64,000 nucleotides of DNA from Acephala macrosclerotiorum (lineage: Eukaryota > Ascomycota > Leotiomycetes > Helotiales > Mollisiaceae). The stretch is taken from contig MU119225.1 of NCBI GenBank assembly GCA_014904845.1, forward strand, positions 233,335 to 297,334, in the 5' to 3' direction. Within the stretch, counting starts at the first letter, position 1, and the number at the start of each line of letters is the position of its first letter. The notes under the pieces were generated by a model, which was not told the origin of the DNA, ran no database searches, and saw nothing but the letters and a program-made list of their open reading frames with translations. The translations under genes were made by a program, and so were the position numbers. Positions 1-64,000 of the stretch are shown piece after piece.

Positions 1-3000
1 AAAATTAAAACGAGAAAATATTGATAAAAGTATAAATTATAATAAAAAAACGTTTTATATTTTCGTTGAAAAATAAAATCGAGAAAGTAAAAATCGTTTA
101 TTGAAAAGAAAATTTGATTGTTTATATCGATATAATTACAACGATATTTGTAATATATAAAATGTTTTATATTAATAATTTTTGAAAAATATTAAATTCG
201 ATTATTTTTTTTTTGTTTGTAGTATTATTTGAATTGTATTTAATGTAATTTATAATAGTTTATAAAATTTCGTATTATTTGTTGTTTTTTTTTTTAGTGT
301 GAAATTTATTTTATATAATTTCGTATAAAATTATATTTTTAATTTTGAGTATAAATGTATTATTATTATATTTATAAGTTTTTTTTATTAGTTTAATTTT
401 ATTGTATATATATTTTTTCGATATAAATATTAAAATTTTATTGGTTTTTTTAATAAAATTTTCGCGAAATTTTATTGAGAGTTTTTTGATATTAAAATAA
501 AAAGTTTTAATAAATAAAAAATCGAATTTAATAATAGTTTTAATCAAATTTTAATGATTGTATTTGTTTTTAATAATTAATATTAAATTATTAATATTTT
601 TATTAATTTTTTAAATAAGTAAAATTGTATAATAATATTTAAAATTAGTAATAATTAAAATAACGATTAAAATCAATATATAAAATTTTGTAAAAATTAT
701 ATAATTTTGAATAAAAATATAATTGTAAATAATATTTTTAAAAAATTTTATAAATTTTTTTTTTAATATAGAGTAAATTTATTGTAATATTTTTTTTAAT
801 TTTTTATTATTATATATTTAAAAAAGATTATAGTAAAAAACTTGAAAATATTATTGAAATTTATGAAATATTTGATTAAATATAAAAATAAATATATTTA
901 AATATATTTTTTTTTTTAAATTTTAATAAAAATTTAAGTTTTTAATTGTATTTTTATAAGTTTTATTAGAATATAAAAATTTAAAAGCGATATTTTCGAT
1001 TTTGAGAGTTTTTAGAAATTTTTGTTAAAAACGTTTAAAATTATAAAATTCGATGTTATAGAAAAGTAATACGATATTAATACGACGTTTAAAATTTTTG
1101 AGAGTGTAGTAATAGAAATTAAAACGACGAAAAATGATAATAAAAATTGTATTGAATAATATTGTTTTAAATTTAAAATTATTATTATTTATTATTATAA
1201 GTTTTTTGAAGTGCGTTTTATTGTATTAATCGTTTGTTTGTAGTATTAATAAATTTTATAAAATTTATAGTTTTGTTATAGTTTTTTTTATTGTTATTAT
1301 TATTATAATAAATATTATTTTTGTTTTAATTTTTATTGTTTTTGAAATTGTTAATATTGTAAAAAAATTTGAAATTTGATTTAATGTATTTTAAGTATTT
1401 GAAAATCGAAAAAAGAAATACGATTTTTATTTGATTATTGATTTATAAATAAGTAACGATTTAGTTTTTTTAATTTATATATATTAAATACATTTTAGAA
1501 AAATTATTATTAAATTCGTATATTTTAAAAGAAATTTTTAATATAATAATAAAAATAATAATAAAACGTTGTATTTTTTATTTTAATTAATAATTTTTAA
1601 AATATTGATATTTATTTGTAGTACTATAAATAGTATAAATATATTATTCGAATTTGTTTTAATATACGAGTTTTTTTATAGTTATTTAATTTTCGCGCGA
1701 TAATAGAAATTGTTTGTAAATTGTAAAAATATTATCGATTATAAATTATTGAATAATAAATTTTTTTTTAATTTAATTTTATAAAAGATTTTTAATTTTA
1801 TTAAAAATGAATTTATTTTTAAGTATATTTAATTAAATATTATTATTTTTAGATTATAGAATAATAATAAAAAAAAGAATTAAATTATTATTTTTTTTGA
1901 AATTAATAAAATTGTATATAAATAATTTAAAAATAATAAAAATAGTATTTTTTTCGAGTTTAAAAATTTTAAAATCGTTAAATATATACGATTTAATATT
2001 AAAATGTATAAAAATTTTATTTTTTGAATTGAAATAATTTTTAATTTTAAAATTAAATATTTAATAATCGAATTTAGTAAATAATAAAAACTTTTGAAAA
2101 TTGAAAATTGAAAATTTTAAAATTATTAATTTGAAAAAAGTTTAATATAATATGAAATATATAAAAAATTTCGTTTATTTTATTATATTGTTTTAAAAGT
2201 TTTATTTTCGCGAAGTTTTAAATATATTTAATTTCGAATATAAAATAAATTTGTAATTAAAAATGTTTAATTTCGTATATAAATTGTATTTTAATTGTAA
2301 AAAAAATGAAATTATTATTATTTTGTAGATTGATTTAATAAAAAAAAATAGATTTTATTATTGATTTTAAAATAAATAATTATATTGTGAAAATTTTTAA
2401 ATGTAAAAAAATAGATTTTAAGTGCATTAAATTTGATGTTTATAAATTCGTTAATAAATTCGTTAATAAATTTTGTAATTTTATTGAGTATTTATTGTTT
2501 TTGTATAGAAAAAATTTAAATATTTTTAGTTTTGTGTATTTATATAAATGTTTTTTGTTTATTAAATATATAGTTTTAATTTTTTGTAGTATTAAAAGTT
2601 TTTATAATAAATAATTTCGTAGAAATTGTATTTTATATAATTGGTTTAATTTTAATAATTTTTGAAAAATTGTATTTAATAAATGTAAAAATGAAAATTG
2701 TTGATTGAAAAGTAGATATAGTTTTAATTAAAGTAAAATGAGATTGAATAATTTCGAAAAATGAAATAAAACGAGTTTTAATGAAAAAGTATATTGAAAT
2801 TGTAAAACGAGATTGAATAATTGTAATAGTGTAAAAAAAATCGAGAATAATGCGTAAATTAATAATAGTAATTTCGATTTTAATAAATTAGAGAATTTGA
2901 GTATAAAAAGCGTTTAAAATAACGAGTTTATTGTGCGTATTATAGTAGATTGTAAAGATTGCGATTTTGATTGTAGTAAAATCGTTATAAGTAAAAGTTT

Positions 3001-6000
3001 TTATTTTAAAAAAAAATAGTAATTTTAAAATTGTTAATTTTAATTATTTTATTAAAAATTAAAAATATTTTATTAATAGTTTTAAAATATTTATAAATTT
3101 GTATTTTGAAATTTTAATTATTTATTTAATGTATATAATTATAAATTGTAAAAAAAGTAAATTAAAAAAATTGTTTAAAAATTTGTATATAAAAAAAATT
3201 TCGTATTTGTAAAAATTTTATTTATTGTATATAATTTCGATTAAAAAATTTTTTAGTATAAAAGTAATAATATATCGTTATATTTAATAAAGTATGTAAT
3301 CGAATAAAAACGAATTGTAAATAAGTAAACATATATATATTTGAATATAAATCGCGAAATTTGTAAATTTTTTTTGAAATTCGATATTAAATCGTTTTAG
3401 AGTACGATTATTTGTATTTTAATATTATTGCGAACGAGAAATTATTTTTTTAGAGATAGTTTATTATGTGATAATATGTGTAAAAAATTTAATAATAATA
3501 TAAATGTTATTTGATTTTGAATTTTTTGATTATTAATAAAATCGTTTTTTTTTAAGTTTTTTATTGATTTTTAAGTAATATTATAATAATTTTATTATTT
3601 GATTTAATAAAAAAAAAATTTTTATTTTGTTTTATTAATAGAATATATTTTTTTAATTAGAATTTTTTTGATAATATAATTTTTTTTGTTATTGATTATA
3701 ATTGATTTTAATTTCAATTTAAAATATTTGTAAAAAATTTTGAGTATTAATTCGAAATATTTGATTGAAATAATAAAGTAAATATCGATAAATTACAAGA
3801 AAAATTTAAGTTTATAAAAGAAATTGTTTTTAAATAAATCTCTTTTTTTGCGTTTGATTTTAAATGATTTAAATTTATTAAAAAAAAAAATAATATAATT
3901 TTGAAAATAGTATTTTTTTTTATATTTTTTATTAATTGTAAAATATATATAATTATTGAAATTTAAAAAAGTATAATATTAATTGTAATATATTTTTATT
4001 TTTGTTTGTATAAATTTTATAGTATTTATAGTTTTTTTGTATAAATTTTTTTAATATTCGATATAATTTGAATCGATTATAAAATTAAAAAAAGTAGTTT
4101 TAATAATTTATAGAGAATAAATTCAATAAATACGTTTATAAAAGTATTTATATAAAATTGAATATATAGTAGTAATTTTTTTTAATCGAATTAATTATAT
4201 TTGTTTTTTAAAGTATAATAAAAAGTATATATAAAAGTTTAAATTGTTTGTTTTATTTGATTGTTTATAGAAAAATAATATGCGATTGTAAAAATTAATT
4301 TGATTCGTATTAGAATAAAAAGTTTAATTTAAAAATTAAATGTAAATTTGAAATTACAATTTGAAATAAAAATATTAAAAAAGTTTTAATTATTTTAAAT
4401 ATTTTCGAAATATATAATCGTTTAATTTTTTATAGTTTAAAATTTTTTTTAATTAAATATTAAATGTATTTAATAGTTTTATAAATGAAAATAAAAATTA
4501 TATTATTATTTTTTTTTGAAATTAATAGATTTTTTATGAAATTTATATAAATTATTAAAAGAAATTTTGTAAAATATTTGATTAATTATAAAACTTTTTA
4601 TAGTAAAATGCGTTTTAATTTAATTTTGAAATAAATAAAGTAATTTGAAGTGTATTTTAAAAGTTTTTATTTTATTTTAAAAAAAAAGACGTATTTTTAT
4701 AGAATATAATAAATTTTATTAGTATTAATATAAATTATATTATTGTGTATTATTTTGAAAAGTTAAAAAAAATATTTTTAAGAAATATAAAATTTTTTGC
4801 GATTTTCGTTTTAAAAAAAAAGTAATTTGAATTTTATATTATAATAAAAATAGTATAAAATTATAAGAAAATTGTTTAAATTATTTTTTGTACGTTTATA
4901 GATTTTTATTAATTTTTTATAAATTTTAAAAAAAAATAGATTTAAAAAAAAGTTTTTAATAATAAATTTAAAAAAGTTCGAATGAATATATAAAATTAAA
5001 ATTGAAACGTAATAATTATTAAATAATTAAATTTAATATATTGTAAAAAATTTTAATGAAATGTTTTCGATTTTAAATAGAAAAATTAATAAAATTGTTA
5101 TAATTGTTTGAAAAATTGATAAAATATTTTTGAGATTTAATAAAAAAAGTAAAAATTTTTTTAAATTAATAAAAATTTTTTAAAATAAAAAGTTTAATTT
5201 ATTAAAATTTATTAAAAGTTTAAATATTAAAAATTTTGAAATCGATTATATTATAACGATTTTCGAACGAGTTTATATTAAGTAAATATTAATGTATTGT
5301 ACGCGAATTAATTTTTTATATAATTAATTATAAGTTTAAATGTATTGAATTTGAATGAAATTTTGTTTAAAGATTAGAAAACGCTAAAAAGAAAATATAA
5401 TAATTTGAAATTTAAAGAAAATGTTTTTGATTATTCGTAATAATATATTAGTATTAATATGTAATTTTTTTGATTAATAAATAATTTATATACGATTTTA
5501 GTATTTAAAGAAAAATAATTATTAATTTGCGAGTTTATTTGAGTATTTTAAAAAAATAAAATTGTTATTTTTAAATGTATTAATAATCGTACTATAATCG
5601 ATATAAATAATTATATTATTATTATTTAAAAAATGTAATAATTTTTAAAAAATTTAAATTAATATATTTGTTTTTAATTTCGTAGATTAATAATTTTATT
5701 TAATAAAATTCAAATTTTTCTCGAAAAATAAAATTAAGTATTTAATTTTGTTTTTATTTATTTGATATAATACGATATCAAATTTTATTTTTTTATTATT
5801 ATTTATATATAAAATAAAAAGTTTTTTAAAATTAAAAAAAATTAATTAAAAGTATTTATATAAGCGATTTTATAGTGTTTTTTATATATATTTAATATTA
5901 TTTAATAATAAATTTTTAAATTTGTTTACGAATTCGATTAAATACTTTTTAGTATAACGATTTTGATTTGATTTTTAAATAAAAAATTTTTTAAAATCGC

Positions 6001-9000
6001 GTATTTTTAAAATTTAAAACGATTTAAAAACTATAGTAAAATGTAAAACGAATTTTCGATAATAATTAAAAAAATCGAATTCGTATTCAAATTATTTTAA
6101 AGTAATAAAAAATTATAAAATTTTGATTATTTTGATTTTTTTTTTTATTATATTTGATTTAAAACGATTAATTTAATAATTCAATATTTTTAAAAAAAAT
6201 AATAATATTATTAATATAAATAAATACAAATTTTCAAAAATATTTATTAAAAATTTATTTTATTCGATATTAAAAAAAAATTGAAAAAATAATTAGATTT
6301 ATAATATTAATTATAAATTGTTTATATTTATAATAAAAAATTACAAAAACAATTTTTTAGCGATTTTTAAAACGAATTTTTTATTGAAAAAAACTTTTAA
6401 TTATATTAAAATAAAAAAAAACAATCGAATTTTTTATCGTTTTAAAAATATTATTTTATTTTAATAAAAAATAAATATTTAAAAATATTTTAATATTTAC
6501 ACATTTAAAATCAATAATCAATTTAAATTTATTATTTTATTAAATTAAAAAAATAAAAAAAATAATTAATAAAAATTTTTTTAGAAAAACTTTTTTAATA
6601 ATATTAATTTTATTAAAAAAATCGAAAATTTTATTCGTTTTAATACGATTTTTTTTTAATATTTTAAAAAAAATTTATTTCAAATTATTAAAATTAATAT
6701 TTTTTTTGAAAAAAATAAATATTTTTATTTTATTATTAAAATTATTTAAATTAAATTTAAAAAAATATATATTTTTTTTGAAAATTTAAATAATACGAAT
6801 ATAATATTTATTATTTTAAATTGTAAATATATTTATTTGAAAAAAATTTAATAAAATTTTTTTAAATAAAATAATAAAATAAAAATATTTATTTAATTTT
6901 TTTTTTTTGTATTTTTAATTATTAAAAATAAATTTTAAAATATTTTAATAAATTCAAAATAAATATTAATATTATTAATATTATTAAAAATTTTATTAAA
7001 ACGATTTAATATATTTAGAATTTGTTTTATTTGAAATTTAATAAATAATTATTTGAAATTAATATAAAAAAATAATTTTAATTATTAAATTTTTAAAAAT
7101 ATTACGTATAATATTAATTTGCGAAAAAGCGTTAATAAAATAATTTGAAATACAAATTAAAAATTATTTATATTATATTTTTATATTAATTTTTTAATTT
7201 AAATTAATAATTATTGTTTTAATAATATAAATTTAAATATAAATTTTTTTTTTTTTTTATTAAAATAAAAATTCGAATTTTTTTTTTTTAATATTTTAAT
7301 CGATTGAAATTAATAATACGTTTCGTTTATATAATATTTAAATAATTGTTTTTAAATATAGTATTTAATAAAAGAATATTATAATTGAAAGATTTTATAA
7401 TATAAAATTCGTTGTTTATTATTAAAAATCGAATAAATAAATAAATAAAATTATTTATTTGTAATTTGAAATTTATATTAAAAAAATTGATAATTTTAAA
7501 GTTTTTATGTAATACAATATTAAAATAGAAAATATAAAGTGTATTTTTAATTATAAGTAAAATATCGATATTAATATTTGAGTATTTTTTGAAAAAAAAA
7601 AAATTTTCGTTATATAATATAATTTTCGCGTTTATATAATAAGTGTATATTTTATTATTTATATAGTATACGTTTTATTTATTTTTAATTACAAAATTTT
7701 TTTTTTTTTTTAAATCGATTAAAAAAGTAATTAATAAATGTAAATTGTAATTATAATAAAAAATAATTATTATTAATAATTTGAATAATAATCGATTTTT
7801 TGTTAGTATTTTTAATTATTAATAAAAATAAATATTGTATTAAAAAAAATTTATTAATATTATTTGCGTTATAAAGATAATTAAACAAATTTTTATTTAG
7901 TATATTGAGTAAATTAATAATAAATGTAAAAATCGAAAACGAAAAAATAAAAAATTGAGTTTTTTTTATTATTTTGTAATTTTTAATTATTTTTAGATTT
8001 TTAGTAGTATTAATTAATAATATTAATTTTAAATCGTTTTATTGTATTATTATAATAATAAAATAAGTAATATAAAAAATGTTTGAAATAATAGTAATAA
8101 AAGTTTTATTAAAATATTTTAATAATAAATTATTATTTTCGAGTAATTATTTAATTTGTTTTTCGAATTAAAATTCGATATAAAAATCGTAAAAATTATA
8201 TTTTTTGTTTAGTGTAAATTGTAAGAATTTTATTGAATTAAATAAATTTGTTAATATATTTAATAAAACGATTTATTAATTGAAATTAAATTGTGCGAGT
8301 ATATATTGTTTTTTGAAAATTTATTATTCGTATAATAAATTAAAACGATTAATTTTAAAGTATTAATAAGAATTAGTAAAATAGATAAAGAAAATCGAAT
8401 AATTTTTTTATTTTTGTTATTATTTTTAGAATTATATAAATATTGAAAATCGATATAATTTGAATCGTAATAAATAATATAAAAATAATAAAATTTGAAA
8501 AATGTAATTAAAATTATTATAGTAAGAATTTGAATTGAAAATTAAACGTTTAAAAAATATTTAATAATTTTTCGCGAAATATAGTATAGAGATTTAAAAA
8601 AAATAAAGATTTTTAAAGTTTCGAAAATTAGAAATTTAAAAGTTGAGTTTTATTGAAATTACTAGTAGTAAGTTTTTTTATTACGATTGATTTAAATTTC
8701 GTGTTTATAATTTTTTTCGTAGTAAATAAATATTTGAAAATATGTATTGTATTAATTTTGAGTAATAAATTTCGTAGAATAAATTTTAATTATAAATTAG
8801 TTTAATGTATTGTATTTGTTTAAAATAATAATTAATTTAAAAATAGAATTTAAATTTCTGTAAAATCGTCGAATAATAAGATTTTTTTTTTTTTTTTTCA
8901 ATTTTTACGTATAAAATTTGTTTTGTAATTAAATATTTTCGAATTGTAAATTTGGATTTATTATTGAAAGTGTGTTTTATAGTATTTGTTTTTTGTAGAA

Positions 9001-10560
9001 TTGTAAATAGATTATTGTGAAAATGTATTATTAATTTAATAATTTAAAAATTAAAATTTTAATTTATAATTATACGAATTTTAAAAAAAATATTATTGAA
9101 TTAAATGTAAATTTTATTTTTTATAATAGTAAATAAAATTAATAAAACGAATTTTTTGTTGTAAATTTGAAATATATAATTAAAACGATTAATATAAATT
9201 TTTTTTTTTTTAATATTATTGTATTTAATATTTTAAGATTTTAATTTAATGGTTTAAAAAATGTAAATTTTGAATTATTTTTCGATTTTTTGTTGTTTAT
9301 TTATTTTTGTTTCTAAATAATATAAATAAATTTTTTTTTGTTTATTTTAAAATAATAAATTACGTTTAAAGTATTTAAAGAATTAACGATTATTTTTTTG
9401 TTGTTTTATTAGTAGTATATATTATTAATTTAAATTCTTTTAAAAACGATTTAAAAATTGTATAAAAATTTTAATTTTGTAAATAGAATATATTGAGAAA
9501 AAAGTATTAATAATTGTTTTTATTTTGTATAAAATTCGAGTTTTAAATTCGATAATTTGTAGAGCGATATTAATTATATTTTTATTGTTTTTTAATAAGA
9601 TATTTTTTATATTTTAGTGTAAATTATTTTTGTATATTTTTTTTTATATAATTTTAATGAGAATTGTATTTTTCGTTTATTGTTTTATTGTGTACGATTA
9701 TATTTCGAGTAGATTAAAAGTAATTATTTTGAGTATTGAAATTTGAATTTTTTCGTTGTTTAAAAAGTTTGATAAATAAATTGTTTATTTATAAGAAGTA
9801 GTTTTTGAAAAATTTAATAATTTAATAGTATTTTGAAATTATTAAAAGTTTTATAAAGATTCGCGTTTAAAAAAATCGAAGATTTGAGAGTAATTAAAGA
9901 GAGATAATAATTGAAATAAGTTTTTAGAGTATTTTGAATATTCGAGTAAATTGTTAATAAAATCGAAGATTAGAGATTGTAAAATTTATTTTAATAAAAA
10001 GTTTTGTATTGTTTGTATAAGTGTAATTTTCGAATTGAATAGTGTATTTAATTTTGTTGAATTTAGTATAAAGAATTTTTGAATAAAATTTATTTTAAAT
10101 GATTCGTTTTTTTGTTTTTGTAGTATTGATAGAGTATTTGAATTAAATCGATAGAATAGAAGTGTATAAAAATTCGAAATTGAAAAAGTTTAAAATCGAA
10201 AAAGAAAAAGTATTGTTTAATGTGAATTTGATAGAAATCGTTTGTTCGATTTTCTTAATCGATTTTTATTAGAGTTTTTACGTTTGATCAATTTATTGAA
10301 ATTATTTGTTTGTATTTATTAGTAATAGAAGACGATTATAAAATAATAAAATTACGTTTACAATTATTGTAATTCGAAGTAATGTAGTAAATAGATCGTT
10401 CGTAGAAATTTAGAAATCGATACGAAATTGTACAAATAGTTACATACGATCGAATTCAGCGATTTTCAGGAAATTCGATTGAAATGTAAACGTATTATTA
10501 TATAATAGTTTTTATTGTAAGATGTATTACGGTTTTAGCGTAGTAAGTTTTGTTTGAAAA
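1..10560. repeat. AT-rich RIP-type block
   Basis: No gene is supportable here. Over 1-300 there are 10 C residues, 9 of them in CpG, but 24 G residues outside CpG, so C has been lost from the + strand in every context except CpG. The same polarity holds to roughly 5.9 kb. Around 6.1-7.3 kb both strands are depleted (6481-6540 has four C and no G), and from about 7.3 kb the C-poor pattern returns and fades out by 10.5 kb. The few open frames are low-complexity and AT-driven. This is what heavily RIP-mutated transposon DNA looks like in ascomycetes; I cannot name the original element. The edges are gradual, so the end is approximate. Confidence 0.85.
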
Positions 10561-11004
10561 GTCTGTGTGTATTAGTGCGTTTGAAGAGAGAAGGTCTCAA
10601 GAGAGAGAAACTATCTAAAGTAGAATACTAAGTTAAACTAGTGCTGGTCCACGTGACCACCCCAACAGGACCTCACTCCCGTTCTCAAACCTTCCTTCAA
10701 CTCAACAAGATTCAAGCATCAACCTACCCCGCCAAACCTTCAAACAGGATAGACTCCCGATCGACAGGCTTTTCCGTCAATCCTGTGATGTGCATTTAAG
10801 CCTCAGGGGTAAGAGTCCGCGCACAAGCTTGTTTTGGCTAGTGGTGTCGGTTACTGGGAATAACTGCATGACGATGTCTTTGCTAACAGCTTAGCAATAA
10901 CTTCCAACAATCGTTTTCTCGTTTTTGTTGGACAGTTAGACGATGGCGAGGATTCGAGTGGAACCGGCTATAGCCTGCCCAGTGGACGCTGCAATTCTCC
11001 TTTT
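10561..11004. other. gene-free transition DNA
   Basis: Base composition returns to normal between about 10.5 and 10.6 kb. No coding frame with recognisable content is seen. It could include the unmutated end of the element that makes up the AT-rich block, but no terminal repeat was found to prove that. Confidence 0.5.
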
Positions 11005-11259
11005 TACTTCGTCCCAGGCATAATAGTTACGCCAAGATTGACCAGGGCATATCGCTGAGTACGCATTGGAGAAAGTCCTTGTCTGTGGGCCTTTTAGCGT
11101 AATTACTCACACTTTTGTTGCATTTCTACCTCTCGCACAAAAAATGCCACCCTTGTGTTGTGGTCTCTTAAGATGCAATTAACCAATCAAACCTGGAATT
11201 ATCCCTTGTCTAACCCCTGTTTTTGGTCTTGGCGTAACTATTATGCCTGGGACGAAGTA
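11005..11259. mobile_element. MITE-like element with 31-33 bp TIRs
   Basis: 11005-11037 is repeated as a perfect inverted copy at 11227-11259. The arms begin TACTTCGTCCCAGGC and end with its reverse complement, so TA is both the outermost dinucleotide and a plausible target duplication, with a 31-bp TIR starting CTTCG. The 189-bp interior has no coding capacity. Size, TIR and TA flanks fit a non-autonomous Tc1/mariner or pogo-type element; the superfamily assignment is inference. It lies about 250 bp upstream of the monooxygenase start and is not RIP-mutated. Confidence 0.8.
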
Positions 11260-11511
11260 GGACTCCAGAAGTTCCCGGTACCCCTTTGATCTGTCAGCGC
11301 TAGCATGCGTACTCCAATATATGGGGGAGTTTTGCTCCTACATAACTGGTTGAGAATGCGAGCTTATTCGGCCTTGCCGTTCGACACAAAAGCTATAACA
11401 ACGTCAATGATCAGACTCTAGAAACATCGCACTCTCTCCAAGGCATTCGCCATACCCGACAATCTCACCTACTTTGAAATTCTAGTATCCTTACAGAACA
11501 AACTCGCAATT

Positions 11512-13566
11512 ATGGATGCGGCCACCACGATGCCATCCGACCAGGCCTATCAAGACGAGGGCATCGACGGAGTTGATGCTCTACAAGTCGAGAAGCGGTA
11601 CGGCGAAGAACGCGCGAAGAGACTCCGTCCTGAGGCCAACGAGCAATATGTCGACATCTCACTCTCCGACAAGTTCCGGCATTTTCAAGAGGATCCATGG
11701 GCTGACAAAACTGTCGTCAAGGACGTCAAGACAATGTTCCCTGATAATCGCTGCGAGGTGCTTATCTTGGGTGGCGGCTGGGGTGGATTGTTGTACGCTG
11801 TGCGTATGATTGATGCGGGTGTCCGTCCTGAAGATCTTCGCATCGTTGACACGGCTGGGGGTTTCGGCGGTACTTGGTACTGGAATCGGTACCCTGGGCT
11901 TATGTGCGATATCGAAAGTTATTGTTACCTGCCGCTACTGGAGGAGACAGGTTACATGCCAAAACACCGCTATGCTTACGGAGAAGAGATCCGCAACTAT
12001 GCTAATCTCGTCGCTGAGAAGTGGAATGTTACTGGGAGTGCTATCTTTCAGACCAAAGCTGAGAAACTGGTGTGGGATGAAGCGACTAAGGGATGGCAGG
12101 TTGAGCTCGTACAGACGAGAAAAGGGGAGCCGCCACAGACGCTGAATATCCGCTCCCAGTTCGTGGCGATGGTGAACGGAGTGCTCAATTACCCTAAGCT
12201 GCTGAAGCTCCCAGGGGTTCTTGACTACCAAGGCGAGATCTTCCACTCGTCGCGCTGGGATTATTCGATCACAGGAGGGTCGCAAGAAGATCCATCCCTC
12301 GTCAAGCTGAAGGACAAGCGAGTAGCCATCATCGGCACAGGGGCGTCAGCTGTCCAGATCGTCCCGCATCTCGCAAGATGGTCCGAGCATCTATATGTCG
12401 TCCAGCGCACACCGTCGGCGGTGGATCGTCGCGGCCAGAGGGAGACTGATCCCGAGTGGTTTCAGAAAGAGGTGGCGACATCCGCGGGGTGGCAACGCGA
12501 GCGCTTGAAGAACTTCCATAAGCACTTCACCACTGAAGATCAGCCTGCAATCAACTTGGTAGACGATGAGTGGACCCGAGCTGTTGCGCTGGTGGCTCTG
12601 ACTGGTAATATCAATGGCCCCAAGTCGATAGAGGAGCTCGCAGCATATATGAAATTGCTCCACACCATCGACCTCCCGCGACACAGCAAGATCCACGCCC
12701 TTGCGGATGGTGTTGTCAATGATCCCAGCGTTGCGAAGAAGCTTCAGGCGTGGTAAGTGAAGATCAGGTCCCACCTAGCTCCTTTGACATACCCGTTCGG
12801 CATTTACAAAGCATGTTCCACTGTCTTCAAACGTGCCACAATAAGCAAGTACTTAATGTCTATTTCTAGGTATCCTTCATGGTGCAAAAGACCATGCTTC
12901 CACGACGACTACTTGCCGACATTCAATAGCTCCAACGTAACGCTTGTCGACACAGACGGCAAAGGTCTCGACGGCATCACCTCAGACTCTATCGTCGCAG
13001 GCACCGAATCCTACCCCGTCGACCTCATCATCTTCGCCACAGGCTTTCGCGCACCATTCAGTGGTACGCCAGCAGAGAGAGCCAACTTGACCATCACAGG
13101 TCGCAACGGCGTTTCGATGAGCCAAGAATGGGCAAACAACGGCCCAGCTACCCTCCATGGTGTTCTCGATCACCAATTTCCGAACCTCTTCCTCTCCGGG
13201 CCATGGCAAGCTTCCACAAGCCCGAGTTTCTTGTTCGGTGTTGATTCCTTGGCGAAGCACGCGGCGTACATTCTTGCCGAAGCGAAGAAGAGGGCTGAAG
13301 GGAAACCTTTCGAAGTGGCCTCGACGGCTACCGCAGTGGAAGACTGGGCGTTGCAGATTCAGATGCGATCGCTACCGATGGGTGCTATGATGGGTTGCAC
13401 GCCGAGCTATTTCAATCTTGAGGGTGCACTTGACCGCATACCACCCGAGCAGCAGATGAAGAGGTCGCGCTCTGGGATTTGGGGTCATGGTATTGAGGAC
13501 TTTCTTAGACATGTGGAAGCGTGGCGTGCTGAGGGTAATATGCAGGGTATCGAAGTACGAACGTAG
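11512..13566 (+). CDS. Baeyer-Villiger-type FAD monooxygenase
   Basis: Two exons, 11512-12752 and 12870-13566, encode 645 aa. The 117-nt intron (GTAAGT...TTCTAG) is fixed by the conserved WYPSWCKRP block spanning the junction. Visible motifs: FAD Rossmann GGGWGG at residues 87-92, the GGTWYWNRYPG signature after it, the BVMO fingerprint as YQGEIFHSSRWD (usual leading F replaced by Y, G/H/W kept), and the NADPH-site GTGASA. Family enzymes insert oxygen next to a ketone carbonyl using NADPH and O2; the substrate cannot be read here. Length is normal for fungal members. No signal peptide is seen, so probably cytosolic. A MITE-like element lies in the upstream region. No break was found. The ATG at 11512 is the first in frame. 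Confidence 0.9.
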
Positions 13567-14038
13567 AGTTGATTTTGGCTTGGGGAATGAGTTTTTAACG
13601 ATAGAAAAGGTAGTTATCGAAAGGGCAATACCATAGCATGACTTACACAGCTTTTTGCTTCGAGTATACCATTCCTCTTAATTCTACGCGAGAGGAATAG
13701 CTTTTGATCTTCGACGTTCATTTCAATTGAATTTCGGTTTCCAAGAACATAGATCATGGATATTTTCTCTGCTGGCTACCTTTTGGCCAATTGCAGCGTC
13801 TTGAAAGTGCTGCACGATCTTGACCTCTTGCGTTCGCATTCGCCATCGTATTCCTCCAGCGTTGCTGTAAGTTTACAGTAACCCAGGTGTTGAAACCCCA
13901 TTGGCAATATATATGCTTCTGAGAGGCACAGAAATAAGATTAGTACGTACATAAGACTTTACCCTCTGCCTACGCTTTCAAGTCGACCTTCACGTCCCTC
14001 TCATCACAGCTGCACTATTCGTGCTTCTCTGTCTTCAA
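13567..14038. other. intergenic, nothing recognised
   Basis: 472 bases between the monooxygenase stop and the SMP-30-like ATG. No coding frame, RNA gene or repeat was recognised. Confidence 0.5.
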
Positions 14039-14904
14039 ATGGCCCTCCCAGACAGCACCAACGCCCCCAAACCCTCCATCACCCAAATCTTCGAATTCAC
14101 ATCCCACTTCATCGAAAACATCCACCTCCGGCCCAACGGCCACCTCCTCCTCAGCTCCCTCAGCTCCGGCTCCCTCTTCACCCTCAACCCCACCTCCCTG
14201 ACCACAACAGCAAAGCCCATCGTAAACTGTCCCGGCAGCACCGGCCTATCTGGCATCGCAACCATTGGACCCGATCTCTACGCTGTGAGCGGTGGCATCC
14301 ATAGCAGTTTTCGATGATATGAAAGTGTATGTTGTGTCAGTTCTGGGAGGCGACGAGGGGGAGGGGGTCTTGATTGATGTTATTAGTGTCCCGGATACGT
14401 ATGGAAGTTGTGTTTATAGGGTCGATGCCCGAATGAGGAAAGTGGATGTTGCGATTGAGGATCCGTCGCTTGGTCATGGTCCTGTTTTCAAGGTGGGGAT
14501 TAATGGGCTCAAGATCTTCGAGGACTGTTTGTACTTTACGAACTCGGGACAAGGAATTTTTGGAAGGGTGAAGATAGCTGATGATGGGAGTAAGGCGGGA
14601 GAGATTGAAGTTATTGCGAGGATTCCGGGGGGTTGACCCGGGTAGGGGGCATGCGTATGATGATTTTGCGATGGATGGGGAGGGGAATGCGTATGTGACG
14701 CTACACACGAATGAGATTGTGAGGATTACGAAAGATGGGGTTTAGATGACGTTTGCTGGGGGTGGGAATAGTATTGTTTTTAAATCGCCTACTTCGGCTG
14801 CGACGGCACTGGATGGAAAGTCGATATATGTTGCGACGGCGGGCATGACGCCTGGGGTTGGTGAAATGGTGTTTAATGGTCAGGTCATTCAGCTCTCGAT
14901 CTAA
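14039..14904 (+). pseudogene. SMP-30/gluconolactonase-like beta-propeller, broken
   Basis: Homologous-looking protein is spread over three frames: 14039 to about 14290, about 14290 to 14630, and about 14637 to 14904. Family-like blocks are YFTNSGQGIFGRV in the middle part and GHAYDDFAMDGEGNAYVT in the last. The second frame change sits at a run of six G (about 14626-14631) where one G fewer would restore the frame. A TAG at 14743-14745 falls in the third part where Gln would fit, a CAG>TAG change of the RIP type. Intact relatives are six-bladed propellers, often lactonases or of unknown substrate. No intron signal explains the frame changes. A homopolymer sequencing error could account for one break but not for all three defects. 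Confidence 0.7.
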
Positions 14905-15967
14905 GAAAAAGTGCTGGAGATGGTGCATAAGGCAGTAAAGAGCCACTGATGTGCACATCTTAAGGGGAATAAGCTGGATTGAAGGGACTCTTGTATTGGT
15001 GGGTCGAGACTACTCTCCTTTATTTGGACTAAGCCACAGCTCTTACTCTCTTTCCACATCTCTAAGCAAAGCAGGGAGGGCGAATCTCTAGGAAGAACTG
15101 CCTTCTAGTGAGAGTGAATATGTGTCACGTGAATTGGGAAAAGAATGCTTTGTGAGAAGTGTTGGGGAATTCATCGAAAACGGAGAGATTGTTTTTGCAG
15201 TTCGATGTGCGAAGGGATATTTGATAAACTCTAGACCTGTTACACTTGTCTGACCTCCGCTTGAGATGGAGATTCATCGCGGTTCATGCTGGCCTCGCCT
15301 GAGAAGGAGAATTGAAAACTTGACGGGATTTAGGGACTAGACTGGAAAGATGTATACAATTCTGATAAACTTATAGAGATTTGAGAGCGGGAATATGGAT
15401 TCTATACCTAGTCTGAAGAACTAGATTGAAGAAAAGGGGTGAAGTCGATCGTCTATGCCTAGAGACTCGGCTACTGACTAATCTGCGCCCCGTTCAAGTC
15501 CGAGATTTTCCTCAGCTTCTCCTCTGCATCAATGTTCCTCCATCCGAGGGACATGGAAGCGTCGAGACCCTCACTAGGAAGTCTTTGCTATAAGAAGTAT
15601 CATCAAAAGACGCGCAAAGTCGGGATTGCGGAGCTAGTGCAATAGACTTTGCGATAGATCATATGCATCCAGTTGATGCGTTGATTTTTTGGTTCCAAGA
15701 ACTCGACAACAGACTGTCCCAGCGGATATGGGACAATGTATCACGATTTCAGGCCCTCTTGCAATGCCTTCCTTCTCTCATGGCAAGTGTCGTCATCGTT
15801 CTTGATTGGATGTTGTCACGTGCCTTCCTTTTTTGGCCATTCGCACCTGCTAGGTATGGTTGAGACTCGCGGACACTTGCCCAAGTGGAAAGCTTTGATT
15901 CAATTCATGAATGTCCCACACCTGAAAGGTCTTCCAGAGACCTCACACTTCACACCTCATCCTCACC
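14905..15967. other. intergenic, nothing recognised
   Basis: About 1.06 kb, containing short open frames without family resemblance. It probably includes the promoter of the histidine kinase gene, but no specific site could be identified. Confidence 0.5.
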
Positions 15968-18900
15968 ATGTCAGATACGACGGATGATGCAGCAGAGAAG
16001 CCACGGCTTCGACCAAAGCAGATCCGCGCGAGTGCCATTGTCCGTAACATAGTCAAGTATGTTATCAGTCCCCGGCCTTCACTTGTATCTCCGCCCTAAC
16101 TTCAGACAACAGATATTATTCCAACTCAACATCTGCGATCTCTTCCCACCAGGCCACCGCCGAAGGAAGCTGTCATACCAATTCCGATGCATCGACCGCC
16201 TTCACCAGCACAGGCTCACTGATCCCATCAACACCATCGATCGATTGGCCTGAAGATACCGACCACACCTCACTTCGCCATGATCCGACCCTTACTGCCT
16301 TTGCACAACTCGGAGCCTTTCGACTCAATGTTCCACGCGCAATCATATCTCTCATAGACCATGAGTACCAGTGGGTCGTCGCTGAAGCTACACGAAGTGT
16401 TTCTCTTCAAGACCCGACCAAAATGGACCCTGGCGACGAGCTATGGTGCGGCACAATTCGAGTACCCCAGAACTGTAAGTGTCAATCTTTCTAAAAACCA
16501 ACGTTGTCATTCCCCCAGCATTTCGTGGACTTAATACACACCATGCCAGGCCGGGCAGAGGTTCTACAGGACATTCAGCGAAGCGTCATAATATTGGAGA
16601 GCGACCGTCCTTGCGTCAAGAAAGTGGGCCAAGAAAGGCCCACCAGAGCTGGAAGATTAAAAGCCGCTAAGAGCTGTCCAATCGTGCTTGTACCAAAGGC
16701 GGAAGCTAACTGAGATCTTGAAAATCAGGGGGCCTATGTCCCGAGACAATCCACACTTTCAACTGCGAGGATGGTAGCATGAATAAAGCGACAGAACACG
16801 TTACAGCGAACCAGCGATGCTATGTCATCAATGACCTCGCAGCCATCGAATGCTTCAAGGATAAGCCATATGTTGTCGGACCCCCTTTCATTCGGTTCTA
16901 CGCCGAAGTCCCTCTCAAAACACGGTCCGGATATATCATAGGTAGGCCTACCTGCTTGGAGGGATAATCCTGGATCTCCCAAGGCTTGTGGAATATTATA
17001 CTCTCCCCTTTGAAATGCTTGCTGACCGACATCTTGGGCATAGGAGGGTACTGTGTAGTCGACGACAAACCACGAGCCGATGGCTTGGACACTGCGGCAC
17101 TCGACAAATTGATAGAAGTAGCGGCCGCTGTGATGGATCACCTGGAGCTTGTAGTGGCCCAGGATCGCCTTCAGCGTTCCCAGCAGATGATGCAAGGCTT
17201 GGGACGATTCGTTGATGGTAAATCTGTTCGACAATGGTGGAAAGAAGTCTTCAACGAGCAATTCCAGGATCTGGACTCCCTCAAAAGCAAGGGGAAAGCC
17301 ACGGATGAATCACCCGGGTTCGTAAGGACATTGTCAACAGGGTCTGAACCGTCGAAGCCCGAATCCCATCCACCCGACAGAGCAGACGCCCCTTCTGCAG
17401 TGTCCACCCACAATCGGACCACGAGTGGGGCCGAGTTAGATTCATTAGCAGTTACCGTCCCCGAGACTGGCAGCGACAAAAGCACGGCAACAGAGCTCGC
17501 ATTTATGAGGCAGATAACGAACAGTACTCTTCGGTATGATCAATCACGGATGAGCATCACTACCAACGCTACTGGATTTGTGTCTCCTCCCCTTCTGATG
17601 CCCAGTAAAATTCCCCAGGAAGATCTTGCTCGCGGAGCCTTGAAGCTCCTCTTCTCGCGAGCTAGTCATCTCATCAAGCAATCGAGCGACCTGGACGGAA
17701 TCATTTTTTTGGATGCGTCACTTCAAGATATTGCTGTAACGAATACTCAAAGAGGTCCCGAATCAAGTTCCAAGCCCAGGTACGAAGTTCCGGACTCTGG
17801 TCGTGGTAAAACCAACACCAGTGTACGTGTACCTGAACGCAGTACCGTCATCATTGGCGGTTCAGTAGCTTTACCTGATGCTCTCAATCCCGCTTTCAAA
17901 GGCACTTCGATCACCAGGGGCAGAGGCGCGCAGTCACCCGTTTGTGATCTGTTGGGGTATGCATTACAAGGCAAACCTAACACAGGCGTGTTAGGTTCTA
18001 GTCCTTTGCCATGGCACTTGTCCTTACCTCAATCCACGTTGCGGGGCCTATTGCAACGCTATCCGCAAGGAGAGGTCTTTCTGTTTAATGAAGATGGAGT
18101 TCTACTGGACATGAACGAAGATAGGGACATGCGATGCTGCGGCCCAGGAGAGGCCGAAACCCGAACAAAATTTGAGAGAAAGAAAGAACAGTTAAGGGCT
18201 TATCAATTAATGGATATTTGTCCCGGCGCACGAGCAATCATATTTTTCCCGCTATGGGATCCTCAGAAGGATCAATGGTTTGCTGGCAGCCTAGCTTGGA
18301 CTAAAGACCCTGGACGACTGCTGCAGAAGGAGGACGTCACTTTTCTCGCGGGTTTTGGAAGCTGCATCATGGCTGAGAAGTCAAAGATGGATGCTTTGAG
18401 TGCAGACCGTGCGAAGATTGATTTCATCTCATCAGTTAGCCACGAGTTGCGATCGCCCCTTCATGGTATCTTAGCAACCACGGAGTCCCTCAACGAAACG
18501 ACTACAGATTTAGAGCAGGATGAAATGATTCGGATAGTTTCAAGTTGTGGGGAGGTCTTGCTCGATACTCTGGATCATGTGTATGCTCTGCTCCTTCAAC
18601 TATGGTCACGAGCAGTGCTGACTATTTTTTAGTCTTGATTATGCTAAGATTAGCAACAATATGAAATTGGGTAGAGCCAAGACTGGACAGGAAATTGCTC
18701 GCTCTCCGCAACAGGTTGGACGAATTACAACCTTCGATTTGTGTGATCTTGTCGAAACTGCTGTTGTAAGTCCCACCTTTTCGAAGACATACACCCTCCT
18801 CTCCTTTTGTGTTTTCTCTAGAATTTTGGGACACGAATCTACTACATTTCCATGTCCTAGTACCCCTGGGACTTTCTCGAACATCACAGAGAAGTATATT

Positions 18901-20732
18901 GACTCCCAGATTTTGGGTAATAGGAGGGTATTTTCGCCGGATACAACCACAGAAAAATCAAGACCCTGGAGAGGCCTGCCGAGAAGGAGAGCAGACTCGA
19001 GCAGCAGAGGTCCAGCCGACTCACACCGCTAAACATGAATCCAAATGTTATGATCATTGTCGAGATTCAAAAGCGACCGTCATACGTGCTCGAATCGCAG
19101 AGAGGGGCATGGAAGCGCATTCTGACCAATCTCTTTGGAAATGCTCTCAAATACACCGAAGGCGGCTTTGTCAGAGTTGGCCTTCGGGTTATTGCAGCTC
19201 AGGGCGGTGAAGCCAATTCCGATGCAACTGTAGCTGTTCTTGAAATCGAGGACTCTGGTATCGGGATTTCGAAAGACTTTTTGAAGCATCGCCTCTACAC
19301 GCCCTTCTCACAAGAAAATCCCCACTCGGCGGGAACGGGCCTTGGCCTAAGTATTGTTCGACAGCTGGTAGCCGATCTAGAAGGCACAATCGATGTCGGC
19401 AGCGAACAGGAATATGGAACTGGTGTCAAAGTTACAATCCCTCTCGTTTTGTCCACCCCGCAACAATCAGAAAAGTTGCCTGCAGGAAACCAGGCCATGA
19501 TTCGGGACATTGCTGTCTGGTGCAAACGGCTCAAACTTTGCTTGATTGGATTCGAATACTTCCCCGAACTTGACGAGACGCCGACCGGTATTCTCACTGC
19601 TTACGCAAGGCGGATGCTTGCAATTCGATCGTCGATTTCCACTTTCGCAACTGACTGGTTTGGACTTGAAATCTGTTACGCTTCATCGATTACTGCTGCC
19701 ACTGGCGACATCTTCATTGGAATGCAATCCAAGATTAAACTTTCCGAACTAGATACTAAACAGCAGCCTCTGATCGTGTTCGAGGATTTCTATACTGGTA
19801 TTCGTCGCCAGAACGGAGGAGGAATATTCTACATGTCGCAGCCGTAAGAATTGCCCTCGGTGTCCCACTTTATCTCACAACTTTACTCTAGTTCTATTTC
19901 GCTGACATTTCGTAGTGTTGGACCTCATAAGATGGCTAGAATGCTTGGACTATGCCTGGATTACAAGACTGCCAATTTCGACTCATCTTCATCTTCAGAT
20001 TCAGATGACAACGCAACAGCGTCTTCATTCCCATTTCCTACTTCGATGGACCAGAATGCACCCGTACTTCAGAAACTAAGTCGCAGCCCTAGTGAACGTG
20101 TTATGAGGAGTCGCTCGGGCTCCGGATTCCCCCTTCATTCTCGTGAGCCTTTATATCCTGCTCCGTTACCATCCCCTGATTTTCAACCAGAAGTGCAGGA
20201 GGCTGTAGGGATGAAAGCGAGGACCACAGTCCTTCTTGTGGAGGATAATCCTGTCAACATGAAGGTATGACTCCTAACGTCCCTGTTTCGCCGGTACTGT
20301 ACATTTGGAATGTACTGACACTGGCAGATTCTCGTGAACCACATGAATCGGGCAAAGGAAGAGCACATATCTGCCTTCAATGGCCTGGAGGCTGTCAAAA
20401 TGTACCAGGCTGATCCGGACATTATCAAAGTCATATTCATGGGTATGTTATATCTAATGCTACTCCTTGCTCTTGTTCCTGCTGACTCTGAATATGCAGA
20501 CGTTGCTATGCCGGTTAAGGATGGAATCGAGGCGACTCGAGAAATACGAACATTCGAAGCGGAAAACAATCTCCCCAGAGTCCGAATTGCCGCTGTGACT
20601 TGCTTTTCCTCCGCGGAGTATCAGCGGGACGCCTTTGCCGCCGGTGTGGACTTGTTCCTGGTCAAGCCCGTGCCGATGAAGGCTTTGAAGCCGATTCTCG
20701 AGATGGACCCAAACATTGTCAATCCTCTATGA
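15968..20732 (+). CDS. hybrid histidine kinase (GAF-HisKA-HATPase-REC)
   Basis: Nine exons: 15968-16056, 16113-16474, 16729-16941, 17044-18580, 18633-18765, 18924-19843, 19916-20264, 20328-20442, 20500-20732 (1316 aa), all phases consistent. A GAF-like sensor region spans about residues 90-255 (VINDLAA, DKPYVVGPPFIRFYAEVP), followed by a long polar linker. The H-box SHELRSPLHG carries His688. The N-box NLFGNALKYTEGG (Asn851) and the ATP-lid motifs DSGIGIS and GTGLGLS follow. The receiver has the acidic pair ED (1194-1195), phospho-acceptor Asp1240 in FMDVAMP, Thr1273 and Lys1295. All phosphotransfer residues are present, so the protein should autophosphorylate His688 and relay to Asp1240, then to an HPt protein. 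No membrane segment is seen, so a cytosolic sensor is likely; the signal is unknown. The second intron is unusually long (254 nt), and the sixth could end at 19891 instead of 19915. Confidence 0.88.
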
Positions 20733-21197
20733 TGATGGAAATGTCCTCCAGAGCTGGGGGCAATGACTGGTACTTGAACATTGTTTGATAATTATTGTTA
20801 TCAAGGGAGCATGGGGCTAAGGTGGCACAGGAGCTTGAAGACAGACGAGAATGCACTTTCTTGCTAGAGACAACGACAGATTCTCGGTCTAGACCTTGCT
20901 ATACTAGATTGTTACTTTTAGGACAAAGAAACATGAAATTGTGTAACCCTGATAGACTGAAATGTTGACTTGGAAAGTGTCTCAATTTCGGGTGCCTAAT
21001 GAGATCACGAGATTCGCCTCAGCCCGCCGCGCATCAACCGCGTCATACCTCACCAGGACAAGCTACGGCGACAGTACCACCACCAAGGCATACGGAACAC
21101 AAAATGCGCTGAACCTCCCACTAAAGGCTCTTTGACCAGAGCAGCGAAACTTCGAACTCACTCTCGCGACAATCAACACTCTGCTGAAATAATAACA
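20733..21197. other. intergenic, nothing recognised
   Basis: 465 bases between the kinase stop and the GAP start. It holds the kinase 3' region and the GAP promoter; no specific signal was recognised. Confidence 0.5.
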
Positions 21198-24025
21198 ATG
21201 ACGTCGTCTTCAGGTCCTGCCAGACCGGAATCGCCATCAAACAGCTTCTACGCCCTCAGCGACGACGAAGAGGGCGAATATAATACCATTACCCATACCA
21301 CGACCGGTCGAGGAGTCAAACTGCTCTTCTCCAAGTCCAAGGTCTGCCGTCCTGGTCTCTGCCCGCACTGCAGGTGTCTGTCAATGCGGGGTAATTTTTT
21401 TGGCCATGAGCTGATACGTGTTACCACAGGTCTACATCCACCCTACTCCTTCTGCGAAAGATAATATTCCTGGTTACATCGCGCTTCTACAACAGAAACC
21501 TGCTCCGGATAGCAGACCGACATCGAGTTCTTCGGCATCTGCGAGATTGAAGACTGCAGGTAGTCTCCTGCTAGCTTGGTTGCCGGAACACAGTTTGGGA
21601 GATGCGTTGGATACCTATGTCAAAGTCGACCTGAGCGATGGAGACAGTCCGCCCAAACAATCATACCTTGTTCCTCCACCTCCTACTACTACGACACATT
21701 CTGATACGATAGGCCATTATGCTTTCGCTATCCCGGTTTCAGCGGTCTATTCATTGCTAGTCAGACCACCGAGTCTAGGCTGGTGGTTCGGGTCTGTCAT
21801 CATTAATTCTAGAGCGGGAGATTCCTTCCCAGCGTTGTTTTTCCACGATAGTGAATGTCAATCAACGATTCTGCAGAAGAAGAAATATGCGAGGGAGAAT
21901 ATGGATCCGTTTGGGGCGAATGGGGAGATGTTTTGGGGTGGAGATGAGGTTCTCAGGTGGTTGAGACGGTATGTGGATGTTGAGAGGAGTGGGGCGGAAC
22001 CGAATATCTATCTTATTGAACCAACGGTGGAAGATAAAGAGGCGTTTGGGAGCAAAGGGAAGGTTATACAAGCAGCGGAAGTGAGGAGACCGAGTAGTAG
22101 TGGGGTTCAGGTTGGAGCGGCGGCAGGAGCGAGTCCTAGGGGTGCGGGACAGAGAGATGCGGGGATGGATCCGGTTACGAAGTTTGTTAAGGAGGCGGGG
22201 TGGAATTTAATGGAGAAGTTTAGTAAGGTTACGACTTTTACGAGGCGGACAGCGGATTCGGTGATTGAGAATCCGAGGATACCGCCGCAGGTCAGACGGT
22301 TGCTTAAGAATCCCGAAGTTCAGACGTTGCAGGATGAATTCGATTCTGCGAGGATATATCTTGCGAGGTGGGCGATGGGGATTGCGGAGCAGAGTGAGAG
22401 GGATAGGAATCAGAGGATATGGACGGCGAGAGATGTGCTAGAGATGGAGGAGACTGATGTTGGAGATTTTGAGCTGCTGGACATGGAGATGGGAAGGCTC
22501 GGTCTGAAGGAGCTGAGAAAGACTGTTACCCTGAAAGAGTGGAATAGCTTCTTTGATCCAAAGACGGGACGATTGCAAGTCACAGTTGACGAAGTGAAGG
22601 AAAGGGTCTTCCACGGCGGCCTCGATCCTGATGATGGAGTCAGGAAAGAGGCTTGGTTGTTCCTTCTTGGTGTCTACGACTGGGAATCCACAGCTGAAGA
22701 CAGAAAGGTGGAGATCGCCAGCTTCAGAGATGAATACGTTCGACTGAAGGGAGCATGGTGGGACCGTCTTGTCGACCTTGGCGGCGAAGGTGAAGAAGGA
22801 GAATGGTGGCGTGAGCAAAAGGGCCGAATAGGTATATGAATCTGAATTCCCCTTCTCAAGACTACAGTATAGGCTGACATATCCCATTCCTTGGGATCTC
22901 CGCTGTAGAGAAAGATGTACACCGAACAGATCGTACAATCCCCTTATTCGCAGGCGAAGACGCACCACACCCAGACCCCTCATCCCCCTTTGCAGACGTA
23001 GGAACAAACGTCCACCTTGAGCAAATGAAAGACATGCTCCTCACTTACAACGAATACAATCGCGATCTCGGTTACGTCCAAGGCATGTCCGACCTCCTGG
23101 CCCCCATCTACGCAGTAACGCAAGACGACGCAATCGCTTTCTGGGGCTTCCAACATTTCATGGACCGCATGGAACGCAACTTCCTCCGCGACCAGTCAGG
23201 CATGCGAAAACAGCTCCTGACTCTCGATCATCTGGTCCAACTCATGGATCCGAAACTCTACATCCATCTCCAATCCGCTGATTCGACCAACTTCTTTTTC
23301 TTCTTTAGAATGCTGTTGGTGTGGTATAAGAGGGAGTTTGCGTGGTTAGATGTTCTGACGCTTTGGGAGAGGTTGTGGACGGATTATTTGAGTAGTGGAT
23401 TTCATTTGTTTATTGCGTTGGCGATATTGGAGAAGCATCGGAATGTTATTATGGAGCATTTGAAGCATTTTGACGAGGTGTTGAAATATGGTATATCTCC
23501 TCATTCACGATTTGAGAAATGAAGGCTAACAAGAACAAAGTCAACGAACTCTCCAACACAATAGACCTAGAATCAACACTCATCCGCGCAGAAGCTCTCT
23601 TCCGCCGCTTCCAAAGAACAGTCGAAGCAATTGACAAGAAATCTAACTTCCCCGCCCCCAAGCTTCGCCACAGAGTCCAAAACGCATCGCTTGGCTCAAC
23701 GCAATCTCTCCGCTCACCTCCTAGTTCTCCTGGTGCTACGGCAAATACTAGTGGGACTAGTGTTGTGAGTGCTGGGGGGACGAATAGTGGTGCTACCGCT
23801 GGACCGAGCAGTCCAGGGACAAGGCCAGGGAGTGGAGGGAGAGGTGGAAGGGGAAGTGTGGATAAGGGGAAGGGGAAAGCGAAGGAGGATGGAGAGTTGG
23901 AGGAGCAGAGACCGTTGGTTATTAGTCCCGAGTTGAGGGAACTACTTAGTAGGAAAGTCGAAATTTTGCCGAGGAAGGTTGTTGCTAAGACGGGGGAGGG
24001 GCTGAGTAGTTTGGGGAAGAAGTAG
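21198..24025 (+). CDS. gyp7: Rab GTPase-activating protein, Gyp7-like TBC
   Basis: Four exons, 21198-21341, 21430-22831, 22909-23490 and 23541-24025, encode 870 aa. The N-terminus has the Gyp7-type block FSKSK/VYIHPTPSAKDNIPG, whose exons are joined across an atypical GTCTGC donor. The TBC domain starts near residue 400. Its arginine finger IEKDVHR (Arg521) is split by the third exon junction, and its glutamine finger is GYVQGM (Gln573), so the catalytic pair for GTP hydrolysis is complete. Known members inactivate Ypt7/Rab7 and related Rabs in vacuolar traffic. The C-terminus is low-complexity, rich in Gly, Ser, Thr and Pro, then Lys and Glu. No break found. The symbol is given by family resemblance only. 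Confidence 0.9.
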
Positions 24026-24649
24026 CTCAGTCGTGTAGAGGGGTGGGTCATGGAGATGGTGTATGGCGTTGTTGGTGTACTAGTAATTGGGATGGGAAGC
24101 ATGGGATAACTTAGTTGATTTGGTTTGTAGGGCATATAGCAATAGGTAGCGTGCGTACGAATTGATACACTCTGCACTTCTTGTGGTGGTGCTTTTCTGC
24201 GAAAATGGTACGATGTCTAAATCCTCATTCCTAACATGCGAGCAGCCAAATTGAAAGCAATTTTGGATCACAACCCCGATGCAACGACCATTTCCACCTC
24301 AGATTGAACCGATACCTAGCCGTTGTCAGTGGAGGATATGTCGTCGCTGCTTATTGTCTTCCTTATCTTGAAGTTGGTGTAGGAATGAAGCCCCATTTGA
24401 CTAAATGACTAGTCACGCACGATAACTCCTGCTTTATGCCATTATTTCGAGGACTAGGCGTTGCTGGTCTCCGTATGAAGTCTGCCAAGTCGAGACGGTT
24501 TTGTTGATAGCTTGAAGGCCAGCAATCTGGCTCCGGCAACAAGTTCAGGGCTTCTTCTTTTGAGACCCAAAAATTTTTTTTTTTTCCTGTCAGAAATTGC
24601 AAGATACAGAAATTTATGTATAGCGCTCGCTGTCGCATTCGTTCAAGGT
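24026..24649. other. intergenic, nothing recognised
   Basis: 624 bases between the convergent GAP gene and the chitinase relic; no coding content recognised. Confidence 0.5.
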
Positions 24650-27154
24650 TCAATGGCGGTGGCAATCGCAACTAATGAGGGACACGTTTGATTCAACCCA
24701 AAATGCTCGATTGAAGCCATTACTACCTCCGTGACAGCCATCGGCAACGTAGGCATTGGTATCCTGTCGTAGTATTAGCACAAGGCTTTAATATGTGCTC
24801 AGGGGTGGAGATGTCAGGTTTTCCAAATAGTTTGACGATTAGGAGGAAATGCAAAATAGGATTGAGAAGCACGTACCGCATTATACACCTTGCCATGACC
24901 AGTGGTCTCAAGCTGAAAACTATCGTTGCATTTAAAGACTGCCATGCAATCGCTCCAGTCAGTGAGCTGACTGACCGAATTTTGTGAAGTCGTAGCGGCT
25001 AGCTTCGAGATTGTGTAGCTAGGATTAGTAGTAACATCATCTCCAATACTAGTAAGACTATTAGTGGCAAGGTTTACTAGAGATGCTTCAAATAATAGAT
25101 CGTCCAAGTCTAAGGCATAAACCATCCTACTTTTTAAACACTTGTCATTAGCGTATATCCTCTTTAACGCGAGCGTTTCTTCGTCGTCGTAAGATACCCA
25201 TTAATCCGTGTTCCAAACAATATATTTGACCGCGGCTTCTTTATCTAGAATAAGCGTCAAGCTATACTGCGTAATAATACTTTGAATCTTTGAGTTTAAC
25301 AATATTCCGGACGTTTAAGTGCATTCCCTTGGGTCTGCTCCGCCACTAAAAGGACAGCAAGGGGTTGTGCACGTAGGATCGGAGAGAATGAATGAACGGC
25401 CGTAAAATCCGAGGCCAAGTACGACTTTTAATAGGTCCATTTTATTGCGCTAAAATAGAACGAGGTCCGCTATGCTCTTAGTAAGGGTTGTATATGGTTT
25501 TACAACAGCCTGAGTGTAGGGAGAATTGCCATCCCACGTCCCGTGACTGTGTTTATGTGTTAAGATGTATTGCCATAAGTTTCAGGATATATGGAAAATA
25601 ATTCCGAAACAAAGTGCGGTGCTAATAAGCCCAAGCCTCAAAAGAGTCCCGCTCTGTTGAGCTCCGGAAGGTGACGAGAGAGGGGTATATGAGAGGGGTA
25701 CGAACATATCATAGGACATAAAGTTGAAGGCATCAACGTAATCCGATATTCCCACGATATCAAAACCTTGGAGATACTAATAAGATGAAGGCAGTGTGGC
25801 CCTAATTCCGTACTTAGAGCTACACGCAGTTTTCAATTCCTTGAGGAAAGTAACGAAGTTTGCCGTATCTGCTGCTACACCGTCACGGTCAGACGCAGCT
25901 GGATATTCCCAGTCGATATCAATGCCTTCAATATGTTAGCTTTGGTTCTCAATGAGTGGATGCTCTGCAACTCTTGGGGCGTGTCTTCGAAGCTGCAAAA
26001 GCATACAGCTCTTATGATGTCTAATCGAACCTTCTAAACATATGGAATTGCAAAATCGGACTAAGCGATGAAAGGAGGGAGGAGAGAGAAGCTCATACCG
26101 TCAAATGAGAAGGTTTCCATGAATTGCAGAGCTGACGCAATGAAGGTTGCGCGATTGCCTGCGCTGCCGACCATATCCGAAAAGATCTTTCCGCCAGCAG
26201 GCCACCCACCCACCGATATGAAGACCTTTAGTCCGCTCGTAGATGACTTCAAGTTGGTGAAGCGCGGATACAGTTCAGCATCGAAGCTGTTCATCTGCGA
26301 GATCGTATAGTCACTGTCGATAAGTGGGAAGGCGTAGTTTAGTTGTGTCCTGCAAGTATCGGGGAAGTTAGTGACTGCTATATTAGAATTACTTCGGGAG
26401 AAATATATCTCACTATCTCAGGATGCAGTCCCGAGACATTACGGATTAGGAAATAATGGGTTTCCCCAAACCTCACCAAACGCCGTCAGTGATATTTTCT
26501 GGTGCCCAGGCATCGCATGGGCGAGTATACGATGAGTTGTGCATCACTCGAGCTTCCTGCACATGATCTGTTCCGTGTTAGCAGAGGTCCGCAGAATTTG
26601 TGCGAAAGCAAGAAGCATTTTATAAGCCCAGCGGTTGCCACTGAGGTCATTAGTATGATAGAAGTGCTAGAATGATGAAGTGTATACGATTGGTCGATCA
26701 ACATGCCATACTTGGTATCTGTGCAGTAAAATGCTCGATGGGGGTAAGAGCAGGTAAGAGCAGGTAATTATAGCTTACGGCTCATCAACAGTAGTGAACC
26801 CAGTAACACATCCTGTACCACAGAAGTCTGATGTTGTCCCACAAAATCCGTATTGACTGCAGCTACGTTAAGGGGACAGTTGTAGCTGTCAGAGGGTGTA
26901 TATGCTGGGCCGTATCAGCTAAAGTATCAACTCTTGAGAAGCAAGCTATACTTACGCCCACACTCTGCTACAGCATCGCAGCTACTTGTGCAGTTCCCCG
27001 TGCCACACTATGTAGGGCCAAAACCACAGTATTCTCCATTGCAGCAACCGGAGACGCAAGGGCTCGTAGCTGAATAACTCCCACTCTGAGCAATAGAAAG
27101 ATCCAAGGAGGACAGGAAGAGAGCAATTGCGCTCAATATCCTAACAAAATACAT
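24650..27154 (-). pseudogene. GH18 chitinase with ChtBD1 modules, decayed
   Basis: Reading leftwards from an ATG at 27154: a signal peptide, a Cys-rich chitin-binding type 1 module (CVSGCCNGEYCGFGP), a second such module with a 1-base deletion near 26865 (CSQYGFCG), then the GH18 barrel with SYTRPCDAWAPENI, LKVFISVGGW and the catalytic DGIDIDWEYP across an intron. Later blocks are KVVLGLGFYGRSF and YALDLDD, and the frame ends at 24650-24652. In-frame stops: 27008-27010, 25777-25779 and 25450-25452 (both at Trp positions, TGG>TAG), and 25201-25203 (Gln position, CAA>TAA). The Trp and Gln changes are CpA>TpA transitions. Intact relatives are secreted enzymes that cleave chitin. The gene is divergent from the LysM gene, a pairing known in other fungi. 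Confidence 0.8.
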
Positions 27155-27501
27155 TGTGTTGAAGCCCATCGATTAGAAACGAGTCGCGGCGACATGATAA
27201 GAATATGCAGGGCCGTAGGTATATACAGCTCAAGCAACCTGTCGGCTCAGATTCGGGAGATCATATTCCACCAGAGCGATCGGATCAGATCCCTACCCCC
27301 TCGACTTTTTTTTCTTCATAAAAGGGGGTTGCGTGCGTGCCCAAGCTGACCCAATCTTATCAGCCCAGTATCTCCAAATCTTCAGGGGGACGGCTGGAGG
27401 TGGGGTGTTGTCGGTAATTGTGCGAGATTTGATATTGAGCCCAACCCTGATATGTTATTTTTCTGTCTTCCTCCAGTCATGACCATCTGCTCTCATCAAC
27501 T
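27155..27501. promoter_or_regulatory. divergent intergenic promoter region
   Basis: 347 bases separate the two outward-facing start codons of the chitinase and LysM relics, so both promoters must have been here and may have shared control. A pyrimidine-rich stretch is seen near 27300-27320. No defined binding site could be named. Confidence 0.4.
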
Positions 27502-30237
27502 ATGGCTCTCTCTTTTTTGGTTCTTGGTGCCTTTGCAGCCCAAAGTATGGCTACCATGCTGTACAACGGCTTGCAGACACAAATCTTTTCATCCGACCTG
27601 AGTACTGTACCACTTGTGATGCAGCCCTGAATACTTCTATCAGCTGTCCAGGAGACATCATCCAATTAACCACCTATGGCATCCAAGCGGTCTGTGAGTC
27701 AACTCTTTCAGGCATACCATGGCCGATGCGACTTACAATTCCAGGTTGGAATACGTCTTCCATGGCTAGCCTCTGTACTTCAGCATGAGAGGCTTCATCA
27801 GCAGAGCTGGCGACAGCAGTTGAGGCTGGGTGTGGTTCTGCCACGTTAACAATTGACAGCCAGAATATCACGTTCTCGTCCTAGATAGATCACAGGCAGT
27901 ATAAAGTTGGTCTGATCTGTTTGGTAGACACTGATACATCAGACTTTTGCTTAGATGTTGAGCAGACGTGCGTTACCTACCTAGACCTCCGATGCTTTCT
28001 TGCTGATTCGGTGGGAAGTTGGAATATCATAGAAATGGTTCTAAATGAGGTAGCAACCTGGCCTAGCAACACTTACAAGTGTTATTTCAATGGACAAAAT
28101 TTTTATTGAGAGTATGTCGTGAACGAGAACACTTGCTATAGTCTATTTGACTTTGAGTGGTCGGACGCAACTGGTGCGGCTGGATCAACTCAACTCGCAG
28201 CTCTGGACTACTACATCGAGCGTGGTGATTCAATAGATGATGATAACTATGGATGGGCGCTTCCGCTAGAATTTGACGAGTATCCTCTCGAGATCCAATG
28301 TTCTTTTTGTTTCTTGTAAGTTTTGCCTAGCTTCTTCTTTACGTCCATTAGCTAAGTCAAACAGACAGACATTCAAGTATGGATTGGAGAATAAGTGGGG
28401 CGATATATGGGAGTATGTAATTTAAGCCCTCTCGATATTGTTCGTAGCGCTGATCTCAAGAAACAATATCACGGCTCAGGTTTGAGATAACATGAAAGCA
28501 AACTGCAATCTCGATGATACGATCACACTGGCAAACGACTTCTTAAACGCATTGACATAGTAAGAACCAGAAGGCGAAAGCTGCATCGAAGCCTTACTAA
28601 CATACACACGTGGCGCCGAAATTCCTGTTGTTAACGAGACATCGGTTTAGACTTGCCCTCAGACCATCAGCATTGGCAGTACAGTCTCTTTAACTTGCAA
28701 AGAAGCAGCGATCCAGTATCAGATCCCAAGTGCCGGCATCTATAATCTCAACTCGGGTCTTTATTGCCTTGGTTTGAGTGACCAGACGATTTGTGCCCCG
28801 CTCTCATGCCCGGTTACTGTTGTCGACCTGGGAAGTTATTTGGAATAACAACACGGAAAACATTGTCAACTGGGTCGCTGGATTTTCTAACCTCACCCTG
28901 GCTCGATTCTATACGTGGAATCCCTATATAAACCTTGACCACGTTACTCATGGTACAGTCGTTTGCGTTGGGTCAGTTTTGAAACATCATTGCTGAATCG
29001 AGAATGAATGCTGATTCCCATAGACCACCTGGTGGAGTCTACATTCCACCTAGAGCTACTGTTGCTACCCCATCTGTTTACACCGCAACAGCGTAAGTTG
29101 CTTCTCACAATTTGTCAGTGGGCAGGCAGCTAATTTTGTTAGAATTCCTGCAAGCCCTACCCCGTTTGGAACGATCGCCAACTGTAGTCCTTACGAGCCT
29201 GGTTTCAAAAGTCTGTGCTTTTCAGGCTGTTTTTAGGCTTCCTTTTTCGCGAGGAACGTCAAAATCGGTGCCGTTACTTAAAGATTTTAGAATAACTACA
29301 AATGTGACTTCTTTTAGCTTGTAGTTCTATATTCAAAAGAAGTCAAAGTATATTTATTCAAGTTACTTAGAGTATTTTGTATTTTAGTTCAAAACTCGAC
29401 ATTTTGCTTCAGCGTTTATTTGTTACGAGCTGGGCTTCACGGGTCTGTGCGCTCAGGGTATTTTCGAAGAAAATAGGGAATAAAATCTCGAATTATAGAC
29501 GACTAAGGGATTAAAAACGCAATTCAACCAAAATGAAACCTGAAGCCGAGATTTACAGTAAATTGAAAAAGTGGTGCTTGTAAAGTTTTAAAATAATGGT
29601 CGTAACTTTTGAAGTTTAAGGCAAAAAAGTGGCTCGCTAAAAGCGAAAATATGCCCTGTGGCGCACAGACCCGTGAAGCCCAGCTCGTTAGCGAGAAGCC
29701 CTGAAAAGCACAGACTTTTGAAACCAGGCTCGTTACTATACAGTGGAAGCAGGCGACGACTGCAGTCTCGTGAGCGAGAAATACGGGCTGGCATTTCCGG
29801 ATTTCATCAGTATGTATATGCTTGAACCCCACAAAATGTGCCGACTTTGTAGACCTGAATCCATCAATTGACTCTGCCTGCTCGAATCTCATTTTAGGGG
29901 ATGACTACTGGTAAGTCCACCACACACCTAACAAGAAACTTGCTAACACTCAATAGTGTTGCTGCTGTCAACGGGACAGTCGTATCCAGCGTCACTACCA
30001 CCAAAGCACCCGCAACATCAACTTCGAAGTCCTCTCCGACGGGTACATCCTATGTCGCAGCTCCAAGTGCAACAGCTCCGGGAACCACACCATACTGCTA
30101 CACATGGTACACCGTCGTATCGGGCGATTCATGCAGCGATGTCGCGGCTGCGTATGGACCAGTTTTATGCTTGGAACCCTGCTATGGGAGCTTGTGCGAA
30201 CTTATGGCCAGGGTATTATTACTGCGTCGGCATGTAA
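27502..30237 (+). pseudogene. multi-LysM (CBM50) secreted protein, decayed and interrupted
   Basis: Starts with a signal-peptide-like ATG at 27502 and the LYNGLQTQIFSSDL block typical of fungal multi-LysM proteins. It then shifts frame near 27598 and carries TGA at 27786-27788 and TAG at 27882-27884, among other stops. Later blocks are still readable: DNYGWALPLEFDEYPLEIQC, a LysM with ARFYTWNPYINLDHV and VVCVGPPGG, a LysM with YTVEAGDDC plus LNPSIDSACSNL, and a last LysM with YTVVSGDSCSDVAAAY and FYAWNPAMGACANLWPGYYYC, the last again frame-broken. An inverted-repeat element (29193-29733) splits one LysM. Intact relatives bind chitin and can shield hyphae or hide chitin fragments from hosts. 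Confidence 0.78.
29193..29733. mobile_element. TIR element inserted in the LysM gene
   Basis: A perfect 34-bp inverted repeat, beginning ACGAGCCTGGTTTC, is at 29193-29226 and 29700-29733. A second, related inverted pair lies inside (about 29423-29460 and 29650-29688, sharing GAGCTGGGCTTCACGGGTC). The two repeat types resemble each other, both having the pattern ACGAGC..GG..TCA...GTCTGTGC. The interior has no long reading frame. Length, about 541 bp, fits a MITE. The insertion separates TIANC from YYTVEAGDDC of one LysM, so the element arrived in a formerly continuous exon. Target duplication is unclear; TAGT lies just outside both arms. The element itself shows no RIP-like mutation. Confidence 0.75.
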
Positions 30238-30311
30238 AGGCCACGGGCGTAAAGTTTTATTTGTACTCCATTGTGCTTTGGAGTGTCTTGTCTCAGACAT
30301 AATTTAATATG

Positions 30312-31359
30312 TTAAATCGAAGAAATCCTGTTCCAAATCTCCTCTGCATCTCGTGCCCAATCCTCCTGCCTGAAATTATCTGGCCAGCCGTACTCCTCTA
30401 TGAGTATCTTCTTCACCTGATCGCGCTGCCGACCTAGTTAGTCAATCCTGCATCGCGGAATTCGGTATTTACGTCTTCATGCCCCATATTATAGCCGTAG
30501 AACTCTTTGTGCCACCTCGAGGGCCCGGAAGGTATCAGCTCCAATGACCGGACCTTCTCAATTAGATGCCTGAAGTAAGACGGTGCGTCCTGCGGGTGGC
30601 AATTTCTGTAATGCCTCGGCTCTTCCAGTCTCTCAAGCACCGTGCCTTCAGGGTTGTCGAAGTCCGGACCAGAATTGTTTTCCAGTACCCTCACCGTATC
30701 TATAGATTTCCATCAGCTCATGCCAACGAGAGAAGTAGGAGTTTCAGCGGCAGCATACTGGCTTTCGTATCCAGCACCAAAATCATCCCATCTCTCAAAC
30801 AATGCGACAGCGCGAGATCATGGCTCAGCAGATAGTTCAACCTCACTCCCTCAACCCCATCATTCTCCGGGTCACGACTCTCGACGATATCGTCGCCACG
30901 CAAAAATGAGTATCCCCTAGAGCCAGGGAATAAATGGCAGCCATACGCGCTGGCTTCTTCGTCAAACCCCTCGAGCTTCTGAACATCTTCGTACGGTCCA
31001 TCGATGTAACGGATTCTCTTCATAAGTGAAATGACCGCGACGTCGATGTTGAGCGAGTTGCAGAGTTTCTCGTTGATGTTGTGCCCGGCGCCCGGAGGGG
31101 GATAGATGATCTGAGAGGGTCGAAGGTAGGCCAGTGAAACGAGGAGGGAGTAGAACTCGTTGATTAGAGAGACGATGGTTTCCTCGTTGTAGAGCGTGCC
31201 CGTAGGCGAGAGGAGGGGCGAACTTGGTGGTGAGTGTGAGGGCGAGCGAGGAGGTCGCGGTGGAGGTTGGTGAGCCGGTTGTTGGAGCATCTTGGTGAGT
31301 ACGATTGCGAAAATGCCTATAATAGCTGCGAAGAGGATCTCTCCTGGCGATTTCAACAT
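30312..31359 (-). CDS. unknown fungal protein with N-terminal membrane anchor
   Basis: Three exons in reverse order, 30759-31359, 30473-30699 and 30312-30425, give 313 aa; phases match and introns are 59 and 47 nt. The first true ATG is at 31359. Residues about 7-25 (ILFAAIIGIFAIVLTKML) form one membrane segment, followed by a Pro/Ser-rich stretch. The rest resembles a fungal family of unknown function with blocks LINEFYSLLVSLAYL, VISLMKRIRY, LVLDTK, FRHLIEKVRSLELIP and EEYGWPDNFRQEDW. No catalytic motif is visible and no function is assigned. The gene ends about 250 bp from the AT-rich block yet has no nonsense codon, unlike its LysM neighbour. Confidence 0.7.
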
Positions 31360-31605
31360 CTTGAATCTTGAAATTTTTGCTGCAAGAGGGAGCAAAGTCA
31401 AGAGCTGTGGTTGAAACTCGTGCTGAGTTTACTTTGTCAACATAACTTTATTATCCTTTCATCCCGCTAAAAGCAACTATTATAAAAACGTATATATATA
31501 TATATTTTATTTATATAAAAATATATATTATTATTAAAAATTTTTATTAAATTCGATTTTAAATTATTTATTTAATTTAAATATATTAATAATAATAATA
31601 ATTAT

Positions 31606-31803
31606 TATTATATCGAAATATATATACGTATTTATCACGTGTTCTAATTAAGAGAAGACTAGTATAGAAGTTGAGAGTATATCAACATTTTCAATTTTAG
31701 ATTTAATTCTTTAGATAATTAATAATCTTTATATTTAATACGTAAAAACTACGATTATTAAACGTAATATATTAATATATTCGAGTATTTTAATATTATT
31801 AAT
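31606..31803. repeat. left LTR copy
   Basis: Aligns base for base with 38874-39073 over almost its full length, with one single-base gap. Where the copies differ, this one usually has T in place of C but keeps G (for example TTTTCAATTTTAGAT against CTCTCAATTTCAAAT), so C>T change happened on the + strand here. Confidence 0.75.
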
Positions 31804-34800
31804 ATTGATTAATATTTGATTTTGTTGGTTAAATATAAAATAGTAAAATTTAAATTAAAAAAAGTTTTTGTGTAAAAGAATATATATTTTTTCGAAATTT
31901 AAAAATGTACGTTTAATTTTTTTTTGGTATTTGAAAAATTTTATAAAAAAATTTTAAAAAAATTTTACGTAAAAAAATACAAATTTTTTTTGGTATTTAA
32001 AAGTTTTACGTTTTATATTTTTTTCAATATTTAAAAAATTTTACGTATAATATTAAAAATTTGAAAAAACAATTATCGAAATTTTAATTACGCTTTTTTT
32101 AATTTGCGTTTATTACGTACAATAAAAAAATCGATTACAAAAATTTTATTTTCTTTGAATTAATAATTAAAACGATAAAAAATATTATACGTTATATTTT
32201 TTTTTAAAAACAACGAATTTTTATATTATTCGAAATATATTTAAATTATAATCAATTTAAAATTTTATTTATATTTTATATATAAATAAATAAATTTATA
32301 TTAAAATAAATAAATTTATTAAATATAAATCAATATTTTAAAATAATAAAAATTAATATTTAAAATAATTTTTTTTTTTTTTAAAAAACAATTTATTTTT
32401 TTTGAATATTTTTTTATTATTTAATAATAAAAATATTTTTATTTTATTACGATAAAAACAAATACGAAAAACGAATTAATTTCGAGTAATTAAATTTAAA
32501 TAAATTTATTATAAATATATATATTTTATATAAAATTGAAATATTTAAAAATTTCGAATATAAAAATAGTAATTTATAAAAATTTTATAAAAATTTTTTT
32601 AAAAACTAAAAAACAATATATTTTAAAATAATTATTAGTAATTTGATAATTATTTTAAAAAATTATTTTAAAAAAAAAAAAATTTATATTTTATATAAAT
32701 AATTAATTTAATAAATTGAAATTTTTATTTAAAAAAAACAATAATATATAATTTAATTAAATATAGAAATACAATAATAATTAAAAAAAAAATTTCAATT
32801 TTCGATTTAATTTAAAAAATTAATTTCGATTAAATTCAATTATTTTAAATAAATTTACAATAAAAATATAAATAAAAAATATAATAAATATTAATTTGAA
32901 AAAACGAAAAAACAATTTTTAAAATTTTAAATATATATTAAAAATTATAATAAAAAATATTTTGAAATAAAAATAAAATATACGTATTTTTAAAAACGTT
33001 ATTATAAAAATTTGAAAAAATTATCAAAAAATTCAATAAAATAAAAAATAAATATAAAATAATAATTTATTACAAATTAAATCAATTTAAAACGATAATA
33101 TTTAATCGATTTAAAATAATAATATTTAAAAAAAAAAAATTTATTCAATTAAAAATAATAAAAAATTAATATTACGAATAAACTTTCGATTAAATATAAT
33201 ATTATTTGTAATGTAAATAAAAAAATTTATTAAAATTAAATCTATAATAATAATAAATTTTTCAATTTTTTAATATACGATAAAACGATTATAAATTTTA
33301 AAAAAATTTATAACGAATATTAAACGTATAATATAAAAAAAAAAATTTAAAAATTTAAATAAAAATAAAAAAAAAAAAATTAAAAAATCAAATTATTAAA
33401 AAATTTAATAATTTAAAAATTTTTTATTTTAATAATAATAATAAATATAAAAAAACAATTTACAATTTTTTAAACGAAAAATTTTTAAATTTTTAAATTT
33501 ATTGTAATAATATAAATATTACATTGAATATATATAGAAAAATATTTGATTATATTAAAAAAATAAATATAAAATTTTTATTTAAATAATATTTTTTATT
33601 ATAATTTTTCGTTTAAAGAAATTATTAAATATATAAAAATTAAATTCGAAATTTTATATATTTTAATAATATATTTAAAAAAATAAAAAAATTAAATTTT
33701 ACGAAATATTATTAAGAAATTGATTAAAAATTTCAAATTATTATTTAATAAATTATAATAAATTCGAAGAAAATAATCGAAAAAAAATCGTAAAAATAAT
33801 AATATAAAAAATTGTATTTTACGAGTTTGTAATAATATTAAAAAATGTCGTATATATTTAATAAATTCTAAAAATACATTAAAAAGCGTTTAATATTAAT
33901 TGTAATACGTTATTTAATCAATTAAAAAAAACGAAATATAAAATAATTAAATTTTAATATTTATTTTATTAATTATAAATACAATAAATATAAAATAAAT
34001 AAAAATCGTAATAATAAATACGATTAAAATAAATATAATTACGATTACAAAAATTAAAAATACGATAAATATAATTAAAGTAATTATTCGAGAAAAAAAA
34101 AATATTATATTTATAAAAAAACAAAATATTAATCAATAAAATATTTTTTAAAAAAAAAATAATAAATATATAAAAAATTTAAAAATAAAATTTATTTTCG
34201 ATATAAAAAATACGTTTTTATAACAAATTATCAAACTTTTTTAATTTATAAAAAAAAAGTAAAAAAATTCGATAATAAAAATAAAATAAATATTTTTAAT
34301 ATTTTTATTTTAAATATAAAAAAAATTCGATTTTAAAAAATAAAAAAAAAGTAATTAAAAATTTGTAAAAATTAATTTTATTATTATAAAATATATTAAT
34401 ATTAAAAAATTAATTACAAAATTAAATAATTAAAAAATGTAATATTTTTTAATTAAAAACAATATATTTTATTTAATTAAAAAAAATTTAAATTAAATTT
34501 TTTTTTTCTAATTTATAAATAAATATATTATAAAATTTTTTTAAAATATATTATTAAATACAAATATAATTATTATATTAATAATAAAATACGATTAATT
34601 TATAATTTTTATAAAAAATCGATTTACAAATAAAATTCAATATTTCAAATTACAAAAAAAAAATTTAATTCAAAATAAATAATATAAAAATTGAAAATAT
34701 AATTAAAATTTATATTTTTATTAAAAACGTTACTTTTTATATTGTACTTTGTAATATATTATTTTTATTATTTTTAGAAAATATAAATAAATTTAAATTT

Positions 34801-37800
34801 AATTTAATAATATAAAAAATTGTATAAAAAAACGCGATAATAATATAATTATATCGATTATATACAAATAAAAATATTTATAGATTTTATTAATAAAATC
34901 AAAGAAAGTTTTTATTTAATACTATTTAATAAATATAAATTTATAACGTGTATATAAAAAATTTAAATATTTATCAATATAACAATTTATAAATATAAAA
35001 ATTTTATATTTTAATAATTAAAACAAATTAATAAATTTTATTATTATTATTAAATAAATACAAAATCGTTAAAATAATTCAAATTCTTTTTTAATAAACG
35101 ATTACAAATTTAATTATTTAATAATTATTAATATTATATATTTAAATAATAATACGATTTTACAATTTGTAAATTTTTTTACAAAATTTCAAAACGTATA
35201 ATTCGTTATAAAAATATTTATACGAATAATATAAAATATAATCAAAAAATATTAAATTAATATATATTTAAAACTATTAAAAATTTTAATTTATAACGTT
35301 AAAAAAAACTTTATATTTGTAAAATTTAAATAATAAATAAAAATTGTAATAATAAAAATAAAATTTTTTTTAATTGAAACGTATAATTTAATTGAAAAAA
35401 TAAAAAAATATTATATTTTATTATAATAAATTTATACAATTATATTAAAAAAAATAATAAAATATATTACAAAAAAATAAATATTATAAATAATAATAAA
35501 AGTTTATAACGATTTAATAAAATCAAACGAATTTATATTTATTTTATTAATATTTAAATATATTTTAAAATTTTCAATATAAATATTTTTACGTCGATAA
35601 TAATAAAAAAAGTAAATACTATTTATAAAATAATAAACGAATTTTATTGTATACAAATTAAATAATAAATTAATAATATTTTAATAATAAAAAACGATTT
35701 TAGTATTTTAATTATTTTAATATTCAAATTTTTAAAAAGTATAAAAAATAAAAAAAATTATATAAATTATTAGTAATTACGAGTAAAGAATATATTATAT
35801 AATTATTTTATAAATTAATAAACTTTAAAGTAATTGTAATAAAATTTTATTTTCGAAAATCGTAAATTGAAAAATCGATAAAGAAATAATTTATAAGAAT
35901 TATACAAAAAAACGAAAAATTGAAAACAATAAAAATAATATAAAAAAACAAAAATTAAAAAAATAATAATAATAATTATTTAATTTTAATTAAAATTTAA
36001 TTTAAACGTTATAAATAATTAAAAAATACAAAAAATAAATTGAAATTTATAATTTATTTCGAATAAAAATATTTTAATTTTATAAATATTAATAATAATA
36101 ATAATAATTTTATAAATAATAAAAATTTCAATTAATATTATATATAAAAAAAAATTATAATTAATATAATTTATATAATAAATAAATAAATAAATAAAAT
36201 ATAAAATTTATAATTAAATTACGAAAAAAAAAAATAATTATTATATTTAAAATTTTTTTTAAAATTTTATAATAAAAAAAAATAAAATAAATTGTTTATT
36301 AAAAACGTTTTTAAATATATAAAAATATTTCGATTTTTAAATTTAAATTAGTATATGAAATTAAAAATAAAATAATAAACGAATTATACGAAAAAATAAA
36401 AATTGTAATTTAAATTTTTAATAACGAATTAAAAAAATTTATTTTTATAAAACTTTTTATAATTTAATAAATAAATTAAAAAACAATTTTATAATATAAT
36501 TATAAAACGTTATATAAATATATATACAATTATAAATTTTAATTTAATAAATAATTTTTATTTTAAAAAAGAAATTATTGTATAAATTCATAAAAATAAA
36601 TATTTATTAATTTACTATATATTATAAATATTTTATTTTTAAATTAAAAATAGAATTTTTAATATATAATTTTTATTTTTTAATTAAAAAAATTAAAAAA
36701 ATATTTAAAATTATTAATATACAAATAAATAATTCATTAAAATTATTAATATTATAATTTACGAATTTAAAAAAAATAAAAATAAAAAAAAATTAAATTA
36801 CAAATAAAAAATATTTAATATTTAATATTTACAAATTAATTAATATTTAATAGTAGAATTATATAATTACTAAAAAAAAAAAAATACGATTTGAATAAAA
36901 AAATTAAAATAAAAAAATCGAATTTATCGATTTAAAAATTATAAATTATTTTAATTAATATTAAAAGTAATAAATTCGCGAAACGTATATTGTATTTATT
37001 TATTAATTAAAAATTGTTTTTAATTTATTAATTATTATATAATATTAAATTTCGATTGAAAAAAACGTAATAATTTTAAATAAAAAATTGAAATAATAAT
37101 AAAATAATTTATTGTATAATATTTATTATATTTTGATCGATTTAAAAATAATTAAAATATTTATATTCGTAAACGATTCGTATACTAATAATATTAATTT
37201 AAATTCGTAGATTGAATATATAATTATAGTAATTAATAAAACTCGAACGAAAAACGATTTTAAAATAAAAAATAATTTAATATATTAAAGTTTTATAAAG
37301 TATAAAAAAGTTATTAAAAACGTTTTAACGTTTGAAATTTATAAAATAATTAGTAAAATAAATATAATAATTGTAATAATTTTTATTATTAATATAATCG
37401 TAAAATAATTCGATTTATTTAATATTTTTATTATTGTTAATACGAATTTGTATTTTTTATATAATTGTTTAATAAAATTAAAAATAACAATCAAAAAACG
37501 TTTTATAATCGATATTATAATTTTAAAATAATCGTATAAACGTAAAAAATTGTAAAAAGTATAATAAATATATAAAAACGATAATTCGATAAATATTATA
37601 ATAAAATTCAATTTAAATAAAATTTTATAAACGTTTATTAATACGAATAATTTTATAATTAAAAATAAATAAATAAATAAATAAAAATAAAATTTTGTTT
37701 TTTTGAATCGAGTAAATTAATTTATTTCAAATTAAATTTTTAAAAATACAAAAAAATAATTAATTATTATTAATTAATTATATAAATTACAATTTAAAAT

Positions 37801-38244
37801 ATTTAATTATTGATTTTATAATTTTATTATTTATTTTATTATTGATTTTTCAATTTTATTAATAACGATATTAAATACAATTTTTTTATTATAATAAATC
37901 AATTTCAAATTTTTTTTCTATTTTAACAAATTTCGATTTTATTAATTAATTTTTAAATCGATTAAAATATCGTATTACAAAAATTCGATCGCGTTTAAAA
38001 CGTATCGAATTATTAATATTTTCGATAATTATATAATACTATTAATATTACGAATAAAAATTTATTAATTATATAAAATACGATTTTTTAAAATATAATA
38101 TAAATAAAAAAAAATTTATAATACGAATATAAAATAATTAAATTATTAATTTAATTATTTTTTTATTTTTAATTATTAATTTATATATTAATTAATATTT
38201 TTTCGATTTTTTTTATAAATATACGAATAATTAAAAAATAAAAT

Positions 38245-38473
38245 TGTCGGTTCAATCATGTGATCGCTTAAGCGATCGACTAGATGATCCGGACTATGAC
38301 TTTTATTACTTTTGGCAACAGTTGCCCTAGCGTCCACTTCTTAATCTTACGTCCACTCTGTTTAATTATATAGGTAGATAGGTGCCTTCTCTGGAAAGGG
38401 GCAGACAGAATTGAATCATTGACACCAGACTAAGATCTTAGTGTTTTGTGATTTGTCCTCGGACGTACTAACA
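38245..38473. mobile_element. solo LTR with 5-bp target duplication
   Basis: A 229-bp island of normal base composition within the AT-rich block starts TGTCGGTTC and ends GTACTAACA. It is flanked by the identical pentamer AAAAT at 38240-38244 and 38474-38478. TG...CA ends plus a 5-bp duplication are diagnostic of an LTR, and no internal element is present, so this is a solo LTR left by recombination. It carries none of the C depletion of its surroundings and therefore inserted after that mutation episode. The LTR is unlike the one at 31606/38874. Confidence 0.85.
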
Positions 38474-38873
38474 AAAATAGTATAATTTGTAATATTTTTT
38501 TTATTACGATTAAAATATTATTAAATCAAATTTTATATTAATTTTACAAAAAAAAAAATTAATTAAAATAAAAATTAAAGTATATATATAAAAAAAAAAA
38601 AAAATATAATACAAAATATTGAAATTAAAAAAAAAATTTTATTTTAAAAACGATTATTTTTTTTTTAAAAAAATTGTTATAATTTTACGAAAAATTTATA
38701 ATGTAATCGATATAATCACGAGATTTTTTTATTTGTTTTTTTTAAACGAGCGATTTTTTATAATCGTTTTATAAATATTAAATTTTTAAACTACGAAATT
38801 ATTTATTGAATTTATAATTAAATAGAAAATTATACTAGAAAATAAATTGAATTTTTACTATAAAAATAAAAAT

Positions 38874-39073
38874 TGTTAATATCGAAATATATATACGTAT
38901 TTATACGTGTTTTAATTAAGAGAAAACTAATATAAAAATTGAAAATATATCAATACTCTCAATTTCAAATTTAATTCTTTAAACAATTAACAATTTTTAT
39001 ATCCAATACGTAAAGACTACGATTATTGAACGTAATATATTGATATACTCGAGTATTCTAGTACTACTAATAT
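38874..39073. repeat. right LTR copy
   Basis: Partner of 31606-31803. It keeps C residues (ACTCTC, ATCCAATACG, ATATACTCGAG) but has A where the left copy has G (AGAAAACTAATA against AGAAGACTAGTA). The change is therefore C>T on the - strand, the opposite polarity to the left copy. The outer boundary is approximate. Confidence 0.75.
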
Positions 39074-39196
39074 ATTACAAAATTTTGTTCCTCCCCTATA
39101 TTTATTACTAAGATAAGCGAGCAAATCAGTTTTCCGATTAACTTCCTCGTACGAAAAAAAGAAATAATATATATTTAAATTATAATATTCCCTATC

Positions 39197-39315
39197 ACAT
39201 ACGACCATAGACTGTGGAGAATTGGGCATCCCGTCCGCTCTGCCATACACAAGCCACAGATCGGTAGACTAGTAGTTGGGTGGGTGACCACCAGCGAATC
39301 CCTACTGTTGTATGT
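39197..39315 (+). rRNA. 5S ribosomal RNA
   Basis: 119 nt from ACATACGACCATAG to GTTGTATGT, whose ends pair as helix I with one G-U. The conserved fungal 5S blocks CATCCCGTCCGCTC and AGTAGTTGGGTGGGTGACC are present, and the CTGTGG/CCACAG arms pair. A run of six T follows (39317-39322). It is dispersed, not in an rDNA array, which is normal for filamentous ascomycetes, and is the first intact feature after the AT-rich block. Confidence 0.93.
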
Positions 39316-39316
39316 C

Positions 39317-39322
39317 TTTTTT
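39317..39322 (+). terminator. Pol III T-run after 5S
   Basis: Six T residues directly after the 5S 3' end. Confidence 0.7.
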
Positions 39323-39401
39323 AGTATTTGCATTTTCTTTTACCGGTAACTGGGGGCGGAGACATTCAGCCTTGAGCGCTTCCTCGTCCCACCTGCAGAT
39401 A

Positions 39402-40191
39402 GACAATCCTTTGTCGAAAAGGAGACTTCGAGCAGGAACTAGACTCCCGACCAAAACTAACGCATACGCTTGATGGTGCATTGGTTGGATACATGGTATT
39501 ATTCAGCTGTTTGGATGACGAGATCCGGAAGATCACCGCACGTTCTTCTCGTGCAGGCACTTTGTCCTGGAAGGGGAAGACCAGAGTTGTTTGGGCCCAT
39601 GATAGGCTGCGGGAGCTGTTGGACGGTCTTCGTGGACAACAGAATGCCATCAATCTCCTCATTCAGCTTGGTCAGTCAATTGTAAGCTATCGGCAAACCC
39701 CTTTTTTGTACTCATGTCTAACCAGCACAGGGACTCCCTTGGAGAAATCAAGAAACTACTGAACCGGAACTGGCCACTCCTGGCCGAATCAATCAGGAGA
39801 ACAGAGTCACTAAAGTAGTCGTATCCAGAGATTGTCTTTCCAGCTTCAATATACAGTGAAGATTGTCAGAGTTTTTATTTGAACCCGCCACCGGTTGCTG
39901 GAGACTCAAACCTTGACTTCGAATTCGATGATTTGGTTGGCAATAGTCAAGTATATAGACGAGCCCTTGTCTCAGCAAGAGGATAGTCAACAAAAGAAAA
40001 TGTTCAAGAAAGTACCAGTGCTCGGCCTATTGTTGAAAGCGATCTCATTGACCTATCCTCTGATCCGCAGACAATCATCGCTGAGCAAATGAATGAAACG
40101 ACCCGGGATCTGGAAGGCTTAATCGTTTCACACGATGAACAGTCTCTTAATGCGGATTCTCCGCCCTCAACATCTTACCTCCAGGAATCTT
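39402..40191 (+). pseudogene. fungal N-terminal-domain protein (NLR/ankyrin type), broken
   Basis: Reading frame content resembles the coiled N-terminal region common in fungal ankyrin or STAND proteins: LFSCLDDEIRKIT, SWKGKTRVVWAHDRLRELL and RGQQNAINLLIQL. After a probable intron starting 39682 (GTAAGC; end near 39725) it continues with RDSLGEIKKLLNRN and FEFDDLVGNSQVYRRAL. In-frame TAG codons at 39826-39828 and 39984-39986 break it, and a TAA ends it at 40189-40191. No start codon is recognisable at the 5' end, which lies close to the 5S gene, so the gene is also probably truncated. No effector or repeat domain follows. Confidence 0.5.
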
Positions 40192-40893
40192 AACCCGCTT
40201 CAGAGGATAGCAGTGTATGAAGGTCCTGAGCGCAAAACTGCTCAAGCTTCTGACACTCGCCTACGGCCCAAAAGTCTCGAGATGGCTTCGATTTTGGATT
40301 GCCAGCGCCCTCTCAAGTTGTTTATTGTAATGTCATACTATAACCAACAAAGAGATGTTACAATAGTCGCGCTCAACTCGGTCTTTGATTCTGACTACCC
40401 ACATGTCTTCCTTTCCTTCGATGGGGACGAAGAGGACGAAAATTACCTTAATACAATAGAAGATCTAGGAATTCCCCTATCTTTAGATATGTACCCGAAG
40501 CCTATCGACGTCTTGTACAAGTCAATCGATATCACAGTATCTCGATTTCCATATGGAGGCGAAATACATTGCCTGAAAGCTACACTCAAGTTAATTGAGC
40601 AGGTGCATCCGAAGTATCAGCAACACCAATTCAATCGCCTTATTCTTTTCATTGACTCAAATTGTGTTTTGGATCGGAATTGTCTCCAGAAATTTGTTAA
40701 TGATAAGGTTGTGAGACCTGCCTCGTTTGCACATACCATCTGGAGAACAGAGACCCCGATAGCAGAAAGCAGCGTCAACACCTTCGGGCGTAGGCCTTTT
40801 GGGAAGAGGATGCGAGAGACTAGAGGGATGATATACGATCTGGAGAATATATCTTCATTCTTGGCTCGCACCGAGGAGGGCAAAGTAGGGTGA
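40135..40893 (+). pseudogene. chitin-synthase-like GT2 fragment
   Basis: An open frame of 252 codons. From about residue 55 it matches the chitin synthase glycosyltransferase core: LKLFIVMSYYNQQRDV, VFLSFDGDEEDENYL, IDVLYKSIDITVSRFPYGG and LILFIDSNCVLD. Chitin synthases normally have Asp where this has Asn in that last block. Resemblance stops near residue 200, and the QxxRW active-site half and the membrane helices are absent, so it cannot be a working synthase. It overlaps the end of the preceding broken ORF in another frame. It is either a truncated relic or part of a scrambled fusion gene. Confidence 0.55.
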
Positions 40894-41082
40894 AGTTGAC
40901 TGGGCTAGAAGGACGAGATGGTGTGAGAAAGATACAGCTTGGGTTTTAGTCGATTGCTATCTCTTGCTTTATTGGAAGAAATAAAATGATGGAAATCGAA
41001 AAGTGACACTCTGCGTACTAGGGAATATCATCAGCAGCTACGTGTTGATGCCAATCTCAGTAGCTAGGGAGAATGGAAGGTG
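40894..41082. other. short gap, nothing recognised
   Basis: No coding content seen. Confidence 0.4.
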
Positions 41083-41490
41083 TTAGTGATGTGCCTTTGA
41101 CTCCAACTTGGGACAATTACATTCGCCAGAGGGGGGCGCAGCGCCGTTTCCCAGCCCGAAACGCAAGTGGATCTTGAAAGTAATGCCAAGTGCTTGCAAG
41201 GTAAAGAGCAATACTCTCACATGATCTTCAGCTCGGCAGTTCAATATTGTAAACTCCCTCCTTGGATCGATCGACACTTGAGCTTCTCTCAATTTCTCCC
41301 TCCTTGATTGTATGATGTCCTAGATCAGGATAAGAAGTGTCTTGGGGTAGATGTTGTATGGATTATGGTTTCGTAGATTGAGGCGTTTGAAGGTCATGTA
41401 GCCGCCACAATTACCCCAATTAGAGCTGACGATGCTCTCGTTTTTGTAGACAAAGTCGTAGACCGCGATGGCGACTATACTATCGGCTAT
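41083..41490 (-). pseudogene. unrecognised ORF relic
   Basis: On the minus strand a protein-like frame reads through DSIVAIAVYDFVYKN, NWGNCGGYMTFKRLNLR and FTILNCRAEDHVRVLL, with a single TAG at 41320-41322 where CAG would fit. I do not recognise the family. The mixed hydrophobic/charged composition suggests a formerly coding stretch and not chance. Start and upstream exons were not found. Confidence 0.25.
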
Positions 41491-42661
41491 GATATTTGTT
41501 CATATGAAAGGGTCTCAACCAAGGTTGCTCGAATTTCCTGAAAGCTGATGGTGAGAAAAACGAAGATAGAAGGGGGGAAGAAGTAAGGTTCAAGTACTGG
41601 GCTTTATGAGAGTAAATTTGAAAGCAGGTTCGGAAAGATATTTCTTTTTTGTTCAGAGTTTCACTATGCGCAGAAAATTTCCAAGATGTCTTTTTAAAGG
41701 TACCGTACAATGTCACTTTGATATAAAGTAAAAGAGCACTATATAGAGCTAGGATGTAGCCATGCATGGAAGTTCAACGTGACCCTCCCACCATATTCCA
41801 CACACTTGAGATCTCAAAGACTCAGAAATCCCATCTTCGCTTTTCATCTTCGCACTGCCAGCGATCTTGATCACCAGATCCACACTTACACCGCCGATCC
41901 TCCCAAAACTCCCGAAGCAGCCATGACCAGCGCAACCACGATATTCAGGCTGCAAATTGATCCAGCCCTACAACTGGTACCGGGTTTACAGTCAAACCCA
42001 GTAAGACCTTGTCTTTTCTCGAAATTGGAAGATGAATCAACCTCGGATTTTGAGAACGAAGGTGGAGGAGTTGGGATAAGCTCTGCTTTTCTTGGCCCAG
42101 GAGCGATGAGTGTGGTGAAGTTGTCACGCTTAAAAATGACAGAAGCGAAACTTGGGTGGTGAAGATAGCAATGAAGAGAATGGCGAGGATTTGTCTTTCG
42201 ATCTGAAGGGCTAGTAGAGATATGTTTATTTCTGGCAGAAAGTATTGACTTGAGCGCAAGTGAAGCACAATAACTTCAATAAAGTGGGATGCTTGGTTTG
42301 CGAAGTGGGTTGCAAATTCAAGTTGGTGGCTCCGATCTGCTAAGGGTGGCATGTTCGTCAATTTTGAAGGGCCTATTCTGTCGAACGAATGGCGGGGCTT
42401 CGCAATTCTTTCTCTGGCAGGAGGCTAGTGGGCAATAGGTTTGACTTGGGAGTATAATTAGACATAATATAAGCCAACCGATAGACTATGCGTTAGCTTT
42501 TGGAGCTTTGAAATCCGACCTATGATATTCAGCATAGGCATACAGATCCCTGAAGCTAAAGGGTAGAGCTTTGACATACCACAGAATTTCAAGAATCCCA
42601 AGAATCCCCGCATTTATTCGTCGGCGGTTCGAACGACTTTCTTATGTTTTCGCTGTGACAT
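41491..42661. other. gene-free stretch, open frames on both strands
   Basis: Overlapping open frames exist on both strands (for example 41779-42162 + and 41945-42361 -) but neither shows a family motif or convincing splice structure. I see no supportable gene. Confidence 0.4.
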
Positions 42662-45600
42662 TCAACTGTCTGAAGAGCTGGCACTGGCGAAACTTAGCTG
42701 TTGTTTTGCCAGCACGATCTGCCAAATTGCAAGAACTATCTGCAAAATGCCGATGAACAGTGTCATTCCACCAACTGGTCATGGGTCAGTACTATTAATC
42801 TATCTCGTACGGGATAACATACCAAACGTGATCGTCCAAAACGTCCACCACCTTAGGGTGTCCCGTCTGTCATTCCTGAGAGTTTTGTTAGATGCTTCAA
42901 TTCAATTCAGAAAGTACACAGTCTTACCAGAGCGCCCTGAACGTGTGAGGGCTCTGCCTCTGAATGAAGGTATGCAGCTGGTGTAAACGTGGACCAAATA
43001 GTGGAAACTCCAAGCCGTAAGTATTACTGAGTAGCCCAGCATCTATTTCCTGATAGATAGCTTTAGGCAAGGAGGATGTCCACTTGCGGCCGCAAAGCAT
43101 GTTCAGCAAGGGATCCGGGGGTAGATCGCTTTGCATGTCGGTTTGGATGTTGTTCCGATCCAACCTGTTGAAAGCCCTCCAAGAATTATCGATTCCAAAG
43201 AGGAGGCGATATGAGAGCAGAACTTCACGAAATATGTTCTCAGCATTAAAGGAACTCGGGCTATTTGTAATACGTCCTCCGTCATAAGTCGTTCGGAGAT
43301 CATCCATCAGCCTTAAATGTTTGTTAGTTCTCAAGCCTGGAATTAAGCACTGGAGTTGACCCACTGTGACAATATTGAAGTTCTACCATGCAGCATATAT
43401 GCAAACTGCCCAATATGCATTAGAATTCATCAGTCACTTATGTGGTGTCTACATACTGATGGTAAGGCGAACAGAGTCAATATCCGGAGCGTGGGATCAA
43501 ATTTTAAGTGTTGTGGTAATTGATCAGTCCACACTATTTTGACAGCTCCATCAATTGTGAGGGACCTGAAGCTTATGGTCTTCGCCAGAAATTGCTGAGT
43601 CGGAGGTTCGCCATAAGTATCGTATATAGGGGGCGGGTCAATCGACAACACGAAAAGCTCGAAACGTCGCAGTACTTGACTTATACTCTGATCATGAAGC
43701 CGCACCAGTTCTTCAGGCTCGATGGATATGCCTCGTGCATCTTCAGACGACTGTAGAAGTCGGGGAGCAGTCATTGTTAGCCATCCGATTGCCATAATAA
43801 GAAGTTGATATTCGAGTGAGGGTCTGGCAGTCGCCTCAAAAATCCCAAGACTCCTTAATGAGGCGGCAATGTTTCTCAAGGTGCGCCCGTGGGGATCCAT
43901 CAGCAAATTAGCTAGATGAAATAGAAAAGAATAGATGACCTCAAATTTTTCGTGCTTCTCATGCCATTTCCCCTGAATTGTTGCGTGGTTACCGGGCCAC
44001 TGAACATGTCCTGAGAACCCTTTCAAAAGCGGAACAAGAAGATCGTTAGAGTGCTCAAAGAAAGACGACTCCAGATATTGAGTATACCAGTCGGTGGCAC
44101 TCCGAATTGCGATGCCGTCCAAATTTGCTGACCCCTTAAGCAGCGCCATCAAGTCATTTCTCGATTTGTATTGCGTTGATGCTTTGACAGATAGCACGTC
44201 AGGTCAGGCTGCTCACAAAAATATCATGAAAACTGTTGACTTACACTGTGAAGAGTCGGCAGCGGATGCTTCAGTATCCCAATTCCTTGTCGCTCGCCTT
44301 TGAATTAATCCAAATCTGGAAGGGAAGTCTCTCGGCGACCTTAGAACGTCTAAATTAGCCATAGAGTCTCTCTCTGATACGGCTGGGGAACCTCGAAGCG
44401 ATACGAATGCCCTTGCGGAAGGTGTAATTGGTCCAGGACCGCCAAGAGGCGCGGTTCTTGTTGTAGCATTGCTGGATTCCTCGAGTTCACGCTTGACGCT
44501 CGCAACTGCTTCAGTCACAAAATCGGTCTCCCGCGGAAGTCTTACCGGACGACCACCGAATTGATCTCGAATGTCTCTAAAGATATCCCATGCAAGCAAG
44601 ACATATGCGATGCGAGTCTGTGGTCTTGCTGCAACGATCTGACCATATAATGTACTATTGTCATCGATGACCCAAGAACCACAATCACCTTTGACTATAT
44701 AATAAACATAAGCCACGAAATGATATTATGACGGAATACTCACCGACAAGTCGATCGAGAATCACAATCCACATTCTTTGAAAACTTCCACTGCCTGGGA
44801 GGGACACCAGCGAGTGATTGTGCAACAGCAAACCCTTCAAGACACCAGTGGTTCCTGTCTGAACCCATACTTCGGTATCTTCGAGTACTTGTGGTGCGAC
44901 CTGAGTGGGCTCAATCTTAAGACCATTCGGCAGAGAAATTGTGCTTGTAACATGAACCTTAGAGCTGTCCAAAGTACACAATGCCCAGTCAAGATCCCTT
45001 TGCCTTCCAGGTAATATATGCCTTTTCTCCGATAGCCGACCAACGATTGATCCATCCAATCTCGTAATGTCTAAGCTCTTGGTGACGCCTAATTGTTCTT
45101 GGTATTGTCAGGAATTATGATTGCTAGACAAAATGAGCATGCTAACCTTTTCCCTTGCTTACGCTTTCTTCGAATGCATGAGCAACTGTGAGGCCGAACA
45201 GCTGATCGTCTACAGCTACGATACCTCCCATAGTGCAACTTGCAGATCCAATTGAGAACAATTCTCCGTTGATCGGCCTCTTGGTGAGTGGTATTTGCAA
45301 GACGGGAGGTGCAATAGGACCCCCCTTGGTGGCCTGCATTGGGATGTCTGACGAACTTTGGGCCTTTGCTGAACTAGGAGATGAGTTGAACTTTGAGTTC
45401 TCCGGATCGGTCGTTGGATCTCCTGCTTCTGTACCGGAAAAGAATTCCGGGCCAACGTTGTAATACTCAAGTCCAATTCCTCGAGGGTCAACGAGTATCT
45501 CTTTATCAGCAATGATGTTCTTCGCATTTCGCCGACATATTTCGCTGGAGGAGCTGAATATCACGGTTGGCTGAGCGTCCTCGACAGACCTGCCAAACAT

Positions 45601-45879
45601 TGTTCCATCGTACGAGCAGGCCGGTGCTGTAGTTTCTCCGTCGAAGAAGTCACGATTGCGTTCAGCCAAAGAAGTCTCAATCTGTTCTATCGCGTCTTCT
45701 AAGGCACGACTTGCGGGCAGCAATGCAATCCAGCACTTCTTCCGGCGAGGGAAGTCCTCGATTCGCCATTTCATTTTGACTAGTGGGTCTGTTTTGATGG
45801 ATTGCCTCCGATCTGGATCTGTCCAACTTGCCTTTCCTAGTCGCACGCACTTACTACGTTGGTGCTGCGTTCGGATCAT
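42662..45879 (-). CDS. chymotrypsin-like domain protein with C-terminal membrane helix
   Basis: Seven exons in reverse order, 45147-45879, 44744-45088, 44245-44694, 43457-44181, 42928-43382, 42823-42875 and 42662-42774, give 957 aa with all phases closing. A chymotrypsin-type core is suggested by GIVAVDDQLFGLTVAHAF (His234), DLDWALCTL (Asp278) and KGDCGSWVIDD (Cys364). The spacings of 44 and 86 residues are close to those of chymotrypsin (45 and 93). The nucleophile position is Cys, not Ser. A long helical, unrecognised middle follows, then NDRRDTLRWWTFW (about 904-916) and a membrane helix to about 945. Fungal proteins with GDSGSWV motifs are common; function is unknown. The divergent neighbour shares the WWTFW membrane end. 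The acceptor at exon 4 is an AAAG site, the least certain junction. Confidence 0.7.
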
Positions 45880-46263
45880 ATTCGATGATTTGGAATCATC
45901 AGGAACAGCGCGGATTTGGCTTTAGGCTTGTTGAAACAAGTATAGAAGAGATTGCTCTCGCAATATCGGTGAGGCTGAGAATCTGGTCAGATGAAATTGG
46001 AATTTAACCTCTTCCATGCAGCACGAGTGTGTGCCGCAATCCTCCGTTGCGCCCGAGTTTGGTTTGCCTTGCGCCCGAGTCTGCCTTGTACTCATGCAGG
46101 TGCTGTCATGCGACCTGGAACCGGGCTAACCATCCTAACGGAAATCACATGTGAAGGATAGACACACCCACCTTCGACAATTTCTACATGCGCTCTATGA
46201 ATTGTTTGAACCTTGACCAAGCTCCTATGCGCTAGGCAGCTGGGGCCATACCGGTGTAATACG
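45880..46263. promoter_or_regulatory. divergent promoter of the two WWTFW genes
   Basis: 384 bases between two outward-facing starts. Co-regulation is possible; no defined motif was identified. Confidence 0.4.
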
Positions 46264-47428
46264 ATGTCAGCCAGCTCCTTGACTCTTTCGCTGTCCTCTA
46301 TGAAGAGGACAGCACCGACAATCAACTTCAAAAGAGAAACCATGAATAATATGTGGAACATGACTATGACTTTCTGGGACTTCCAAGTCGAAAAAGCCGC
46401 ATATGATGCATACTTTTACCACATCTATCAAACTCTCTGCAAGGAGGCTTGCACCGGCAACAATTCGATACCAAACGTAACTCATGCTCAAATATTGGAG
46501 ATCGTGAGCATCTTGCGGCGTGGAGGAATTTCACAGGAGGATATGGTCCAGAACACGACTGCTACAGTGGGCTCTCAATTTTCGAGATCTGAACGTGAGC
46601 GCGCTGCCAAACTAGCAGCTGGACTACTTGTACCTTTGAACTTCAGCGGTGCTGGTGGGATCAGGCGAGGAGAGGCAATCCAATGGTTGTTGAGTGACAC
46701 TCTGGAACAAGCGGTTCAGACAAAGTTCTTGGCTGTTCAAGCTCAAACAGCCAAGATCTTTTCAGCAGGTCCACACGTTCATGTTTGCACAGCATGCAAT
46801 CAATTCATGAGCTTTCCTAGAAGCTTTCATGCAAGGCAATTCGAGCGCATCGCTGGGTTTGAGATAGTTTGGACAAGTAATTTGGCTGATCATCTATTGG
46901 TTCTTGACATGGACGAGAAGGTCAAATTGCACGTCTTTCACCAGGTCAGGATGCTTAAACATCACCTGCAAGCCAATGTGTAGGGACTTCCCTCTTTCCT
47001 TTTAATTTCAATCGAACAGTGCAAAATGGCTCACAATAAACATTCATCATAGACCAATCATCCCTCGCGATCTCATATTGGAGACGTTCGATACGCTCTC
47101 TCTTTTGATTCCACGACAGATACGCGACGTGAAGCGGTGGTACCTCAGTAAACAACAGTCAAGCAACCTCGACCCAGGCGCTCTGCATTGCGAGTACCTC
47201 AATCTGGAAGACCGACAGATCGAACACTTCAAGTACTGGGGAGATCGCCTATTGAAATTGAAAAGGACATATGACTGCCATGAGCCTCATGGACCAATTC
47301 AGTGGTGGAGAGACGATCGAAAGAAGGTTCAATGGTGGACGTTCTGGGTGGCAGTGCTGGTTCTGATCCTCACCATTGTATTCGGCGCTATACAATCAGT
47401 TACGGCTATAATGCAATCAATGAAATAG
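46264..47428 (+). CDS. fungal protein of unknown function with C-terminal WWTFW membrane helix
   Basis: Two exons, 46264-46979 and 47053-47428, give 363 aa; a GTAGGG donor is needed to keep phase. Recognisable fungal blocks are IPNVTHAQILEIVSILRR, VWTSNLADHLLV, ETFDTLSLLIPR, and EDRQIEHFKYWGDRLLKLK. The C-terminus is WWRDDRKKVQWWTFWVAVLVLILTIV in outline, one membrane segment close to the end. This family is frequent in filamentous ascomycetes and has no assigned function. The start ATG is the first in frame, but upstream in-frame codons without ATG leave room for an extra 5' exon. It is divergent from the chymotrypsin-like gene, whose last exons have the same membrane signature. Confidence 0.7.
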
Positions 47429-47936
47429 ACCGAAACTAAATATAGAGGGAGCTGCCATTAGAAAGGCTCTTTCCGACCTGATTGAAGACAAGCCCTACGT
47501 TTTAGTTAATGGATATAAAAACCTACAGCTCCGCTCAATTATAATCAAAGTAATAATGGCAACGTATCAGTTGAGAGGGCAAAAGGAGTGGTATTGTGAT
47601 GTCTAATCTGCCCACCTAGCTAAGTGGGAATGTTCCCTTAATAAAGTGAATTCACTAGTGCATCCAGTCCAGCTGAGATAACCCATATGAGCCGATGCTC
47701 GATCGAGCGTGAGACCTCATTCCCACATTGATCACTGTCTCAGTGCATTCTCCACCAATATCACCTGAATACGAGTTCTCAACTGACACAACGTGATTAA
47801 CCTAAGGTAAAAGTGAGAATTTCTCAAACTCAAGCAAATTACTATAGTAGCTGCATCCGTCACGTCCCCTGCTCTCACAGTATTATCTCCAGTCTCGCCG
47901 AAGCAGCTCCTAACCACCTCAAATTCAACGATCACA
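47429..47936. other. intergenic, nothing recognised
   Basis: 508 bases; no gene seen. A Ser/Thr-rich frame lacking ATG runs into the next ORF from about 47830. Confidence 0.4.
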
Positions 47937-48411
47937 ATGTCCTCAACGTCCTCAACGTCCTCAACATCTAGCACACTTATAGGATACTATGAACAGACAG
48001 CCTGGTACATTGAAGGGTGCTTCGCTTCCAGTCTCAGCACACATTACTTCGTTGACATATCAATGTATTCGACAAGGCAAACATGTCTAAAATATTGCTC
48101 TGCAGAAAAATTATTGCAAATAACCCCGCAATGCCGAACATCTTCGCTGGAATGATCGACAAGTAAGCTGTTCACTTCTACTTGATGGCAATGATATTGA
48201 TGCAAATATCATCTGTTTTTGTGCTTCATCTATGCGGCCGTTCTCTTTTACTCAAGGATTGGGAGGAACGAAGGAATCTTGTACAGCGCTCTGTCCTAAC
48301 ACTAGGCCTCTTTGCAACGGGGTCTTGACAATTGAGCTTACGACTCTTGAACCTGTTTTACCGCTGGGGTCGTCTGGTGTAATGCTTCGGTATCGTGGCG
48401 TAGACCATTGA
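47937..48411 (+). pseudogene. WSC-like Cys-rich ORF, probably broken
   Basis: Starts MSSTSSTSSTSST from a 9-bp tandem repeat, then TAWYIEGCFASSL and CLKYCSAE, as in WSC carbohydrate-binding domains. The frame then changes at a run of five A (about 48106-48110), giving PNIFAGMID, and again before DIDANIICFCASS and GTKESCTALCPN, ending at 48409-48411. Cys spacing and the CFC block fit WSC, but two frame changes with no good splice sites point to decay or sequence error. WSC proteins are cell-surface stress sensors or enzymes' binding modules; here no membrane segment is seen. Confidence 0.35.
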
Positions 48412-48621
48412 GAGAGAAGATGAGAACAACTGAAGGGGGCGTATGTGCTCATACTTTATGCAAATAATTACAGCCGTATCTTTCTTCTTCTTCTTTGCTT
48501 TCTTTGCGATGATGAGGACGATCATCAGAGCAGCATTGATATAAGTGTGAGAGCCGAAAGGGAGAAGTCTAGTAGTGTTTCCATCCTTCTCTTCCCAGCT
48601 CAGGATCTCAAGCTCCTACTC

Positions 48622-49900
48622 CTAACCAAACACTTTGTCGTAACCCGTCAAAGTGAAGCGATAGCGGACATCATTCCTCTTCATTCTCGTCACTACAACG
48701 TATCAAACCTCAAAATCAGCATTGCATCTTTTTGCAAAGATCAAGAGGAAAAATGTGACGATCACATACCTGCTTCCGCCAATCCCTTCTCAGAGATCGG
48801 AATCTCTTCCACCCAGCTCTTGATTCCCTTGTCTGCCGCCAATTGCAACATCCTCAACGTCTCTTTTCGCGATCCCAAGTGACTAGCTCCAATCAAGCAT
48901 CCATTCTCCATAAACATATGAGACTTGACTTCCTGCCCTTCACCCTCCGGCAAGCCAACACTGACCCAATGCGCATGGACATCAAGCAGCGACAGATATT
49001 TGCCAAGATCAAAACCTTCGCTCGAGTTGGCAGTATTGACAATGAGATCAAAGGTCATGCGATGCGGCTCGTTCCAGTCTTTGTCCTCGGTCGCGATAAA
49101 CCCGTCAGCTCCGAGTTTCTTTGCATCTGCTTCTTTGGAGTGAGAACGTGAGATGGCCCAGGTTTCTGCGCCTAGAGCTTTGGCGAAAAGGACTCCAAAG
49201 TGTCCGATGCCTCCTAGGCCGACGATCCCAACCTTCTTGCCTGGACCACAGCCGTTTCGTACCAGTGGTGAGAATGCTGTCAGTCCCGCACAGAGCATTG
49301 GCGCGACGAGGTTTGTCTCGAGGGCATCTGGGATGGGGAAGACCCAGTGCTGAGAGTAAGTTCTAGTCAGTATATGCATAGTCTGAGCTTTGCTCTTTCC
49401 GAGATCAGTTCTTACCTCATGCGCTCGAATATGGCTGGAGTAGCCACCTTGAAGGACGATATCTGTTCCCGGCCAGTACCCTCCATACGTATCTACCTGG
49501 TGCCGGCAGTATGTCTCGTTATCGTTCTTACACTGTTTACAGTCAAGGCAAGCATAAATCTGCGCACCAACGCCAACTCGTTGACCTTTCTTGATGAGGG
49601 TCACTTTGGGTCCAACTCGAATCGCTTCACCCACGATTTCATGACCAACACAGAGAGGGAAGTTTTTTGGTCCCCAGCCGCCTGTAATGGTGTGTACATC
49701 TGAGCCGCAGACGCCGCATGCGTGGATCTTCACATCGACATCGTAGTCTCCGAAGGGCTTGAATTTGAGCTGCATACCACGTCAGCAAAATGAAATGGTT
49801 GATAGATGTTTCCTTATTCTTGACTCACCTCCCTTTTCTTGAAATCCGTCCACGTCTCCGCCGAATCGATTTGAAATCCTTCATAAGTTTCAGGATACAT
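48622..49900 (-). CDS. NADP-type zinc alcohol dehydrogenase (Adh6/CAD-like)
   Basis: Four exons in reverse order, 49829-49900, 49416-49769, 48770-49349 and 48622-48692, give 358 aa. The 66-nt second intron is in frame and free of stops, so retention would insert 22 residues; the conserved RAHE/HWVFPIPDA junction shows it is an intron. Catalytic zinc site CGVCGSD (Cys45) and GHE, the structural zinc loop CLDCKQCKNDNETYC, and the nucleotide-binding GLGGIGH are intact. The SRSHSK loop after the Rossmann fold favours NADP. The family reduces aldehydes such as cinnamaldehyde or medium-chain aldehydes to alcohols in the cytosol. Length is normal and no break is seen. Confidence 0.92.
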
Positions 49901-50675
49901 TTTGCAGGTTTCCAAAAGTGAAGTTTGTGCAAGACAAGAGAGGAAACGCAAGATTTACAAATAATTCAGAGCGATGGAGACTCCTTTATTCAATTCCTTT
50001 TCCGTCTTCGGTCATCTGTGGTCCGCCGTAGCAAGAAATATCGCGGCCGCTCACAAACAAGAAGGAAACTCGGAGTACGGGTCAGTTTCCAAAGTTGTTG
50101 CTGTTGGCAGGTCATGCGTTGCTTTCGCGGGCCATGTTTGCGCCACGCCCCACTGGCAAGAGTGGGATTGCTCCGCTCACCTCTATCTTAGTATTTTCTC
50201 ACCCGCCGTAGTATGCACCCTACCTGCGCTCTTTATCTTGGGAGTCGCCTTTGGAAATTGGTAGGAAATTATTGACAGACTGGAAGGCGGAAATTGGTGG
50301 GGAAATGTGAATGAGATCATGAGGCGATTCATAAGGAGAGGTGCTCTCTGTAGGGCAGTAATGCCGGATGGAAGGTGAAGCGGGGTAATGGCGGGGTAAG
50401 CTTTCAGGGGCTCGCTAAAGTTGCCTTGCTCAGGCACAGCTTATATTCCCAACACTTGAACAGCATTGTGGCGTTTTTCGTTCAATCATGATGGACATGG
50501 TACTGCATGTCAGCTTATAGCATTGAGGTTATGCGATCAGAAGAAGGGAAGTGGGTGCATGAGGGTAGGCTGGGTAGAAAAGACAATATTTCGTGCATTT
50601 CTTGCCATGGCATTCTAGTTCTACTACTCCTAAGATCCTCCCGGGTGCGTTTCCTCACAAATCATCTACATTGAT
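49901..50675. other. intergenic, nothing recognised
   Basis: 775 bases upstream of the dehydrogenase and downstream of the FMO; presumably holds the dehydrogenase promoter. Nothing specific seen. Confidence 0.45.
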
Positions 50676-52684
50676 CTACTTCGCAAGGCCTTCTTCAACA
50701 GCCTTGATCTGTAGAGCTAGGAATCTAGAGTAGATGCGACAAAGAGCGAGACTGCCTCCCATGAACCAAAATCCTGGGTGCCCGCTTGGTCTCCACATCT
50801 ACAAAAACGGTCAGCTTGCTCAGAGTCGAAACAGTTCTCAGTAAACTTACAGCATTTACCTCTCCTTCCTCATCCAGATCCCACACATCCTTACAGCGGT
50901 CTACAACAGCATCTCCCATCACCTTCCGGCAAGTTGTCCTCATGTCGTCGTAACCCGTAGCGAGCACCACTATATCAGCTTCCATCTTCGTACCATCCGC
51001 CAATACAATTCCGTCTTGCTCGAAGTGAGAAATACCACCAGGGCTCTGTTTGACCGCAATCTTCCCATCAATGATCAACTGACTAGCGCCAACATCTATG
51101 TAGTACCCGCCTCCACGGGTAATATACTCGCGATAGATGCCGCTCCCGTCATCACCAAAGTCAATCTTGAATCCAGCCCTAGTCAGACCCTCAACATTCG
51201 CCTTCTCAACCTCGGTGATCTTCTTGGTGAGATCGACATTGAGAGCAAATTGAATAGGAATTGGCAGAGATTGACCAGCAATATCCGCATCTTCAGTTGG
51301 TGGTCTACCCTCGTCATACATGCCCTCGTGAAGCATGAAAAGGCCTTTCGCAGCTGAGATAACGTAAGTGCCGCGCCTCTGGAGCATAGTGACTGAAGCG
51401 CCGTTCTCACAGTAGTTCTGGGAAATATCATGACCTGAGTTGCCTGTACCGACAACGACTACTTTCTTGCCCTTGGCGTCGCCGGCCTCGGCAGCGTCTT
51501 TGTGGAAGCTGGCATGGTATGCTTGACCCTTGAAGTTCTCTTGGCCAGGGAAGGATGGGATGAGAGCCTCGCCTGCGTGGCCGGTGCAGAGGACGATGTG
51601 GTGAGGGTGAAGGGTACGAGTGCTGCTATCTCCTCGGAGGACCTCGACTGTCCAAGTGCGGGTGATGTCGTCGTATGTTGTAGAGGAGACTGTGCTTGAC
51701 ATCCAGACGTTGAGCTCCATCATGCTTGCGTATGACTCGAACCAATCACCCAGCTTGTCCTTTGGTGTGAACAGTGGCCAGTTGGATGGGAATGGCATAT
51801 ATGCCATGTGTGTGTATTGGACTGGGTCGTGTGTGACCAAAGTCTAGGGCCATGGTCAGATTGCTTGAACTACGGCCATTTTAAGGGTGTCTTACTCTGT
51901 ATCTGTTGCGCTAGTTGTCTCTAACACGCTTGTTCTTGTCAATGATCAGGGAATTTGTGCCCATTGCCTGGAGTCTTGCCCCCAAATTGAGTCCCGATTG
52001 ACCTATACGATGTTAGTACCCGACTTATTTCAGCAGCCAGATGAGTGACTTACCAGCGCCAATAATGAGCACAGTAGGTTCCTCGTCCAGAAACTCAATC
52101 TGCCTCTGTCTCCTCTCAGCCCAGTTCCCTTTAGCAATACCTCCAGGCAGCTTCTCCACACCGCCACGAGGCCTTCGGTATCCTTCTCCCTCCTCAAAAC
52201 CCTTCAATCCCTTCAAAGCAGTATAAATCATATGTCCCTTCCAAACGCCATCTGGTCCCTGCACAAGACGTAGCATTCCAGATCCATTGCCAACATTTGT
52301 CTCGAAATCAAACATGGACTCCACCCACTCCAAACCGTCAGTCGGAGACTCTGCATGAGGCGCAAATTTCCCAGTTTCGCGAATTTTGAGGTTGGAGAGG
52401 TTGTTGGACGTCCAGTTCTCGCTGAGATACGCAGCGACTTTGTCCAAGCCGTGGATGGTACGTATGTCCCAGGAGAAGGCGAGCATATCGCGCCACCAGG
52501 AATCGTGATGAAGAACAGTGGAGAGTTTTGAGGCATCTTTGCTTTCCAGCACGGATTCGAGCTTGATGATCCATTGCTGGGCGATTTCGAAGAGTGTGGA
52601 TGGGGATTGCTTTTGCTGGGCGAGCTCCAGGGCAGGGGCCGCTGGGAAACGAGGGAGCTTGATTGTGTGGCGTTCGGCAAACAT
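50676..52684 (-). pseudogene. flavin-containing monooxygenase with one nonsense codon
   Basis: Exons in reverse order are 52054-52684, 51896-52002, 50851-51843 and 50676-50798, 617 codons, all phases closed. An NTF2-like N-terminal region (about 1-190) precedes the FMO core: FAD site IIGAGQSGLNLGARL, FMO identity motif FKGQAYHASFH, NADPH site VGTGNSGHD, LATGYD, and the C-terminal MWRPSGHPGFWF. Codon 241 (51911-51913) is TAG exactly where the family has Trp (DN*RNRY). It is a TGG>TAG change, CpA>TpA on the opposite strand. Everything else is intact, so the lesion is recent or a sequence error. Truncation after 240 aa would remove most of the catalytic core. Intact relatives oxygenate N, S or carbonyl substrates. 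Confidence 0.8.
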
Positions 52685-53377
52685 TTTGGAAAAGGGATTG
52701 AGAGTATTTTGAAAAAGAAAGACAAGAATGCGAGCTTGATTACGATCTGGCAAGTACAGCAGCCTGTCTTATAAGTATGTTCTATCTCACAAGGGGTAGT
52801 TACCTTGCGATCTACCCTACGATAGAAAGTTGGGGTGATATGCATGTGATGCACGTGAGGGGCAACTAAGCGGGTTTGATATGGGCCCGTCCAGCGATTG
52901 CAGATCATCGGCGTACCTACCGTGGGTGAGGCCTTCAGAGAACACGCCATGGAGAAATGTCATATCCGTAGAATGCTTCAAAACTATAAAGCGTTTGTAG
53001 CTCAACCTCGACTGCCCCACAAGGAGTTTCACACGCTTCTTAAGAGAATGCCCAATGCTAATACGGGCTAGCGTGATATTTTCATATGTTCCTACCTAGT
53101 TTCAAAACCCTTTTCATTTACAATCATCACATGTCCATGGCCACTACCTTTTCGGATCGTGTGCTTTGCATGTCCAAAAATCCATATCCTCTTGTCAGCC
53201 TTCAATCTAACCCCTGCTTCTTGTAACCCTAGCTGCGCTCGGCGCGCAAGCCCCGAAATTCCGAATCGGTTGGCTGATTGTGGGGGCCTAAAACGCTGTC
53301 ATAAAGCTTTCAGCTTTCCCCCATTTCTTTCTCGCAATGCATCGCAACACCCTTCTTCCCTCTCCCCATCCTCAAAA
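52685..53377. promoter_or_regulatory. divergent promoter region, FMO and HET genes
   Basis: 693 bases between outward-facing starts. Open frame continues upstream of the HET ATG without another ATG. No specific site recognised. Confidence 0.35.
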
Positions 53378-55447
53378 ATGGCCCCTTATAAATACAAGTC
53401 GTTGAAATCCAAATCCTCCATCCGTCTCCTCACTAACCTTTCCACCACGGACGGTCATATAAAATGCAATCTCGAGGATGTGGACCTCGACACAAACCCC
53501 CAATACGATTGCTTATCTTACACATGGGGCGACCCCCTCTACCAGAAGTATCTCCCCCAAAAAATATCTTACGACTTCCCGCAAACATCCGCAAAAATCA
53601 AAATCGACGGCGATGATCAAGTGATCGGTAGGAATCTTTATGATGCCTTGATAGAGTTTGGAAAAAGTCCAGGCGGCGAAGGAGATCTTCAAAGAGAGGA
53701 TAGGATTTGGATTGATGCGGTGTGTATCAATCAGGCGGATGAGGTTACAGGCGAGAAGAACAACCAGATCATGATGATGAGTCGGATTTACGACCAAGCT
53801 CAGAGCGTAGTCGTTTGGCTTGGTCCAGAAATGCCAGATGATCCCGGAGTAGAAATCACCAAAACCGTACTGCAACGACTCGCTAAAATCCCACACTCGA
53901 AACTCGAAACAATGGTTTTATCAGATCTCGACAATACTGACACCTATGACATCCTCGGGGTCGGTCCCGTAAGCTCAAGGGAATGGGTCTGTTTCGGTTC
54001 GTTCATTCTTCGGTCATGGTTCGCTCGAATGTGGGTTGTACAAGAAACTTTCTTCGCAAAGAAATTCATTGTATTCTGTGGTTCGAACGTCCTTGACTGG
54101 GAAGAAATTACCAGCGCTTCTCGTGTCCTTAAGGAAACTCATCTGGGAAAATTACTCAACGAGAGAATGGCAGACACGATGATAGAGAAGGAGCCAAGTA
54201 CACATACGACATATATTGGTAATCCCATCTCCAACCAATTCATCTTCATCGACATCAAGAAGACGGCGTCGTTGCGTCTCGAGCGGCTGCTAGCGTACAG
54301 TCGATATTTCGGTGTTACGATGGCCGAAGATCGTGTATTTGCCGTTTTGAATATGTGGAAGCCGGAGGGAAAAAGGAAGCCTGAGGACGTCGAGACTGCG
54401 GAATTCATGATGAAGAATAAGGATCCTGTTGAAGTCTACACGAAAGCGTCAATCGTCGCGATTCGCGAGACGAAAGATCTCAATTTGCTCTCGCTCGTGG
54501 AAGATAAGAAATGGAGGAACCCGGAAAAAAATCCGAAACTTGATGGCCTCCCCTCATGGGTTCCTGATTTCAGCGCTACTCCTGTATGGACGCCTTTAGC
54601 AGGCGTTCCGCGCGCACCGGAGGGAGAGAAGCGTTGGCATGCTGCTGGAGAATTGGAATTCGAACCTCCTGAGGAGTCGTATTCCCCTCGCCTGAAACTG
54701 AAAGGATTTCGCGTGGATGAGATTATTGAGTTTGCGGCTACCGACTTGGAGCTAATTGACAAGCATCAAATGTTCACCCTATTGGACATATTATCTCAAT
54801 ATCTGAAAAATGCGAAGCCATCCGGTACTTCGACAACGGATAGATTCGAAGCATTTTGGAGAACTCTGATCAAAGACACATTTCTTGGAAAACCGGCTGG
54901 GAAGGAGGACCCTAAAGCGAGGAAAGCATTCTATTTGATCATAACATACTTTGTATGGTCACTAGACGGGGAGCTCGAAGAGCTACGACACGCACTCCAG
55001 AACCCACTCAACACGACCAAAGAAGAAGACACAAAATTCCCCGAGCTTTCAAAGATACATTCTAAAACTAAAGCTCTGGTGGATGAATTGTCTGCGTTGG
55101 ATAATTCTGTCATTCTGAGCTGGGAAAATATGCAACAGATCATCAAGCTTGGAAATGAGCTTGGTTATGTACCTGAAGATGTGGATGCTGATCTTGAAAA
55201 TATTATGGCGAGTTTTAACGCTGCTTATCAATGCCGAAGAATGTTTCGGACGAGAAACAACTATCTGGGAATCACTGCAGAGTCGATGAAAAAGGGAGAT
55301 GAGGTGTGGGTTTTTGCTGGCGCGATTGTTCCTATGATAGTGAGACCTGAGAAGGAGAAGTGGCGGTTTGTGGGAGAGGCGTATGTGCATGGTATTATGA
55401 ATGGGGAAGCTGTGGGGAAAGCGCCAACTAGTATAGTCTTGGAGTGA
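53378..55447 (+). CDS. HET-domain protein
   Basis: A single exon of 689 aa. The HET domain occupies about residues 43-250 with its standard blocks: YDCLSYTWGDP, RIWIDAVCINQ, RIYDQAQSVVVWLGP and SWFARMWVVQE. A later block, LPSWVPDFS, is also usual. The remainder is helical and has no recognised domain. HET proteins act in heterokaryon incompatibility and related cell-death responses, normally cytosolic; which allele or partner this one responds to cannot be told. The ATG at 53378 starts just before the domain; the frame is open further upstream but only non-ATG codons are found. Intact, with no RIP-type lesion. Confidence 0.92.
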   Translation: MAPYKYKSLKSKSSIRLLTNLSTTDGHIKCNLEDVDLDTNPQYDCLSYTWGDPLYQKYLPQKISYDFPQTSAKIKIDGDDQVIGRNLYDALIEFGKSPGGEGDLQREDRIWIDAVCINQADEVTGEKNNQIMMMSRIYDQAQSVVVWLGPEMPDDPGVEITKTVLQRLAKIPHSKLETMVLSDLDNTDTYDILGVGPVSSREWVCFGSFILRSWFARMWVVQETFFAKKFIVFCGSNVLDWEEITSASRVLKETHLGKLLNERMADTMIEKEPSTHTTYIGNPISNQFIFIDIKKTASLRLERLLAYSRYFGVTMAEDRVFAVLNMWKPEGKRKPEDVETAEFMMKNKDPVEVYTKASIVAIRETKDLNLLSLVEDKKWRNPEKNPKLDGLPSWVPDFSATPVWTPLAGVPRAPEGEKRWHAAGELEFEPPEESYSPRLKLKGFRVDEIIEFAATDLELIDKHQMFTLLDILSQYLKNAKPSGTSTTDRFEAFWRTLIKDTFLGKPAGKEDPKARKAFYLIITYFVWSLDGELEELRHALQNPLNTTKEEDTKFPELSKIHSKTKALVDELSALDNSVILSWENMQQIIKLGNELGYVPEDVDADLENIMASFNAAYQCRRMFRTRNNYLGITAESMKKGDEVWVFAGAIVPMIVRPEKEKWRFVGEAYVHGIMNGEAVGKAPTSIVLE

Positions 55448-55540
55448 AAATGGGCTTGTGGTCTTTGGTACGATAGAAAAAGGTTTCAATGGGATGGAGC
55501 GTTCTATATTATTTGCAAAGAAGTGAAGTAAGCACCGTAT

Positions 55541-58422
55541 CTAATTTACAGATTTTTTCTGGAACGTCAATCCAGCTCTACATGAAAGATCACAAACTCC
55601 CGACCCCTTGGGACTAGTATTAGTCAACGTGTGCTCACTATTCGAATTCTTCACCGCACACGGGGCTCCTTTCAAGCTACATATTTGCAAGTGGAGCTGA
55701 CATGATTGGGCCCCCGTGCATCCCGAATTACCATTCTGATCATTCGTACAGGTCTTCAGACATCGTTTGCTTGGTGCTCCTTCAGGGTTTCCCAAAGAAT
55801 CGCACAGCTGTATTAACGCGCACTGGTGATTTGCTTTCTTAGCGTTGAGGCAGTCGGCAGTGCTGTCGCATGGTATAGGTAAGGCGGCCTTGACGGGAAT
55901 TCCATCATCGATCGAGCTGGAGTCGTGCGTTAAGTATGGTATTTTGGATGTGTCTAGGTGGCCTAGAATGTCATTTGCGGTTATTGTACCCGCATCTGAT
56001 GAAGGCGATGGACCGTTGACGTTGATTTTCGCTCCTGGTTGTGAGGCGAATCCCGTTGAACCGTTCACGCATAGGTTGGGGTTTGTCCAGATGGCATCAG
56101 CTGCATATTGCCAGAGCGCAGAGTAATTGTAGAATGTTCTAGGTGTATAAAATATACGGCAGTCTGCGGCTTCATAGGCGAATTGTAGGGGTGTGGTCTC
56201 ATTTGGTCGGACTTGATCGCGGAGATTGATGCTCGCGAATGTTACTTGAACGTTGAGCTCTGTGGTGCGGTTGGGGAGGAAGTAAGGGTTGGCGGAGGAG
56301 TCGTCATATTCGATGATTTCTTGGGCAAACTCGATGTTTGAGTCTAATTCGTCGGTGGTGTATATGCGTGCGCCGCGACTACCACTTGCTCCTTGCATTG
56401 GCCCTGGTACGGGGCGGCCACCAGCAACAACAACGCGGACACCGGCTTCGTGGTGCATCATTTCGACAAAGAGGGTGCAGGATGAGTCACATATTGCGTC
56501 GGTGAGCTGATATGGCGGTTAATAGGTGACTGAATGTGGCATGTGGGGCAAGGCTTACTATAATGATGTCCTCAGCCGCATAAGCTGGAGCTGGAGCTGA
56601 AGCTGAAGCTGAATTTGACCCATACCCAAAGACAGTGAAGTTATTGTTATCGTCAGCGACTGCCTGGGAGTCGAAGAGGGTGTTCGTAAGATCATATCGT
56701 TGCGTTGTGGTAAAGTTATCCCCATCGAAAGAATGTGGACCGAATTCCTCCGCCCAAGATGTGAACAATTGGTTTGTATCGGCGTTAATCTTCGTTATTG
56801 CTACCCACTCATTTGTTATTAAATCCTCGTACGTCGAACTAGTACTATTAAACGTTTCAAAGTAGGATGTTATGGCTGTCCCCATCGCATCTGCCGCTGG
56901 ATGGGCTCGGAGGCGAGAACCTTGGAAGGGGTTGATGTTTGGAAAGAACCGCTTGAACGTGTCAATTGCCAAAAGAGCTTCTCCGCCTTGGTTGGATTGA
57001 ACATCAATGACGACCTTCTTCATGCCCGCTTGCTGGCTTTTCGTGATGAAATTCAAGATTGCAGCACCAAAAGTGTCGGCTTCTTCCTCTTGGAGTGCGA
57101 AAGCGGGGATGCTGAGGACGGCAACATTCGTGCTGTTGAGGAAGTAACCTGACACAAATCCTCCTCCCAACCCCAAATTCTCTTCAGAAACATCTGCACA
57201 GTCTGGATAAGCAAGGTTGGACCAGCTTTCACATGTTGGTACGGATGAAGTGGCCGTTGTTGGTGCTGCAGATGCCGATGAAGGGGGTGAGGTCGACGTG
57301 GCAGCTGCTGCAGAGTATGCCTGATCTTCTATGGCCGTTTCGTTAATGCTATTGTTATCGATCAAGTCTTCGTCGTAAGAAGCAGGTAGAAGCCCGAGAA
57401 CGAAGTAATTGTAGAAATCGCCTCCTGTCTGCAATGGTCCCGTGTTACCTGGATCAAAATATGTCGCCAGGAAATAATCGGATAGTGTGGTGCCATTTTC
57501 AAGCTTAAACGTAATTGTGTCGCCAGGATAGAAAGTTGCAAAGTCAAAAGTGTTGCTGTAGCCTTGGATATCCTGAGCCGCACTTCGCATTAATTGATTC
57601 CAGTCCCCATGGGGTTCGAGCATGCCAATAGAGTTCTTCCCAGCGAAGGTCGTAAGATAGGTAACAGCATCTACGCCGTTGATTGTGGAGATGGGAGATG
57701 GTTGGTAAGCGGTGGAGAAATTGCTGTCAGCAAGATCCTTCACTAAGTACACTTGAGGGAGTTGAACTCCATCCAGAGACAGTGAGACGACATCTTGTGG
57801 ACTTGAGAACATGAAGGCAGAGAGAATGCCTGCACTCAACAGGACATGACCATCGTGTGCGGCGTAGAGTAGAGTCTGAAGTGCGGCCTCAAATTCATAC
57901 TGGTTCGGGAAGATAGCATCTTCAATACCTTGCTTCAGAGTTGCTAAACCTCCTAGCAAATCAACCCCAGGCTGTTGATAACTATGGGGTGGGTTTTTCA
58001 GATATGTCTGACCAACAAATTAGTTCCATGTTTCTTCCGGTGACCTGAGAAGAGAAAAATCCTTCAACAGTGAGGACTGAGGAAGAGACACAAATAAATA
58101 GGTTCATACCAAAGTGCTTTGGAATTTGAGGGTATCGTTATAGTAATCCAGAAATCCCAACGCGACAGCAGAATTAAACGGCACGCTTGTGAGACATGCA
58201 TAGGCCAAACTGGCATTAACAGTGTCGGTGTCTATCCCGTTTGATGATTAGAAAGTGTGCAAAAAGGTTAATATTGAGAGAATTAGGTGGTTTCTCACCT
58301 CCATTTACAATATCCCCGCAAGCTGTGGATTGTGAAGCCTGTGCGCTGGATGTTGGTGAGGCCGGAAGTGCAAAACAGAGCGACGTGCTGGAAATTAGGA
58401 GAGCGAGCTTCAACCACAACAT
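55541..58422 (-). CDS. secreted S41-like peptidase
   Basis: Four exons in reverse order, 58299-58422, 58110-58231, 56559-58007 and 55541-56506, give 886 aa, phases closed. A signal peptide covers residues 1 to about 19 (LALLISSTSLCFALP). The peptidase core shows VVIDVQSNQGG and, across the last intron, LTDAICDSSCTLFVEMM, which corresponds to the S41/CPAF-like catalytic segment. Multiple N-glycosylation sequons and a Ser/Ala/Thr-rich insert fit secretion. The C-terminal 120 residues are Cys-rich (CDSTADCLN, CALIQLCD, CLKTCTNDQNG). Fungal S41 peptidases are usually uncharacterised; some process RiPP precursors. Catalytic assignment is by motif only. No lesion seen; the tail converges on the HET gene with 93 bp between. 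Confidence 0.82.
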
Positions 58423-59438
58423 GATGGCACAACTTTTTAACGATAGAAATCAAATAGTAAACGACAGTTTGTCTTCTCGAAGAAAGAGTGAAGGGATGAA
58501 GGAGAGAAAGAACGAAAAGAGAAAGACGTGCGCTTTAGAGAGTCGACAAAACGAAGGTCGGGGGCCGAAAAGCGCACTGGCAAGATTGTGAACGCAAGGT
58601 GAGCCGGAAAGGCAGGTCGAAGTAAGGATCTTCCAAATTAACCGTAGCAGGTAGCTCTCAGCCCTATCAACAATAGGCCCCCTGGCCTGTTCCCAGGGGC
58701 ACGAAGAGACGAATAACGGACTTAAGCACTATACGGGCCTACTACCAGAATGCTGTGCCACAGGTACCACACCCTTCTCGTATAGTGTTACTGTCACAAC
58801 GCCAAATGAGAACCCATCATCCGTAAGGTTGACCACTTAGAGCAGAGGCGCTGAGTAATCGGGAGTCAGCTCCAAGCCTAATCGCATCTTAAAGTTGTGG
58901 CCGGGGGGGCCCCTGGAGATTGCTAAACGCATACGGCTTCAGCTCCGCCTTGGAAAAATGCATAAAATTGGAAATATCTGGGCTATGCTTTGATTGACTC
59001 TCCCCCCATTTCAAAGTGATCGCAGTTCGTCCCAAACAACTTTAAAACGTCCCGAGATACGCGACACATGGCGATACGTGACGCAATATAACTTCGAGAA
59101 AGTGCTTTAAGCTTCTCAGAAATATCTTACTAACGCGAGTAAAAGTTTTGCCCACGCAGCTTGTGATCACTTGACAGATTTATTGAGTGCTGACCCGCGT
59201 GGAAATTACCGTAGCATTACTACTGCAGGTGCTTTCAGATGAAATATTGGAGGTGTGGAGCGATTTTCCTCCGAGAGCCCTGGTCTGTCGGCCGTTGTCA
59301 GCATATTTGCATGCATAGCCGTCGGGGCTGAATAAGTAATTTGGGGGCGTCAAACCCTGATGCAAAAACCACGCCACAAACGGGCCACCACCACACCTTT
59401 TCTGATCACGTGGAGAAGTAGGGCTTTGTGCATTTACG
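58423..59438. other. gene-free, nothing recognised
   Basis: About 1 kb upstream of the peptidase. It has normal composition and no coding content. The last 250 bases may include decayed 5' parts of the FunK1 relic but are not readable. Confidence 0.4.
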
Positions 59439-59743
59439 ATAGCTCCCAGGTCAATTGGAGAGCTTTTAGAGGCGCAGCGTGATGCTATCTGGGGTCACAA
59501 ATCACTTCTTGAGGATGGAAAGATTTTTTATCGAGATATTTCCGAAAACAATATCATTATCACAAAAGCTACGACTCAGGGAGCCTCAAAAAGGATGTTG
59601 AATAGTCTGCCGAGTGGAGCGAGTCACCGGATTGGCACTATGCAATTTATGGCAATCGAGGTGCTTTAAGGAAAAGGCTAAATATATCAGCACGATCTAG
59701 AGTCACGGTTCTACGTCCTCATATGGATGTGCATTGTCTCGTA
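59439..59743 (+). pseudogene. fungal-type protein kinase (FunK1) relic
   Basis: Readable blocks in one frame are IAPRSIGELLEAQRDAIWGH, IFYRDISENNIIITK (catalytic-loop RDISxxN), SGASHRIGTMQFMAIEVL and YQHDLESRFYVLIWM. These are the signature of the C-terminal lobe of FunK1 kinases. The DFG-equivalent stretch between ITK and SGASHR is partly deleted. In-frame TAA codons lie at 59667-59669 and 59679-59681. The N-terminal lobe is missing. It is a clear non-functional fragment. Confidence 0.7.
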
Positions 59744-60201
59744 ATTAGGTGGTATTGGTGGAAAATGCACCGAGACATTGTTCAATGTTGAAATGAGGCC
59801 TCACGCTCGATTGAGCCTCGGCTCATACGAAGTAAAAAGGGGAAAGGGGACTTTGCCGATCTTGATCCCACATTCCCCAAACTTGCTTTTGTCCCAAAGG
59901 CGGGGAAGCTGCGCCGCGCCTGTTGCTCCATGGCTGCCATCTCCAGTAGGACCATGCTCTCCCTGACTTGCGTTGACCGGCCTATGTTGTTGTCTTCACA
60001 TAAAATTACTACCTGCACGATCAGTCATGTCCCACTCGACCGAGATGGCGATAATCACAGTGGAGATCAAGAGCCAAGTAAAGTCGTGTAAGTGGCGTGT
60101 TTGAGTTCGTGATAAGGTACTTTGCGATTCCAACGTCCAAGCCACTTTTGACCAATTGAAGTGCCTGAGGAAGTTTAACTCAAGGCTCATATGCTCGCAG
60201 G
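59744..60201. other. gene-free, nothing recognised
   Basis: 458 bases. Presumably contained the start of the Zn2Cys6 gene that follows, but no convincing first exon is seen. Confidence 0.35.
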
Positions 60202-62221
60202 TGCTGTTCCTGCCGGCGACGAAAAGTCAAGTGCGACCGACAACGTCCAAGCTGTGGATTTTGTGTACAGATTGGCACAATTTGCGCGTATGTATCAAGT
60301 GAAAAGAAGAGAGGGCTACGAGCAGGATATATCTCGGCACTGGAAAGTCGGTTAGGCAGGAGCCATCGGCATCACTAGTGAATTAGCAAACGAATTCTAA
60401 GAGTTGCGACACAACAGAGAGGCTCGAAGAGGAGGTAAAGATTCTCAAAGCACAGCAGGCTGGTAAGACCCTCCAATCTTCTCCAGTACTTCGTAAACGG
60501 CTGAGTGGGCTCTAGTAGTAATAGAGAGGCTACCATCAGGCTCGCCACGGACGGATAGAGCATACTCACACTCATCCCCGCAGTGGCAAGGTGGATCTCC
60601 CAAATGGCATGGTGACGAGCCTTTGACAACCACCAAGCCAGATCTATCGTCGTTGTCTCGAGCAACACTCTCTGACCTTTGCGACGCGTGGTTCGAGAAG
60701 TACCACCCCTGGTTTCCAATTCTCCACAAGCTCTCGATTCTTGTAGTCATCCAGAACTCGACGCGCCTAGTGGATTCGTCGTTATCGATTGTCCTCAAAG
60801 CTGTAATAGCGGTCACTTTACCGCATCGGTCTTTGTCAAATCCATTGTCCGCCGTCCAGCGCGAGCAGATCTACACCCATTTTCGCAGCCAGGTCATTAT
60901 GGAGGCAATTGGAAATTTGTCTCTTCAGTCTCTTCAAGCGGTCCTGATCACAACAATCCTCGACTATGGCGCTGGAAAATTATCCGAGTTCTGGAACCTC
61001 GTCGCTCTATGCAAGAAGTAAGCGATTTTCTTATCGAGATCATCCTCCTTCTGGAGACTTACCTGGTCAGGATGGGAACACAACTAGGACTGCGAGATCT
61101 GGTGGCAAATAAGGGCGATAACTTCAACAAGCTGTCAACCATTCCGCCTCGCATGCTGTCAATGCCGACCACGCTGTCAATGCCGACCACGCTGATCGAG
61201 TAAGAAGAAATGATCCGAGCATACTGGATGACGGAAGCACTCGACAGTATCTCGTCCTTGGGAGCTGGTTGGAATCTAAATCTCTCCCGACCAGAGAATG
61301 AAGTGGCCTTCCCATGCGATGAAACAGTATGGGCTTTCCCGGAGAATGCAACAGCGTTCTCTAATTTTGATAACATCGAAATGTCGTCGGCTTTCTCTCT
61401 GTACCTGAACTTGGTGACGCAGCAAGTATATCAGGTTCACGTCTTCTTGCAGCGGTCTTTTGACGTTGCATCGGCTATCGATCGTGAGGAGGCAAGCGCA
61501 GTGCACTTTTGTGGATGACGGTCTCATCAAGTGGAGACACTCTGCTGCGACGACACGGACGCTGAGCCAGCAGTGTTCGGCGTCAGACTCCACCATTGTC
61601 ATGATAACAGTGACTTATGATACGTAAGTCGGTCGGGATTCGATACCATATTAGTTGACTGACGATGCACAGCGCGGTGGTTGACCTGTATCAGAGGCTG
61701 GCACTGCCGCCCGAAGGCTTAGGAAAGGTTCATGGCCCGTGATATCACGCCATTCAAAGATGCATCAGTGCTTGCGACGACATGAGCATGGTCCTCCGAG
61801 CGCGCAGCGATGCTGATCTAGAGAGCATGAGCCCGCACCTGATATTCTGCATCTTCATAACAGCAAGATTCTATATTGGTAACTAAGGCTACAAATCTTA
61901 GGGATCTCTGCTAGAGTGATTGAAGTCCATTCAAAAGTGTTGTCAGTCGAGATCCCGAGAAGTGTTGATCTGTTGGTGTACGCTATGAAGACATGTAGTC
62001 AATGGTGGTACCTTGCTAGTAAGCATTACTGTTGAATCTGAGGAAGTTTAGCCTTTGCTAATGGATATCTAGAGCGATTGGGGAAGGTACTACGACATGC
62101 TATTGCCGAAGAGAAGATTCCAGTTACAATGTCGTCGCTGCCGCATCAGTTTTATGACTTGCAATACTCGTCGCTAGACATTGACGCAGCGCTGCGAGCT
62201 TGGGCTGACTCCGATGTCTGA
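60202..62221 (+). pseudogene. Zn2Cys6 transcription factor, broken
   Basis: The binuclear zinc cluster is at 60202-60285, reading CCSCRRRKVKCDRQRPSC then CGFC and a final C, with a coiled-coil (LEEEVKILKAQQA) after it. The fungal regulatory domain follows: LCDAWFEKYHPWFPILHK, LSLQSLQAVLITTILDYG, an intron 61018-61070, then QLGLRDLVANKGD. Lesions: TAA at 61201-61203, a frame change near 61510, and TGA at 61740-61742 where Trp fits. The C-terminal part is clean again (IQRCISACDDM, LESMSPHLIFCIF, PHQFYDLQYSSLD, stop 62219-62221), with introns preserved. An 18-bp unit is tandemly duplicated at about 61155-61192. No ATG was found for the 5' end. Confidence 0.68.
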
Positions 62222-62683
62222 CGTTTTCATATCTGGCTTTTGATTAGCATTATTCTGCGCAGGATCGAGCATGACGTTCTAGGTCATTCAACGTCGAAGA
62301 GACGGTCCGATGACCGGTTGGTCAGACGGAGTGGTAGCACTCAATACAGCTAGCGGATCAGTCAAAAAAACTATAAAAATGAGCTTGCGGAGCAGCTCCT
62401 AGGTACAGGCCAAGGAGAGGGAACTCGAGAGCTGTTCAAACGATACTTAATCTCTAAAGGAGGGGTATTAGTCACGTGTCCGTGTCTTCAAATTCGAATA
62501 ATTGCAAGCCTGTCTTCTTCTTTAGTGTTTGTTCCGTTATTCTTCCACTTTGATCAACGTAAGTATTACAGATATATATGATAAGAAATTAGAGCTGGGA
62601 AAGTTGTCCGTGGGTTTCCTCTCAAACCATACGGCTCATCCTCTCAGCTTTGTTTATATATTTAAATAGTACAAGTAGCTGGC
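62222..62683. other. intergenic, nothing recognised
   Basis: 462 bases between the transcription-factor relic and the second 5S gene; nothing recognised. Confidence 0.4.
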
Positions 62684-62802
62684 ACATACGACCATAGCTC
62701 AAGGAAAATTGGGCATCCCGTCCGCTCTGCCATACACAAGCCTTGAAGCGGTGAATCAGTAGTTGGGTGGGTGACCACCAGCGAATCCTCACTGTTGTAT
62801 GT
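62684..62802 (+). rRNA. 5S ribosomal RNA, second copy
   Basis: 119 nt, the same length and ends as 39197-39315. It keeps CATCCCGTCCGCTCTGCC and AGTAGTTGGGTGGGTGACC. It differs in one helix, where CTCAAGG pairs with CCTTGAAG instead of CTGTGG with CCACAG, so pairing is kept by compensatory change. A T-run follows. Helix integrity suggests an active gene. Confidence 0.92.
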
Positions 62803-62817
62803 TTTTTTTTTTTTTTT
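62802..62817 (+). terminator. Pol III T-run after second 5S
   Basis: About 16 consecutive T residues begin at the last base of the 5S gene. Confidence 0.75.
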
Positions 62818-63515
62818 AGTGCGAATAATATATTATTAAGCGTGGGAATGTGCAAACGCCTACACTGTTAAGATCCCCCGAACTTTCCAGCTTTGATGAG
62901 AGCCACTGTCTGCGTTTTCTCATTACTCTCATTATTTTCTACATTTTGTGGGTCTTGTCTGCTGGTGGAGGCGAAGTGGGGGTTCAGGGGCTGCAAGCGA
63001 GTCGGGTACCCCACCCCTTTTTAGCCGTTCGAAATACTGAGAACATTGATTATATTTCTGCAAATCTGATGGCTTCAGCATCTTCTTGGTAAAGTCCTAT
63101 GACTACATGTCTGTTATGTTCATACACTCCAGTCGATAGATCCCGGAATTCCATGAATTTGCCGAGAGCTTTTACCTCTCCATGCCCAGATGTCCGGATT
63201 GTTGCGCAAGGTGATGGACTTGAGCTTCTTGCAGTCATTTACAAGACTCTCGAAAATGCCTGATATAAACGCGTATTGTTCTAAGTCCCTTAATAAGGGG
63301 AAATACAGGTCTATACGCTAAAGCTTGTCTTTTATTTATATGATCCAATTTTTGCATAGTAGCCCATTCAGCAAGTTATGGTACTATGATTAAAGTTTGA
63401 CTTAGGAAAAATAGAGCCATGTAGCCAATAACCTTTCTTGTTGCAGAATTACCTCAGAATTGTCTCCAAAGTTTCACCATCATATATATATTTGAATAAA
63501 CAACGTCTTCTCATT
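62803..63515. other. gene-free stretch before tRNA
   Basis: 713 bases. A short minus-strand frame near 63190-63250 reads like coding sequence (LKSITLRNNPDIWAW) but is too short to assign. Otherwise nothing seen. Confidence 0.35.
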
Positions 63516-63533
63516 GGACAGATGGCCGAGCTG

Positions 63534-63579
63534 GTAAGAAACATTCCACGTATTCAGCACACAACCTAAAATTTCATAG
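63534..63579 (+). other. 46-nt GT-AG insert in tRNA D-loop
   Basis: Begins GTAAGA, ends TTTCATAG, and has ACCTAAA about 12-18 nt before the end, which resembles the donor, branch and acceptor of the short introns in this window's protein genes. Both ends abut GGT, so the exact cut is ambiguous within three bases, or GGT is a short target duplication. Exact removal gives GAGCTG-GTTATGGC, a regular D-loop. Confidence 0.7.
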
Positions 63580-63599
63580 GTTATGGCGCTAGGTTAAGG

Positions 63600-63614
63600 T
63601 ACTTAACAAAAATT
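63600..63614 (+). other. canonical 15-nt tRNA intron
   Basis: Sits between positions 37 and 38. It contains CTTAA, complementary to TTAAG of the anticodon loop, the usual pre-tRNA intron-anticodon pairing recognised by the tRNA splicing endonuclease. Confidence 0.8.
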
Positions 63615-63658
63615 TCCTAGTCACGAAAGTGGCGTGGGTTCGAGTCCCACTCTGTTCA

Positions 63659-64000
63659 GAATTCTCTTTTGCTGTTTATTTCGATCGATTTGGATTTGTG
63701 GTGGCCGAGAGGGAGTTTTTGTGTGGCGGCGGTCTAGGGTAGATTAAGCGAGGAGCCGGAGGAACATTATTCCTTGGCTGAGTGTGCATGGCTCCGTCTG
63801 TGCAAAATAAGCGACACACCAAAATATCATCATATTCCCTCAACATCAATAAATCACATTTAAATCAGTGTCAAATGGTTGAATTTACAATTCATATTGT
63901 GCTAGTAACCTGTAGTATGCCCCTTTGCCAATTGGACTGCTTTGAGCCTATCTGGCATCTCATCAACCCAGTTATTTATAGACTTTTGAGAGAGTCTATC
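63659..64000. other. tRNA 3' flank, nothing recognised beyond TTTT
   Basis: TTTT at 63667-63670 can end Pol III transcription. No gene is seen in the remaining bases. Confidence 0.4.

Follow-up and report, generated by a model that had tools for sequence, protein, structure and literature searches.

The tRNA-Leu(AAG) gene on the forward strand at positions 63516-63658 of the window (the whole stretch of 64,000 nucleotides analysed here, from contig MU119225.1 of Acephala macrosclerotiorum) raises the question of whether a nuclear tRNA may depend on the spliceosome as well as on the tRNA endonuclease, since its D-loop is interrupted by a segment with the look of an mRNA intron. According to the usual view, tRNA introns are removed by a protein endonuclease and a ligase, or are self-splicing, and spliceosomal introns belong to mRNA, with U6 and U3 as the exceptions. 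An excerpt of a 2017 article (PMC5832005) names U3 and U6 as the only small structured RNAs in which an intron is known to occur often, and eukaryotic tRNA genes are described as limited to one intron in an excerpt of another from 2021 (PMC8450103). The string 'spliceosom' is absent from the main text of a 2014 review of tRNA introns (PMC4090602), and no report of spliceosomal introns in tRNA genes was found among the titles and abstract openings listed in searches of an open-licence library. A preliminary description of the locus, made from its letters, had offered three options, namely a tRNA that needs two splicing machineries, an introner-like insertion, or a recently killed tRNA gene. In this work, we analysed the window gene together with the interrupted tRNA genes found in the rest of the genome, focusing on their splice signals, promoters and terminators, and the tRNAs that their joined exons would give.

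Structure of the tRNA-Leu(AAG) gene

The elements of the gene and its flanks are as follows.

63485..63502, + strand: TATA-like upstream element TATATATTTGAATAAACA, by a position weight matrix (PWM) from 28 intact tRNA genes
63516..63658, + strand: tRNA-Leu(AAG) gene, with D-loop GT-AG insert and anticodon-loop intron
63516..63533, + strand: exon 1, acceptor strand, D-stem and first part of the D-loop (sequence, ARAGORN)
63523..63534, + strand: A box TGGCCGAGCTGG, matching TRGYNNARNNGG in the unspliced gene with 0 mismatches; the insert starts with its final G
63534..63579, + strand: spliceosomal-type GT-AG intron of 46 nt in the D-loop, after mature nucleotide 18, GTAAGA...CTAAA...ATAG (by sibling comparison)
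63566..63570, + strand: branch-site-like CTAAA, fourth base 10 nt from the intron end
63580..63599, + strand: exon 2, remaining D-arm, 5' strand of the anticodon stem, anticodon AAG and position 37
63600..63614, + strand: canonical anticodon-loop intron of 15 nt (ARAGORN once the D-loop insert is removed; exact border by eye)
63615..63658, + strand: exon 3, 3' strand of the anticodon stem, variable arm, T-arm and 3' acceptor strand
63637..63647, + strand: B box GGTTCGAGTCC, 0 mismatches
63667..63670, + strand: T4 run, likely Pol III terminator

The joined exons form an 82-nt tRNA that ARAGORN calls Leu(AAG), and the unspliced gene is not recognised; the D-loop segment proposed in the preliminary description was correct to the base, and the canonical intron and the intact internal promoter boxes it had reported were likewise recovered. 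The A box stays whole because the intron starts at its last G. The anticodon-loop intron contains a CTTAA that, by eye, could pair with the anticodon region. The upstream element scores 25.4, about the median of the 28 intact tRNA genes, and 95% of shuffled upstream sequences score below 6.8. The window also contains two dispersed 5S rRNA genes (62684-62803 and 39197-39316), both scored as full length by Rfam and each preceded by TATATATTTAAAT, which resembles the TATA-like element of the tRNA genes.

Besides the window copy, the genome holds three further Leu(AAG) genes. Those on C120 and C8 have no D-loop insert, so that the empty site is known (GAGCTGGTTATGG / GAGTTGGTTATGG), and the gene on C167 carries at the same junction an insert of different sequence (GTAAGT...CTAAC...AAG). 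In the anticodon stem, the window copy has a compensated T-A pair (CTAGG/CCTAG) at the place of the C-G pair of the C167 and C120 copies (CCAGG/CCTGG), which suggests that it is still a working gene. This compensated pair, together with the intact A and B boxes, the upstream TATA element and the T4 run, speaks against the suggestion that the window copy was recently killed, although given its intact siblings this copy could be dispensable, and its death is less strongly excluded than that of the wider set described below.

Interrupted tRNA genes across the genome

In the genome of 69.7 Mb, we found 31 tRNA genes with 41 GT-AG inserts. An anticodon-loop intron is also present in 22 of these genes; ten carry two GT-AG introns, and nine of these ten add the anticodon-loop intron, reaching three introns in one gene. 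The inserts lie after nucleotides 6, 9, 13, 14, 15, 16, 17, 18, 19, 22, 25, 30, 46, 49, 50, 51, 52, 55, 56 and 57 of the mature gene, and because tRNA lengths differ these 20 site numbers correspond, by our reading, to about 17 distinct junctions in structural terms, spread between acceptor stem and T-loop. None of the 41 falls at the canonical 37/38 site.

The genes were recovered by several routes. A Phe gene on C71, adjoining a Trp gene, has a GTATGT...CTAAC...AAAG insert between nucleotides 25 and 26; its spliced sequence, used as a query, led to a Phe gene on C19 with an insert after nucleotide 15, to one on C175 with both of these sites filled plus an anticodon-loop intron, and to a Phe 3' half on C133. 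Queries with the genome's own tRNAs gave partial matches that turned out to be interrupted genes for Met, Trp, Thr, Ser (two) and Arg, and two matches of a tRNA family search, in which 63 of 2302 candidates were scored, proved to be interrupted Glu and Lys genes. Scans for the T-arm that ignored the D-arm yielded Ala(AGC) four times, Gly(GCC) and Gln(TTG) twice each, and Gln(CTG), Leu(CAG), Ala(CGC), Gly(CCC), Arg(TCG) and Glu(TTC) once each, and a final query brought in another three genes for Gly(GCC) and one for Ser(GCT), the third of that kind. A single query combining ten yeast-like tRNA probes with the genome's own Phe sequence brought up only a Pro gene beside the Phe loci.

The interrupted share varies greatly between T-arm classes, in scans whose patterns miss introns that split the T-arm itself. 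The pattern GGGTTCRANYCCC gave 54 matches, 29 of them standard tRNA genes by reading (15 interrupted, 14 uninterrupted) and the other 25 non-tRNA Pol III genes, fragments, odd tRNA-like genes or chance matches; CGGTTCRANYCCG gave 21 matches, with six standard tRNA genes, two of them interrupted. T-arms of the AGG..CCT and TGG..CCA types gave 107 matches, of which 11 were recognised as standard tRNA genes known to be uninterrupted, and no interrupted standard tRNA was seen among 50 further ones examined. Pattern searches were extended to viral and prokaryote contig collections, where 25 loci were obtained (8 stretches with two patterns in the viral set, 17 with one pattern in the prokaryote set), none of them in a tRNA context as judged by a search for a downstream T-arm-like motif and by reading of the following 75 bases.

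The counts leave out a Phe 3' half (L073), the truncated or degenerate copies L079, L080, L113 and L170-L172, the doubtful L139 (one of the odd GGGTTCRANYCCC matches, called a tRNA by ARAGORN), odd tRNA-like genes such as L093, L094, L105, L108, L114 and L118, and one insert of Glu(TTC) L136 (G000:C98:23575-23827). The latter gene has a good GT-AG intron in the T-stem, and its D-loop insert starts with GTAAG and ends in CACGTT with no AG, possibly a decayed or unusual 3' splice site. The truncated L079 (G000:C13:103550-103830) is a Thr(AGT) copy that lacks its 5' part, lies near the interrupted Thr gene and keeps the 3' end of that gene's intron, so that the intron is older than the duplication. 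Two tRNA-Ser genes, L032 and L037, are assigned by ARAGORN the anticodon ACT and not the usual GCT.

Splice signals and sequence of the inserts

Every one of the 41 counted inserts can be read as GT...AG, each in one unique GT-AG register. With a mean of 2.3 possible registers per insert, the chance of this under uniform bases is about log10 P = -86, a figure that is indicative only, as the borders were placed partly by eye with GT-AG in mind and the D-loop insert of Glu L136 was left out. The inserts measure 46-59 nt (median 51), against 52-85 nt for only seven candidate mRNA introns of the window, themselves chosen by a required branch motif. Tested against the consensus GTRNGT, the 5' end reads GTNNG, with G at position 5, in 38 of the 41 and GTAAG in 19; the 3' ends are TAG (20), CAG (16) and AAG (5). 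The branch motif CTRAY occurs 6-22 nt before the end in 34 of the 41, compared with 11% in end-preserving shuffles, in a set of which 13 genes came through siblings or family matches with no branch filter and the T-arm candidates through a script that required the branch motif first, after which all 60 stretches were read by eye; this comparison, too, is indicative only. The seven remaining introns have TTAAC (five) or CTAAA (two, including the window intron), and with these counted in, the branch A lies 9-16 nt from the end.

These signals bear directly on the possibility that the inserts are extra introns of the tRNA endonuclease at unusual positions, recognised through a bulge-helix-bulge as in Cyanidioschyzon merolae and archaea. 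Bulge-helix-bulge introns in the D- and T-arms of tRNA are indeed described in part of the text of PMC9602550, and 22 of the 31 genes have an anticodon-loop intron as well. Such introns would nevertheless leave GT and AG in all 41 inserts and CTRAY in 34 of them unaccounted for; the endonuclease pathway has no requirement for GT, AG or CTAAC. The structural comparison favours neither side: a strict central helix of 4 bp was present in none of the 41 inserts but also in only one of the 22 canonical introns of the same genes, which makes it powerless, and a looser 5-bp helix between exon end and intron gave no separation (11 of 41 inserts, 7 of 22 canonical introns). Taken together, we regard an endonuclease origin of the inserts as very unlikely.

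A second possibility, raised in the preliminary description, is that a mobile, introner-like element was copied into these sites. Many insertions at many sites of one genome would suit such an element, as would the short repeats at some borders that accompany up to seven possible registers per insert. A BLAST comparison of all 41 introns against each other, however, returned one recent duplicate pair of Gly introns (93% identical) and one match of 12 nt, and no family. The inserts being introner copies thus strikes us as extremely improbable, although they may go back to an ancient introner burst with copies that later diverged.

Where several genes share a site, their introns are 33-71% identical depending on the group, against 39-48% with interiors shuffled; 7 of 10 such groups lie within 0.11 of the shuffled background, and those clearly above it are Gly 55/56, Ser 57/58 and Gln 18/19 (mature numbering). 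The spliced exons, in turn, are 95-100% identical where compared, a comparison that covers the groups other than Gly. Should same-site introns be paralogs, such divergence is what would be expected under selection for splice signals, with gene conversion among exons as a possible further source of the contrast; should each have been gained independently at the site, the comparison carries no information on selection.

Pol III promoters, terminators and the U6 gene

An upstream TATA element scoring above 95% of shuffles, by the PWM trained on the intact genes, was present in 23 of the 25 interrupted genes with at least 40 nt of upstream sequence examined, a few of them weakly. Two genes fall below the threshold, and for one of these, Arg on C37, the stretch starts with ATTTGAATAAACA and so may truncate the element. 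A run of T4 or longer follows all 22 genes with downstream sequence examined, in the Phe genes only after 39-41 nt. Avoidance of Pol III terminators inside the introns was not seen, with T4 or longer runs in 4 of 34 tRNA introns against 5.3 expected from shuffles, and one Phe intron has a T6 run, a possible Pol III stop.

The inserts affect the internal promoter to different degrees. In 10 of the 31 genes (Thr, Lys, Arg L151, Phe on C19 and C175, Gln L123 and four Ala(AGC)) the best A-box match is poorer with the inserts in place than after their removal, and an insert divides the B box of three Gly genes; in Arg on C37 and Glu on C96 the AG end of the intron followed by GTTC restores a whole B box. 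In fission yeast tRNA genes, an upstream TATA element compensates for the internal promoter, and by analogy the element found here may make up for the weakened A and B boxes.

These flanks are relevant to a further reading, in which the loci are transcribed by Pol II within longer RNAs and the tRNA-like exons do not correspond to translated tRNAs. Its appeal is that spliceosomal introns are mostly a Pol II feature. Against it stand the TATA element of intact tRNA genes and the T-runs just described, as well as the U6 snRNA gene of this genome, since U6 is a Pol III gene and here combines the same upstream TATA element with a GT-AG intron, read by eye as AAGGAT, GTAAGT...CTAAT...TTCAG, GACACGC (L091, G000:C261:61639-61950; the genome has four U6-like matches, and the intron was read in this one alone). 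We give Pol II transcription of these loci a minimal probability.

With the TATA motif used as a beacon, 20 matches were examined, corresponding to one U6 gene, one tRNA-like gene (Rfam tRNA) and 18 other loci with no Rfam match at E 0.1. At least eight loci (L100, L107, L110, L116, L128, L129, L131 and L132) form a family that shares a TATA-like element upstream, the hairpin AAAGGCACC...GGTGCC, a sequence TGGGTTCAAATCCC resembling a B box, and an intron-like segment starting GTAAG, mostly with ACTAAC and an AG end. The single member scanned, L100, had no Rfam match, and the family is possibly a new group of Pol III non-coding RNAs with spliceosomal introns. Another family behind the TATA element (L095, L099, L102 and L104) displays the motifs TTCAGGTCA and GGGGGACACCTCCTCACAAGGACGAC, not both in each copy, and no Rfam match at E 0.1. 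Finally, a series of tRNA-like genes, most with a TATA-like element (L200, L203, L225, L227, L232, L237, L238, L242, L244, L245 and L246), has A and B boxes and an anticodon region that by eye is odd or much enlarged; five of these (L225, L227, L242, L244 and L245) seem to form a single family whose members have CTCTTGGTG close to their start and finish in AGAGGTT or a similar sequence.

Functional status of the interrupted genes

After removal of the inserts, ARAGORN recognised the expected tRNA in all 28 spliced genes tested, the three outside this test being Gly genes truncated at the edge of the stretch examined. Eight of these 28 calls hinge on anticodon-loop borders adjusted by 1-2 nt, the GT-AG borders being unchanged. 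Thirteen genes were also submitted unspliced, of which 10 were missed and 3 misread. Empty sites are provided by intact siblings for Leu, Trp, Thr, Met and Gln(CTG), and the Phe, Arg and Ser genes serve as each other's empty sites.

It may be asked whether the interrupted genes are dead or dying copies, with intact ones serving translation. The intact siblings just named would fit such a view, as would other intact genes for Arg(TCG) and Ala(CGC), and the fragments and degenerate copies left out of the counts show that true remnants exist in this genome. In contrast, the spliced exons are intact, 15 of the 29 standard tRNA genes in the GGGTTCRANYCCC scan are interrupted, and genome queries with spliced sequences found no intact gene for Phe(GAA), Ala(AGC), Gly(GCC), Lys(TTT), Gln(TTG) or Glu(TTC); a comparable Leu query of the same genome did find intact Leu copies. 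To our knowledge, Phe codons are read by no tRNA other than tRNA-Phe(GAA), and thus, unless a diverged or unassembled Phe gene exists, the Phe introns must be removed. That the interrupted genes are dead or dying is in our judgement most unlikely, and the third option of the preliminary description, a killed gene, does not hold for the set, whose exons are perfect and which includes these six isoacceptors.

All four Phe loci (L070-L073) share, by eye, a short hairpin after the exons with stems that differ in sequence yet pair, followed by GAACACA and the T-run, which suggests that a trailer structure is conserved downstream of the Phe exons.

Discussion

With the integration of these findings, we consider it highly probable that the inserts represent ordinary spliceosomal introns of the U2 type, lodged in nuclear tRNA genes that Pol III transcribes, a reading that rests on the GT...AG ends, the branch motif, the length, the empty sites, the correct spliced tRNAs, the Pol III-type flanks, and the lack of intact genes found for several indispensable tRNAs. 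Of the three options in the preliminary description, the evidence speaks most strongly for a tRNA dependent on two splicing machineries, a description that would fit 22 of the genes found. The introns as a kind are known; it is their spread over much of a tRNA complement that appears to be undescribed in the literature searched.

A plausible course of events is that Pol III would transcribe the pre-tRNA, that the spliceosome would take out the GT-AG introns, and that the tRNA endonuclease and ligase would probably remove the anticodon-loop intron afterwards. The tRNA endonuclease measures from the folded tRNA body, and because it needs this body the spliceosome probably acts before it. Many of these tRNAs would then need both machineries. 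A similar order has been proposed elsewhere: in the part of PMC9602550 that deals with C. merolae, a red alga with multiple-intron tRNA genes, removal of the D- and T-arm introns is assumed to precede that of the anticodon intron, although the introns of that alga are described as bulge-helix-bulge introns.

The closest relatives of the introns described here are those of fungal U6 snRNA and U3 snoRNA, which are likewise GT-AG introns with a branch motif inside a small structured RNA. The present case differs from these in that the host is a tRNA, that many junctions are used, with up to two per gene, and that an endonuclease-type intron shares the transcript in most of the genes. From the canonical nuclear tRNA introns, which lie at position 37/38 and depend on endonuclease and ligase, they differ in their positions elsewhere in the gene, their length of 46-59 nt and their spliceosomal signals. 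Spliceosomal introns are also present in the nuclear rDNA of ascomycetes, lichen-forming species included; these too are of the mRNA type in a gene that is not transcribed by Pol II, but there the host is an rRNA made by Pol I and here a tRNA made by Pol III. Such rDNA introns are treated in an excerpt of PMC8527467, and a title cited in PMC11782384 refers to a messenger RNA intron in the nuclear 18S rDNA of deuteromycetes.

From the sequences at hand, it is probable that in this fungus the decoding of Phe, Lys, Gly, Ala, Gln and Glu codons needs spliceosomal splicing of Pol III transcripts, often together with endonuclease splicing, perhaps in part of the Helotiales too, and that spliceosomal introns constitute a further class of tRNA introns, gained at many sites and mostly missed by the present tRNA finder. 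An alcohol dehydrogenase encoded in the window has its best named relatives in Cudoniella acicularis (86%) and Lachnellula suecica (83%), followed by Venustampulla, Coleophoma, Mollisia and Hyaloscypha, all of the Helotiales, which as thin evidence from a single protein points to a helotialean fungus. In consequence, tRNA finders may miss many such genes, and tRNA counts in such fungi may be too low. Low tRNAscan-SE counts are given in PMC11678538 for the Helotiales Hyaloscypha hepaticicola (51), Gamarada debralockiae (50) and Helotiales sp. F229 (52). Several questions become testable, including the action of the spliceosome on Pol III transcripts, the order of two splicing machineries on one molecule, the recognition of a first exon of about six mature nucleotides, and the gain of spliceosomal introns in RNAs without reading frames. 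A requirement for the spliceosome in many tRNA genes would, if true, link the supply of tRNA, splicing and translation in a new way.
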